A stretch of 40,607 nucleotides of DNA from a virus. Shown piece by piece: positions 1 to 40,607 of this stretch; positions within the stretch are counted from its first letter, which is position 1, and every line of letters starts with the position of its first letter. Position numbers and translations under genes: made by a program. Under the pieces are notes generated by a model that searched no databases, had not been told where the DNA came from, and saw only the letters and a list, made by a program, of their open reading frames with translations. Where the stretch lies: the IMG/VR virus record IMGVR_UViG_3300033553_000657, positions 1 through 40,607 of that record; one strand, 5' to 3'.

Positions 1-55
1 CCGGGGTGGCGGTTCCGATAACTATCGGGAGGTAAACGCGCCAGGCAAAAGATTA

Positions 56-139
56 GCCCGGGTGGCGGAATTGGTAGACGCGCTGGATTCAAAATCCAGT
101 TCTGGCAACGGAGTGCGGGTTCGATTCCCGCCCCGGGTA
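56..139 (+). tRNA. tRNA-Leu (anticodon CAA)
   Basis: The full cloverleaf can be drawn. The acceptor stem GCCCGGG (56-62) pairs with CCCGGGT (132-138) with one G-U pair, and 139 is the discriminator A. The anticodon stem CTGGA/TCCAG (83-87/95-99) holds the loop TTCAAAA with anticodon CAA at 90-92, reading UUG. The T arm is GCGGG-TTCGATT-CCCGC (115-131). A long variable arm lies between 100 and 114, as expected for class II tRNA-Leu. It is the likely integration target, because the integrase starts 125 bp downstream and reads away from it. Confidence 0.96.
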
Positions 140-191
140 CTGAAACAAAATTATATACTGCCGGAAGCCTTTATTTGCAAAGGTTTCCGGC
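115..191. other. Probable attachment-site end (tRNA 3' half and adjacent terminator)
   Basis: A tyrosine integrase next to the 3' end of a tRNA gene is the usual arrangement when the phage core sequence restores the tRNA 3' end on integration. The core should lie in the T arm/acceptor region and may extend into the hairpin at 160-191. The matching second copy is not in the window, so the exact core cannot be set. Confidence 0.45.
160..191 (+). terminator. Terminator after tRNA-Leu
   Basis: A 13-bp stem (160-172 with 179-191, one G-U pair) with a 6-nt loop is followed by GGTTTTGTTT. It lies 20 bp after the tRNA and before the integrase promoter region. Confidence 0.8.
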
Positions 192-220
192 GGTTTTGTT
201 TACGAAAAATGGTAGTAAAA

Positions 221-258
221 TTCATTCAAATTTCAGTTTTCATTCAATTTTCATTCAA
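221..258 (+). repeat. Three TTCATTCAA repeats just upstream of the integrase
   Basis: Exact copies of TTCATTCAA occur at 221-229, 239-247 and 250-258, ending 6 bp before the integrase start codon. Spacings are 18 and 11 bp. They could be integrase arm-type binding sites or operator sites for integrase expression; the sequence does not decide between these. Confidence 0.6.
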
Positions 259-263
259 AAATA

Positions 264-1421
264 ATGGCTTCCGCTAAAGTGTTCATAAACAGTAATTCGG
301 TCAAAAAAAATGGCGAAGCAACGGTGTACCTGATAGTGCATTTGGGTTACAAATCGCTGAAATTCCACACTGGGGTTAGTTGTTTGCCGGATGATTTCAA
401 TGAAAAAACGTTGCGGATCAAGGGGAAATCGCAAAAAGTGAAGGATGACAACCTTATAATAGAAAAGTCGCTGGCATTGATGAACGATATTTTTGTGCGC
501 TACCGGCTGCAACACATCCAGCTCACGCCCGAAGCTTTGAAAAACGAATGGAAAAACCCTGCCAGGCGGATTGATTTCTACGCTTTTTTTGACGAAGCGA
601 TCAACGAGAGGAAAAAGGAAATCAGGAAGCAGACGTGGAAAAACCACAACTCGGAAATCAACAAGCTGAAATTGTACAGGCCGAAGCTGGCGTTTGCTGA
701 TTTTTCGGCCGATTTTCTGGACAGTTATAAGCGCTGGCTGAAAACGGAGCGGAAAAACGACATCAACTCGGTGTTCACATCGATGAAAGTGCTGAAGACT
801 TATATTAATATCGCAATCAAAAAAGGGATAATCACAGAAAACCCTTTCAACAATGTGCGGACCAAGCAAACAACTCCTGAAATGGTTTTCCTATCGCCTG
901 AAGAGCTGAAGCGGATGTGGGAGCTGTACAAAGAAAATCGATTGCTGCCTGGGCAAATGAAGGTTTTGAGACACTTCCTTTTTATGTGCTTCACGGGTTG
1001 CAGGATTTCGGATTTTATTGCCATGAACAAGTTCAACGTGAACAATAACCTGCTGATATATTACCCTATTAAAACCAAAGGCATCAAAAAAACACCGGTA
1101 AAAGTTCCGCTCACGAAATACGCGTTGCAATTGATTTCTGACGAAAATAGCGACGATGACAGGCTATTCCATCCCATTACGGAGCAGAAAATGAATGTTG
1201 CGATCAAGAAAATTGCTGCTGAAGCTGAGTGTTACAAACCGCTGACCAACCACAGCGCACGGCACACATTTGCAACTACCTGGCTGGCCACCATGCACGA
1301 TTTGGCAGCGTTGCAGAAATTACTTGGCCACAGTAAAATAACCGACACGATGAAATATGTGCATGTGACAGATGAAATGTTGATTGAGCAGATGGGGAGA
1401 TATGAGGAAAAATTGTTTTGA
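264..1421 (+). CDS. int: Tyrosine-type site-specific recombinase (phage integrase)
   Basis: A 385-aa tyrosine recombinase that would catalyse integration and excision of the prophage at the tRNA-Leu. The N-terminal ~95 residues look like the arm-binding domain, followed by a SAM-like core-binding domain (about 105-200) and the catalytic domain. Catalytic residues are visible: Arg247 in TGCRISD, His330 and Arg333 in HSARH, His356 in LLGHS and nucleophile Tyr365 in MKYVHV. Length and order fit the Bacteroidota integrases of prophages and integrative elements. It is the only clear + strand gene and points inward from the tRNA. Three short direct repeats precede its start. No excisionase is recognised nearby. 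Confidence 0.93.
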   Translation: MASAKVFINSNSVKKNGEATVYLIVHLGYKSLKFHTGVSCLPDDFNEKTLRIKGKSQKVKDDNLIIEKSLALMNDIFVRYRLQHIQLTPEALKNEWKNPARRIDFYAFFDEAINERKKEIRKQTWKNHNSEINKLKLYRPKLAFADFSADFLDSYKRWLKTERKNDINSVFTSMKVLKTYINIAIKKGIITENPFNNVRTKQTTPEMVFLSPEELKRMWELYKENRLLPGQMKVLRHFLFMCFTGCRISDFIAMNKFNVNNNLLIYYPIKTKGIKKTPVKVPLTKYALQLISDENSDDDRLFHPITEQKMNVAIKKIAAEAECYKPLTNHSARHTFATTWLATMHDLAALQKLLGHSKITDTMKYVHVTDEMLIEQMGRYEEKLF

Positions 1422-1506
1422 GAATCCAGAATTCCGGGACAAATATTTAGAAAATCGGGATAAGCTCTCCTTAGAAGAAAAGGAGGGGAAATTAAGAACA
1501 CGAAAA

Positions 1507-1530
1507 AAGCCGTTCCCCCAGGAACGGCTT
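1507..1530 (-). terminator. Rho-independent terminator for - strand transcripts
   Basis: A 10-bp perfect stem AAGCCGTTCC/GGAACGGCTT with a CCCA loop. On the - strand it is followed by a T-run (complement of the A-run at 1503-1508). It ends transcripts arriving from the exported-protein gene and from the motif at 1584-1622, protecting the integrase from antisense read-through. Confidence 0.8.
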
Positions 1531-1583
1531 CAGAATTAAACTAATTAAACCAAACTTATGAAAAAAAAACTTTTCTTGGTATT

Positions 1584-1622
1584 GTGAAGGTGGTTTTATT
1601 TCTGTGGTTACGAAAGGACAGG
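1584..1622 (-). promoter_or_regulatory. Phage-type promoter motif without an evident gene downstream
   Basis: On the - strand TGTCCTTT is followed after exactly 20 bp by CACCTTCAC, the same layout as six other sites in the window. It overlaps the last codons and stop of the upstream gene. Transcription from here would reach only the terminator at 1530-1507, giving an RNA of roughly 75 nt. Confidence 0.5.
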
Positions 1623-2009
1623 ATAATCTGCCCCAAATGGATAACCGTAATTCGAATTTTGTTTATTGATTTTTGAATTCTGCCGGAATATACTGTTAGC
1701 TGCATTCATCCTATTATCAGAAGGCGGCTTCGTTAAATTGTACTTCCCTTTATAACTTTTATCGATACACTGAGCTGCCGGAATCTTAATCGGAGTAACT
1801 TCTTCAGAAATCAAGTTAGTTACTCCAACCTGTTCATAATCGCCGATATCCGCGAATGCGATATATTGAACAGCGTAAACGGTTGAAACTTGGTCCTGAA
1901 CTATACACTGAAGCTCGTCAGTTTGAAATTGCGGGACAGTAATTGGCGGAGGCGAAGCATAGCAGGCCACCGCGAAAATGAAAGTCATGAAAATCAAAAT
2001 CTTTTTCAT
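1608..2009 (-). CDS. Small exported or lipid-anchored protein, unknown function
   Basis: A 133-aa product. The start at 2009 is chosen because it begins a clear signal sequence (MKKILIFMTFIFAVAC) and lies just downstream of a phage-type promoter; the frame is open further upstream but that part is not protein-like. Cys16 in AVAC could be a lipobox cysteine, or cleavage could follow CYA. The mature part has three more regions: a Pro-rich start, a beta-rich middle with two Cys, and an Asn-rich polar tail. It is a single-gene unit between the lysis cassette and the integrase, with its own promoter and terminator, a typical place for lysogenic-conversion genes. No family is recognised. Confidence 0.7.
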   Translation of the reverse strand: MKKILIFMTFIFAVACYASPPPITVPQFQTDELQCIVQDQVSTVYAVQYIAFADIGDYEQVGVTNLISEEVTPIKIPAAQCIDKSYKGKYNLTKPPSDNRMNAANSIFRQNSKINKQNSNYGYPFGADYPVLS

Positions 2010-2042
2010 TGGTGTAAAAATTAAATTGTTAATATTTGAAAA

Positions 2043-2081
2043 TCGAATATCATTAGAAATCACTTGACACGAAAGGACAAA
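2043..2081 (-). promoter_or_regulatory. Phage-type promoter for the exported protein gene
   Basis: TTTGTCCTTT (complement of 2072-2081), exactly 20 bp, then GATATTCGA (complement of 2043-2051). The first half is a perfect match to the family; the second half is a weaker match. It lies 34 bp before the start codon at 2009. Confidence 0.6.
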
Positions 2082-2096
2082 TTTTAACTTGCATTT

Positions 2097-2121
2097 GCGG
2101 GATGCATGGGTTGCATCCCGC
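2097..2121. terminator. Strong hairpin after the lysis cassette
   Basis: A 10-bp perfect stem GCGGGATGCA/TGCATCCCGC with a 5-nt loop lies between the end of the spanin-like gene and the promoter at 2043-2081. No clear T-run follows on the - strand, so it is a possible weak terminator or an mRNA-protecting hairpin. Confidence 0.45.
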
Positions 2122-2263
2122 TTTACAAACCCATTATTCAAACTGTCTGATTTAATGATTGATTCGGATCATCGAATTCAATGTTTCTGGACATTGTTAT
2201 AAATAATGATAATAATTCTGAGAACGCCGGGTAAATTGGGCAGCCACCCGTAACTGTTTTATT

Positions 2264-2791
2264 TTACAGCAAGTTGAATTTGTTGGTAAGCCTGCGGAAA
2301 AACCGGGACCAGGCAAGAAAAGCAATACCGGCAAGTACAATGACAGCGGCAATAAGTTTCCATGATTGGAATTTTCTAACTATTGTCTTCACTTTGGTTT
2401 CGTTGCTTAGTTGCTGCTCGGTAACCTGGTTTTCTGTTTCGACTACTTTGTTCTCGGATGCCTGGTCAAGTTGAGCGGTTTCAACAACTTTGGTTTCTTT
2501 ATTTTTCCCTGAAGTAATTTTGCGGTTAATTATTTTTTCGGTGTGCTGAACCCCCAGCGAATCCGGTTTGCTGAGTTCAGTGATCGTTTCTTCAATTACT
2601 TTGCTATCCGTTTCTGTGATGCTCCCGGCAAGTGTTGAAACAGCTTGGGTATCTGTTTTTGCCACCTCTTCTTTTGTGATATTCAGTACTGAAGCTGTTT
2701 TTATTTCGGTTTCACTTTTGGCGAAATGTTTTTTGGTTTGGCAGGAAGCCACCAACAACAAAATTGACAGAAAAAATGCTGATTTTTTCAT
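2264..2791 (-). CDS. Candidate unimolecular spanin (lipoprotein with C-terminal membrane anchor)
   Basis: A 175-aa product. The N-terminus is a lipoprotein signal: KK, a hydrophobic run, then VASC with Cys17 as the lipidation site. The middle (about 20-140) is Glu/Lys/Thr-rich, without Gly-rich folds, and suited to an extended or coiled periplasmic rod. A hydrophobic segment (about 145-162) follows, then an Arg-rich tail (SRFFRRLTNKF). This is the topology of unimolecular spanins such as T1 gp11: outer-membrane lipid anchor, periplasmic linker, inner-membrane anchor. Spanins fuse inner and outer membranes in the last lysis step. It overlaps the amidase gene by 4 bp and is last in the holin-amidase-spanin cassette. 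An ordinary lipoprotein is the alternative. Confidence 0.65.
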   Translation of the reverse strand: MKKSAFFLSILLLVASCQTKKHFAKSETEIKTASVLNITKEEVAKTDTQAVSTLAGSITETDSKVIEETITELSKPDSLGVQHTEKIINRKITSGKNKETKVVETAQLDQASENKVVETENQVTEQQLSNETKVKTIVRKFQSWKLIAAVIVLAGIAFLAWSRFFRRLTNKFNLL

Positions 2792-3198
2792 AGCATTAAT
2801 TTTTCGGGGACGTTAAAACATGGGCAGGCTTTGTTGGCGTATTCGTTGTGGCCACTTAATTTTTTGATTTTGGGGAACTGCTCCACAAGTGCGTTGATTA
2901 GTAGTTGCACGCTCTCAAATTGCTCGGGCGTGAAATTGTTTTCCGGCTTCCCTGAGCTTGAAATCCCGCCAACGAGGCAAATGGCGATTGTGCCGCTGTT
3001 GTGGCCCTGGCAATGTGCGCCAATTTGCTCAACCGGGCGGCCATCTTCAACGGCTCCGTTTCTTTGGATTACATAGTGGTAGCCAATGTCGCGCCACTTG
3101 TTTTGTTTAACATGCAATTCGCGGATCCAGTCGGCGCCGATGTTCATGCTTGGCTTAGTGGCGGAGCAGTGGATGATGATTTCAATAATTGGCCTCAT
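2788..3198 (-). CDS. Endolysin: zinc N-acetylmuramoyl-L-alanine amidase (Amidase_2, T7 lysozyme type)
   Basis: A 136-aa single-domain amidase that would cut the bond between MurNAc and L-Ala in peptidoglycan. By analogy to T7 lysozyme, zinc ligands are His10 (IIIHCSAT), His117 (SGHNEY) and Cys125 (KACPCF); the catalytic pair is Tyr40 (IGYHYV) and Lys123. Length is near the 150 aa of T7 lysozyme, with no cell-wall-binding domain, as is common for Gram-negative phages. No signal peptide, so release needs the holin. It overlaps the holin gene by 4 bp upstream and the spanin-like gene by 4 bp downstream, indicating coupled translation. Confidence 0.92.
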   Translation of the reverse strand: MRPIIEIIIHCSATKPSMNIGADWIRELHVKQNKWRDIGYHYVIQRNGAVEDGRPVEQIGAHCQGHNSGTIAICLVGGISSSGKPENNFTPEQFESVQLLINALVEQFPKIKKLSGHNEYANKACPCFNVPEKLML

Positions 3199-3641
3199 TG
3201 TATGTTTTCGTTTAAGTCGATTCCGGTTTTCTGCTTTACTTCGGTGCGCATGTATTTCTGCAAAATTTTAAAAACGGGGTGTTCGGTAATAACTGCGGCA
3301 TTTTCGAGGATGCTCCAAACCTCGAACCCAGTAATGAACAGGGCCACTATTTTTGAGGTTGTGATGCCCGAAATGCCCATTTCCTTGTCAATAGAATGCA
3401 TGAGGTTGACGATTATAAAAGCGAACAGAATTTTGTAGGCCGTGCGCCACAGTTTTCTGCTCTGGATGGCCTCACGTTTTACCAGCGCAGCCCAAACTCC
3501 TGAAACCAGGTCGATAATAATTGCAGAAAGCATAACGATTGCCATGCCTTTTACCGGGGCAAAATACCCTGCAACAGTGGCCGCGAAACCCGTTGCGATA
3601 TTTCCGGTGTAGAGCGAGATAAAGTTGATTGTGCGTGTCAT
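3195..3641 (-). CDS. Phage holin (holin_4-like)
   Basis: A 148-aa membrane protein. The start at 3641 (MTRTINFIS) is chosen because an upstream in-frame ATG at 3701 falls inside the promoter at 3664-3702. Three or four hydrophobic segments are visible: GFAATVAGYF and GMAIVMLSAIIIDLVSGVWAAL (about 18-55), KILFAFIIVNLM, and IVALFITGFEVWSIL. The pattern IDLVSG-WAA-KRE-S-KLWRTAYKIL resembles the holin_4 family of toxin-secretion/lysis holins. It heads the lysis cassette, and the charged C-terminal tail would lie in the cytoplasm. It would permeabilise the inner membrane and release the amidase. Confidence 0.85.
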   Translation of the reverse strand: MTRTINFISLYTGNIATGFAATVAGYFAPVKGMAIVMLSAIIIDLVSGVWAALVKREAIQSRKLWRTAYKILFAFIIVNLMHSIDKEMGISGITTSKIVALFITGFEVWSILENAAVITEHPVFKILQKYMRTEVKQKTGIDLNENIQ

Positions 3642-3663
3642 CTTCAAAAAGGTTTGTTTTTTT

Positions 3664-3702
3664 GTGAAGATAGCTGCCGGTAAAGGGTTGGAAAAGGACA
3701 AA
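3664..3702 (-). promoter_or_regulatory. Phage-type promoter of the lysis cassette
   Basis: TTTGTCCTTT (complement of 3693-3702), exactly 20 bp, then TATCTTCAC (complement of 3664-3672). Both boxes are identical to the site at 19621-19659. The expected transcript starts some 15-20 nt before the holin start codon. The T-run of the upstream terminator runs straight into the first box. Confidence 0.75.
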
Positions 3703-3736
3703 AAAAAATGGGATCCCGTTTCCGAAATCCCATTTT
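3701..3736 (-). terminator. Terminator after the tail-tip gene, fused to the lysis promoter
   Basis: Stem AAAATGGGAT (3705-3714) with ATCCCATTTT (3727-3736), 12-nt loop, and on the - strand a run of eight T (3701-3708) whose end is the start of the TTTGTCC promoter box. It ends transcription of the BspA-like tail gene. Confidence 0.82.
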
Positions 3737-3747
3737 ATGGATTATTA

Positions 3748-5292
3748 TTAATATACTCCCCAACCTTTAGCAGTAGCTATTGCAGGATTACAGGTAGCAT
3801 ATCCAGGACAAGATTGCACAGCCACATTATACATCCCAGGAGTAACAATTGGTAGCAAAGTAAAAATCCTGTTTAATTCAGTTGCATCTAAATTAGCAGA
3901 AATAATAATCGGTGTTCCTGGGGAAGAGCCTGGGTTAAACCTTGCCCAATCAATATTAATATATGTAACGGGAGCAATAGCATTACTTGAACCAATGTTA
4001 AATCTATATGCTTGAAAATAAGGCATGTCAATTATACTCACCAAACCATAAGGATAATAAAAATCTCTTGCAGTAAATGCATTTGGAGATTCTAAATCAC
4101 CCCAAAAATGTTCAACTTTATTACCCATTACACTACCCACTACAGAAAATTGAATAGTTTCTAACGAATAATCAGGAAGTCGTAATTTTCTTAATTCATA
4201 TGTATTTGTAAAGTTGCCATAACCAATTCCACCACTAACATTACCCATAGTTCTTGGAAATTCAAATTCTGTAATCTTAAAAGCATTGGCACATATATTT
4301 TGTGCCACCGTACATAGTGGAAAATTACCTTGAAATATTACCTTTTCAACCTTAGAACACGTATTAAATGCTGAATCAATATTTGTACAAACTAAACTTT
4401 CAGGAATTATAATAGTACCAGTTATAGACGACCCTCTACAGAAACTACTGTATGTAGTTACTTTTGGTGCAGATGTTGGCATCATTAATTTTGTCAATCC
4501 TGAATTATAAAAACAACCAGTAAAATTAGTAGCTTCTGGCATTGAACTTGGAAATATTGTTTGATAAATACTTGGAGAAGCATAAAACATATTATTAAGC
4601 AAACTCAATACAGGAACATTTGAACTGCCCATATCAACTTTCTCAATATTACCATTGTATTGAAACATATAAGCCACAGTTGTAAGAGCAGGCAGTGAAG
4701 TAGGAAATGTAAATAATTTCATTCCACCATATTGAAACATATATGACATGTTCGTAAGCGAATTCAACGTACATTCAAAAGTAACTTTTCGTATTGACCT
4801 AACATAAGAAAAAGCGTTCTGCAAAGTCGTTATGTTCGGTGTATTGAATTTAACTTCTAAAATAGGGTAATCACCATAAAATGGTGCCGATGTATAATTA
4901 CCATTAATATAAGATAGAAATGTAGAAGTTCCTACTGCTTTAAACTTAAATATAAAATAGTCATAACCACTTGGAAATGAATATGCATAAGTATTATTAC
5001 TAACCATATTTGCAGATGTTTCTATATAATTCCCGTTACCATCATAAACTTCAGCATACCATTGACCACTACTTGACATACCACATTTTGCAGAAAGATA
5101 CTTTACCTCTGTATTACTACATAATATAATTATTTCCTCATTACCGGGAGTACCAATATCTACCGGAGGTATGTAAGGGTCCTGACCAGGTTCTAAAATA
5201 TACCCATTCGCCGGGCAATAAACCGCCGGATCTGGGTCTGAACCACCACTACCTTCAATCTTTATCATTGGGAATCTAAATGCGCCTTTCAT
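3748..5292 (-). CDS. Tail-tip or receptor-binding protein with BspA-like leucine-rich repeats
   Basis: A 514-aa product. The start at 5292 (MKGAFRFPMIKIEG) overlaps the upstream stop codon by 4 bp. The N-terminal ~50 residues are Gly/Pro-rich (GSGGSDPDP; EPGQDPYIPP), which suits an attachment linker. About residues 115-440 carry irregular repeats of the kind LTTVAYMFQYNGNIEKVDMG and NLTNMSYMF, with cores such as MF-S and FP-SMPEATNF, typical of BspA-type LRR surface proteins. It is the last gene of the tail operon, where receptor-binding proteins often sit. It is visibly AT-richer than the upstream tail genes, which suggests acquisition or fast exchange. A role in host-surface recognition is inferred from position and repeats. 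Confidence 0.65.
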   Translation of the reverse strand: MKGAFRFPMIKIEGSGGSDPDPAVYCPANGYILEPGQDPYIPPVDIGTPGNEEIIILCSNTEVKYLSAKCGMSSSGQWYAEVYDGNGNYIETSANMVSNNTYAYSFPSGYDYFIFKFKAVGTSTFLSYINGNYTSAPFYGDYPILEVKFNTPNITTLQNAFSYVRSIRKVTFECTLNSLTNMSYMFQYGGMKLFTFPTSLPALTTVAYMFQYNGNIEKVDMGSSNVPVLSLLNNMFYASPSIYQTIFPSSMPEATNFTGCFYNSGLTKLMMPTSAPKVTTYSSFCRGSSITGTIIIPESLVCTNIDSAFNTCSKVEKVIFQGNFPLCTVAQNICANAFKITEFEFPRTMGNVSGGIGYGNFTNTYELRKLRLPDYSLETIQFSVVGSVMGNKVEHFWGDLESPNAFTARDFYYPYGLVSIIDMPYFQAYRFNIGSSNAIAPVTYINIDWARFNPGSSPGTPIIISANLDATELNRIFTLLPIVTPGMYNVAVQSCPGYATCNPAIATAKGWGVY

Positions 5293-7010
5293 ACTGTTTC
5301 TGTTATGTTTATTGTTACTGGAATATCTGTTGTTGGGATGTTTTTCGCCCAAACGGTTACACTTCCGGAAGCTGAAACAGTTTCGGGCATTGGTTCTGCC
5401 ACCACCAGAACATCATAGGCTGCATTGGCCGGTATAACTTCAACCGTAGAAGTGGCTGTGATGTTTACGTTTGAAAGCACGTATTTATTTAAGCTTCCAT
5501 CGGCAACCCAATTGGCTGCAAGTAATGTTCCGGTTGCCTGAATTACACCACCACCACTTCCACCTGCGGGTATCTCAAACAACTGTGTCCAGACTACGTC
5601 ACCGGTGTATCGCCACTCTACCCATCCGGCATTTTCGCGCAATTCAACTTCGCGGCCATCATCACCATCAGCTCCGGGCGCTCCGGGAGGACCAACCAAC
5701 GTTGCAAGCGCTACCAGATTATTCCAGTCGATATCGCTCACGTAACGCCAAACAATGTATCCTCCGGATGTGGAGAGTTCAACCTCGCGGCCATCGGTAC
5801 CGGATCCTCCGGGCAGGTTTGCAACAATTAAACTCAAAACCTGTTTGTTTGAAATCGACAGGTAATTTTTACTATCGTTTGCGATGGTTACCGGCGAATG
5901 ATTCTTCCCCTGTGTTTCAACAAAAATTGTGCTCTCGGCGATACTTACCAAACGGGCTTTCATGGCGTTTGTGTAAGTATCGTCAACTTCATAAAAAAGA
6001 GTGGCCAGGTAGCATTTGCCCGATTGTGGCATTTGCGAAAACAGGGTAAGCAATTCAGCATCCAGGCCGGCATAGGCATCGGCCAAAGTTTCGTACTGGT
6101 TTCGTCCCATTACTGAAATAACGTGATGGCCGGCAAGCCGGTCATTGGTCGCAAAAGCATGGTACATTACATATTTTCCGGAAGCTGCTGCAGTTATGCT
6201 GTCCCCGTCCGGATTAAAGTTTAAACGGGATGTATAAACCACCGGCAACGCTGAGTTGCTTAACCTTGGTAACCCAGCACTCCAGGACAGGACAGGAATG
6301 TTTGTTAATTCACCGGCAACCGGGATATCGATTAAAAAATCGCCATGCCAGAATTTACCGGTGCTTACTTTCCAGTTTACGTGCGAATTGCTTGAACCAT
6401 CGCCGTTAATCACATAATCGGTCAGCGTTAGCCCACCATCCATAAACCGTTTTGCAAACCCTGATGATTGAATAATCCAGTGCAGCTGCGGATTTAACTC
6501 GGAGCCGTGCCGGTCGTCGCCAAAATGGAGGGCTTCTTGTGCGTCATAATCCCAATAAACAAACGATACGATTACTTTTGTGTAATACAAATCCTTCAGC
6601 TTTAATTCGCCCGGGTTTTTCACATAAAAAAGTTTATGCACCCTGTCCGATTCTTCTGTATCGTAATAGATGCAATACAACCCTTCTTCGTTGGGGATTT
6701 CAATTTCTTCCGGGTTGAGCCGTTGATGGTATTCGGCACTATAGTTATAGGTATAGAAAGCGAATCGAGGCACATAAGTTTCCACTTCGGGATCCAGTGG
6801 CGTGATGCTGAATTTGCGGGTTGCATTGTCAAAAGCAATCACAGCATCGGGGCCACCGGTGTTTGCAAAACCGCTGGTGCGCATTGTGAACTTATTGCGC
6901 CACAGGGTTTCGATCAGGCGTTCCATCATATCGTCGGTAATGCCTTTTCGATTGAGGTTTGTGAAAAGCTGCTTGAGCTCTTTTTTTGAATATGGACGTG
7001 GATCTGTCAT
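5289..7010 (-). CDS. Tail fibre-like protein with collagen-like segment and duplicated module
   Basis: A 573-aa product beginning MTDPRPYSKKELKQLF. The N-terminal ~380 residues look like a fibre head or attachment region. From about 405 there is a repeated module: DGREVELSTSGGYIVWRYVS and later DGREVELRENAGWVEWRYTG, each ending in W-x-x-L. A short collagen-like stretch (GPPGAPGADGDDG) lies between them. Such Gly-X-Y and repeat units are common in trimeric phage fibres. The C-terminal ~75 residues are Ser/Thr/Val-rich beta sequence. Stop and next start overlap (ATGA). It is inferred to be a tail-fibre or baseplate-peripheral protein; no enzyme motif is seen. Confidence 0.65.
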   Translation of the reverse strand: MTDPRPYSKKELKQLFTNLNRKGITDDMMERLIETLWRNKFTMRTSGFANTGGPDAVIAFDNATRKFSITPLDPEVETYVPRFAFYTYNYSAEYHQRLNPEEIEIPNEEGLYCIYYDTEESDRVHKLFYVKNPGELKLKDLYYTKVIVSFVYWDYDAQEALHFGDDRHGSELNPQLHWIIQSSGFAKRFMDGGLTLTDYVINGDGSSNSHVNWKVSTGKFWHGDFLIDIPVAGELTNIPVLSWSAGLPRLSNSALPVVYTSRLNFNPDGDSITAAASGKYVMYHAFATNDRLAGHHVISVMGRNQYETLADAYAGLDAELLTLFSQMPQSGKCYLATLFYEVDDTYTNAMKARLVSIAESTIFVETQGKNHSPVTIANDSKNYLSISNKQVLSLIVANLPGGSGTDGREVELSTSGGYIVWRYVSDIDWNNLVALATLVGPPGAPGADGDDGREVELRENAGWVEWRYTGDVVWTQLFEIPAGGSGGGVIQATGTLLAANWVADGSLNKYVLSNVNITATSTVEVIPANAAYDVLVVAEPMPETVSASGSVTVWAKNIPTTDIPVTINITETV

Positions 7011-7042
7011 AGTATCAATGCGTGAATGCTATAATGCATGAA

Positions 7043-7471
7043 TTATGGAATTATTATCATCCCTTCGGCAACCAGAACGGCGGTAATTTCGGCGATGGCG
7101 GCTTGTACATCGGTAGCAATAAGGCCGGCAACTGGTGCCAGGGCAATTTTATCTGCAGTGAAAAAAAGCTCCTGAAGGGCGGCGTTTATTTCAGTGATTT
7201 TGTGTGGCAGCACTTCCCAGGCTGCGCCACCCCATGTGATTATTTGGTCTTTTTCAACTTCCACGCCCCAAACGGTGCCGGTTTCGGTTACCAGGTAACA
7301 ATTGTTTTCGACCGGTTCTGCGGGTTCGTAATTGTTATCGGCCAAATTTTGCAGCGTAAGGCCCGGATAAGCAATCCGGAGGATGCTGTTGCAAACTTCC
7401 ACAAAATTCACATCCACTTCGTGAAAAATTGCGCCTACCAAACGGGACGTACCGGAGAGAATTGTTTTCAT
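7043..7471 (-). CDS. Small tail-tip/fibre-associated protein
   Basis: A 142-aa product with two parts. Residues about 55-90 (NCYLVTETGTVWG, then IITWGGAAWEVLPHK) resemble the short beta unit found in phage tail proteins of the DUF2793 kind. The C-terminus (LIATDVQAAIAEITAVLV) is the helical trimerisation-like segment often seen in fibre proteins. It lies between a baseplate-like protein and the collagen-like fibre, 32 bp before the latter. A role as fibre adaptor or minor tip subunit is inferred only. Confidence 0.5.
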   Translation of the reverse strand: MKTILSGTSRLVGAIFHEVDVNFVEVCNSILRIAYPGLTLQNLADNNYEPAEPVENNCYLVTETGTVWGVEVEKDQIITWGGAAWEVLPHKITEINAALQELFFTADKIALAPVAGLIATDVQAAIAEITAVLVAEGMIIIP

Positions 7472-7483
7472 ATTTTCATATTT

Positions 7484-9526
7484 TTATAAGTTTCCTATCA
7501 AATCAAAATTAAAATCAAGCACTGTGTTCAGCCGCGTGAAATCAATGAGCGTGCGGTCGATGATTAAGTTACCACGGTCCCATTTTCCAGTAAGCTGAAC
7601 TGTTTTCGGGATTGCGGCGCTCTTGTATCCACGGATTGTTGTTATGCCGATTTCGTTCATGCCGAATTCGGTTTCGAGCTCTTCTATGATGAATTCGCCA
7701 TCATCGCCACGGAATTTGCGAAAGATGTTGCGGACCACATAATCGATCATGTTGGCGGTAAAAGTGGCCTGCCCTTCAACGGGCTGGCGCTGGCACCAGA
7801 ACCGCGACCAATTTGGCCAGCGGGTTTGCAGCAATCCTTTGGTTTCCTTTTCCCAATCGAGCGCCATATTATCGGTTTCATTTTTGGCGGTATTGTTCCC
7901 GGTGTAAAAAAGCAAGCGTGGCGAGAAATTGGAATAGGCAAACCTCATGGTGTTGATATTGCCTTTTTGTTCGGCAAGCGTGGTTTGGCTGCCCATGAGC
8001 GTACTGAACGAAGTTTTTATTTCTTCTTTATCTTCCTGTCCTTTGTTGTAGAAACCATTCTGAAAGCCCGATGAAAGATAGTTCCACCCGACAGTATTGG
8101 TTTGGATGACATTGCCAACCAGGGGGTTTTCATGTTCAGCCTGAATATAGTCGTATTTATAATAGAGGTTTATGTTTTTAACAAAGCGGATTTCGCCAAT
8201 GAATGGTTTTTGAATCGCCTGTAGCTGCTCCAGCGATTCAACTGCATCGCCTTCGTTTTCGCGCAAATCGTCAACATCTTCCCAACGCTCCTGGAAATAC
8301 ATGTCATCCTTATCATGTTCGAACATGAATTTGAGCGAAGTATTTTTTTGTTCGCCCATTTTCCATTTGTTCACGATATATTTTGAAAGGTCGAGTGCCG
8401 GGGCATCGAGGATTGATTCACGGTCGATGATATCAACTTTACCGTCGCGGCGGATATGGAAAAATACATTGAGCAGGTTTTGGACAGAAAGCAAGAAATC
8501 TTTTAGTTTGATTTGCGGCAGCAGAGCTTTGTACCTGAATGGGACAGCATAATTACGGACTATTGTATCGATAGCGAAAGATACATAGCTGACAGTAATA
8601 TTGTCAATCAATGTACCCGTAACCAACTGATTGCTGCGGGTCAAATCCATATTTGTGATGTCGTAATTGTTATATATCAGTAATTTGCTCAAATCAGGAT
8701 GGGATTTTAAAAAATTGTCGTTAATCACCATGTCGGCATCGAGAAAAAGCATTTTAAGCACGTGACTTAAAAACAACATTGGCGAAACAACATTTACCTT
8801 CAGCGGTGGTATATATGGCGATGCTTTTCCAAGCAGTTCGCCAATTTTTGAGGAAGAAACAGGTGCTTTTACAGTGCCATCAAGGTTGGTATCGTTAACA
8901 AAATACGCGGCGGCCATGCGGAAAGCTTCTGTTAGCTCTTCGGTTTCATAAGGTTCGTTAATGTACGGATCCTGCTGTTTTTTCCAAACATCCTGCCACC
9001 AACTTAAATCCACATAATCTGGGTTGGTTACAGGCCGGTTCAGTGTTACTTTCTTGCTTTTCTCGCTAAAAAATTTCTGATTGTAAATTTTTGGGCAGGC
9101 ATACGGATCTGTTAAAGGATCGTAATTTGCTTTGTTGACAAAAGTATTGTCGAGCGCACAGGCGGCGATATCGCCAATGTATTTTTCGCGGTGTTTGCTG
9201 CCCAGGTTGCCAACTGTGCTGCGCAGCCACCCGGAATAAGATTCATCGGTAGAGGATTGAATGACCAATGTGCCCGACATGAGCAGGTATCCGCTATAAC
9301 GGATTTTGAACCCAGGGAACTCACGGTCGTTGGAGTTTTTGTATTTTTTGAACCGCCCGGGATGGCCGAGCAGGGCACTGTTGTTGTCGTTCACCGGGAT
9401 ATCAACACCAAGGCCAACATCGCCTGGGAATTCATCGATATTGCAGGCGGGGTTGCGCCATGTCAATCGCACCGAAGTGTCGGTCGACAAAATAAAAGGC
9501 TTGTTATTGAGCGTGAATGTCAGCAT
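7484..9526 (-). CDS. Tail-associated structural protein (probable baseplate or tail-tip hub)
   Basis: A 680-aa product starting MLTFTLNNKPFILSTDTSVRLTWRNP. Its position as second gene after the tape measure, size and beta-rich composition fit a tail-tip hub or Tal-like protein; the family could not be named from sequence. Residues about 345-375 include LKDFLLSVQNLLNVFFHIRRDGKVDII, similar in style to hub domains that read a stored parameter block. No peptidase or muramidase motif is evident. The start codon overlaps the upstream stop (TAATG), so it is translationally linked to the gene before it. Confidence 0.6.
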   Translation of the reverse strand: MLTFTLNNKPFILSTDTSVRLTWRNPACNIDEFPGDVGLGVDIPVNDNNSALLGHPGRFKKYKNSNDREFPGFKIRYSGYLLMSGTLVIQSSTDESYSGWLRSTVGNLGSKHREKYIGDIAACALDNTFVNKANYDPLTDPYACPKIYNQKFFSEKSKKVTLNRPVTNPDYVDLSWWQDVWKKQQDPYINEPYETEELTEAFRMAAAYFVNDTNLDGTVKAPVSSSKIGELLGKASPYIPPLKVNVVSPMLFLSHVLKMLFLDADMVINDNFLKSHPDLSKLLIYNNYDITNMDLTRSNQLVTGTLIDNITVSYVSFAIDTIVRNYAVPFRYKALLPQIKLKDFLLSVQNLLNVFFHIRRDGKVDIIDRESILDAPALDLSKYIVNKWKMGEQKNTSLKFMFEHDKDDMYFQERWEDVDDLRENEGDAVESLEQLQAIQKPFIGEIRFVKNINLYYKYDYIQAEHENPLVGNVIQTNTVGWNYLSSGFQNGFYNKGQEDKEEIKTSFSTLMGSQTTLAEQKGNINTMRFAYSNFSPRLLFYTGNNTAKNETDNMALDWEKETKGLLQTRWPNWSRFWCQRQPVEGQATFTANMIDYVVRNIFRKFRGDDGEFIIEELETEFGMNEIGITTIRGYKSAAIPKTVQLTGKWDRGNLIIDRTLIDFTRLNTVLDFNFDLIGNL

Positions 9527-10710
9527 TACATGTGGGCTTCGGTTAGTTCAATGTCGATTTCGTCCATGTTGTTTTTCATATCATCGAACAATGCCAGGCT
9601 GCTGCTCGATACGATCACCGGGTATAGCGAATAACGCTGAATGTCGGTAGTATCGCCGTCATCGGGCGGCAAAGCTAACCAGGCGTTTGGCGTGTCGAGG
9701 AGGATATCCAAACCGGGCATTTCGCCGGGTTTATAGCCGCTGTTGATTATCCATTTCCGTTGGCGTGAATTGCCCGAAACCCTGAGCGTGGGGATCTTAA
9801 TCCCATCGCCCTGTTGCCGGGGTTTTGCCGATATAGTACGCTTCCCTTCGGGTTCGTATTTCATGCGGCCTTTGAGCCAGATACATTCGATGCCACCGAT
9901 TTGGTTGTCAACAAATAAGTAATAGTACTTTTCGTAAGGCTTCCAATCTACGTTAAAAGTGAATGTTTCGCCAAACAGCGAACAGGTATATTTGACCAGG
10001 TACTTAGTTTCGTCTTTCAATACAAAACCAAGCTGGCCAGGCTGAACATCGAATTCCATCAAAGCAGGGCGGTAGGCTATAGCGCTGTCTATGTGGATGT
10101 CAATCGAATCATCGGAATAATAGGCAGTGGTTGTGAGCGTAAAATCCTCCTGAAGCTGGTTTGTTTTCCACCACAATTTCACAGGCTGAAATGGCGAAAC
10201 GGATTGAATGCGCGGCATGAGCGAAAAAAATCGTTTACTGTCGCAAAAATATTCGCTCCAATTTGTTTCGACTTCGTTGAGTTGTGAAAGCAAATATTCC
10301 GGGAGTTTTCCTTTTACAACAAAAATGCCTACTGCGGGGCCAAATGTTTCAACCAATGCCCCTGAAGCATCGATGTATTTTTCGCCCGCAGTGAGGTGCA
10401 CATCATAGATCATGTTTTCGTAGCCATGGTATTTGCCTTCGTACAATCCTGGTATAGGCCAAAATATAGAGCGGCTCACGGCTTGATCGACAAGTGCGCT
10501 GATATCGAATTTTACAAGTCCATCGGCATCTGGGGTGTCAGCATCGATGAAAGGTGCGCCTTCCAATTCGCCGTCGTTGCTTTCGATTTTCAGCAGAACT
10601 TCATAGGCTGATGACCCGGCAGGAGCGCCGGAACTGATAACCAAAATTTGTATAGGGTTTCCTGAGAGATGGGTAGAACTGTTTGTTATTCCTGATAATA
10701 TTACGCTCAT
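9526..10710 (-). CDS. Distal-tail-like structural protein
   Basis: A 394-aa product directly after the tape measure, with which it overlaps by 4 bp. The place fits a distal tail (Dit-like) protein, which caps the tail tube and holds the tip complex. The sequence is rich in beta-strand patterns (FDISALVDQAVS, YDVHLTAGEKYID, FTFNVDWKPYEKYYYLFVD). No catalytic motif or membrane segment is visible. Function is inferred from gene order only. Confidence 0.55.
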   Translation of the reverse strand: MSVILSGITNSSTHLSGNPIQILVISSGAPAGSSAYEVLLKIESNDGELEGAPFIDADTPDADGLVKFDISALVDQAVSRSIFWPIPGLYEGKYHGYENMIYDVHLTAGEKYIDASGALVETFGPAVGIFVVKGKLPEYLLSQLNEVETNWSEYFCDSKRFFSLMPRIQSVSPFQPVKLWWKTNQLQEDFTLTTTAYYSDDSIDIHIDSAIAYRPALMEFDVQPGQLGFVLKDETKYLVKYTCSLFGETFTFNVDWKPYEKYYYLFVDNQIGGIECIWLKGRMKYEPEGKRTISAKPRQQGDGIKIPTLRVSGNSRQRKWIINSGYKPGEMPGLDILLDTPNAWLALPPDDGDTTDIQRYSLYPVIVSSSSLALFDDMKNNMDEIDIELTEAHM

Positions 10711-13700
10711 AGTCCTTTGTTTTGTTGGATGTCGATATATTTTTTGCGTTCGCGCTCAAACTGGTCGATAGGCAGTCGCGGCGGGTTTTCGCGTATTTCT
10801 TTTGTCATTTGGAGGACTTGTTTCAGGAGATCTGTTATTTGTGGGTCTAAACCGCCCCTGCTCCCGGCAGGCCGTGAGCTGTCCCCGCCTTGGGAAGGCG
10901 GGGAAACTGAGGAGGGGGATGCATAGCCGCCACCGGAATATCCTTTGGCTGGGATTGCTTGAACGATTTGGCGGAGATCGAGCCGCGCTAAACTTCCATT
11001 GCGGCGGGCGATTTCCATTATGTCAATGAATGGGCGGAGTTGTGGGTTTTTTGTGCCTTCCTGCGGGATTACATATTCGCCTTTGTGCACAACTCCTGCG
11101 GGTTCGTATTTTCCGCCGGGACCGGTGGGACCGCCATCATAATAAGCCTCTTTTTTGTTGCGTTTGCCTGAGCTTACGGAACTGGCAACAGTTTGAGCAA
11201 CTATGATGCCTGTATTAATACCGGCCTGCACTTTTGCCTTTGCGCTCATAGTGGCCATATAAGCAGCAGCGGCCACCCTCGCGCCGGGGATTGGCATGGC
11301 TGCAATATTAGCTGATGCCAGACTGATGGCCGACATTTCGCGGGCGTAATTAATCCATATTTGTGCAATTGCTATTGCTTTTTCTACGGCAATGGCGGCA
11401 ATTTGTGCAGCGCTACCCTGCTCAAACATACTTGCCAAAGAGCTGGCAAGTTCGCCAACAGCAGCAATTTGCATGTCTTTTAACTCGATACGGGCGGCGG
11501 CTATTTCTTTTTCAAGATCGAATTGTTTGGATAGTGCATCGGTTTGCTCGGCGACTTCTTTTTTAAGGTAATCAGTCCAATCGGCTTCCATTGATTTGAG
11601 GGCGTCGATTTCGAGTTCTTTTTTATCGACAATACTGACAGGGTTTTGGATATCAATTTTTTTATCGATGATTTGCCCGTCAGTGGATGCTGTTTCCTGT
11701 CCATATTTTAAGCTCAATGCACGCATTGCTTCCAAATGCTTCAGCTCGAGCCAAACCATTTCAGAGTTGAACTGCTCTTTGGTTATTTTTTCGTCAAGCA
11801 ATTTTTGCTTCAGGGCGTTTTTTTCGTGAGTTGCTGCTATGTCGAAAGCTTCCTGCGCACTTTTATATGCTTTGTTGCGGGATTCTTTTGCGGCATCCGG
11901 ATCGAGTCCTGACAATCCTCCACCTTCTTTCGGTCGGGTTTTTAATTCGGCAGAAACATTTGCCAAATGTTTTTTCATGTTGGCAAGGCGTTGCTGGTTG
12001 GCTTTATTTTCCTTTTCCAAATCGCGAGTAATGGCAATTTTACGGGCATTTTCCTGTGCAGCCAAGTTTATTTTTTGGATATCAGTCAAGTCTTTTTGTT
12101 TACGCAATTCGGCTAAACGTTTAAGTTCAGCATCATTGGTAACAGCTTTTTTGGCTTTCTGCAATAAGGTAGCATGGAAGTTTTCCTCTTCTTTAACCTG
12201 AGCCTGTAAATCATTTTTCAGGTTTTCGAGCTGTTCTTTTGAAAGGTTTTTAACAATGGAAGCCCTTTCTTCGAGGGTTTTGCTCTGACCCAGCAATTCG
12301 TTTCCGCGTTCAATTTCGTCGTTGAATTGTTTTTGTGACTTTTTTGCAACATCGGCTTTTTGGCTAAAAAGGTAGAATGCAGTTGCTGCAGTAGTAAGCA
12401 AGCTAATAATCAACCCAACCGGATTTGCTTTTACGGCGGTGTTAAACCCTTTGGTAATTGTGGTGGCTAACGTGGTAATCCCGTTGTATATTTTTGTGGC
12501 CCAGGTTGCGGCATTTACTGCAATCGTGTAACTTCCAATTGCAACTGCTGCAATGGTCAAAGCTTTACGGTTATCGAAAAGGAATTCGATGGTTGTGCCA
12601 AGCATTTTTATCATTGCTGAGCCTTTGTGGATTACCGATGTATAAGCGGGAATGAGCCGTTCGCCAAGTTCGCGCTGCATTTTTGCAAATACTTTCTGTG
12701 CTTTTTCGAGGGTTGCCTGAGCATTCTGGTTTTTCGTATTGAATTCCTGCTGAATTGAAGTTCCTTTTACAAATTCGGCATTGCTGTAGGCTTGTTTTTC
12801 GCGGAGTTTATCGATGTTGTTGCCAAGGGTACTGAGCACAGCTGTTGAGCGTGCCCCATCCAAACCAAGTTCGCCAAGGTTGTTGGCCATTTCAGCAAAA
12901 CCATCACTTGTGCCTTTTGCACCTTCCAGTACTTTGATGAAAGCTTCGTTTGTATCGGTATCCAAAAGCCTGGTGAATTCGGCCACTTCCATTTTGGCAA
13001 TTTTGGCATAGCTGGCAGTTTTTGTGAACATAGAGCTGATGACCTTTGCATAGGTAGTGCCGGAAACTTCGGAAGTTTGCCCCAGCTCGTCGAGCGTTGC
13101 TCCAAGGCCAAGAACCTGGTCGATTGAAATACCGGCAGCCGGTGCAATACCTGCTACCCTTTTTGCAAATTCAACCAAATAGGCTTCGTTGGCAGTTCCG
13201 GCAGCGCCAAGACTGTTGATGGCAGAGCCAACCTTAAGAAGAGATTGTTCGATTCCGAATTTATCCTGCAACTTGAAAATGTCAACCAATTTACCAAGCT
13301 GGTTGATTGATTCTTCAACATTTCCGCCAAGGTCTTCAGACAATGATACTTTTATTTTATCGGCAGCGCGAACAAAGCCAAGCACGTCTTTTTCGGCAGT
13401 GATACCCAATTTCCCGGCAACACGTGCAAGGTCGAGCAGGTTTTGTTGAGATGTACGGGTGTCGATTTTCTCCAGTTCCTTGTTTAATGCCATTACCTGG
13501 TCTTTTGTCAACCCGGTTGTTTTCATCACGTCAGAAACCTTATCGTCAAATTCGGCAAAAGTTTTTATTGATGATTTTATAGTAAATGCTATGCCAGTTA
13601 GCGAAGCGATTGCGGCGGTTGCCATCCCGAAGTATTTATTGAAACCATCGGCAATGCGGGAAGTGAGGGAGCGTTGAGTGCGGAGCTGGTTATTTATTTT

Positions 13701-14072
13701 ATATATCTGAGCATCAACGCTGGCATATTTTTTAGATAGTGCGAAATATTCTTTGGTATCTGTATTTACCCCTTTCATTTCAATGCGCAACCTGCTTTGT
13801 GCTTTTCTGAGGTCGTTCATTGATGCGGATGAAAGGCTGTTCAGCACTTTGTTCACATCGAAAGCTTCGCGTTTTATTTCTGAAACCTGCTTATTTACCT
13901 TTTTCAATTCGCCTTCAGCAGCCTTCATTCCTTTCAGGTCGCCACCGGCCATGGCTTCGTACATTTTTTTACGCCATTTTTCGGTTTCGTTTTGTAGGGT
14001 TTTCAGGGCCGATTTTGCCTGTTCGTCGTTAATATAGACGGGGATTCTTGCTTCTTCGTTGAGACCTGCCAT
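10707..14072 (-). CDS. Tail tape measure protein (TP901 family)
   Basis: A 1121-aa product, the longest of the tail genes, which sets tail length and is threaded through the tail tube. The N-terminal ~140 residues are helical and charged. The TP901-type core spans about 170-480 (FAEFDDKVSDVMKTTGL, RVAGKLGITAEKDVLGFVRAAD, AKRVAGIAPAAGISIDQVLGLGATLDELGQTSEVSGTTYAK in parts). Hydrophobic segments follow at about 505-575, then a long coiled-coil part and an Ala-rich stretch (IAAIAVEKAIAIAQ). The tail (about 1055-1085) is a Ser/Pro/Gly linker coded by a GC-rich palindrome. It has its own phage-type promoter directly after the AT-rich insert at 14.1-15.0 kb. Confidence 0.93.
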   Translation of the reverse strand: MAGLNEEARIPVYINDEQAKSALKTLQNETEKWRKKMYEAMAGGDLKGMKAAEGELKKVNKQVSEIKREAFDVNKVLNSLSSASMNDLRKAQSRLRIEMKGVNTDTKEYFALSKKYASVDAQIYKINNQLRTQRSLTSRIADGFNKYFGMATAAIASLTGIAFTIKSSIKTFAEFDDKVSDVMKTTGLTKDQVMALNKELEKIDTRTSQQNLLDLARVAGKLGITAEKDVLGFVRAADKIKVSLSEDLGGNVEESINQLGKLVDIFKLQDKFGIEQSLLKVGSAINSLGAAGTANEAYLVEFAKRVAGIAPAAGISIDQVLGLGATLDELGQTSEVSGTTYAKVISSMFTKTASYAKIAKMEVAEFTRLLDTDTNEAFIKVLEGAKGTSDGFAEMANNLGELGLDGARSTAVLSTLGNNIDKLREKQAYSNAEFVKGTSIQQEFNTKNQNAQATLEKAQKVFAKMQRELGERLIPAYTSVIHKGSAMIKMLGTTIEFLFDNRKALTIAAVAIGSYTIAVNAATWATKIYNGITTLATTITKGFNTAVKANPVGLIISLLTTAATAFYLFSQKADVAKKSQKQFNDEIERGNELLGQSKTLEERASIVKNLSKEQLENLKNDLQAQVKEEENFHATLLQKAKKAVTNDAELKRLAELRKQKDLTDIQKINLAAQENARKIAITRDLEKENKANQQRLANMKKHLANVSAELKTRPKEGGGLSGLDPDAAKESRNKAYKSAQEAFDIAATHEKNALKQKLLDEKITKEQFNSEMVWLELKHLEAMRALSLKYGQETASTDGQIIDKKIDIQNPVSIVDKKELEIDALKSMEADWTDYLKKEVAEQTDALSKQFDLEKEIAAARIELKDMQIAAVGELASSLASMFEQGSAAQIAAIAVEKAIAIAQIWINYAREMSAISLASANIAAMPIPGARVAAAAYMATMSAKAKVQAGINTGIIVAQTVASSVSSGKRNKKEAYYDGGPTGPGGKYEPAGVVHKGEYVIPQEGTKNPQLRPFIDIMEIARRNGSLARLDLRQIVQAIPAKGYSGGGYASPSSVSPPSQGGDSSRPAGSRGGLDPQITDLLKQVLQMTKEIRENPPRLPIDQFERERKKYIDIQQNKGL
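10883..10903. repeat. GC-rich palindrome inside the tape-measure gene
   Basis: Stem CCCCGCCTT (10883-10891) with AAGGCGGGG (10895-10903) and a 3-nt loop lies in frame in the low-complexity linker of the tape measure protein. Flanks are also G/C-rich (CCGGCAGGCCGTGAGC; GAGGAGGGGG). It looks like a REP-type repeat that inserted in frame where the protein tolerates it. Confidence 0.5.
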
Positions 14073-14089
14073 TTATTTCACTTTTTAGG

Positions 14090-14128
14090 GTAAAAATACA
14101 ATGGTAGAGGGGGGATGGAAAGGACAAA
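14090..14128 (-). promoter_or_regulatory. Phage-type promoter of the tape measure gene
   Basis: TTTGTCCTTT (complement of 14119-14128), exactly 20 bp, then TATTTTTAC (complement of 14090-14098). The start codon is at 14072. It restores expression of the downstream tail genes after the AT-rich insert. Confidence 0.72.
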
Positions 14129-14139
14129 AAGTGTTATGA

Positions 14140-14748
14140 TTAAATTCTAACGGATCCTCTATCAACCTTATCTTGCATTCTAGTAAAATGCATTGATAGT
14201 TTAAATAAAATCATATAATTTCCGTAATCACTTAATGAAAAAATTCTAAGTTTATTAAGATTTTGTCTTTCAACAAATTCATTTGGAATATTATATATCT
14301 TATCAAGATAGACAATTGATTCCTCTAAAATATCTTCAAACTTAGGTAAATAGAGAATTTGAGTAATTTTTTGTTTTCTTATATCACTGATATGATTTAT
14401 CAGTTTTTCCTTATTTAAAATTTTTGTTAATTGATCCTCGTAATTTTTTAAATTTAAAATTGGAGCATAGACTATATGAGAAGGAAAAACTCTTTGATTG
14501 GAAATTTCCAGATCACAAGTATTAGACAGAATTAGACCATCGATTTCTTTGACATCTATATTAGGCAAATTTACAGCAAGTAATTTACTAATACCATCTC
14601 CTTGATAAATTATTAATTCATTTAATTTATTTGTATAAAATCGACTATCTAGATTGTCAGGAAAATCTTGGAGACTTGCATATAGTTCAGCTTTAGAATC
14701 TGCTGATAAATATCTTGGCAAATAGATTTCAATATCTTTTAAATTCAT
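14140..14748 (-). CDS. AT-rich accessory protein, unknown function (second gene of insert)
   Basis: A 202-aa product starting MNLKDIEIYLPRYLS. The ATG at 14748 is chosen over an in-frame TTG at 14760 because it overlaps the preceding stop codon as ATGA. The central part, ISKLLAVNLPNIDVKEIDG then LILSNTCDLEISNQRVFPSHIVYAPILNL, contains the pattern S-N-T-C-D-L followed by a hydrophobic V-Y-A-P-I strand. I have seen this pattern in uncharacterised bacterial proteins but cannot assign a function. The C-terminal half is helical. Codons are very AT-rich against the flanking tail genes. It is inferred to be a moron-type cargo gene. Confidence 0.7.
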   Translation of the reverse strand: MNLKDIEIYLPRYLSADSKAELYASLQDFPDNLDSRFYTNKLNELIIYQGDGISKLLAVNLPNIDVKEIDGLILSNTCDLEISNQRVFPSHIVYAPILNLKNYEDQLTKILNKEKLINHISDIRKQKITQILYLPKFEDILEESIVYLDKIYNIPNEFVERQNLNKLRIFSLSDYGNYMILFKLSMHFTRMQDKVDRGSVRI

Positions 14749-14978
14749 AACAAATCCCAAAATATTTTATTAACAGCTTCCTGTATTTCAATGTCAATAT
14801 CCTGGCTTTGTAAAATAAATTTTTCTGCAAATGAAATAATGGTCGCATATTCATATTGTTCGGGTGAATAATTAATATTTAATCCATCCTTATTTTCCCA
14901 TTGATATCCAACATTAAGCTCAGTATAATTTGCAGTTACTGAAGGAAGATATTGCGAATCATTTTGGTTTGTAAACAA
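14745..14978 (-). CDS. Small AT-rich accessory protein (first gene of insert; start uncertain)
   Basis: The frame is open from an ATG at 15071, but its first 31 codons lie over the end of the upstream tail gene in another frame and do not look like protein. A TTG at 14978 gives a 77-aa product (MFTNQNDSQYLPSVTANY as initiated) with only a 20-bp overlap and is preferred. The rest, with YQWENKDGLNINY and EAVNKIFWDLL, reads as a normal soluble small protein. It is coupled to the next gene by an ATGA overlap, so the two probably work together, for example as a two-component cargo system. No family is recognised. Confidence 0.55.
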   Translation of the reverse strand: MFTNQNDSQYLPSVTANYTELNVGYQWENKDGLNINYSPEQYEYATIISFAEKFILQSQDIDIEIQEAVNKIFWDLL

Positions 14979-15402
14979 CGGTGCGCAGCGAGTTGAAGTT
15001 TGGAATGAATTCGGAATCGGCTTGCATGGTATTGATAACCGAGAAAGTGATGGCTTTTGAATATTGCTCAAGTAAAATTTCGCGCAATTTCATCACCTGG
15101 CCATAGTATTTTTTAGAAAGCCACTCTTTTGGTTGCCGGCTATTTTCAGAACTGTTTGAGTCGCTTTTTGACAGATATTTACCGACACCCATATCAACGA
15201 AAATCCCATATAATTTAAAACCGAACTCAATTTTTTCAATATCATTTCCGGCATTAACCATCATTTCATATAACAGTGAATCTTCAAGATAACCTTTATC
15301 ATAAACTTTCAGCTCGGTAATTTTTGCATGAAATTTCTGTATGACAATATCAGCCCAGGCTTTTATTGTTTCGTTAATATCAACTTTCCCATTCGGCTGC
15401 AT
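14959..15402 (-). CDS. Head-tail joining or tail-completion protein (gp10-like)
   Basis: A 147-aa product starting MQPNGKVDINETIKAW. It contains YIFVDMGVGKY-like text (YGIFVDMGVGKYLSKSD), the G-x-G turn seen in HK97 gp10-type tail-completion proteins, followed by W-L-S-K-K-Y-Y-G and a helical segment. It overlaps the gene before it by 23 bp and stands among tail-completion genes. Its C-terminal end coincides with the border of the AT-rich insert, so the natural C-terminus may have been altered by that insertion. Confidence 0.55.
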   Translation of the reverse strand: MQPNGKVDINETIKAWADIVIQKFHAKITELKVYDKGYLEDSLLYEMMVNAGNDIEKIEFGFKLYGIFVDMGVGKYLSKSDSNSSENSRQPKEWLSKKYYGQVMKLREILLEQYSKAITFSVINTMQADSEFIPNFNSLRTVVYKPK

Positions 15403-15850
15403 CGTACACGAGGTTTACCGGGTTTTCAACTGTGAATATGAAATAGAGGCCCGCGCTGCCAAAAGCAAAAGCGGGAGGTACTTCGTAGAACCTTATTTGC
15501 TCCATGTTCAAAACAGGGATTGTGAGCTTGTCTTTAATGAGGCGTGACAGGATGCTGCGGAAGATGGTTTTTGCTTCAGTAAGGATTGCTTCGCGCTGGT
15601 CCATTTTCCCGTAATCGGCACGGCCAATGATATACACAGTATATGGCCTGCGCTCGAAGTAAGCGCCACCGGAGCGGAAAGTAATCCCGTCCTGACTATC
15701 GTCAACCGCAAAAAAATGGGTATTGCGTTTGAAACCTTCGAGTACTTCTTCCAGTGCAGCCACACCGCTTACCTTGGAAAACTTGTATTTTTCGACTGTT
15801 AGCTTCAGTTGGCTGTGCAGGGTTTGCATGTAAACTATTGGATCGAACAT
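15380..15850 (-). CDS. Probable tail terminator or minor tail protein
   Basis: A 156-aa product starting MFDPIVYMQTLHSQLKLTVEKYKFSKVSG. The pattern of an N-terminal helix, then a beta sheet part (THFFAVDDSQDG, YTVYIIGRADYG) and a last strand (GLYFIFTVENPVNLV) is what tail terminator proteins show, and the place before gp10-like and after connector genes agrees. No clear family signature. It is 5 bp from the upstream zinc-ribbon gene. Confidence 0.45.
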   Translation of the reverse strand: MFDPIVYMQTLHSQLKLTVEKYKFSKVSGVAALEEVLEGFKRNTHFFAVDDSQDGITFRSGGAYFERRPYTVYIIGRADYGKMDQREAILTEAKTIFRSILSRLIKDKLTIPVLNMEQIRFYEVPPAFAFGSAGLYFIFTVENPVNLVYDAAEWES

Positions 15851-15855
15851 AGCAG

Positions 15856-16173
15856 TTAATGTTTTTTGGTTTTACAAAATGCCTTTTGAATTTCATGAAG
15901 TTCAGAACAAAGCTTTTTTGTCATATCAGGAATATTTTCACGAAGTTCCCTGAGCTTTTTGGATGCATCTTCATTTTTTGGTACATTTTTTTGATAGAAT
16001 GATTTTCCGCAAGTGTGATTGCAAAAAAACAGGCATGTATATTTCTCGGTAAACATGAAAGGCATTTTGAAAACAAATCCTTTCGCTTGTGCTTCAGCTC
16101 CGGCAGCTCCATCTGATTCTTTTTCTGTGTCAAAAAGAAAGTTACCGCATTCGCTACAATATATTTTTCTCAT
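15856..16173 (-). CDS. Small Cys-rich (zinc-ribbon-like) protein
   Basis: A 105-aa product. CSEC lies at residues 6-9 (KIYCSECGNFLFD) and a second Cys group CLFFCNHTC at about 47-55, so a four-Cys zinc site is likely. The C-terminal half is charged and helical. It sits inside the structural operon, 1 bp after the preceding gene's stop, but looks like a nucleic-acid or protein-binding factor rather than a virion part. Confidence 0.6.
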   Translation of the reverse strand: MRKIYCSECGNFLFDTEKESDGAAGAEAQAKGFVFKMPFMFTEKYTCLFFCNHTCGKSFYQKNVPKNEDASKKLRELRENIPDMTKKLCSELHEIQKAFCKTKKH

Positions 16174-16174
16174 T

Positions 16175-16951
16175 CTAATTGGATTTATTTATTTCATCGG
16201 CTTCGATGGCGCGTTGTTCGAGTTCGTCGAGAGCATCCCAGCACGACTGTTGCAGTAGTTTATTTTTTATGGTGATATCACCATTACTTAGCTGGTGGAT
16301 CATACCATTGATGTAGTTGCGTGGGTTGAATGCCTTAAGGCTTTTTTTGCCTGTAAAAAGCTGCGGACAGCGCTTTGGAACGAATGCCCTAAAGCCGGTG
16401 TACCACATGAAAACACTGTTTTTAATTACAGGATCCACACGACGGAACCACCGGGCGCGGCTTTGTATTTTGTTTGCATTCCACCGGTGCCAGGGCAGGC
16501 GGTAAAGTACTGCTATCAGGTTGTCAAGGTGTTCCGGATGCTTGGTTTCGGTGTAGGCAAAGTAATAGTTTTCGGCCATCAGGTATTCTTCGAAACTTGC
16601 ATTGTAAAGCCTGAAATGGCGGGCCCTGGCAAAGCGGATCCGGCGGATGGGTTTTACTTCTTCCGGAGTGAGCAGAAAGGTGCACTGTTTGGCCATTTCG
16701 CTCAATACATCGGCCTCAATGAGGAATGGTTTTTTTAACGAATTGTGGACGAACCAACGGGCGCCATCGGGTTCTGGTTCTCTCCAGGCCTGTACCCGTA
16801 AGCCCGACAAAAACAGAAAAGCTTTTACCAGGAATTCATTATGTGAATATCCCTGCAGAAAAAGCCATGAAATTCCGAAGATCTGATTCGGGTTTAACTC
16901 TATCGATTGGGTCGGCAATTTTAATTTTAGTTCCATTTTTAAGCAATCCAT
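16175..16951 (-). CDS. Phage protein of unknown function in head-tail region
   Basis: A 258-aa product (MDCLKMELKLKLPTQ); an alternative ATG is at 16936. The sequence is basic and aromatic-rich (RARHFRLYNASFEEYLMAEN, LPWHRWNANKIQSRARWFRR) with no transmembrane or signal segment. It overlaps the end of the 110-aa gene upstream by 113 bp, an unusually long overlap for this genome. Position suggests a head-tail or assembly role. No family is recognised. Confidence 0.6.
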   Translation of the reverse strand: MDCLKMELKLKLPTQSIELNPNQIFGISWLFLQGYSHNEFLVKAFLFLSGLRVQAWREPEPDGARWFVHNSLKKPFLIEADVLSEMAKQCTFLLTPEEVKPIRRIRFARARHFRLYNASFEEYLMAENYYFAYTETKHPEHLDNLIAVLYRLPWHRWNANKIQSRARWFRRVDPVIKNSVFMWYTGFRAFVPKRCPQLFTGKKSLKAFNPRNYINGMIHQLSNGDITIKNKLLQQSCWDALDELEQRAIEADEINKSN

Positions 16952-17171
16952 TTAAATAATTTTCAATTTCGTCCCAGGATTTAAACACAGCAACTGGCTT
17001 TTGATTGAGTGGATTTTGCATAACCAGATATTGACCAACATTATAAACTGTTGCGAATGTTCCACCCGATTCCCAAGCTCCACCCAATCCGGTTGTGTCA
17101 GCTTTGTTTCCTTCAAAAAGAATCTGATAATGTCCGTTGACCTGTTTTCGTGTAAAGCTGGTGTATTTCAT
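16839..17171 (-). CDS. Small phage protein, unknown function
   Basis: A 110-aa product starting MKYTSFTRKQVNGHYQILFEG. It reads as a compact alpha/beta domain (ILFEGNKADTTGLGG, TFATVYNVGQYLVMQNP, VAVFKSWDEIENYLNGLLKNG). The last ~35 codons overlap the N-terminal codons of the following gene in another frame. The stop/start junction with the gene before it is TGATG. It is possibly a minor connector, or a small inserted gene whose end was recruited from existing sequence. Confidence 0.55.
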   Translation of the reverse strand: MKYTSFTRKQVNGHYQILFEGNKADTTGLGGAWESGGTFATVYNVGQYLVMQNPLNQKPVAVFKSWDEIENYLNGLLKNGTKIKIADPIDRVKPESDLRNFMAFSAGIFT

Positions 17172-18010
17172 CAGAAAATGCTGTTGAAGATTGGTTCGTC
17201 GGCTGTGTTTTCGTAACCGGCAGCGATACGGGCGAGGTATTCGCTGCTGGCAGAGTAGAGCGGAAAACTTACCAAATTATTATCAATATATCGAAGTGCA
17301 TCACCTGCAATTTTTTCGGCGGCTTCTGTATTTCCGTTAACCAGGCATCCGAGAACATATTTCAGCAAAACAACCACTTTAAATTCGGTGGGAGACAAAT
17401 CGCCATCACGTTGCAGTTCGATTAGGATTTCAATTAAATCTTTCGAAAAAACAGGCTCTAAGCGGGTCATTGTTTCGTGAATCAACTTGGGTTGCAGTTT
17501 AAGGAAATCGCGGCGGTTGCCTTCCCAATTGCCATAATGTTGCAACTCGGTAGCGGTGCTGATAAGGCAATCCGTCATCACGCTATAGGCGGGAGATCCT
17601 TTCCATGAATCGTGGTAAATGATGGTTTGTTCCAGGTATTCAATCAACAGTTCCTCCATACTATCACGGCGTGAAAGGCATTGTTCGCGCAGGCGTTCAA
17701 CACGTTCTTTGCTGGCCGGTGCTTTATTTGTTGCAGAAATTACGGCAAAACCGCTGTCGGTTAATACCAGGTCGAGAAATGGGGCGGCATCCCAAAAAGC
17801 ATGGTTGGCAATCACGCCAAAACAGAGGTTTAACAAATCGGCATCGGCAAAATCAACAACTTCAATTTCGGCATATAAATCTTTGCCCAGTATCCGGTTT
17901 TTGATGCGTTGCTCTGAGCTGCGGATATAGGGTTCAATATCGGCAAACTCTGTAATTGCAACGGCTGTGGGCATTGCGGTTTTAAACTGGTCAAGCGTTT
18001 TGATTATCAT
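17171..18010 (-). CDS. Probable head-tail connector protein (possibly DUF6712-like)
   Basis: A 279-aa, mostly helical acidic protein starting MIIKTLDQFKTAMPTAVAITEFADIEPYI. It follows the portal gene with a 20-bp overlap, the usual place for the first head-tail adaptor. Long helices with few Gly or Pro (ERVERLREQCLSRRDSMEELLIEYLEQT in parts) fit an adaptor ring subunit. The N-terminal style is like Bacteroidota phage proteins listed under DUF6712, but this is from memory and not confirmed. Confidence 0.55.
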   Translation of the reverse strand: MIIKTLDQFKTAMPTAVAITEFADIEPYIRSSEQRIKNRILGKDLYAEIEVVDFADADLLNLCFGVIANHAFWDAAPFLDLVLTDSGFAVISATNKAPASKERVERLREQCLSRRDSMEELLIEYLEQTIIYHDSWKGSPAYSVMTDCLISTATELQHYGNWEGNRRDFLKLQPKLIHETMTRLEPVFSKDLIEILIELQRDGDLSPTEFKVVVLLKYVLGCLVNGNTEAAEKIAGDALRYIDNNLVSFPLYSASSEYLARIAAGYENTADEPIFNSIF

Positions 18011-19388
18011 CTTCGGCAGGTTTTTGTTTTGTTGAAACTTCTTTGGCGTCGGTCTTTTGGTCGAGGGTTGTGAGCATCAGGTCGGGGATGTCGTACTCAA
18101 GGTCCCACCCGTTCACGTCGTTTAGCATGTAGAAAGGTTGGATCATCAGGTCGCGGGTTAATCGCTCCATGGCCTGTTTCATTGTGAACAGCTCTCGCGC
18201 TTCGGTGCCGTTGATGCTTTTATTTTTCCCGGGCGAACTGCCAACTAGTGAAGGGTGGACGCTCATTGCATAGCTCACGATGTTTGATGCTTCCTCGCTA
18301 TCTTCAATCCAATCGCCACCCTCTTTGTCTTTGTCTATGCGCTCGATTTTGACCATCTTAATTTCCTGTCCGTTGGGGTCGATGTAGTAACTCGATGTCC
18401 ATTGCTTGCCTGCATTTTCTTCGCTGGAAAGAAAGCTTTTGATATTGGTTATTTCCTGCGTTTGGCGTTCTTTCCGTTTTTGCGGATCGGTTATTTTTTC
18501 GGCATCGTAGAGCTTTGCAAAATAGTCTTTGTGCAGGTAAACGATGTAACGGAGGAACATGCCGTTTTTCATTTTGGCCTTTTTGGCAACGGGGATCATC
18601 TGTTTGATGTCGTACCAGCCTGAATTGAACGTTGCGGCATAGGCAGGGAATGGGTAGTATTTTTCTCCGGCAGTGGGAATGCGGTTTACAATTGCAAAAA
18701 TGCGGTCTTTTGTTGGCTCTTCCTTTTTGCCGGTCGATGGGTCTTCCTCTTTTCCGAGACGAACCATAAGGTCGCCAACTGGGTCGTCCATGTCGAGCAG
18801 CGGAAAGGCATCAATAGCATCATCTTTGGGTTTGTTTTTCCAATCGGCATAAAACACATGTTCTATGTCGCCATTGTCATTACAGGTTTCGAAGCGGCAG
18901 TTTATGGCTTCTTTGTGTCGGATTTGTACAATTCGGTTTCCTTCGTTATCCAGGATAATCACAAAAACCGAGAAGAAGAAGTGCTTGATATCGGTAAACT
19001 GTTCGGACCAGAATTTTACCATGTTGTTGCGGCGGAAAAACTTCTTGATGTCGGGCGCAACAATCTTTGAACCATCCTCATTGGTTGCAGTAAATCCACG
19101 GCCATAGGCTGTGTTAATGTTGAACCACATGTTTGATGACATGCTTTCGTCGTTGCGAACTTTTTCGAGAATAGTATAAGGCAGTTCGTTGTCTGAACCC
19201 CAGGGAACGTATCCGAGGAATCCTTCTTTTGCTTTAATCGGGTTGGCCTCTTCGTAGTCGAAAACACGTTTGCTGTCTTCGACAAATAGGGCCGCAAACT
19301 CCTGGTTATCGATAGTTATTGAGTGCATGCCGTAGGAAACAAAGTCATCCTGTGCACCAATAACAACTGGTTTAATGTCTTTTTTCAT
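17991..19388 (-). CDS. Phage portal protein
   Basis: A 465-aa product with start at 19388 (MKKDIKPVVIGAQDD). This start overlaps the upstream stop and has an AGGAGG six bases before it, one of few Shine-Dalgarno-like sites here. Portal features are visible: an N-terminal wing, a middle basic helix region (VPVAKKAKMKNGMFLRYIVYLHKDYF, cited in parts), and the C-terminal helix after HPSLVGSSPGKNKSINGTEARELFTMKQAMERL, typical of portal clip/stem regions (NGTEARE...). The portal forms the dodecameric DNA gate at one capsid vertex. The Gln/Lys/Asp-rich tail is disordered. It is followed by the connector gene. Confidence 0.75.
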   Translation of the reverse strand: MKKDIKPVVIGAQDDFVSYGMHSITIDNQEFAALFVEDSKRVFDYEEANPIKAKEGFLGYVPWGSDNELPYTILEKVRNDESMSSNMWFNINTAYGRGFTATNEDGSKIVAPDIKKFFRRNNMVKFWSEQFTDIKHFFFSVFVIILDNEGNRIVQIRHKEAINCRFETCNDNGDIEHVFYADWKNKPKDDAIDAFPLLDMDDPVGDLMVRLGKEEDPSTGKKEEPTKDRIFAIVNRIPTAGEKYYPFPAYAATFNSGWYDIKQMIPVAKKAKMKNGMFLRYIVYLHKDYFAKLYDAEKITDPQKRKERQTQEITNIKSFLSSEENAGKQWTSSYYIDPNGQEIKMVKIERIDKDKEGGDWIEDSEEASNIVSYAMSVHPSLVGSSPGKNKSINGTEARELFTMKQAMERLTRDLMIQPFYMLNDVNGWDLEYDIPDLMLTTLDQKTDAKEVSTKQKPAEDDNQNA

Positions 19389-19609
19389 AAGTAAACCTCC
19401 TCTCCACAAACTTCGAAAATGAGTACTGCCTTAATCTTCCGGATTTCTTCGGATTCAAGGAATTTAATGTTGAATGTGTTACCGTGGAAATAGGAGCTTG
19501 TGCAAACTACGTTATCGGCCCGGACTATTTCTCCGTTCCTTTTCCAAAACGAACATGAGAACGGCTGTCCGCTCTCGATGATTTTACGCGCATTAGCAAG
19601 GTGCTGCAT
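19385..19609 (-). CDS. Small phage protein before the portal
   Basis: A 74-aa product (MQHLANARKIIESGQPFSC) with a small beta-type domain (SFWKRNGEIVRADNVVCTS, FNIKFLESEEIRKIKAVLIFEVCGEEVYL in parts). It begins right after the phage-type promoter at 19621-19659 and overlaps the portal start, so it is the first gene of the portal-to-tail operon. Function unknown. Confidence 0.65.
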   Translation of the reverse strand: MQHLANARKIIESGQPFSCSFWKRNGEIVRADNVVCTSSYFHGNTFNIKFLESEEIRKIKAVLIFEVCGEEVYL

Positions 19610-19620
19610 ATTTTTTTTAT

Positions 19621-19659
19621 GTGAAGATAGGGGGTGACGGGCGTGGGGGAAAGGACAAA
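19621..19659 (-). promoter_or_regulatory. Phage-type promoter of the portal operon
   Basis: TTTGTCCTTT (complement of 19650-19659), exactly 20 bp, then TATCTTCAC (complement of 19621-19629). Both boxes are identical to the lysis promoter at 3664-3702. The first codon lies at 19609, giving a very short leader. Confidence 0.75.
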
Positions 19660-19665
19660 AAGTAG

Positions 19666-20622
19666 CTAGATAAAGTAATCTCTTGTATCAATCATTTTTC
19701 TCAAAAACATTAAATTTTCTGCATTTAACCAGTGAATATGATCTTTAGATAGGTAGGACTCTCTATTATATGTAAATAATTCTGTGATATAATTTCTAAA
19801 ATTAGTATTTATTTCCATTTCCTCCAATCCTATTGATGATGCAAAAAACTTGGGTTGTTTACCAAGTAATCTCAATGTGGCAAGTCCAATGCGTTTCATA
19901 TTCAATGGATGAAATCCAAATCCTAAAAAAATCACATTTTTTGCCATTTTAATATCTAACTGTAAGTCTTCAAAATTTTTGTCAGATTCCACTTCAGAAA
20001 TGATTTTAATGTTTGATGCAACCCTATTTAATATGGAAAAATGGTCTATAGTAACATCTTTACCGAATAGTGAAATGTCACCCAAGCTTCCATGCAAATG
20101 AATAATTGGTATTTTTTCAAGAAATTTTTTTTGTTTTTCCATATTATTATAGAAAAATGACTGGGCCTTATTCTTAAGAAAATACTCGAGAGATCTATCG
20201 TAATTAAATGAATATATCTTTAAATCAAAATTATCAGGATCTGCAGTAGTAAGTATATTACCTAAATAATTATACCAATCTCCTCCACGGGCTGCAATGT
20301 AACCAAAGTTTGATTCGTGTTTGAGCAAAATATAAGCTATACAGGATTTGCCAATCTGTAAAAAATGTTTGTTTTCTGATAAATAAGCATCGATTGAATT
20401 TGGATTGGATTCTCTTAAATAATGCCTGAAATTATCAATGTCACTTTTTAAAAATCCAGAAGCTAACAGACCACCTAAATAATCTGGCGTGGCATTAACT
20501 CTACCAATAGAATCAACTTTATAAGATGATGATTTAATTATAGAAGTAACAAGTTCTTGCCCAAGAGGAAACCCGTAAGGGTAACTTGCACCGGCACCAA
20601 GAATAAAAATTGTTTTGGCCAT
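19666..20622 (-). CDS. SIR2-like domain protein (candidate NAD+-consuming defence effector)
   Basis: A 318-aa product. Family motifs are in order: the Rossmann NAD-binding start IFILGAGASYPYGFP (residues 5-19), YSFNYDRSLEYF with the Asn of FNYD (139-142), IIHLHGSLGD with the HxHG histidines (175, 177), and a late IFLGFGFHP strand (231-238). Stand-alone SIR2 proteins of this type act in several anti-phage systems by hydrolysing NAD+ on infection and stopping the infection. The gene is AT-rich and lies between structural operons, after a 42-aa gene (30 bp gap). It is inferred to be prophage cargo against competing phages. No second effector domain is visible. Confidence 0.82.
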   Translation of the reverse strand: MAKTIFILGAGASYPYGFPLGQELVTSIIKSSSYKVDSIGRVNATPDYLGGLLASGFLKSDIDNFRHYLRESNPNSIDAYLSENKHFLQIGKSCIAYILLKHESNFGYIAARGGDWYNYLGNILTTADPDNFDLKIYSFNYDRSLEYFLKNKAQSFFYNNMEKQKKFLEKIPIIHLHGSLGDISLFGKDVTIDHFSILNRVASNIKIISEVESDKNFEDLQLDIKMAKNVIFLGFGFHPLNMKRIGLATLRLLGKQPKFFASSIGLEEMEINTNFRNYITELFTYNRESYLSKDHIHWLNAENLMFLRKMIDTRDYFI

Positions 20623-20652
20623 AAATGAGTGAGGTATTTACACCTAAAAAAA

Positions 20653-20781
20653 TCAAGAAAACATAACCGAAAGGATTTCCTGGATGTCATCGACCAGGGC
20701 AATCCTTTCAGCTTTAGGTAGATCTTCTTTTAATCTTTCAAGTAATTGGTTTAACTTATCGGTTAATTGTTCAATATTCAT
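20653..20781 (-). CDS. 42-aa helical peptide upstream of the SIR2 gene
   Basis: Starts MNIEQLTDKLNQLLERLKED. Leu/Ile residues at heptad-like spacing give an amphipathic helix, followed by PKAERIALVDDIQEILSVMFS. The ATG at 20781 is chosen; another ATG at 20796 adds five residues, and the frame further upstream runs through the inverted-repeat leader and is not protein-like. It is 30 bp before the SIR2 gene on the same strand, so the two are probably co-transcribed. It could be a regulator, sensor or inhibitor partner of the SIR2 protein. Function unknown. Confidence 0.6.
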   Translation of the reverse strand: MNIEQLTDKLNQLLERLKEDLPKAERIALVDDIQEILSVMFS

Positions 20782-20804
20782 AAAAGCCCCTCCCATCTTA
20801 TTTT

Positions 20805-20897
20805 GCACAACACTCTCCTGACGGAAAAATGTATATAAGACAGAAAGGGCCAATAATTGCCCCTTCTGTCCGTCAGAAGAATTAATAAGTGTTGTGC
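20805..20897. repeat. Nested inverted repeat (structured leader of the SIR2 pair)
   Basis: Three nested arms: GCACAACACT (20805-20814) with AGTGTTGTGC (20888-20897), 10 bp; CTGACGG (20818-20824) with CCGTCAG (20870-20876), 7 bp; GACAGAA (20839-20845) with TTCTGTC (20864-20870), continued by GGG/CCC pairs. The two inner arms share base 20870. Unequal internal loops separate the arms on one side. A -7-like TATCTTTAC (complement of 20901-20909) lies directly upstream, so the outer arm would be near the RNA 5' end. Confidence 0.7.
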
Positions 20898-20924
20898 GGT
20901 GTAAAGATAGGAAAAAGTTGTTTA

Positions 20925-21164
20925 TTACGGATGCTCTATTTCATAAAGCAAAGAACCTGGTTTAGGTTTCAACGTCTCTAAAAATATTGAGTCAGTGGTA
21001 GTCATAAGTTCTATATTTGTCTCAATTGAATCTATCCTGTCTTCCAATGTAACTATCTTTGCTTCCAATGCATCTTGTCTTTTGGTTATTTCATCCAGTT
21101 TTGATGAATTGTTATTACAAGAAAACAAGAGCAACAGCAGCAGAGAATAAAAAATATTTTTCAT
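20925..21164 (-). CDS. Small coiled-coil lipoprotein
   Basis: A 79-aa product. The signal sequence MKNIFYSLLLLLLFSC ends in a lipobox (LFSC, Cys16) followed by NNN, a common surface-lipoprotein start. The mature part (KLDEITKRQDALEAKIVTLEDRIDSIETN in parts) has clean heptads and should form a coiled coil. It resembles small lipoproteins that trimerise in the envelope; in a cargo region it could alter the lysogen surface, for example superinfection exclusion. This role is inferred. Confidence 0.7.
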   Translation of the reverse strand: MKNIFYSLLLLLLFSCNNNSSKLDEITKRQDALEAKIVTLEDRIDSIETNIELMTTTDSIFLETLKPKPGSLLYEIEHP

Positions 21165-21208
21165 GATGATTTTGGTTTTAGATTTGTATCAAACTGGAAA
21201 ATAAGAAA

Positions 21209-21664
21209 TTATTTGTGGCGGAAATCCCAGGGAGCAATAGCATCATCATGCGACCAAAGACCAACTTTATTTTTGCGGGCTTCAACTTCAAGTTTGGCCA
21301 GTTCGGGATCTTTGTTGTATTGTTTATAATGCCAGGCCATTCCCTGTTTGATAAGTTCGTTGTTCACACAAACATTATCCACAAACACAAAGGCCAGCAT
21401 CCGACCATACCTATCAGTCCCGGATTGTTCAACCCTGACTGTTTTTTGAAAGCATAAATCAACTGTTGCTTGTTTTGCCTTTGTTCCAAAATCCTGTTTG
21501 GTTTCAGGACAATCAATACCCTCAAGGCGGATTTTTATCTGCTGTTTTTCATCAGTCAAAACAACTATCGTATCGCCGTCGGTTACACCAATAACCTTTG
21601 CCGTAAAAGTTGTGTTTGAGATAAATAAAAACAGGAACGAAATAATAAGAATTAGCTTAGTCAT
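21209..21664 (-). CDS. Secreted thermonuclease-family endonuclease (SNase fold)
   Basis: A 151-aa product. The ATG at 21664 is used; it overlaps the previous stop (TGATG). A signal sequence (MTKLILIISFLFLFISNTTF) is followed by one nuclease domain. Key residues match staphylococcal nuclease: DGDT (Asp29, Asp31), R-L-E-G-I-D-C-P-E (Arg46, Asp51, Glu54), and DRYGR (Arg88). All three catalytic residues are present. It would cleave DNA or RNA outside the cytoplasm using calcium. It is paired with the coiled-coil secreted protein upstream; as prophage cargo it may degrade incoming DNA in the periplasm or extracellular DNA. Confidence 0.9.
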   Translation of the reverse strand: MTKLILIISFLFLFISNTTFTAKVIGVTDGDTIVVLTDEKQQIKIRLEGIDCPETKQDFGTKAKQATVDLCFQKTVRVEQSGTDRYGRMLAFVFVDNVCVNNELIKQGMAWHYKQYNKDPELAKLEVEARKNKVGLWSHDDAIAPWDFRHK

Positions 21665-22203
21665 CACTTAACATATGTTTTGTTTCCCTTGCTATTTATA
21701 TAATATTTACCACCTCTCGGGCCAGTATAAATTGTCCTGCCAGAACCTGTTGTTCCTGAACTTTTTGTTGGTGGAGAAACTGCTTTGGATGGCGTGGAGT
21801 TTGGTTCATAGGTAGATTTATGTTGCCAACAATATTCTGAGCCTGCATCTGCTTTTCTTGAACATTGAGTACCTTTTGATGTGATTGCCTTGCATTGTCC
21901 GCTGGTTTGCGGGCTTTCAGTTGTTTCTCCAACTAAGTTCTGGGGTTGTGGGGCATTTGAATTACTTACAATTGCGGCTAATTTCTGAGTAAGTAATCTG
22001 GCTTCATTTTTAACCTGTTCCAGTTCAGTTTTCAGTAATCCATTTTCATTTTTCAAAGAATTTAATTCAGTCATTGTTTGTGACTGCGATTTCTCCAGGC
22101 TTGCGATTTTGAGTTCCAAATCTTTTTTTGATTGGGCATCAATTTGGGTCACAAGCAAAGAAAATAGCACTATTAAATAATAAGGAAGAATTGATTTTTT
22201 CAT
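21664..22203 (-). CDS. Secreted coiled-coil protein with Cys/His motif and basic adaptor-like tail
   Basis: A 179-aa product. The signal peptide is MKKSILPYYLIVLFSLLVTQIDA. A coiled coil follows (about 26-82), then a Pro/Gln linker, a Cys/His motif C-K-A-I-T-S-K-G-T-Q-C ... YCWQH (about 103-128) resembling DUF5763-type zinc motifs, a Ser/Thr/Pro linker, and a C-terminal IYTGPRGGKYYINSKGNKTYV, like the PBCV-specific basic adaptor domain. That domain often accompanies nucleases or DNA-binding parts. Its stop overlaps the start of the thermonuclease gene, so it may be the binding partner of that nuclease. The family names are from memory of motif shape. Confidence 0.65.
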   Translation of the reverse strand: MKKSILPYYLIVLFSLLVTQIDAQSKKDLELKIASLEKSQSQTMTELNSLKNENGLLKTELEQVKNEARLLTQKLAAIVSNSNAPQPQNLVGETTESPQTSGQCKAITSKGTQCSRKADAGSEYCWQHKSTYEPNSTPSKAVSPPTKSSGTTGSGRTIYTGPRGGKYYINSKGNKTYVK

Positions 22204-22385
22204 GATGGATTTTTTAAGGTTGATAATGAACCAAAATTACAAAAATTTTTGCAGAAATAAGTTGGTTGTACTTTGGTGAATTTTGGGAAATGTGGTGGGT
22301 TGTGGTGTAATTTTTCAAATACGCCCCGGTACAAGTGGGCGAAGTAGCGGAAATGTTTGAAAAACTGGCAAATAAACCCGGTAGA

Positions 22386-22453
22386 GCGATTGCCAATGAT
22401 GCAAGAAATTGGCGTTTCATGCAATGAAACTTGCATATTATGCAATTAATCGC
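22386..22453. other. Perfect cloverleaf-forming sequence
   Basis: Outer stem GCGATT/AATCGC (22386-22391/22448-22453) encloses three abutting hairpins: GCCAAT/ATTGGC (22392-22397/22408-22413, 10-nt loop), GTTTCAT/ATGAAAC (22414-22420/22424-22430, 3-nt loop) and TTGCAT/ATGCAA (22431-22436/22440-22445, 3-nt loop). All 25 pairs are Watson-Crick. On the - strand TTGCAT occurs once in each hairpin. A TATCTTCGC box (complement of 22473-22481) lies just upstream on the - strand, so it may be transcribed as the leader of the operon starting at 22203. The rest of the gap 22204-22615 shows short hairpins and T-runs but no convincing gene. Confidence 0.7.
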
Positions 22454-22615
22454 GGAACACCTTTTCGGGCGCGCGAAGATAGCACATGGCTATCCTGCGG
22501 AGTTGATGACGTTCAACATCCAAACGATTCGTTTTTTTCAGGTCTTTTTTAGCCCTTCACCTCAAAAAAATTCGTAAAAAAATATCTGGCTCTTATGCGC
22601 GCAAGTAAAAAAAAA

Positions 22616-23038
22616 CTATAAAAGTGAATCTTCAAACTGTTCTATTGGTTGGGGTTGGTGGTTTCGTTGTGGCTCGGTGGCGGCTTCGCTTGGGTTGTGT
22701 ACCTGCGTGTTTGCAAAAAGGTAACAGATTGGCCAGTATTTAAACTCTTCGGGTTCGTTGCTGCCCTCTGGGACCTGCTCAAATTTTCGGGGCTGTCCCC
22801 AAAATAGAAAAGCTTTACTACCTTTTTTAACGGTGCAATCCTTTTCTTTCCATTGGTTGAAGGTGTTAAACTCCTCAATGTCGGGGTTTCCTTCCTCGTA
22901 CATTTCCCGAAGTCCTTCGTTAACTGTGTCGTAAACTCCCTCTTTCACCATTAGCCGAATTGTTTGGCTCAATGCAATTAAGGTTTTGCGCTTCTCGATG
23001 TATTGCGCTTTTCTCGATTCTTTGCTATCTTTGTTCAT
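22616..23038 (-). CDS. ArdC-like N-terminal domain protein
   Basis: A 140-aa product (MNKDSKESRKAQYIEKRKTL). The part FNTFNQWKEKDCTVKKGSKAF followed by LFWGQPRKFE resembles the ArdC/DUF1738-type ssDNA-binding domain (the N-Q-W-K-x-x-G/D-x-x-V-K-K-G-x-K-A pattern). Proteins with it are common on Bacteroidota plasmids, integrative elements and phages and were first described as antirestriction factors. Only the first part of that fold seems to be present and the tail is Pro/Gln-rich, so it may be a shortened, DNA-binding member. It lies downstream of the coiled-coil gene, separated from it by a terminator hairpin. Confidence 0.55.
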   Translation of the reverse strand: MNKDSKESRKAQYIEKRKTLIALSQTIRLMVKEGVYDTVNEGLREMYEEGNPDIEEFNTFNQWKEKDCTVKKGSKAFLFWGQPRKFEQVPEGSNEPEEFKYWPICYLFANTQVHNPSEAATEPQRNHQPQPIEQFEDSLL

Positions 23039-23081
23039 GATGTCAAAATTTGAAATGTGTTAAACGTTTTGATTTTGAAAA

Positions 23082-23108
23082 AAAAGGGGAAATGAGGTTT
23101 CCCCTTTT
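23082..23108. terminator. Bidirectional-type terminator hairpin
   Basis: An 11-bp perfect stem AAAAGGGGAAA (23082-23092) with TTTCCCCTTTT (23098-23108), 5-nt loop, with T-rich sequence following on both strands. On the - strand it stands just after the stop of the coiled-coil gene. Confidence 0.8.
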
Positions 23109-23114
23109 CGTTTT

Positions 23115-23576
23115 TTAGGCTTCAATCAGCTTTTTCAGTTCGTCCGCTTTCGCTTCCACTTTCGCCATTAGGTAGGTTAAAACCTCCGCAATCAATACGG
23201 GATTTTGCAGGGCAAAAACTTGTTTCCTGTTGTACTTACTGCCTCCCTCGATGCTCAAAACAAAATCCTCGGTTTCAAATTCATTTTTGGCGGCAATCTC
23301 CGCCAGCGTGTCCAGGTTGGTTTGTAAATTTTCGGCGCTTGCCTGTAACCTGGTCAACTTTCTAATCAACTCCTTTTTTTCGTTGAAATACTCGATCCGT
23401 GAATTTAAGTCGGATGGCACGGCTTTGAGTTTTGCCGTTAACTCGTCAACTCGTTTTTGAAGCTCCTCAACTGTGATCTGTTGCGGGTCGGTTGCTTTTG
23501 TGGCTTCCGTCTTTTTTACTTCCATTACGGGCAGATTTTGCCCCTTTGCCTTTTCGGCATTAGTTTTTGATGTCAT
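23115..23576 (-). CDS. Coiled-coil protein of mobile-element type, unknown function
   Basis: A 153-aa product. The N-terminal ~30 residues are disordered (Lys/Thr/Ala-rich). Residues about 35-95 form heptads (ELQKRVDELTAKLKAVP, LIRKLTRLQASAENLQTN). The C-terminal part (FETEDFVLSIEGGSKYNRKQVF, then VLIAEVLTYLMAKVEAKADELKKL) looks like a small globular or helical region. It has its own host-like promoter at 23638-23669 and terminator at 23082-23108, so it is probably expressed in the lysogen. No function recognised. Confidence 0.65.
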   Translation of the reverse strand: MTSKTNAEKAKGQNLPVMEVKKTEATKATDPQQITVEELQKRVDELTAKLKAVPSDLNSRIEYFNEKKELIRKLTRLQASAENLQTNLDTLAEIAAKNEFETEDFVLSIEGGSKYNRKQVFALQNPVLIAEVLTYLMAKVEAKADELKKLIEA

Positions 23577-23637
23577 AATTTAAAAATTTATGTTAAACAT
23601 TTCTGAAATATGGGTTTAACTCCCTCATTTCGTTACA

Positions 23638-23669
23638 CTAAGATACAAATTATCCAAATAAAAAACAAA
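23638..23669 (-). promoter_or_regulatory. Bacteroidota-type promoter for the coiled-coil gene
   Basis: On the - strand TTTG (complement of 23666-23669), 20 bp, TATCTTAG (complement of 23638-23645), close to the TTTG / TAnnTTTG consensus. It lacks the GTCC extension of the phage-type promoters. Confidence 0.6.
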
Positions 23670-23998
23670 TGTATAAATCTGTATATCAGAATGTTATAAC
23701 ACATTTTAATATTTAAGGTGGATTATAAATTGACAATTGAACTCAAAAATATTTTTTAACAAAAAAGTATCTCAACAGTAATTTAGTTGATTTCCGGGGT
23801 TTCAAATCGTATCGTTTTGAGTTCCAAATCTTTTTTTGTCAAACTTTTCAAAAAAGTTTGTCCCGTCTGGTTAAAGACCCCGCACCGCCCTGAGCCGATT
23901 TACGTAATTACCAACTCAAAAACGCCCCTTATATGCCTGTTGTTTAGAACAATTCTAAACAGCGGCGGTGGTGTGTGGGGTCGCACGTGTAAAGGTAA
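23670..23998. other. Gene-poor region after the terminase with inverted repeats
   Basis: About 330 bp without a convincing gene. It holds stem CAAACTTTT/AAAAGTTTG (23840-23848/23852-23860), stem TGTTTAGAA/TTCTAAACA (23941-23949/23953-23961), and an imperfect long-range pairing of GACCCCGCACCGCC (23876-23889) with the segment at 23964-23982 that encloses the second stem. A 24-bp stretch (23815-23838) is repeated exactly at 22107-22130. Confidence 0.5.
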
Positions 23999-25627
23999 TT
24001 ACCGGAAAATGCTCACGATTGAATCATCGTATTCATCATTTACAGCAAACTTGTTCATGCCAATGAACAGGGTGTCCCATGCATCAGTGCCGTCGGTGCG
24101 GTGCTCGAGAAGGTCTTCTTCGGATTCGGAAAGCTTTTCTCCGGACTTATCTTTTTTGAATCCTTCAGCACTGATACGGATGCCAGTGTTTTCCATTGCC
24201 AGGAGCAGGGCTTCATTGTTAGGCTTGTTGAATAAGGGAAACAACCAACGCTGCCCTTTCATAGCCTGGAATGTCATCATGTGTTTGTCCTTGTGTGGCA
24301 TGGGGTTGCCAAGGTGTACCCTATTAACCGACCAGCCAAGCCGCTCAAATTCGGTACAGATTACAGATGCAAAGTCATCATCACCAACAGCATAGTTAGT
24401 GCCAAGAGCGGTGTTGTCATAATAATAGATTACTTCTTTCTTAGCATGATGTCGGTAGTAATTACAAAAGTCCTGAACCAGCTCTCTGACCTTTCGCTCA
24501 TACTTCACATAAAATGATTTGAGGGTTTTCATTTTGATTCCTTCCCTTTGGCCACAAACGAGCCAGTTGATATTTGCATTGTAATCGAATGCGATGCAAA
24601 TAGCTTTATCCCGATTCAAGTCACCATCCTGAAGACAATTGTCATTCTTATCTGTGTATTTATAATTAAGGCTATCCAGATAGCTATTATCAAAAGCATC
24701 GTAATAATGAACTCCTTCCTGCATTGCTGCATAGAAGTTATCACGCTGATTGTTGATTTTCTTACAAAGTATTGAGGTCTGAAATACAAGCGGTGGCAAA
24801 TCACGCTTCATCTGTTTGATATAGCGTTCGCCTAAAAGTAATAGGTTCTCAATACTGGACCATTCACGGTAATATACAGCCACACTGCGAAGTTTTGCAA
24901 GTGCGATATCCAGTTCGCGCAAATAGGTTGCGTGATAAGGTTTCGGGTCTATCTTCATCCGCTGCTGCACTTCCCATCGCTCGAAAATTAATCCGTGAAT
25001 TGTATCAATCAATTCCGGATCCATCTTATCCTTATAAGTCAGGAACCAGGAACCGGCTTTGGTCGTTGGCATGTCAGAAATAATCAACATACCGTGATGC
25101 CAGGGATTATGTCCAAAATGCCCTTTGAATCCACCATTGGCCGGAAAAGTTTCCTCCTTCAGCTTTTGAAATTTCAGGAATTTGGCTTCATCGAGAAGAA
25201 GCCAGTCAAGCGTTAGAGAGTTTGAAGTTCCCGGGCGGTCCTGGGAGATTAGCCGCCAAATAGTTCCATTATACCAAATTATAGCATTCTCGTAGCTTGC
25301 CGGGTCAATGATAGGTCTTGCAAAGTTGCTGTTTTTCGGAGGTTTGTGGCCAATATAAAAATGAAGGTCACGCTTATATCCAAATTCTTCAAGTGCCTGG
25401 AGAGTTCCGGGAAGTGTCCGGGATAATAATTGCTGATAAGTACTCCCAACTATCCCGCCAGTAGAACGAGGCATTGCCTGAGTATTTCTCAAGCTGAACG
25501 GTGCAGCGAATCCATGTGATTTACCCAATCTGCGGCCACCTGGAATTACCGAAGTGTGTGCTCCGGTGTACATGAATTCTAATTGTGGATCATTAAAGTA
25601 AATCCTCTTTTTCTCCGTCGCTTCCAT
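23999..25627 (-). CDS. terL: Terminase large subunit
   Basis: A 542-aa packaging motor. The ATPase domain has Walker A GGRRLGKSHG (about 30-39) and Walker B DWLLLDEAKF (LLLDE at 143-147, catalytic Glu next to Asp). The C-terminal nuclease domain begins near CIAFDYNANINWLVCG (first acidic metal ligand) and has a late DGTDAWDTLFIGMN with another acidic ligand; E-V-I-Y-Y-Y-D-N-T-A lies between. It would cut concatemeric phage DNA and pump it through the portal. Its start lies within the end of the probable small subunit gene (35-bp overlap). Length and domains are complete. Confidence 0.92.
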   Translation of the reverse strand: MEATEKKRIYFNDPQLEFMYTGAHTSVIPGGRRLGKSHGFAAPFSLRNTQAMPRSTGGIVGSTYQQLLSRTLPGTLQALEEFGYKRDLHFYIGHKPPKNSNFARPIIDPASYENAIIWYNGTIWRLISQDRPGTSNSLTLDWLLLDEAKFLKFQKLKEETFPANGGFKGHFGHNPWHHGMLIISDMPTTKAGSWFLTYKDKMDPELIDTIHGLIFERWEVQQRMKIDPKPYHATYLRELDIALAKLRSVAVYYREWSSIENLLLLGERYIKQMKRDLPPLVFQTSILCKKINNQRDNFYAAMQEGVHYYDAFDNSYLDSLNYKYTDKNDNCLQDGDLNRDKAICIAFDYNANINWLVCGQREGIKMKTLKSFYVKYERKVRELVQDFCNYYRHHAKKEVIYYYDNTALGTNYAVGDDDFASVICTEFERLGWSVNRVHLGNPMPHKDKHMMTFQAMKGQRWLFPLFNKPNNEALLLAMENTGIRISAEGFKKDKSGEKLSESEEDLLEHRTDGTDAWDTLFIGMNKFAVNDEYDDSIVSIFR

Positions 25628-26186
25628 CCTTTATCATTTCTTCGTAAGGCACGTCAACAATCTCAATTTCATTGAGGTATTTCTCAAGCATCTTCTGTTT
25701 TTTCTCCCTGATATTCGGGTCTTTTTTCAATCCAAGAACCGAAGGATCATCTGTAGGTTCAAATTGCTGCGGAACAATATCATTATAAGGCAGCGGCTCA
25801 GCATCTGGTTTATCAATCATATTGTACTTTCCCTTTTTGTCAGCACACAAAGCCATTGCAATCGGGTTTTTTTGTTTTTCTGCAAGTTTATAGGCTGCGT
25901 CAAGCATTGCATTTACCTGGTACCTGATCCATTCTTTCGATGGATTTTTAATGTCACCCAGGAGCACTTTAATAATTTGCAGATCTTCATAGGCAGTACT
26001 TTTAACAATGCCAAATTCATTCATCAGCAAATCCCTGATATCAGGTTCTGACTTGGTAGGAAATTCATACCAAAAAGTATATCCAACCCTAAGGCGTTTA
26101 ATCCGATCCTGGTAGGGCACAGGAATATCATTTGTATCCTTGAACAGATATTGCCTGCTTGTTTCTAATGTTGATGGCCGTGGCAT
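25593..26186 (-). CDS. Probable terminase small subunit or DNA-binding packaging factor
   Basis: A 197-aa product. The central part DIRDLLMNEFGIVKSTAYEDLQIIKVLLG looks like a helix-turn-helix (I-V-K-S-T-A-Y-E-D as recognition helix). The C-terminus is charged and flexible. Position directly before the large subunit, with overlap, fits the DNA-recognition small subunit. The size fits small terminases. A generic phage HTH protein is the alternative. Confidence 0.6.
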   Translation of the reverse strand: MPRPSTLETSRQYLFKDTNDIPVPYQDRIKRLRVGYTFWYEFPTKSEPDIRDLLMNEFGIVKSTAYEDLQIIKVLLGDIKNPSKEWIRYQVNAMLDAAYKLAEKQKNPIAMALCADKKGKYNMIDKPDAEPLPYNDIVPQQFEPTDDPSVLGLKKDPNIREKKQKMLEKYLNEIEIVDVPYEEMIKDGSDGEKEDLL

Positions 26187-26187
26187 A

Positions 26188-26469
26188 TTATTCGTTTTGT
26201 TCCTGGTCGATCATAAATTTTTGCACCATTTCAACTGCAAGTGGACTTCCGAGCCGAGCCAGTTTTAGTTCCTGTTTTCTTAGTTCCAATATGGTTTCTG
26301 CTTTTCCTGTTTCATAAGCCAAATACGCTGCGCTACCTTTGTGCTTTATGTTTCGCCTAAACTCTTCCTGGTCAACATCAATCAGCAAGGCAATATGTTC
26401 AGGCCGCATTAGCTGCGAAGCCATTTCCTTAATCTTCTGCAATTGTTGGGCTGAATACTGCATTCGCAT
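26188..26469 (-). CDS. Small helical protein in the packaging region
   Basis: A 93-aa product; ATG at 26469 or 26463 is preferred over an in-frame TTG. QLQKIKEMASQLMRPEHIALLIDVDQEEFRRNI reads as an HTH-like helical unit of the kind found in terminase small subunits (M-R-P-E-H-I-A-L-L-I-D-V). The two genes, this and the next, may together replace a classic small subunit. It overlaps the PLD-like gene by about 40 bp. Confidence 0.6.
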   Translation of the reverse strand: MRMQYSAQQLQKIKEMASQLMRPEHIALLIDVDQEEFRRNIKHKGSAAYLAYETGKAETILELRKQELKLARLGSPLAVEMVQKFMIDQEQNE

Positions 26470-26938
26470 CAATCATTTTTGTTTGCTCGTTTGCTATCGA
26501 TTTGAGCAATGAATCATAAATATCCGGGATTGTGCAAATCATCCCGCTCTCGATACGATTCCCGCGGGTTTGGTTCTGACTTGTTACTACCGAAACTTTC
26601 CAATTATTATTTTCAAACAGCAAAACCTTTGCGTGATTATTACCGAGCAAAAGCTCTTCGGCTATGTTGTTTGTGAACAATGTTAGCCGGAGTGCTTTTA
26701 CCGCTGTACGGTGGTCAGCTATCATCACAAGGCTACTTATTGAACCTGTGTTTTTCATCTGTACCAGCTTTCTCACAAATTCTTCTGAAACCGAAAATGT
26801 AGCAAGTACCAATCTTGAAGGCCCTGTTTGCTCAAGTATAAATTCAATGAGGTGATATAGCTGGAATTCAGATGAAAAATAAGCCTGCACTTTCGCACAG
26901 GCTATGGGTTTAAGTAGTTGCCGGACTTTTTCTAACAT
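26429..26938 (-). CDS. PLD-like phosphodiesterase domain protein
   Basis: A 169-aa product. A single HKD-type motif: His102-x-Lys104 in NNHAKVLLFENN and the downstream TSQNQTRGNRIESG (Asn122, Glu130). This is the one-motif form that dimerises to build an active site, as in Nuc-type nucleases. The N-terminal half is an alpha/beta region with SRLVLATFSVSEEFV. It lies between a coiled-coil protein and the terminase genes, so a role in DNA processing during packaging or in host DNA attack is possible. Substrate unknown. Confidence 0.72.
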   Translation of the reverse strand: MLEKVRQLLKPIACAKVQAYFSSEFQLYHLIEFILEQTGPSRLVLATFSVSEEFVRKLVQMKNTGSISSLVMIADHRTAVKALRLTLFTNNIAEELLLGNNHAKVLLFENNNWKVSVVTSQNQTRGNRIESGMICTIPDIYDSLLKSIANEQTKMIDANAVFSPTIAED

Positions 26939-27840
26939 TCAACACCAACTTTTGCAAGTTCATCAAGTGTATCCTGGGCAAAGGTTTCGCCGGCTGTTTT
27001 TATTTCGTTGAACCGGAGCTGCAGCTCGGATACAATTTTCGCTTTTTTTACCGTGTCGGTAATTTCAGCGAGTTTTTTCAAATTGGTACTGATATACTTC
27101 CGGTTTGCTTGCATCCTTTTGTGGTCGATTGCAGGTGCAGTTTCAGCGCTGGGAACCGGAGGAACAAAAGCATCAATTTCTTTCCAATTGTCCCGGATTA
27201 AATCATCCAGTTTGGCAATGCGTTCGGTTAGCGGCTGCCTGTCTTCAGGAGTTGCATTTTCCATCAGTTTCAGCTTTTCATGCAGAACTCTGATTTCTTT
27301 ATAACTGTCCCGGTTCTGCTCCCACCTGGCTTTCATTTCTCCTGAAAGTTCGTTGAAACTGATTTCTTTTCCATCCCGGGCAATTTTTAGTTTGCCAGAA
27401 ATAACCTGTTCGGCCATCAATTCAAGCTCACTGAGTTTTTCTTGAACCACATTGTCTGCACCTGCTTCAAGATCGGAAAGCTTTTCGTCAACAATCCCTT
27501 CAGCATCAGTTTCAAGCTGCTCAGTTTTTTCAGCATTCATTTGGTCAATGACCTGGTCGCTGTGGCTTTCGGTTGAAACCTGCTCTTTTCCCTCCGATTC
27601 TTCAACCGGTGGCAGCGGTTCTGCTTGTTCATCTACGGCAGTTTCTTCAACTTTTCCAAGGTATTTCCAATCAATCCCTTGAAGTTTTGCAACTTTTCCC
27701 AGTTCATACTCCAATTTTGCCGGGTTTTTCTTCCTGCCCAGGTTCTGGAGCAATACGCGGTTTTTACTGTGGTTTCCCAAAATTGCCAAACCAATACCAT
27801 AATCTCTTTCTTCCGATTCAATCCACTCTTGTAATTTCAT
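26932..27840 (-). CDS. Acidic coiled-coil phage protein, unknown function
   Basis: A 302-aa product. Residues 1-65 form a small basic domain (MKLQEWIESEERDYGIGLAIL, then KNRVLLQNLGRKKNPAKLEYEL). About 65-150 is a long acidic disordered or helical stretch. The C-terminal half is helical with heptads (SELELMAEQVIS, TERIAKLDDLIRDNWKEID). It starts right after its own phage-type promoter and heads the packaging operon. It could be a scaffold, capsid accessory or DNA-binding packaging cofactor. No family recognised. Confidence 0.65.
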   Translation of the reverse strand: MKLQEWIESEERDYGIGLAILGNHSKNRVLLQNLGRKKNPAKLEYELGKVAKLQGIDWKYLGKVEETAVDEQAEPLPPVEESEGKEQVSTESHSDQVIDQMNAEKTEQLETDAEGIVDEKLSDLEAGADNVVQEKLSELELMAEQVISGKLKIARDGKEISFNELSGEMKARWEQNRDSYKEIRVLHEKLKLMENATPEDRQPLTERIAKLDDLIRDNWKEIDAFVPPVPSAETAPAIDHKRMQANRKYISTNLKKLAEITDTVKKAKIVSELQLRFNEIKTAGETFAQDTLDELAKVGVEC

Positions 27841-27852
27841 AATTTTTTTATT

Positions 27853-27891
27853 TTAAAATTAACCTTTCGGTAATTACCATCGAAGGACAAA
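27853..27891 (-). promoter_or_regulatory. Phage-type promoter of the packaging operon
   Basis: TTTGTCCTTC (complement of 27882-27891), exactly 20 bp, then TAATTTTAA (complement of 27853-27861). The start codon is at 27840. The T-run of the preceding terminator continues into its TTTGTCC box. Confidence 0.7.
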
Positions 27892-27922
27892 AAAAAAGCA
27901 CCCACCGGTTGGTGGATGCTTT
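27889..27922 (-). terminator. Terminator after the capsid/tail gene pair, fused to a promoter
   Basis: Stem of AAAGCA-C-CCACC (27895-27906) with GGTGG-A-TGCTTT (27911-27922), one mismatch, 4-nt loop, followed on the - strand by a run of nine T. The T-run is shared with the promoter box at 27882-27891. Confidence 0.8.
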
Positions 27923-27942
27923 CTGATCTTCTGGTTTTATGT

Positions 27943-28497
27943 CTAAACTGCCGCAGCGTTCACAATTCCTTCATCGTCGGTAATCAAACCGTCGTAGAAT
28001 GGGAATGGGCAAACGTCAACCGCTTCAATTTCCAAGGTAGTACCTTTTTTCGAGGTTGGTGCGCTACCGATCATAAGGTTTATCTTCGTTATGGTCATGA
28101 ATTTCTCAGAACCTACAACGCGGAATTTTCCCGAATCGCGTTCCTGGAATATCCAAACCAAATCGGTGTTAGCCGCTTCTTTTGCCAAAGCCGTTGCTTC
28201 CTCATTGGTAAGCGACACCTGAACTTTCAACTTGTTCGAATACGTTTTGCAACGTGTTTCGCCCTGCTGTTCGCTGGTAGGTTCACTTTCCAAATCAATA
28301 CAATTAACCCTTTGCCATACTGCGAGAGCTTCCAAAGTAAAATCACCGGCAAGGGTTACCGCTTCAGCTGGTGTTGCAGGTGCTGCTGCAAACTGTGGCC
28401 AGCCTGAAATAGAATTTTTCGTCGTGTAATACAACTTTGGGTATATACCGGGGACGGACACTTGTCCGTCAACCCAGTCGAGATTTCCTAAATTCAT
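27943..28497 (-). CDS. Phage structural protein, possibly tail tube protein
   Basis: A 184-aa product 11 bp after the major capsid gene, ended by a strong terminator, as expected for an abundant structural protein. It shows alternating strands (VQVSLTNEEATALAKEA, GKFRVVGSEKFMTITKINLMIG) and a C-terminal stretch GTTLEIEAVDVCPFPFYDG like the end of tail-tube subunits. A head decoration protein is the alternative. Confidence 0.45.
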   Translation of the reverse strand: MNLGNLDWVDGQVSVPGIYPKLYYTTKNSISGWPQFAAAPATPAEAVTLAGDFTLEALAVWQRVNCIDLESEPTSEQQGETRCKTYSNKLKVQVSLTNEEATALAKEAANTDLVWIFQERDSGKFRVVGSEKFMTITKINLMIGSAPTSKKGTTLEIEAVDVCPFPFYDGLITDDEGIVNAAAV

Positions 28498-28508
28498 ATG
28501 CTATCCTC

Positions 28509-29474
28509 CTATACGAAAAATTTACCAACCAGAAGTTTTTCCGGGCTGATGGTTTCAAATTGAGTTCCGAAGAACATGGTGGTCACAAACTGAAGCTTGA
28601 AAGGATTGTCTCCCCTGCGTACTTCAATTCTTTCTTCCTCGCCAACCTGGTTAACACCAACGAGCATGTTATCCTTAGTTGTAATTTGAAGATAAGGAGC
28701 AGCTTTTTTACCAACCAGCGGTACCAGCTCACAACGACGGTCAGATCCTTCAAGGAAGGTTTTCTTAAACTCGGTGTTATAAGGTACTGAACCAACAGTG
28801 GTTTGGTAGTCATCAACATATGCATCATAGATGGTTTGTGGAATTACCATTTTGGTCATTTCCGATTTCAATTCATCCGATGCAGCACGGTAAGCAGCTT
28901 TCAAAGAATCAACAGCATTGGCGTTGGTAATTGCTGCACCAAAATCATAACGGTTACCCAGGGCAACGGTAATTTTGTTTGCAGTAATGTCATCAAGCGT
29001 AATTTTGTCGAAACCATTGAAAAGCGTGGCGGTAGTTACGCCAGCACCATTTCTCACAGCACCGAAAATTGATTTGTTCAACCCACCTGAAATTTTACGC
29101 ATCATCAGCGTAAGAATTGCCTGGTTGATATCAAGGGTTTCAAGTCCTTTTCCTTTTGTAACGGCAGCGCCGTAAAGGGTTTGCACCAATACATTCGGAT
29201 CGAAGTATTTAACTGCCTGTCCAAGGAATGTTTCCAAATCACGACCGTTGATGTCCATGCCATCTTCTTCGTAACCTGCATTTTCCAATAATCCGGTGTA
29301 AGGCATCAATTCAACTGGACCGGTTAATTCGCCAACGGTTTCTTTGTAGCGAACGCCTGTGCGTAGGGTCATGTGCTTCAGGGTATCTCCCAACCCAAGC
29401 ACGGCCATAATCAGCAATTCCTTGCGGAACTTCTGAGCGGCTTTGTTTAATTCAACATGTGATACTGTAGTCAT
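28509..29474 (-). CDS. Major capsid protein (HK97-fold candidate)
   Basis: A 321-aa product beginning MTTVSHVELNKAAQKFRKEL. Position just after the prohead protease, size, and a sequence rich in beta-strand and Ala/Gly segments fit the HK97-type major capsid protein. The end VRRGDNPFKLQFVTTMFFGTQFETISPEKLLVG shows the beta/P-domain style seen in such proteins. A short N-terminal helix could be removed by the protease. It is followed by the possible tail-tube gene. Confidence 0.75.
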   Translation of the reverse strand: MTTVSHVELNKAAQKFRKELLIMAVLGLGDTLKHMTLRTGVRYKETVGELTGPVELMPYTGLLENAGYEEDGMDINGRDLETFLGQAVKYFDPNVLVQTLYGAAVTKGKGLETLDINQAILTLMMRKISGGLNKSIFGAVRNGAGVTTATLFNGFDKITLDDITANKITVALGNRYDFGAAITNANAVDSLKAAYRAASDELKSEMTKMVIPQTIYDAYVDDYQTTVGSVPYNTEFKKTFLEGSDRRCELVPLVGKKAAPYLQITTKDNMLVGVNQVGEEERIEVRRGDNPFKLQFVTTMFFGTQFETISPEKLLVGKFFV

Positions 29475-29492
29475 TATATAAAATTTTAAATG

Positions 29493-30542
29493 TTATTCGA
29501 ACATTTCGTTAACAGCATCAAAAGCACTTTTGGCCGATGAATATGTTTTAAACATATCTCCAGCACTGACCTTTGCATCGGTTTGTTTGGCAACTTTTTT
29601 ATTTTTTGCTCCCGGTGCTTTTTTCAAAGCCGCAATTTCTGCCTTTAAATCGGCGAGTTCCTGATCCTTTGGATCAACTTCTTCAGAGGTTTCTTCTTCT
29701 TCAGTTTCTTCCTCTTCTTCGGTCTCTTCGGTTTCTTCTTCCTGGTCAACCGGCTGGCCATGTTCTGCGATCCAATCGAGAACGTCCTGTTCGGTTGCAT
29801 CTTCAGGCAACCCGCAGGCTTTTCTTAAAGCTTTAATGTCCATATCTAAATCATTATTAATTGTAAAAAAATCATGTGCTTGTGAAAAAATCCTGTCAAA
29901 CAGGTTGCGGCCTTTTACCAGCGATTCAAACTGTGCCAAAACCTGTTCGTGTGTCATAGAAGTTACTTTGTCCGAAACTTTCTTTGTGCCTTTTTCAATT
30001 TCATCCAAAAAGTTTTCGGTCATGGCTTCATCGGCAGTTAACCAGTGGTCGGTATAATCAAAATAGGCAGTTTTAATTTCTTCCGGGGTTTTGGTTGTGT
30101 TCCGTCCGGTAAAGCAGGCAATCAAACCTTCCTGCACTTTGTCCAGGGCTTCCATTACCTGTTTAAGCTCCTTGGCATTTCCCCAGGCGCCGGTTGATGG
30201 CGAATGAATCATCATCAGCGAATTGTCAGCAGCATGCACAGTTTTACCGGCCATCAAAATAGCCGCTCCCATCGATGCACACAAACCATCATTGTAAGTG
30301 TGCGTATCAACTGCTGAATTTCTGATTGTATTAAAAATAGATAGTCCGTCCCATACAGATCCGCCCGGAGAATTTATCCTGATATTAATTCTTGCGTACT
30401 CTTTTTCCAGGGCTTTAAAATCGGCAAAGAATTTACGCGCGGTAATTGATTCCTCAAACCATGAATCACCAATTACGCCGTAAATCAGTATATCAACCGA
30501 TTCTGCTGTTTTGTTCTGGATGCTGTAGTAATTTTTCGACAT
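29493..30542 (-). CDS. Prohead protease (ClpP-like, S14) with C-terminal scaffold-like region
   Basis: A 349-aa product in two parts. Residues 1-200 are a ClpP-like serine protease: INSPGGSVWDG oxyanion region (about 57-66), catalytic Ser90 in GLCASMGAA, catalytic His113 in MMIHSPS. After a linker, MDIKALRKACGLPEDATEQDVLDW (about 236-259) begins a small domain, then a very acidic stretch (Glu-rich, about 268-295), a coil (LADLKAEIAALKK) and a C-terminal tail. This is the protease-scaffold fusion seen in several phages; the scaffold is cut away during maturation. An in-frame ATG at the start of the scaffold part could give a separate scaffold protein. Confidence 0.86.
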   Translation of the reverse strand: MSKNYYSIQNKTAESVDILIYGVIGDSWFEESITARKFFADFKALEKEYARINIRINSPGGSVWDGLSIFNTIRNSAVDTHTYNDGLCASMGAAILMAGKTVHAADNSLMMIHSPSTGAWGNAKELKQVMEALDKVQEGLIACFTGRNTTKTPEEIKTAYFDYTDHWLTADEAMTENFLDEIEKGTKKVSDKVTSMTHEQVLAQFESLVKGRNLFDRIFSQAHDFFTINNDLDMDIKALRKACGLPEDATEQDVLDWIAEHGQPVDQEEETEETEEEEETEEEETSEEVDPKDQELADLKAEIAALKKAPGAKNKKVAKQTDAKVSAGDMFKTYSSAKSAFDAVNEMFE

Positions 30543-30566
30543 TGTATCAATACATTAATGTACAAT

Positions 30567-30605
30567 ACAATGCTATTGCAGAAATGGGGCAAAACAAAGG
30601 ACTGT
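30567..30605 (-). promoter_or_regulatory. Promoter of the capsid operon (phage-type, near host consensus)
   Basis: On the - strand ACAGTCCTTTG then TAGCATTGT with the same 20-bp spacing counted from GTCCTTT. It also reads as a host-type promoter TTTG-19-TAGCATTG. It lies 25 bp before the protease start codon and shows how the phage-type motif relates to the host -33/-7 boxes. Confidence 0.6.
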
Positions 30606-30609
30606 TATT

Positions 30610-30987
30610 TTAAACCATCGGGCATGGGCTTGGTGCGGTACGGGTAACCTGGCAATCATAACCGTTGAACGAACCCGGCGTTCCATCCATCCGCCGCGTG
30701 TATGTAAAATCGGCTTTATAAACTGAATCTCCAACCGTGTAAACCTGGTCGTTTACATTCGTAATCCTGAAAATTCCACGGCGGCCTGTCATGCCGATCA
30801 GCTTGATATCCGTTTCCGGTTTCACTTCAGCAATTTTAAAATTTGAAGAGAACGAAAAAACATTTCCTGCCGGTGTTTCTTTCATCGGCTCGTTAAAACT
30901 GCCCGAATGTGGAATGATATCCAGCTGTTCAAATTCGCCGCCCGTGTTTGGTTGGTATTCAATTTTTGTGATTACTCCGCTGTTCAT
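30610..30987 (-). CDS. Small phage protein, unknown function
   Basis: A 125-aa product (MNSGVITKIEYQPNTGGEFEQLDIIPHSGSF). The pattern of short strands (NVFSFSSNFKIAEV, DIKLIGMTGRRGIFRITNVND) suggests a small all-beta domain. It lies just before the promoter of the capsid operon and separate from the following gene, so it may be the last gene of the early or middle region or a minor virion protein. No family recognised. Confidence 0.6.
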   Translation of the reverse strand: MNSGVITKIEYQPNTGGEFEQLDIIPHSGSFNEPMKETPAGNVFSFSSNFKIAEVKPETDIKLIGMTGRRGIFRITNVNDQVYTVGDSVYKADFTYTRRMDGTPGSFNGYDCQVTRTAPSPCPMV

Positions 30988-31042
30988 CTTTGTATTTTTT
31001 AGTGGTTTTATTCGCTGTTTTTTACATTTTCTCTGTAAAATT

Positions 31043-31573
31043 TCAATAACTCTCTGATTTCTCTATCGTTAGAAGCCTTTTAAATTGAATTTCCTCTTTT
31101 TTCCGCTTGTTTCGGTAGTCGATTTTCTTTATCATGTCGAAATTAACCGAATTGCTCCTCACATTTAAACCCCTTAGGATTGCATTGATAATTGTTTTTT
31201 GTTCCATTCCTTCATTTTCATACCCAATCCTGAACCGTTCTTTTACCCAGCTCCTGAATTCATATTCGATTGCATCGTTAATTTTCGTTTGCGCCCAGCC
31301 GGGCATGAAAATATAACGGTACTGCAGCCAGTAACCAAGCTCAGTGCGTGGCGTTGGTAAAATAAATGTAACAGGGTGGTCCATCAAAGGCCGTTTGCTC
31401 TGGAAGTCACCGGCCATAATGTGGGAGAATATCAAGCGGCCAATATCATGCCGCCTCGACATGACAATGTATTTTTGTTTTTCAGGAGTGCTAAAAATAA
31501 ATCGAAGGTAAGCTTCGTGAACAGGATTAAGCCCAATGGTAATTTGCGGTTTTGTGGAATAGTCGATATTCAT
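31043..31573 (-). CDS. Phage protein of unknown function next to the iteron region
   Basis: A 176-aa basic protein starting MNIDYSTKPQITIGLNPVHEAY. It has an aromatic-rich centre (ELGYWLQYRYIFMPGW) and a strongly basic C-terminal third (MIKKIDYRNKRKKEEIQFKR), suitable for nucleic-acid binding. It is the first gene after the candidate replication origin, so it might be an origin- or transcription-related protein. This is inference only. Confidence 0.6.
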   Translation of the reverse strand: MNIDYSTKPQITIGLNPVHEAYLRFIFSTPEKQKYIVMSRRHDIGRLIFSHIMAGDFQSKRPLMDHPVTFILPTPRTELGYWLQYRYIFMPGWAQTKINDAIEYEFRSWVKERFRIGYENEGMEQKTIINAILRGLNVRSNSVNFDMIKKIDYRNKRKKEEIQFKRLLTIEKSESY

Positions 31574-31578
31574 GGTTT

Positions 31579-31611
31579 GTAAATTAAACCAGGAATCACA
31601 ACCGGCTCAAA
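31579..31611 (-). promoter_or_regulatory. Possible host-type promoter for the basic protein gene
   Basis: TTTG (complement of 31608-31611), 21 bp, TAATTTAC (complement of 31579-31586). The box ends 5 bp before the start codon, so the mRNA would be almost leaderless. Confidence 0.35.
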
Positions 31612-31717
31612 GATAATAAATATTACGGTTTAATATTTTACCATTTGCTGGTATTTCAAACAGTGGTGTGTTGAAAAATAAAAAAACAGATAGAGTTGGC
31701 CACGATTTTACTGTTTT

Positions 31718-31934
31718 GCTTACTTCGCTTACTTCGCAGGGGTTAACTGTCATTATGTCAGAGTGTTAAATGTGAGGTAATAAAGAAAATGATGTTGTAA
31801 ATTTTTGAGAAAAAAAGTAAGCGAAGTAACTAAAAGTAACTTGTAGTAAGCCAATAACATTATTTATGTTCAGTTAATTGTTTGTAATACAGTATATTAT
31901 AGTAAAAAAAGTAAGAGAAGTAAGCGAAGTAAGC
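31718..31934. repeat. Three clusters of 9-bp iterons (GAAGTAAGC); candidate replication origin
   Basis: Cluster 1, inverted: GCTTACTTC at 31718-31726 and 31727-31735. Cluster 2, direct and looser: AAAGTAAGC (31814-31822), GAAGTAACT (31823-31831), AAAGTAACT (31833-31841), GTAGTAAGC (31843-31851). Cluster 3, direct: AAAGTAAGA (31908-31916), GAAGTAAGC (31917-31925) and GAAGTAAGC (31926-31934). AT-rich DNA lies between clusters 2 and 3. No gene is visible from 31574 to 32266 on the - strand. Iterons plus AT-rich DNA near a primase are the usual features of a phage origin. Confidence 0.65.
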
Positions 31935-32059
31935 ACTTTTAAATATAAATAACGTCATTCGCATTTTTTCGCTCAACTCCATTTTTGATGTGTTTTTTCT
32001 GGCGGGGGGTGTAAGGGGGGTTTGCGATTTGCGAAATACTTGCTGCTCTTATTTTTATA

Positions 32060-32081
32060 TATAACTAAATTTTTAGTTATA
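32060..32081. promoter_or_regulatory. 22-bp palindrome, operator-like
   Basis: TATAACTAAA (32060-32069), TT, TTTAGTTATA (32072-32081): perfect 10-bp arms. A + strand promoter-like TACCTTCG follows at about 32095-32102. It is suitable as a dimeric regulator site. Confidence 0.5.
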
Positions 32082-32115
32082 CACTTTTTGAATGCTACCT
32101 TCGCAAATAAAAAAA

Positions 32116-32133
32116 CCCGGCGCTATGGCCGGG
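32116..32133 (-). terminator. Terminator for the small early genes
   Basis: Stem CCCGGC (32116-32121) with GCCGGG (32128-32133), 6-nt loop, with a long T-run on the - strand (complement of A-rich 32106-32115). It ends transcripts arriving from the 53-aa zinc-ribbon gene and others upstream. Confidence 0.7.
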
Positions 32134-32140
32134 CTGATTA

Positions 32141-32183
32141 AAATGTTATTTGCCACTTGGAATTGAAATGTTATTTGCCACTT
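32141..32183 (+). repeat. Direct repeat of 18 bp (25-bp period)
   Basis: AAATGTTATTTGCCACTT occurs at 32141-32158 and 32166-32183. Each copy contains ATG TTA TTT GCC ACT on the + strand, so the repeat duplicates a possible start region of a short + strand reading frame. Confidence 0.7.
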
Positions 32184-32210
32184 ATAATAAACGCCCGATA
32201 ACAGTCGCTC

Positions 32211-32245
32211 ATGTTTCATTCCGGCAAGAAACCGGAACGAAACAT
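32211..32245. other. Long hairpin between the zinc-ribbon gene and the terminator
   Basis: A 14-nt arm ATGTTTCATTCCGG (32211-32224) pairs with CCGGAACGAAACAT (32232-32245) with one mismatch; loop CAAGAAA. It lies downstream of the zinc-ribbon gene on the - strand. Confidence 0.6.
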
Positions 32246-32266
32246 AGCTTCGAGTTATGCGCAAGG

Positions 32267-32428
32267 CTACTCGACCAAGTCACCATCAACAGAAATAGTA
32301 AATTTTTCTTCACATTCCTTACAATCATAGGTAACTGAACCGTCCTTATTTATTTTTGATGGCTTTGTTGGAGTATCACAATACATACATTCTAAGGTAT
32401 CGTAATCTGATAATTTTGTATTTGACAT
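32267..32428 (-). CDS. 53-aa zinc-ribbon protein
   Basis: A small gene (MSNTKLSDYDTLECMYCD...). Two CxxC pairs, Cys14-Cys17 (ECMYCD) and Cys36-Cys39 (DCKECE), with a strand between (KDGSVTYD), give a clear zinc ribbon. The ATG at 32428 is 18 bp after the stop of the gene before it, so it is in the early operon. Codon use and the metal-ligand spacing make it a credible gene despite its size. It is likely a nucleic-acid or protein-binding regulator. Confidence 0.75.
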   Translation of the reverse strand: MSNTKLSDYDTLECMYCDTPTKPSKINKDGSVTYDCKECEEKFTISVDGDLVE

Positions 32429-32446
32429 TTCGTTTTTAAATTAACG

Positions 32447-32725
32447 TTATCCTGCATTAAAACTTATCTCGCACAGCAACCGGTCGTTAACCATCTCTTC
32501 CTGGTTAACATGCCAGATCTCCAATACATTTTTACTGTTTCGAATCAGTTTGTAAGCAAACACCGGGTTAATGTGGTTTGTCTGCTTTATCTTGCCAAGG
32601 CCAATGGGGAATAATCTTTCTAAATCATCAATATTATCCCACATGGCACAAATGTGGCCAACCATCATTTTAACCTTTGCATCCATTAAGGTTTGCGCCC
32701 GTTTTTTGTCGTTGAATTCTAACAT
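32447..32725 (-). CDS. Small early phage protein, unknown function
   Basis: A 92-aa product (MLEFNDKKRAQTLMDAKVKMM). The N-terminal half is helical, the C-terminal half beta (LIRNSKNVLEIWHVNQEEM). It overlaps the upstream 60-aa gene by 7 bp and so belongs to the same operon. No family recognised. Confidence 0.6.
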   Translation of the reverse strand: MLEFNDKKRAQTLMDAKVKMMVGHICAMWDNIDDLERLFPIGLGKIKQTNHINPVFAYKLIRNSKNVLEIWHVNQEEMVNDRLLCEISFNAG

Positions 32726-32901
32726 GGTTGTAGTATTTCAAATTTTGTAAAAAAATAACCCTCGAGACTGTCTTCAATTGCAAATTTCTTCAATTCTTCC
32801 ATATCAGTATCGTCGGGCACTTCAACTGTTTTAGAATAAGATAGACTGTCAATGTCTGGACGAAATGGATTTTTGCTTCTCCAAATTGCTTTTACTTTCA
32901 T
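32719..32901 (-). CDS. Small early phage protein, unknown function
   Basis: A 60-aa product (MKVKAIWRSKNPFRPDIDSLS). The first strand, then TVEVPDDTDMEELKKFAIEDSLEGYFFTKFEI as strand-helix-strand, gives a compact domain. It overlaps the next gene by 7 bp. No family recognised. Confidence 0.55.
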   Translation of the reverse strand: MKVKAIWRSKNPFRPDIDSLSYSKTVEVPDDTDMEELKKFAIEDSLEGYFFTKFEILQPC

Positions 32902-32912
32902 AACTGATATAA

Positions 32913-33254
32913 TTAAGATGCATCCGCTTTCATATCTCCCATCAAATCACGTCCATAATCGCGGACAGGGGTAAGTTCAAACCTTTCTATTTCTTGAATA
33001 TCCATATAGAAATTACCTTCAACAGATAACCTGGATGAGCCAATGTGAAATGAATGATGTTCAAGCATGATATTCTGGCACCTGGGAAACTGTCCGTTTA
33101 TTTCGGCAACCTTTAACCGGGATTCTGCCCGGAACTCATTTAGCTTGGTTTCATCAATCAGGCAGTGGTTATATTGCCTGATAAACTCCTGAACTGCTTC
33201 GTGTGCTTTATTCTTTGGAATGTAGCACTGTAAATGCATAAAGTACTGTTTCAT
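32913..33254 (-). CDS. Small early phage protein, unknown function
   Basis: A 113-aa product (MKQYFMHLQCYIPKNKAHEAV). The beta-alpha start and the ending FELTPVRDYGRDLMGDM suggest a single alpha/beta domain. Acidic and basic residues are balanced, with no membrane segment. It lies between the methyltransferase and two small genes on the same strand. Function unknown. Confidence 0.6.
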   Translation of the reverse strand: MKQYFMHLQCYIPKNKAHEAVQEFIRQYNHCLIDETKLNEFRAESRLKVAEINGQFPRCQNIMLEHHSFHIGSSRLSVEGNFYMDIQEIERFELTPVRDYGRDLMGDMKADAS

Positions 33255-33266
33255 AATTTTTTGATT

Positions 33267-33785
33267 TTAAAAATGATGTGTATAAAATTCTGTTGAGCTC
33301 TTAAATCCCTTTTGAAGTTCAATAATTACGGTTTGAATTCGAGCATATTGGAATGTTTTACGAGGCAATGGAGTCAATGACTTTATTCCAAAATCTCTTA
33401 AATACCGCATCCTAACGTCGCTATCTGATATCGTAAACCAAGGCATTAAAGCGATTATACAGTCGCTCATTTGCATGCATTCTTTAAGAATATAATATCC
33501 CAATTTCATTCCCCGAATTTCAACATCTTCGGGGGCATGCTCCATGTGCGCTGATTTTGACGAGAACGGTGGATTCATAACAATACAGTCGAATCGTTGT
33601 TTTGTATCAAACACGAAAAAATCGTCTGCAGCAATGATCTGATATCTATTTTTAGCCTCTAATGCTTGAACCAAATTTCCAATCCCAGGAGTAGGTTCTA
33701 AAATTGTTTTTGCAGAATCAGGTACCAGCCCGGCCATATAGTCACAAACTGAAGGCGGTGTTTGAAAATTGGTATCTATAATCAT
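33267..33785 (-). CDS. DNA adenine methyltransferase-like protein
   Basis: A 172-aa AdoMet-dependent methyltransferase fold. Motif I is LEPTPGIGNLVQAL (about 29-42), an acidic strand end follows at AADDFF, and catalytic motif IV is NPPF (71-74) in DCIVMNPPFSSK. The late strand TVIIELQKG completes the fold. There is no separate target-recognition domain, so it is a small orphan form such as phages use to mask their DNA or mark replication. It overlaps the upstream gene by 4 bp. Confidence 0.82.
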   Translation of the reverse strand: MIIDTNFQTPPSVCDYMAGLVPDSAKTILEPTPGIGNLVQALEAKNRYQIIAADDFFVFDTKQRFDCIVMNPPFSSKSAHMEHAPEDVEIRGMKLGYYILKECMQMSDCIIALMPWFTISDSDVRMRYLRDFGIKSLTPLPRKTFQYARIQTVIIELQKGFKSSTEFYTHHF

Positions 33786-34198
33786 ACTTTCAATTTTAAT
33801 TTAGTTATTTGGTCGATTCCTTCGCGGATCCGATACTTCTCTTCCCCAATTGTTTTTAGCCTGGTGCGGCGAACCTTGTCCCTCACGGCCTGATCTGTGG
33901 CCATTGGCGAAATGTTTCCCGGTTTGAACCGGTGGGCTTCGCTGTTGGGAATACACCAGCCTTTCATTCCCTTGGTCGGATTTGGTTTGCGTTTCGCCAG
34001 TGCCATGCGCTGGATTTGCGGTTTCCTTTTCTCCAGGAATGCTTCCTCTTTTTCCAAGCCAAGTTCCCTGGCTTTTCTAACGAGCGAACGCCAGCTCACT
34101 CCCAGGTCAATGGCCAGCGGTTTGTTGTAAGCATATTTGAATTCAAATTTCAAGCGATGAATCATTTCCGGAGTCCAGTGTATTTTAATTCCTTTCAT
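33782..34198 (-). CDS. Small DNA-binding-type phage protein
   Basis: A 138-aa basic protein. The N-terminus WTPEMIHRLKFEFKYAYNKPLAIDLGVSWRSLVRKARELGLEKE is a helix-turn-helix of the SANT/Myb-like kind (W...DLGVS..SL-RKA-ELGL), cited in part. A basic linker and a G-W-C-I-P-N-S-E-A-H-R-F-K-P-G-N stretch follow, in the style of phage HNH-associated DNA-binding proteins, but no HNH catalytic residues are seen. It stands between primase and methyltransferase and is likely an early DNA-binding protein. Confidence 0.62.
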   Translation of the reverse strand: MKGIKIHWTPEMIHRLKFEFKYAYNKPLAIDLGVSWRSLVRKARELGLEKEEAFLEKRKPQIQRMALAKRKPNPTKGMKGWCIPNSEAHRFKPGNISPMATDQAVRDKVRRTRLKTIGEEKYRIREGIDQITKLKLKV

Positions 34199-34209
34199 AA
34201 TTATGTGCT

Positions 34210-37200
34210 TTAAAAAGGTAATTCATCATCATCATCCGAACCATCCGTATTTTTGTTTTCGAATTTTACTTCTTGCTGTTTTGCCACCGGATTTTCAATC
34301 GGTTTGGCTTCTTCAGTAGTTTCCTGGTATCCGTCCGGATCGCCCGATTCTATGGAGATGTTCAGCAGCGCATAATCGAATACAAGGGCAGTCGTGCTTG
34401 TGCGTTTCTTGCCGATCGATTGTTCTACTCCGCTCACAATGCCCATTTGCGATTCCTGGTGCCCTGTTTTGGGGTCGATTTTCTTAAACGATTCTTTCTT
34501 GGTTTCGAAAAGGAATGCTTTTGAGTTCTTCAGGTAGTATTCAATAGTGGCTTCCGGCAGCGGTTTATCGCCTTCGCGCAGGCATTGGCTTTTATAAATC
34601 GAGAACACACGGCTTGTGGTGAGGTAAAACAATTGTTTGGGTTCCAGGTACTGTATTTTATCGCTTTTCCATTGTCCACCATCCATGTACCGGCGCGTAA
34701 CATGATCGGCATATACAAATTTATAATCTCCATCCTCAAAAATAAGGTTCGAGCCGGCCAGGTATCCAACAATTTTCCAGAAGTGGCCAAGGTCGTCGTT
34801 CTTTTTCATTTCGCCGTTTTGGCGAAGCATAAGGTCAACGGCAAGCTGCATGGTTTCGGTATAATCCCATGGCAGTTCAATTTCATCATCGAGCGTGGCG
34901 TATGCCGACATGATCATCAGCCAGTTGTTAAATACGCGGGTCTCAACGGACTGGCCTTTTAAAAGTTGCTCCAGCTTCAGCGAAACTTCATCTACCTTCT
35001 TCGAATAATTGTCTTTGAAAAACGGCCGGTGCTTCAGTATCTGGTGGGTAATGTGTGTTAGCCCGCGTTTATTTATTTCTTCCAGTTCCTCGTAAAGCCT
35101 TATTTCTTCCTTGCTGAATTCAGTTTGAGTGAACGATAGCACTACGAAGCGTGAAAACAGGGCGATATCAGCCGTCGCCATTTGCTGGCCACAAACAATC
35201 ACTCCCTGGTCAACCGACGTTGTTTCTTTCTTTTTGTCCTTGTCCATGTTCATCCGGGTGCGACCGGTTCCATCCCACAATCCCTTCAAAAACTCCCGCT
35301 TCTCCATTTCCAAATCGTTCCGGTATTCGTCCAACACACAAAGCGCATTAGAACTGGTGGCCACATGATCGGCTAACGCAGGTTTCGAAGTATTGTGCAG
35401 GTTCGGGATTTTAGGCAACCGACCAAAGAAATGAAGCAGCGATTCAGCACAGGCATTTTTACCGGCTCCTTTTGGCCCAAACAGGTTCAGTACCGGGTAC
35501 TTTGAAAACTTCCGGATAATGATGTCGCGGAACAGGCTGGCAAAGTAGTAACTGAGCGCAATTTTACCGTTGTCGCCAAACACCTTGGTAAATTTCTTCA
35601 TGTACTCCCGGAGCGATATGTTTCCTTCCACATGAATAAATTTTCGTTCAAATTCGAAAAGGTTTTCTTCTCCGGCGTAAATCCTCGATGCCGATGGGAT
35701 ATAGTAATTTTCTCCACCGTGGGCAGCAATTCCATAGCTGTCGGTTTCGGTAAATTTGCCATTGTAAATTCCATTTCCCCACACATAAATTCCATCCTTG
35801 TTCCAGCCCATTTGTGTAACCTCTTTGGCCGAGTTTGTTTTTTCGTACAGCCACGATTTTAAACGGTTCAGGTCGGTTTCCGATCCTGTCCACAGGAAGT
35901 TCCCCAGGCTTTCAATCCTAACTTTAAATGCCGATATCGATACAAGGTCGCGTTGCGGGATCTCGATTACACGAACCGTTCCGTGATTGTTCTTTACCTC
36001 GTACAAACGCTTTGCATTTACTGTGCTCTCGATATGAAAAAGCGGGGTCATCGTGAAATTGCTTTGCTGTTTCGGATGCCCTTTTGTATCCTGAAAATAC
36101 ATGCAGTTGTGATCGACATAGAATCCTCGTTCGTAATATTCATCGAGCGACACGGTTGCCGGGATTGCCCTCGACTTCTTTGTCTCAACCGGAGCTTTAT
36201 CGGCCAGCCAATTCTTGAAGTGGTCCTGCCAAAGTTTTTTGGGCCCTATAATCTTTGCAATTTCATCCAAATAAACTTCGTGTTTCGATGGCTCGTCGTA
36301 CCTGGTAATCAGGAATGAAATCTCCTTAATTAAATCAGCCTTATATGCCGGGTTCTGGCTCTTTTCGGCTACGCCTGCCGTTTTCCATATAATATAATCT
36401 ACCTGTTTGTTGTTGGCTCTTTCAAAGGCTTCGAGTGTTGGGAAAGCTGTATCCGGATCTTCCTTCTCCGGGAGTATTATAACCGAAACGTGGAATTGCT
36501 CCCTAATCAGTATTTCCGCATTTTTCGACATCGCCTTTTGCCCGGCCGAATCGCCATCGTAAATCAGCGTTACCTTATTTGTATATTGCTTCAGCAGCTT
36601 CGCCTGTTCAATTGTCAAAGCAGTTCCGCAGGGCGCGAGGGTATTTATTATTCCGATCTGGTGCAACCGGGCCACGTCAAAATTTCCTTCAACTAAGTAC
36701 GCTTTATCTTCCTTCTTAATTTCGTTACGTGCCAGGTTTAAAGCAAACAACTCATTCCCCTTGCAATAAATTGGGGTGTCGCCGGTATTCAGGTATTTCG
36801 GTATGTTTTTGTCAGTACTCAGCGTGCGACCAGTAAACCCGATTACCTTACCGGCTTTATTGCAAATCGGGAATATGATCCTGTTTCTGAAAGTATCATA
36901 CTCGCGGCCATCTTTCGATTTGATCAGATCGGCTTCTATGAGTAAATTCAGGTTTATCGCTTCTTTTTTTGCCCATTGCAGCAGCATGTTTCCATCAGGG
37001 GCATACCCGAGCATAAACGGAATAACGTTGTTTTCGCGCACAACACCTTCAACTATCTCCGGTACCGGTTCAGGTTCGCTTTCGGCTTGCCGGTGCTGCA
37101 AATCCAGCGCATATTCAAGTGCATCTATATCGGCTAAAAGAACTTTCCGGCCTTTATAACCGTCATTCGGGCCAACAACTCCAGCAACTTCAAGCTGATC

Positions 37201-37824
37201 TATTATTTTTCCTGCCCGGTTATACCCAAGTTTCATCTTTCGCTGAAGGTTCGATACAGAAGCATTTTGCTCGATAATTACGATTTCAGCAGCATCACGA
37301 AACAATGGATCTATTTCTACCGGCTTTGCTTCTACCGGCTTAGCAACAGGCTCTTTTACTTTTGCCGGTTCTGTCCAGGTTTCCGATATCGGGTCGAAGC
37401 CACGATCCTTGAGATATTTTATACCTGATGGGAATTGTTGCTTTAGCCACTCGTTATAAAATTCAGCAGCTTTTTGGCAAACAATCCGGAGCGATTCTTT
37501 GTGCTTATATTCATCGTCGTTAAAGTTCGATTTGTCGGTTATCCACTGGAAATCAAGATTCAGCTTTTTGGCCCCAATTTGCAACGCTTCTTTAAAGTCG
37601 ACACCTTCATGATCCTGGATAAAACCTACGGCATCGCCACCTTTTCCGCAGCCAAAACACTTATAAATTCCCCGGGCTGGAGTAACTGTAAACGATGGGG
37701 TTTTTTCGTTGTGAAACGGGCAACAAGCTCTGTATTTATTGCCGATTGTCTTCAATTCAACGTAATTGCCTACAATCTCGGTAATATCTTCATTTATGCG
37801 GTCGATTACTTCGCGTACGTCCAT
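34210..37824 (-). CDS. DNA primase-helicase with an inserted FtsK-gamma winged-helix domain
   Basis: A 1204-aa replication protein. Domains in order: CHC2 zinc finger with Cys35, His38, Cys56, Cys59; start of the DnaG-type core (to about 148, GIKYLKDRGFDP); a Lys/Pro/Glu linker; an FtsK-gamma domain at about 171-236 (DPLFRDAAEIVIIEQ, VSNLQRKMKLGYNRAGKIID, LEVAGVVGPNDGYKGRKVL); a second linker; resumption of the primase core at about 265 (MLGYAPDGNM); Toprim at about 374-455 with Glu379, Asp423 and Asp425 in IYDGDSAG; a linker; and a P-loop domain with GPKGAGKN (783-790) and DEY (832-834). It primes and unwinds at the fork. The gamma insertion is odd; see findings. Confidence 0.9.
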   Translation of the reverse strand: MDVREVIDRINEDITEIVGNYVELKTIGNKYRACCPFHNEKTPSFTVTPARGIYKCFGCGKGGDAVGFIQDHEGVDFKEALQIGAKKLNLDFQWITDKSNFNDDEYKHKESLRIVCQKAAEFYNEWLKQQFPSGIKYLKDRGFDPISETWTEPAKVKEPVAKPVEAKPVEIDPLFRDAAEIVIIEQNASVSNLQRKMKLGYNRAGKIIDQLEVAGVVGPNDGYKGRKVLLADIDALEYALDLQHRQAESEPEPVPEIVEGVVRENNVIPFMLGYAPDGNMLLQWAKKEAINLNLLIEADLIKSKDGREYDTFRNRIIFPICNKAGKVIGFTGRTLSTDKNIPKYLNTGDTPIYCKGNELFALNLARNEIKKEDKAYLVEGNFDVARLHQIGIINTLAPCGTALTIEQAKLLKQYTNKVTLIYDGDSAGQKAMSKNAEILIREQFHVSVIILPEKEDPDTAFPTLEAFERANNKQVDYIIWKTAGVAEKSQNPAYKADLIKEISFLITRYDEPSKHEVYLDEIAKIIGPKKLWQDHFKNWLADKAPVETKKSRAIPATVSLDEYYERGFYVDHNCMYFQDTKGHPKQQSNFTMTPLFHIESTVNAKRLYEVKNNHGTVRVIEIPQRDLVSISAFKVRIESLGNFLWTGSETDLNRLKSWLYEKTNSAKEVTQMGWNKDGIYVWGNGIYNGKFTETDSYGIAAHGGENYYIPSASRIYAGEENLFEFERKFIHVEGNISLREYMKKFTKVFGDNGKIALSYYFASLFRDIIIRKFSKYPVLNLFGPKGAGKNACAESLLHFFGRLPKIPNLHNTSKPALADHVATSSNALCVLDEYRNDLEMEKREFLKGLWDGTGRTRMNMDKDKKKETTSVDQGVIVCGQQMATADIALFSRFVVLSFTQTEFSKEEIRLYEELEEINKRGLTHITHQILKHRPFFKDNYSKKVDEVSLKLEQLLKGQSVETRVFNNWLMIMSAYATLDDEIELPWDYTETMQLAVDLMLRQNGEMKKNDDLGHFWKIVGYLAGSNLIFEDGDYKFVYADHVTRRYMDGGQWKSDKIQYLEPKQLFYLTTSRVFSIYKSQCLREGDKPLPEATIEYYLKNSKAFLFETKKESFKKIDPKTGHQESQMGIVSGVEQSIGKKRTSTTALVFDYALLNISIESGDPDGYQETTEEAKPIENPVAKQQEVKFENKNTDGSDDDDELPF

Positions 37825-37830
37825 ATTATG

Positions 37831-38127
37831 TTATTTTTTTTCCTTTAGAAAGATGAATCTAACTTCAGGCGTGTTTTTTAACTCCGGGTATTTTTCCTCT
37901 ATTTTTGTTTTAACCTGGTTGGCATTAAAACCATAATTCAGCAAACAGAAGCTGTCGGGTATTTTAGCCCACTCATAAGTGAATTTTCCACTGCAAAGCG
38001 CAACTGTTTCCTGGTTGTTTTTTGGATTTATGCATTTAATATTTTCCCCAATCGCAACCTCGATACCCGGCGGCTGAATGATGAAAAAATAGGATGATTT
38101 GGGACGGCCTTGAAAGATTTGTTTCAT
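37831..38127 (-). CDS. Small phage protein, unknown function
   Basis: A 98-aa product (MKQIFQGRPKSSYFFIIQPPG). Strand-rich start, then a Cys pair (KCINPKN, ALCSGKF) and a helix-strand end (EEKYPELKNTPEVRFIFLKE). It lies 6 bp before the primase-helicase on the same strand, after a Bacteroidota repeat. No family recognised. Confidence 0.6.
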   Translation of the reverse strand: MKQIFQGRPKSSYFFIIQPPGIEVAIGENIKCINPKNNQETVALCSGKFTYEWAKIPDSFCLLNYGFNANQVKTKIEEKYPELKNTPEVRFIFLKEKK

Positions 38128-38140
38128 TGGTTGGTTTTTT

Positions 38141-38167
38141 TGTCATCCTGAGCGTAGTCGAAGGATG
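38141..38167. repeat. Bacteroidota-type intergenic repeat
   Basis: GTCATCCTGAGC then GTAGTCGAAGGATG: ends GTCATCCT and AGGATG are near-inverted, with T-runs on both sides (TTTTTTT before; GGTTTTTTTTT after). This short repeat is common between genes in many Bacteroidota. Here it separates two phage genes. Confidence 0.65.
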
Positions 38168-38175
38168 GTTTTTTT

Positions 38176-38589
38176 TCAATACAATCGTTTTACAGTCTCT
38201 TTAATTGGCGAACCCCAGTAGAGTTCCGCCGGGCATTTCAGTTCGTGGCCACCGGCAAATTTCACGGAGAAATATTTAGTGTTTCTCGTAATTATTTGCT
38301 GCACTTTTACCGGTTCCGAGAAGTTGATGAAACCTTTCGTTTTTGGGTTTTGCCTGGCAATCTCAATGAACGATTTCAGGTTTTCATGCAAAAGCATTGT
38401 TTTCAAAATAAGCCGCTCCGATGGTTGCAACCACTTGTGGTCCTCATATTCCAGATAATCCAGTACATTTTCGCCCCTGCTTTCAATAATTTCAATTATG
38501 GGTTCATACTTTTTCGGTATCCGCTTGATTACGCTGCCTTTGATTTTGACTAAAATAGGGTCATGGCCTTTTCTTCTGATTCTTAGCAT
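38176..38589 (-). CDS. Early phage protein, unknown function
   Basis: A 137-aa basic product (MLRIRRKGHDPILVKIKGSV). Alternating strands at the N-terminus, a helical middle (QPSERLILKTMLLHENLKSFIEIA in part), and a beta-rich end (VQQIITRNTKYFSVKFAGGHELKC). It could be nucleic-acid binding. Its downstream end is bordered by the Bacteroidota repeat. No family recognised. Confidence 0.6.
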   Translation of the reverse strand: MLRIRRKGHDPILVKIKGSVIKRIPKKYEPIIEIIESRGENVLDYLEYEDHKWLQPSERLILKTMLLHENLKSFIEIARQNPKTKGFINFSEPVKVQQIITRNTKYFSVKFAGGHELKCPAELYWGSPIKETVKRLY

Positions 38590-38604
38590 GGTGGAATTGA
38601 TTTA

Positions 38605-39270
38605 TTAAGGTATTAAGTTTGGATTTTCTGGATATATCTTTAGATTTTCGGGATTTCCTTCGGTTGAAAGCACTTCGAATTTTATGACCCAAACCCACGG
38701 TTTTTTTTTCCAGGATTGTTCTCCGTTAATACTTTCCCAAATACATTGGAATGCGCGTGCAGCTTTTGAGTAAGCTCTATATGTCATTGCTCCGCCAGAT
38801 GGGTGTTTTGAACCCGCATATTCACCAAACGGACCATATTTGAAACATCCTTCAGCAATAGCATCCTCCTCCGAAATATCCTGCAACCTTTCCACTTTTA
38901 CCTCCGTAATTTCGAGCCAAACGCGGGCTGCGGCCTTGGGCATGTGGATGGATGGTTTCCACCCCTGAGAAGCATGTCTCGTTTCAAAATTACCCGGATT
39001 GAAATTTGCTTTGTAATAATAATCATCTTCAAACCCATCAAATAAAGATGGAAAACAAAATGTTTCCCTCACCCAAAGCAAATCGCCGGGCTGTCCGTAT
39101 GGGCAAGTAACACTACGATCTACTTTTTGAGAAATGCCATTTACATTTACATCGGTTAGCTCTGAATGTGACCAGTGTTGATGTTTGCAAATTCGCCTGG
39201 TCTGCGTTTTTCTTCCTTCCAAAATGGCTTGCACCATTGGGGTGGAGAATAAAATCGGGTGTTCTTTCAT
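38605..39270 (-). CDS. ASCH-like domain phage protein
   Basis: A 221-aa product. The N-terminus ILFSTPMVQAILEGRKTQTRR and the later YGQPGDLLWVRETF are signature parts of the ASCH-like phage proteins (F-S-x-x-M-x-x-A-I-L-x-G-x-K-T-x-T-R-R; P-G-D-x-L-W-V-R-E). ITEVKVERLQDISEEDAIAEG is also typical. The fold is PUA-like and bound to RNA or modified nucleobases; the exact role in phages is unknown. It is a complete copy in the early region. Confidence 0.85.
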   Translation of the reverse strand: MKEHPILFSTPMVQAILEGRKTQTRRICKHQHWSHSELTDVNVNGISQKVDRSVTCPYGQPGDLLWVRETFCFPSLFDGFEDDYYYKANFNPGNFETRHASQGWKPSIHMPKAAARVWLEITEVKVERLQDISEEDAIAEGCFKYGPFGEYAGSKHPSGGAMTYRAYSKAARAFQCIWESINGEQSWKKKPWVWVIKFEVLSTEGNPENLKIYPENPNLIP

Positions 39271-39280
39271 AAGTTTCTTA

Positions 39281-39820
39281 TTACTGGTATTTAATTACAA
39301 TTTTATCAACTCCATCAAGGTCGGAAGGAGAAAGGGTAAAAGGCCAAATCTGTCGCTTGTTTTCGCCACGGTATGCAAAATATTCTGGTCTGAAACAGGT
39401 TAAAGGATTGGCTTTAAAATGCCATTGATATTCCATCTTTTTTTCTTCTACTGAAGCTTCAGGATTACTGAATGTGAAGGTGTACTCCATCACATTGACA
39501 GGATATTTGTTGTGTATAAAGTCGATTATTTCCTCAATATCATCAATGAAATATAAGGTGTGATGATAAAATTCACGGCTGAATTCTGCATTGGTTGGTA
39601 ATTCCTTTATTTCTTCAGTTAACCTGGTATGTACCTTTTTGTAGTGCTTACTGATTATGTATTTCAACTCAAATAAATCTCTCTCAGCCACACCGGTAAA
39701 TGCAATATTACAGCTTGGTTCAATGTGTTCAGCTTGTTTAAGAATCTTGATAAATTGACGTTTCACTCTTTTTACAGCTGCATGATGGCGACAATCTTTG
39801 TGATAAGTTATTTTGTTCAT
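39281..39820 (-). CDS. Early phage protein, unknown function
   Basis: A 179-aa product (MNKITYHKDCRHHAAVKRVKRQF). A basic N-terminal region with C-R-H-H, a long helical middle, and an aromatic-rich end (MEYQWHFKANPLTCFRPEYFAYRG). It is next to the ASCH-like gene, 10 bp apart. It could be a nucleic-acid-interacting early protein. No family recognised. Confidence 0.6.
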   Translation of the reverse strand: MNKITYHKDCRHHAAVKRVKRQFIKILKQAEHIEPSCNIAFTGVAERDLFELKYIISKHYKKVHTRLTEEIKELPTNAEFSREFYHHTLYFIDDIEEIIDFIHNKYPVNVMEYTFTFSNPEASVEEKKMEYQWHFKANPLTCFRPEYFAYRGENKRQIWPFTLSPSDLDGVDKIVIKYQ

Positions 39821-39839
39821 AATTCAGTTTTTATGTGGT

Positions 39840-40139
39840 TTAATTTTCAACCCTTTCCCCAACCCCACACAGCAGCTCCCTAAATTCATCGAACCACTTT
39901 GTGCAGTTGGTAGGTATCATCATTTTTATTTCCGATTCTTTGCGCTGGATATAGCGGTGCAGTTGGTCGGCGCTGTGGATGGTTCGCAGGTGGTAGAGTA
40001 AGGCATCAGGGCCTTTTGTGAGCGATGGCGGCAAGTAGCCTTGTCCGTGCCTTTGCAGGCTTTGGCGTTGGCGGGCTACTTTGCGCAGGAAGCGTTTGCC
40101 GGTGGCGAGGTAGCTGAGTTTTGTCATAATATTTGCCAT
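39840..40139 (-). CDS. Small basic phage protein
   Basis: A 99-aa product (MANIMTKLSYLATGKRFLRKVARQRQSLQRHG); a second ATG is at 40127. The N-terminal third is strongly basic. The rest is helical (DALLYHLRTIHSADQLHRYIQRKESEIKM, in parts). It overlaps the gene before it by 16 bp. It may bind nucleic acid. No family recognised. Confidence 0.55.
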   Translation of the reverse strand: MANIMTKLSYLATGKRFLRKVARQRQSLQRHGQGYLPPSLTKGPDALLYHLRTIHSADQLHRYIQRKESEIKMMIPTNCTKWFDEFRELLCGVGERVEN

Positions 40140-40607
40140 TTAAGATTCCTGAATTTCAAACTACCATCTTTCCGGGTGCCAACAATCCGTTTTTTCTCGC
40201 AGTAGAATTCTATTGAGTTGCTAATGATTTGAAAGTGGCGCGAATCGGCAAGCATTTCGGCGGCGAAGCCTGAAATGATTTTTCTGAAATTCAGGATTAC
40301 CAGCGTATCTACCATATATATGTCGTCGAATTGGTACACTTCCAGTTCCTTCGCCCCTTTGTCGATTGTAACTAAGTAGCCAATTTGATGTGGATGTGCG
40401 GCAAGTGCGCCCGAAACGAGCAGCACCAATCCGGAGAGGAAAGTTTTCAACCCTGTTTTTTCGGGCTCGGCATATTTGCAACGGCCATATTCCAAATGAT
40501 TGCAAGCTCCCCAGCTTCCAATAGTGCAGTTTTCGCAGGGGTTTGTAGGTTTTGCCAGCAACCCGGAATACCAAGGTTTTTTAGGTAGGTTGATTGGTGT
40601 ACTATTC
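40124..40607 (-). CDS. Cys-rich phage protein, 5' end beyond the window
   Basis: The reading frame is open to the window edge: upstream of a TTG at 40561 it continues as NSTPINLPKKPWYSGLLAKP in the same frame with no stop. The gene is therefore probably cut by the window. The visible part has a Cys cluster (PCENCTIGSWGACNHLEYGRCKY) that may bind metal. A hydrophobic segment (LKTFLSGLVLLVSGALAAH) and a beta-rich end (LVTIDKGAKELEVYQF, IYMVDTLVILNF) follow. It overlaps the next gene. Function unknown. Confidence 0.6.
   Translation of the reverse strand, partial: NSTPINLPKKPWYSGLLAKPTNPCENCTIGSWGACNHLEYGRCKYAEPEKTGLKTFLSGLVLLVSGALAAHPHQIGYLVTIDKGAKELEVYQFDDIYMVDTLVILNFRKIISGFAAEMLADSRHFQIISNSIEFYCEKKRIVGTRKDGSLKFRNLKWQIL

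Follow-up and report, generated by a model that had tools for sequence, protein, structure and literature searches.

KOPS are dispersed, oriented motifs and are not terminus-specific. Helices 2 and 3 of Escherichia coli FtsK touch both KOPS DNA and XerD with their ends, and residues 1289–1297 alone suffice to stimulate Xer recombination (PMC5052618). Phage proteins can carry the same kind of domain: in the Bacillus phages Sam46 and Sam112, the small terminase has an N-terminal FtsK_gamma domain (PMC8190038). The alpha protein of phage P4 is a primase-helicase whose winged helix reads origin repeats (PMC4234260). Here we describe a phage protein that resembles each of these systems in part, a DnaG-type primase with an FtsK gamma domain inserted in its catalytic core.

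The gene lies in a 40,607-nucleotide stretch of viral DNA (IMG/VR record IMGVR_UViG_3300033553_000657, positions 1 to 40,607; hereafter, the window) that belongs to a temperate tailed phage, with a tyrosine integrase (264–1421, plus strand), tape measure, portal, terminase and head protease. Its features are as follows.

34210–37824, minus strand: uninterrupted open reading frame of 1204 amino acids encoding a DnaG-type primase that has the inserted gamma domain and, at its C terminus, a P-loop region (probable helicase) (open reading frame, Pfam, NCBIfam)
37546–37809, minus strand: DnaG zinc ribbon, residues 6–93 (Pfam PF01807 Zn_ribbon_DnaG, 2.6e-32)
37321–37389, minus strand: N-terminal linker of the insert, residues 146–168 (alignments)
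37135–37314, minus strand: FtsK gamma winged-helix domain, residues 171–230 (Pfam PF09397; AF2 and Foldseek)
37027–37128, minus strand: C-terminal linker of the insert, residues 233–266 (alignments)
36730–37035, minus strand: rest of the N-terminal subdomain of the DnaG catalytic core, residues 264–365 (Pfam PF08275 DNAG_N, 6.8e-27)
36448–36705, minus strand: Toprim domain, residues 374–459 (Pfam PF13155/PF13662; Toprim_2 match at 376–459)
35455–35478, minus strand: P-loop GPKGAGKN, residues 783–790, in the C-terminal ATPase/helicase-like region (sequence; P-loops aligned in relatives)

Zinc ribbon, DNAG_N and Toprim, the domains shared with the DnaG-type primases of Aquifex (2AU3) and E. coli (1DD9, 3B39), are all present, and the protein scores 361.5 bits against the NCBIfam dnaG model TIGR01391 (cut-off 283.6). 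What distinguishes it from these enzymes is that the catalytic core is not continuous, being broken between residues 145 and 270. The DNAG_N match starts only at position 25 of the 128 in the profile, and the alignment to Aquifex DnaG ends at residue 145 (chain position 137) and restarts at residue 270 (chain position 143), so that gamma with its linkers, some 124–125 amino acids, takes the place of 5 residues in a surface loop of the N-terminal subdomain. A further difference is the P-loop region that follows in the same chain. Compared with a P4 alpha-like helicase motor, this region has a P-loop and a conserved acidic motif; sequence searches matched it to no helicase family and to no solved protein, and we therefore infer, rather than assign by homology, the label 'helicase'. 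The P-loop of the window protein and of its nearest kin has N in place of S or T after GK; most of the distantly related primases show GKT or GKS. Neither Pfam nor NCBIfam matches an FtsK motor anywhere in the primase, which thus does not qualify as an FtsK/SpoIIIE translocase.

A preliminary description of this locus had placed an FtsK gamma winged helix within the primase, and both profile and structure comparisons bear this out. Residues 171–230 match FtsK_gamma with an E-value of 1.6e-23 (82.6 bits, cut-off 30.6), and a search of the virus record itself returned the same coordinates at 88.2 bits, as the sole gamma in the 40.6-kb record. AlphaFold predicts a winged helix for residues 160–245 (22 sequences, mean pLDDT 87.5). 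With this model, all 13 of the PDB matches at E ≤ 0.001 in Foldseek are FtsK gamma structures (rmsd 0.8–1.8 Å, TM by target 0.77–0.92), led by 2VE8, 2VE9 and 2J5P (E ~1e-5; for the best hits, rmsd 0.8–1.4 Å and TM by target 0.82–0.92), of which 2VE9 is the KOPS-bound form. The primase copy therefore has in common with the FtsK/SpoIIIE gamma its sequence, its fold and most DNA-contact positions; it differs in lying mid-protein, tethered at both ends and with no FtsK motor, and in having K at the R1300 position and Y for S at one wing position.

In a model of residues 1–530 (pLDDT 86.6, pTM 0.66), an ordinary DnaG core, with 2AU3 as its best structural match (E = 1.6e-30), is accompanied by a separately folded gamma. 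The two linkers are flexible, with segments 156–167 and 249–257 having pLDDT below 50 in this model. Together with the break in the 2AU3 alignment, the model agrees with the earlier proposal of a gamma inside the primase core with a linker at either end. Short strands at 149–151 and 262–264, for which the DSSP line is our sole source, may close both ends of the insert.

Relatives of the primase were collected from IMG/VR in two overlapping sets of 44 and 80 loci. Apart from the window, just three distinct sequences have an in-frame gamma: L001 (identical to L009), L003 (identical to L004 and L006) and L002 (identical to L008). These other primases with the insertion carry it at the same position and with the same N-terminal linker, whose motif, FDPxSxTWTEPxK, is common to all four distinct carriers. 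Because the three additional coding sequences are distinct and lie on other contigs, the insertion is not an assembly artefact, and the shared linker speaks for a single insertion event. Gamma is absent from the primases of L005, L007, L031, L010, L011 and the distant relatives. Among the 44 relatives checked, the distant primases show no sign of other domains at the gamma loop, and in every case where the zinc ribbon and the Toprim VEG motif could both be located, the distance between them is normal. No gamma was found elsewhere in the records of the gamma-less relatives, which may be fragments.

One gamma-less primase, that of L005, is 84–85% identical to the window primase and aligns to 2AU3 without a break, with just 7 additional residues at the insertion place. 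In a tree of the primase minus the insert, whose forks are weakly resolved, L005 falls among the carriers, and the carriers form one clade in none of 200 bootstrap trees. A close relative nested among carriers thus does without the module, which shows that gamma is dispensable to this primase lineage. The extra DNNN.IPF residues of L005 resemble the end of the carriers' C-terminal linker and may be the footprint of a loss.

The best cellular matches of the phage gamma among 84,980 species genomes are FtsK proteins of Bacteroidota (Emticicia, Lacihabitans, Pedobacter and Flavobacteriaceae), whose aligned gammas are 56–71% identical to that of the window. Plasmids yielded distant primases only. 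A search of 395 Bacteroidota genomes for prophage relatives turned up a single distant full-length case (G178), so the host phylum, probably Bacteroidota, is deduced from the kinship of gamma together with the hosts of phages that are distantly related. Third-position GC in the window is 0.30 in the insert (64 codons) and 0.53 in the rest of the gene, a difference compatible with a foreign origin. In one carrier pair, L001 and L003, gamma is under purifying selection, its dN/dS of 0.061 being similar to that of the primase around it (0.057 in the zinc ribbon, 0.036 in the core, 0.072 in the C-terminal part). When the window is compared with L001, dN is 0.32 in gamma against 0.08 in both the core and the C-terminal part; dS is close to saturation.

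We take N1296, R1300 and E1303 of E. coli FtsK to be KOPS base contacts. Aligned to that protein, the window gamma keeps most DNA-contact positions. N1296 and R1297 are retained in the window, L001 and L003, where R1300 is R or K and E1303 is D, as in Bacteroidota hosts; in L002, the contacts are for the most part no longer conserved. The stretch that carries the KOPS/XerD surface in FtsK is also recognizable.

37216–37242, minus strand: RKMKLGYNR, residues 195–203, equivalent of E. coli FtsK 1289–1297, the KOPS/XerD surface (alignment; PMC5052618)

This peptide is identical in several Bacteroidota FtsK proteins, and reads KKFSIGYNR in L001 and L003 (R1289K, R1292S) and RKFQIGVKR in L002. Conservation of the surface does not prove DNA binding, since the same surface contacts XerD (PMC5052618).

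Motif counts were made for the octamers of E. coli and Bacillus subtilis type. In the window, neither KOPS nor SRS is enriched (GGGNAGGG, 0 seen against 3.0 expected; GNGNAGGG, 9 against 10.9). GGGNAGGG is slightly above expectation in three other carriers (6 against 3.8, 6 against 2.2 and 4 against 1.2), and also in one gamma-less relative (5 against 1.8). De novo comparison of 6- to 8-mers revealed no carrier-specific words clearly above what other genome triples give; the triple of carriers came second among 56 at k = 6 and twelfth among 56 at k = 7, the two lengths that the null covers. No host KOPS could be derived from strand skew in two Flavobacteriaceae, for which there was little sequence and strand assignment was uncertain, and the literature searched contained no Bacteroidota KOPS. 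The KOPS/SRS of B. subtilis and Pseudomonas aeruginosa were likewise not found in the Sam46 and Sam112 genomes (PMC8190038).

Downstream of the primase gene, at a distance of about 2.1 kb, lies an origin-like block.

~31675–32093, unstranded: intergenic block with paired inverted GAAGTAAGC repeats and a G/C tract, origin-like (sequence; conservation in relatives)

Its repeats form inverted pairs about 190 bp apart, beside a CCCCCC..CACCCCCC tract. The block is approximately 75–84% identical in close relatives with or without gamma: it is kept in the carriers and in gamma-less L050 (the same as L005), and partly in gamma-less L059 (the same as L031), and so does not depend on gamma. Like P4 alpha, the phage protein unites a Toprim primase, a winged helix and, probably, a motor in a single chain; unlike in P4, the repeats here persist without gamma, in L050 and L059, rather than depending on the winged helix as those of a P4 alpha-like initiator would, and the winged helix differs in position and family. 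The GAAGTAAGC iterons were rejected as the gamma target of our main reading on account of this conservation. Of the earlier interpretation, then, the FtsK gamma, its insertion in the core and the linkers hold up, and the proposed targeting of the phage origin or its iterons is weakened.

Phages join gamma to other DNA-binding proteins as well. RdgC proteins with a C-terminal FtsK gamma are encoded on two phage contigs (L130:1927–3192 and L305:3963–5201), and many further IMG/VR gamma hits start with RdgC-like N termini; on another phage contig (L325:513–1295), an FtsK gamma is joined to a GapR-like DNA-binding domain. These proteins resemble the primase in that gamma is attached to a phage DNA-binding protein, and differ in that it lies outside the partner domain and the partners are unrelated to primase. 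Similarly, the Sam46/Sam112 small terminase is a phage DNA-processing protein with a host-type gamma (PMC8190038), but its gamma is fused to one end of a packaging protein instead of lying within the core of an enzyme. Among 36 viral loci found by gamma alignment, gamma occurs in a primase only in the known carriers, and a search of the openly available literature found no paper on a gamma inside a primase. The module and the enzyme are both known, but we found their arrangement only in this clade and did not find it described. A reading head from host chromosome segregation thus sits within the catalytic core of an enzyme of DNA replication.

The explanation we prefer, to which we would give an even chance, is that gamma is an accessory, host-derived tether to double-stranded DNA, with KOPS-type reading, that biases the place and orientation of the primase, origin choice lying elsewhere. 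Gamma would read a KOPS-class octamer much as in FtsK and would keep the primase, which by analogy is probably a ring, in a favored orientation on the duplex. It would supplement origin recognition, which another part, present also in the gamma-less relatives, would carry out; its target sites would be either a few sites in the phage DNA or host KOPS. DNA reading by the primase gamma, the effect on orientation and the formation of a ring are what we infer. The profile and fold matches, including that to KOPS-bound 2VE9, the retained contact positions and the kinship to Bacteroidota FtsK favor this explanation. So do the selection on gamma in L001 and L003, the absence of the domain from L005 and the repeat block, which is kept either way. 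Phages have also attached gamma more than once to proteins that process DNA, RdgC and GapR as well as the small terminase (PMC8190038). Against the accessory tether stand the motif counts, which gave no DNA target, the diverged contacts of L002, and the sharing of the surface with XerD. We consider doubtful a stronger version, in which the primase-helicase is sequence-directed and orientation-reading, gamma recognizing host-type KOPS octamers and placing the ring on the duplex in a set direction; if true, an FtsK-style loading device would have moved into a replisome protein.

Were gamma instead the origin reader, it would bind the GAAGTAAGC repeats or G-tract near 31.7–32.1 kb and load the primase-helicase in the manner of P4 alpha. 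The proximity of the block and the P4 precedent (PMC4234260) favor this, but conservation of the same repeats in gamma-less relatives, and their difference from known KOPS/SRS octamers, make it unlikely. Quite unlikely, too, is that gamma has the host chromosome as its target, either occupying KOPS in competition with FtsK and disturbing segregation or division, or conveying the primase to host DNA as the phage takes over. In its favor, the closest kin of gamma is the host FtsK gamma, KOPS-like motifs are not enriched in the phage genome, and the RdgC and GapR fusions are compatible with chromosome targeting; binding of host KOPS is hypothetical, however, the host sequence sampled yielded no Bacteroidota KOPS, and a primase would be an odd decoy vehicle. 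A passenger acquired by chance recombination and tolerated in a permissive loop would explain the close relative without gamma, the faster evolution of gamma than of its flanks between the window and other carriers, and the strongly diverged gamma of L002. The strong purifying selection between L001 and L003, the open frame in four distinct carriers and their common linker motif render this improbable. Least probable of all is an action on host Xer recombination, in which gamma recruits or activates XerD, for example in phage multimer resolution or near dif. The nine-residue XerD-activating peptide (PMC5052618), identical in the window and several Bacteroidota FtsK, would fit, but it is altered in L002 and in L001 and L003, even though the gamma of the latter pair is under selection, and the phage has its own integrase and so no obvious need of XerCD. 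A search of hosts for dif with the E. coli consensus gave no more hits than a reversed control. To return to the accessory tether, natural pairs with and without gamma, 84–85% identical, make the role of the domain directly testable. Together with the primase, the RdgC, GapR and terminase fusions suggest that FtsK gamma is a plug-in address reader to which phages return repeatedly.

Other gamma-bearing reading frames include one of more than 2500 amino acids (L304:2526–10202), in which an FtsK gamma near residue 826 is the only Pfam match within the first 1158 residues, and a stand-alone 93-amino-acid gamma (L095:13628–13906), in trans, 2.3 kb downstream from a distantly related primase. In the window, the primase gene is preceded by a 221-amino-acid frame (38608–39270) matching phrog_874 (unknown function; 3e-72) and followed downstream by a short DNA-methyltransferase-like frame (33267–33785, 172 amino acids).
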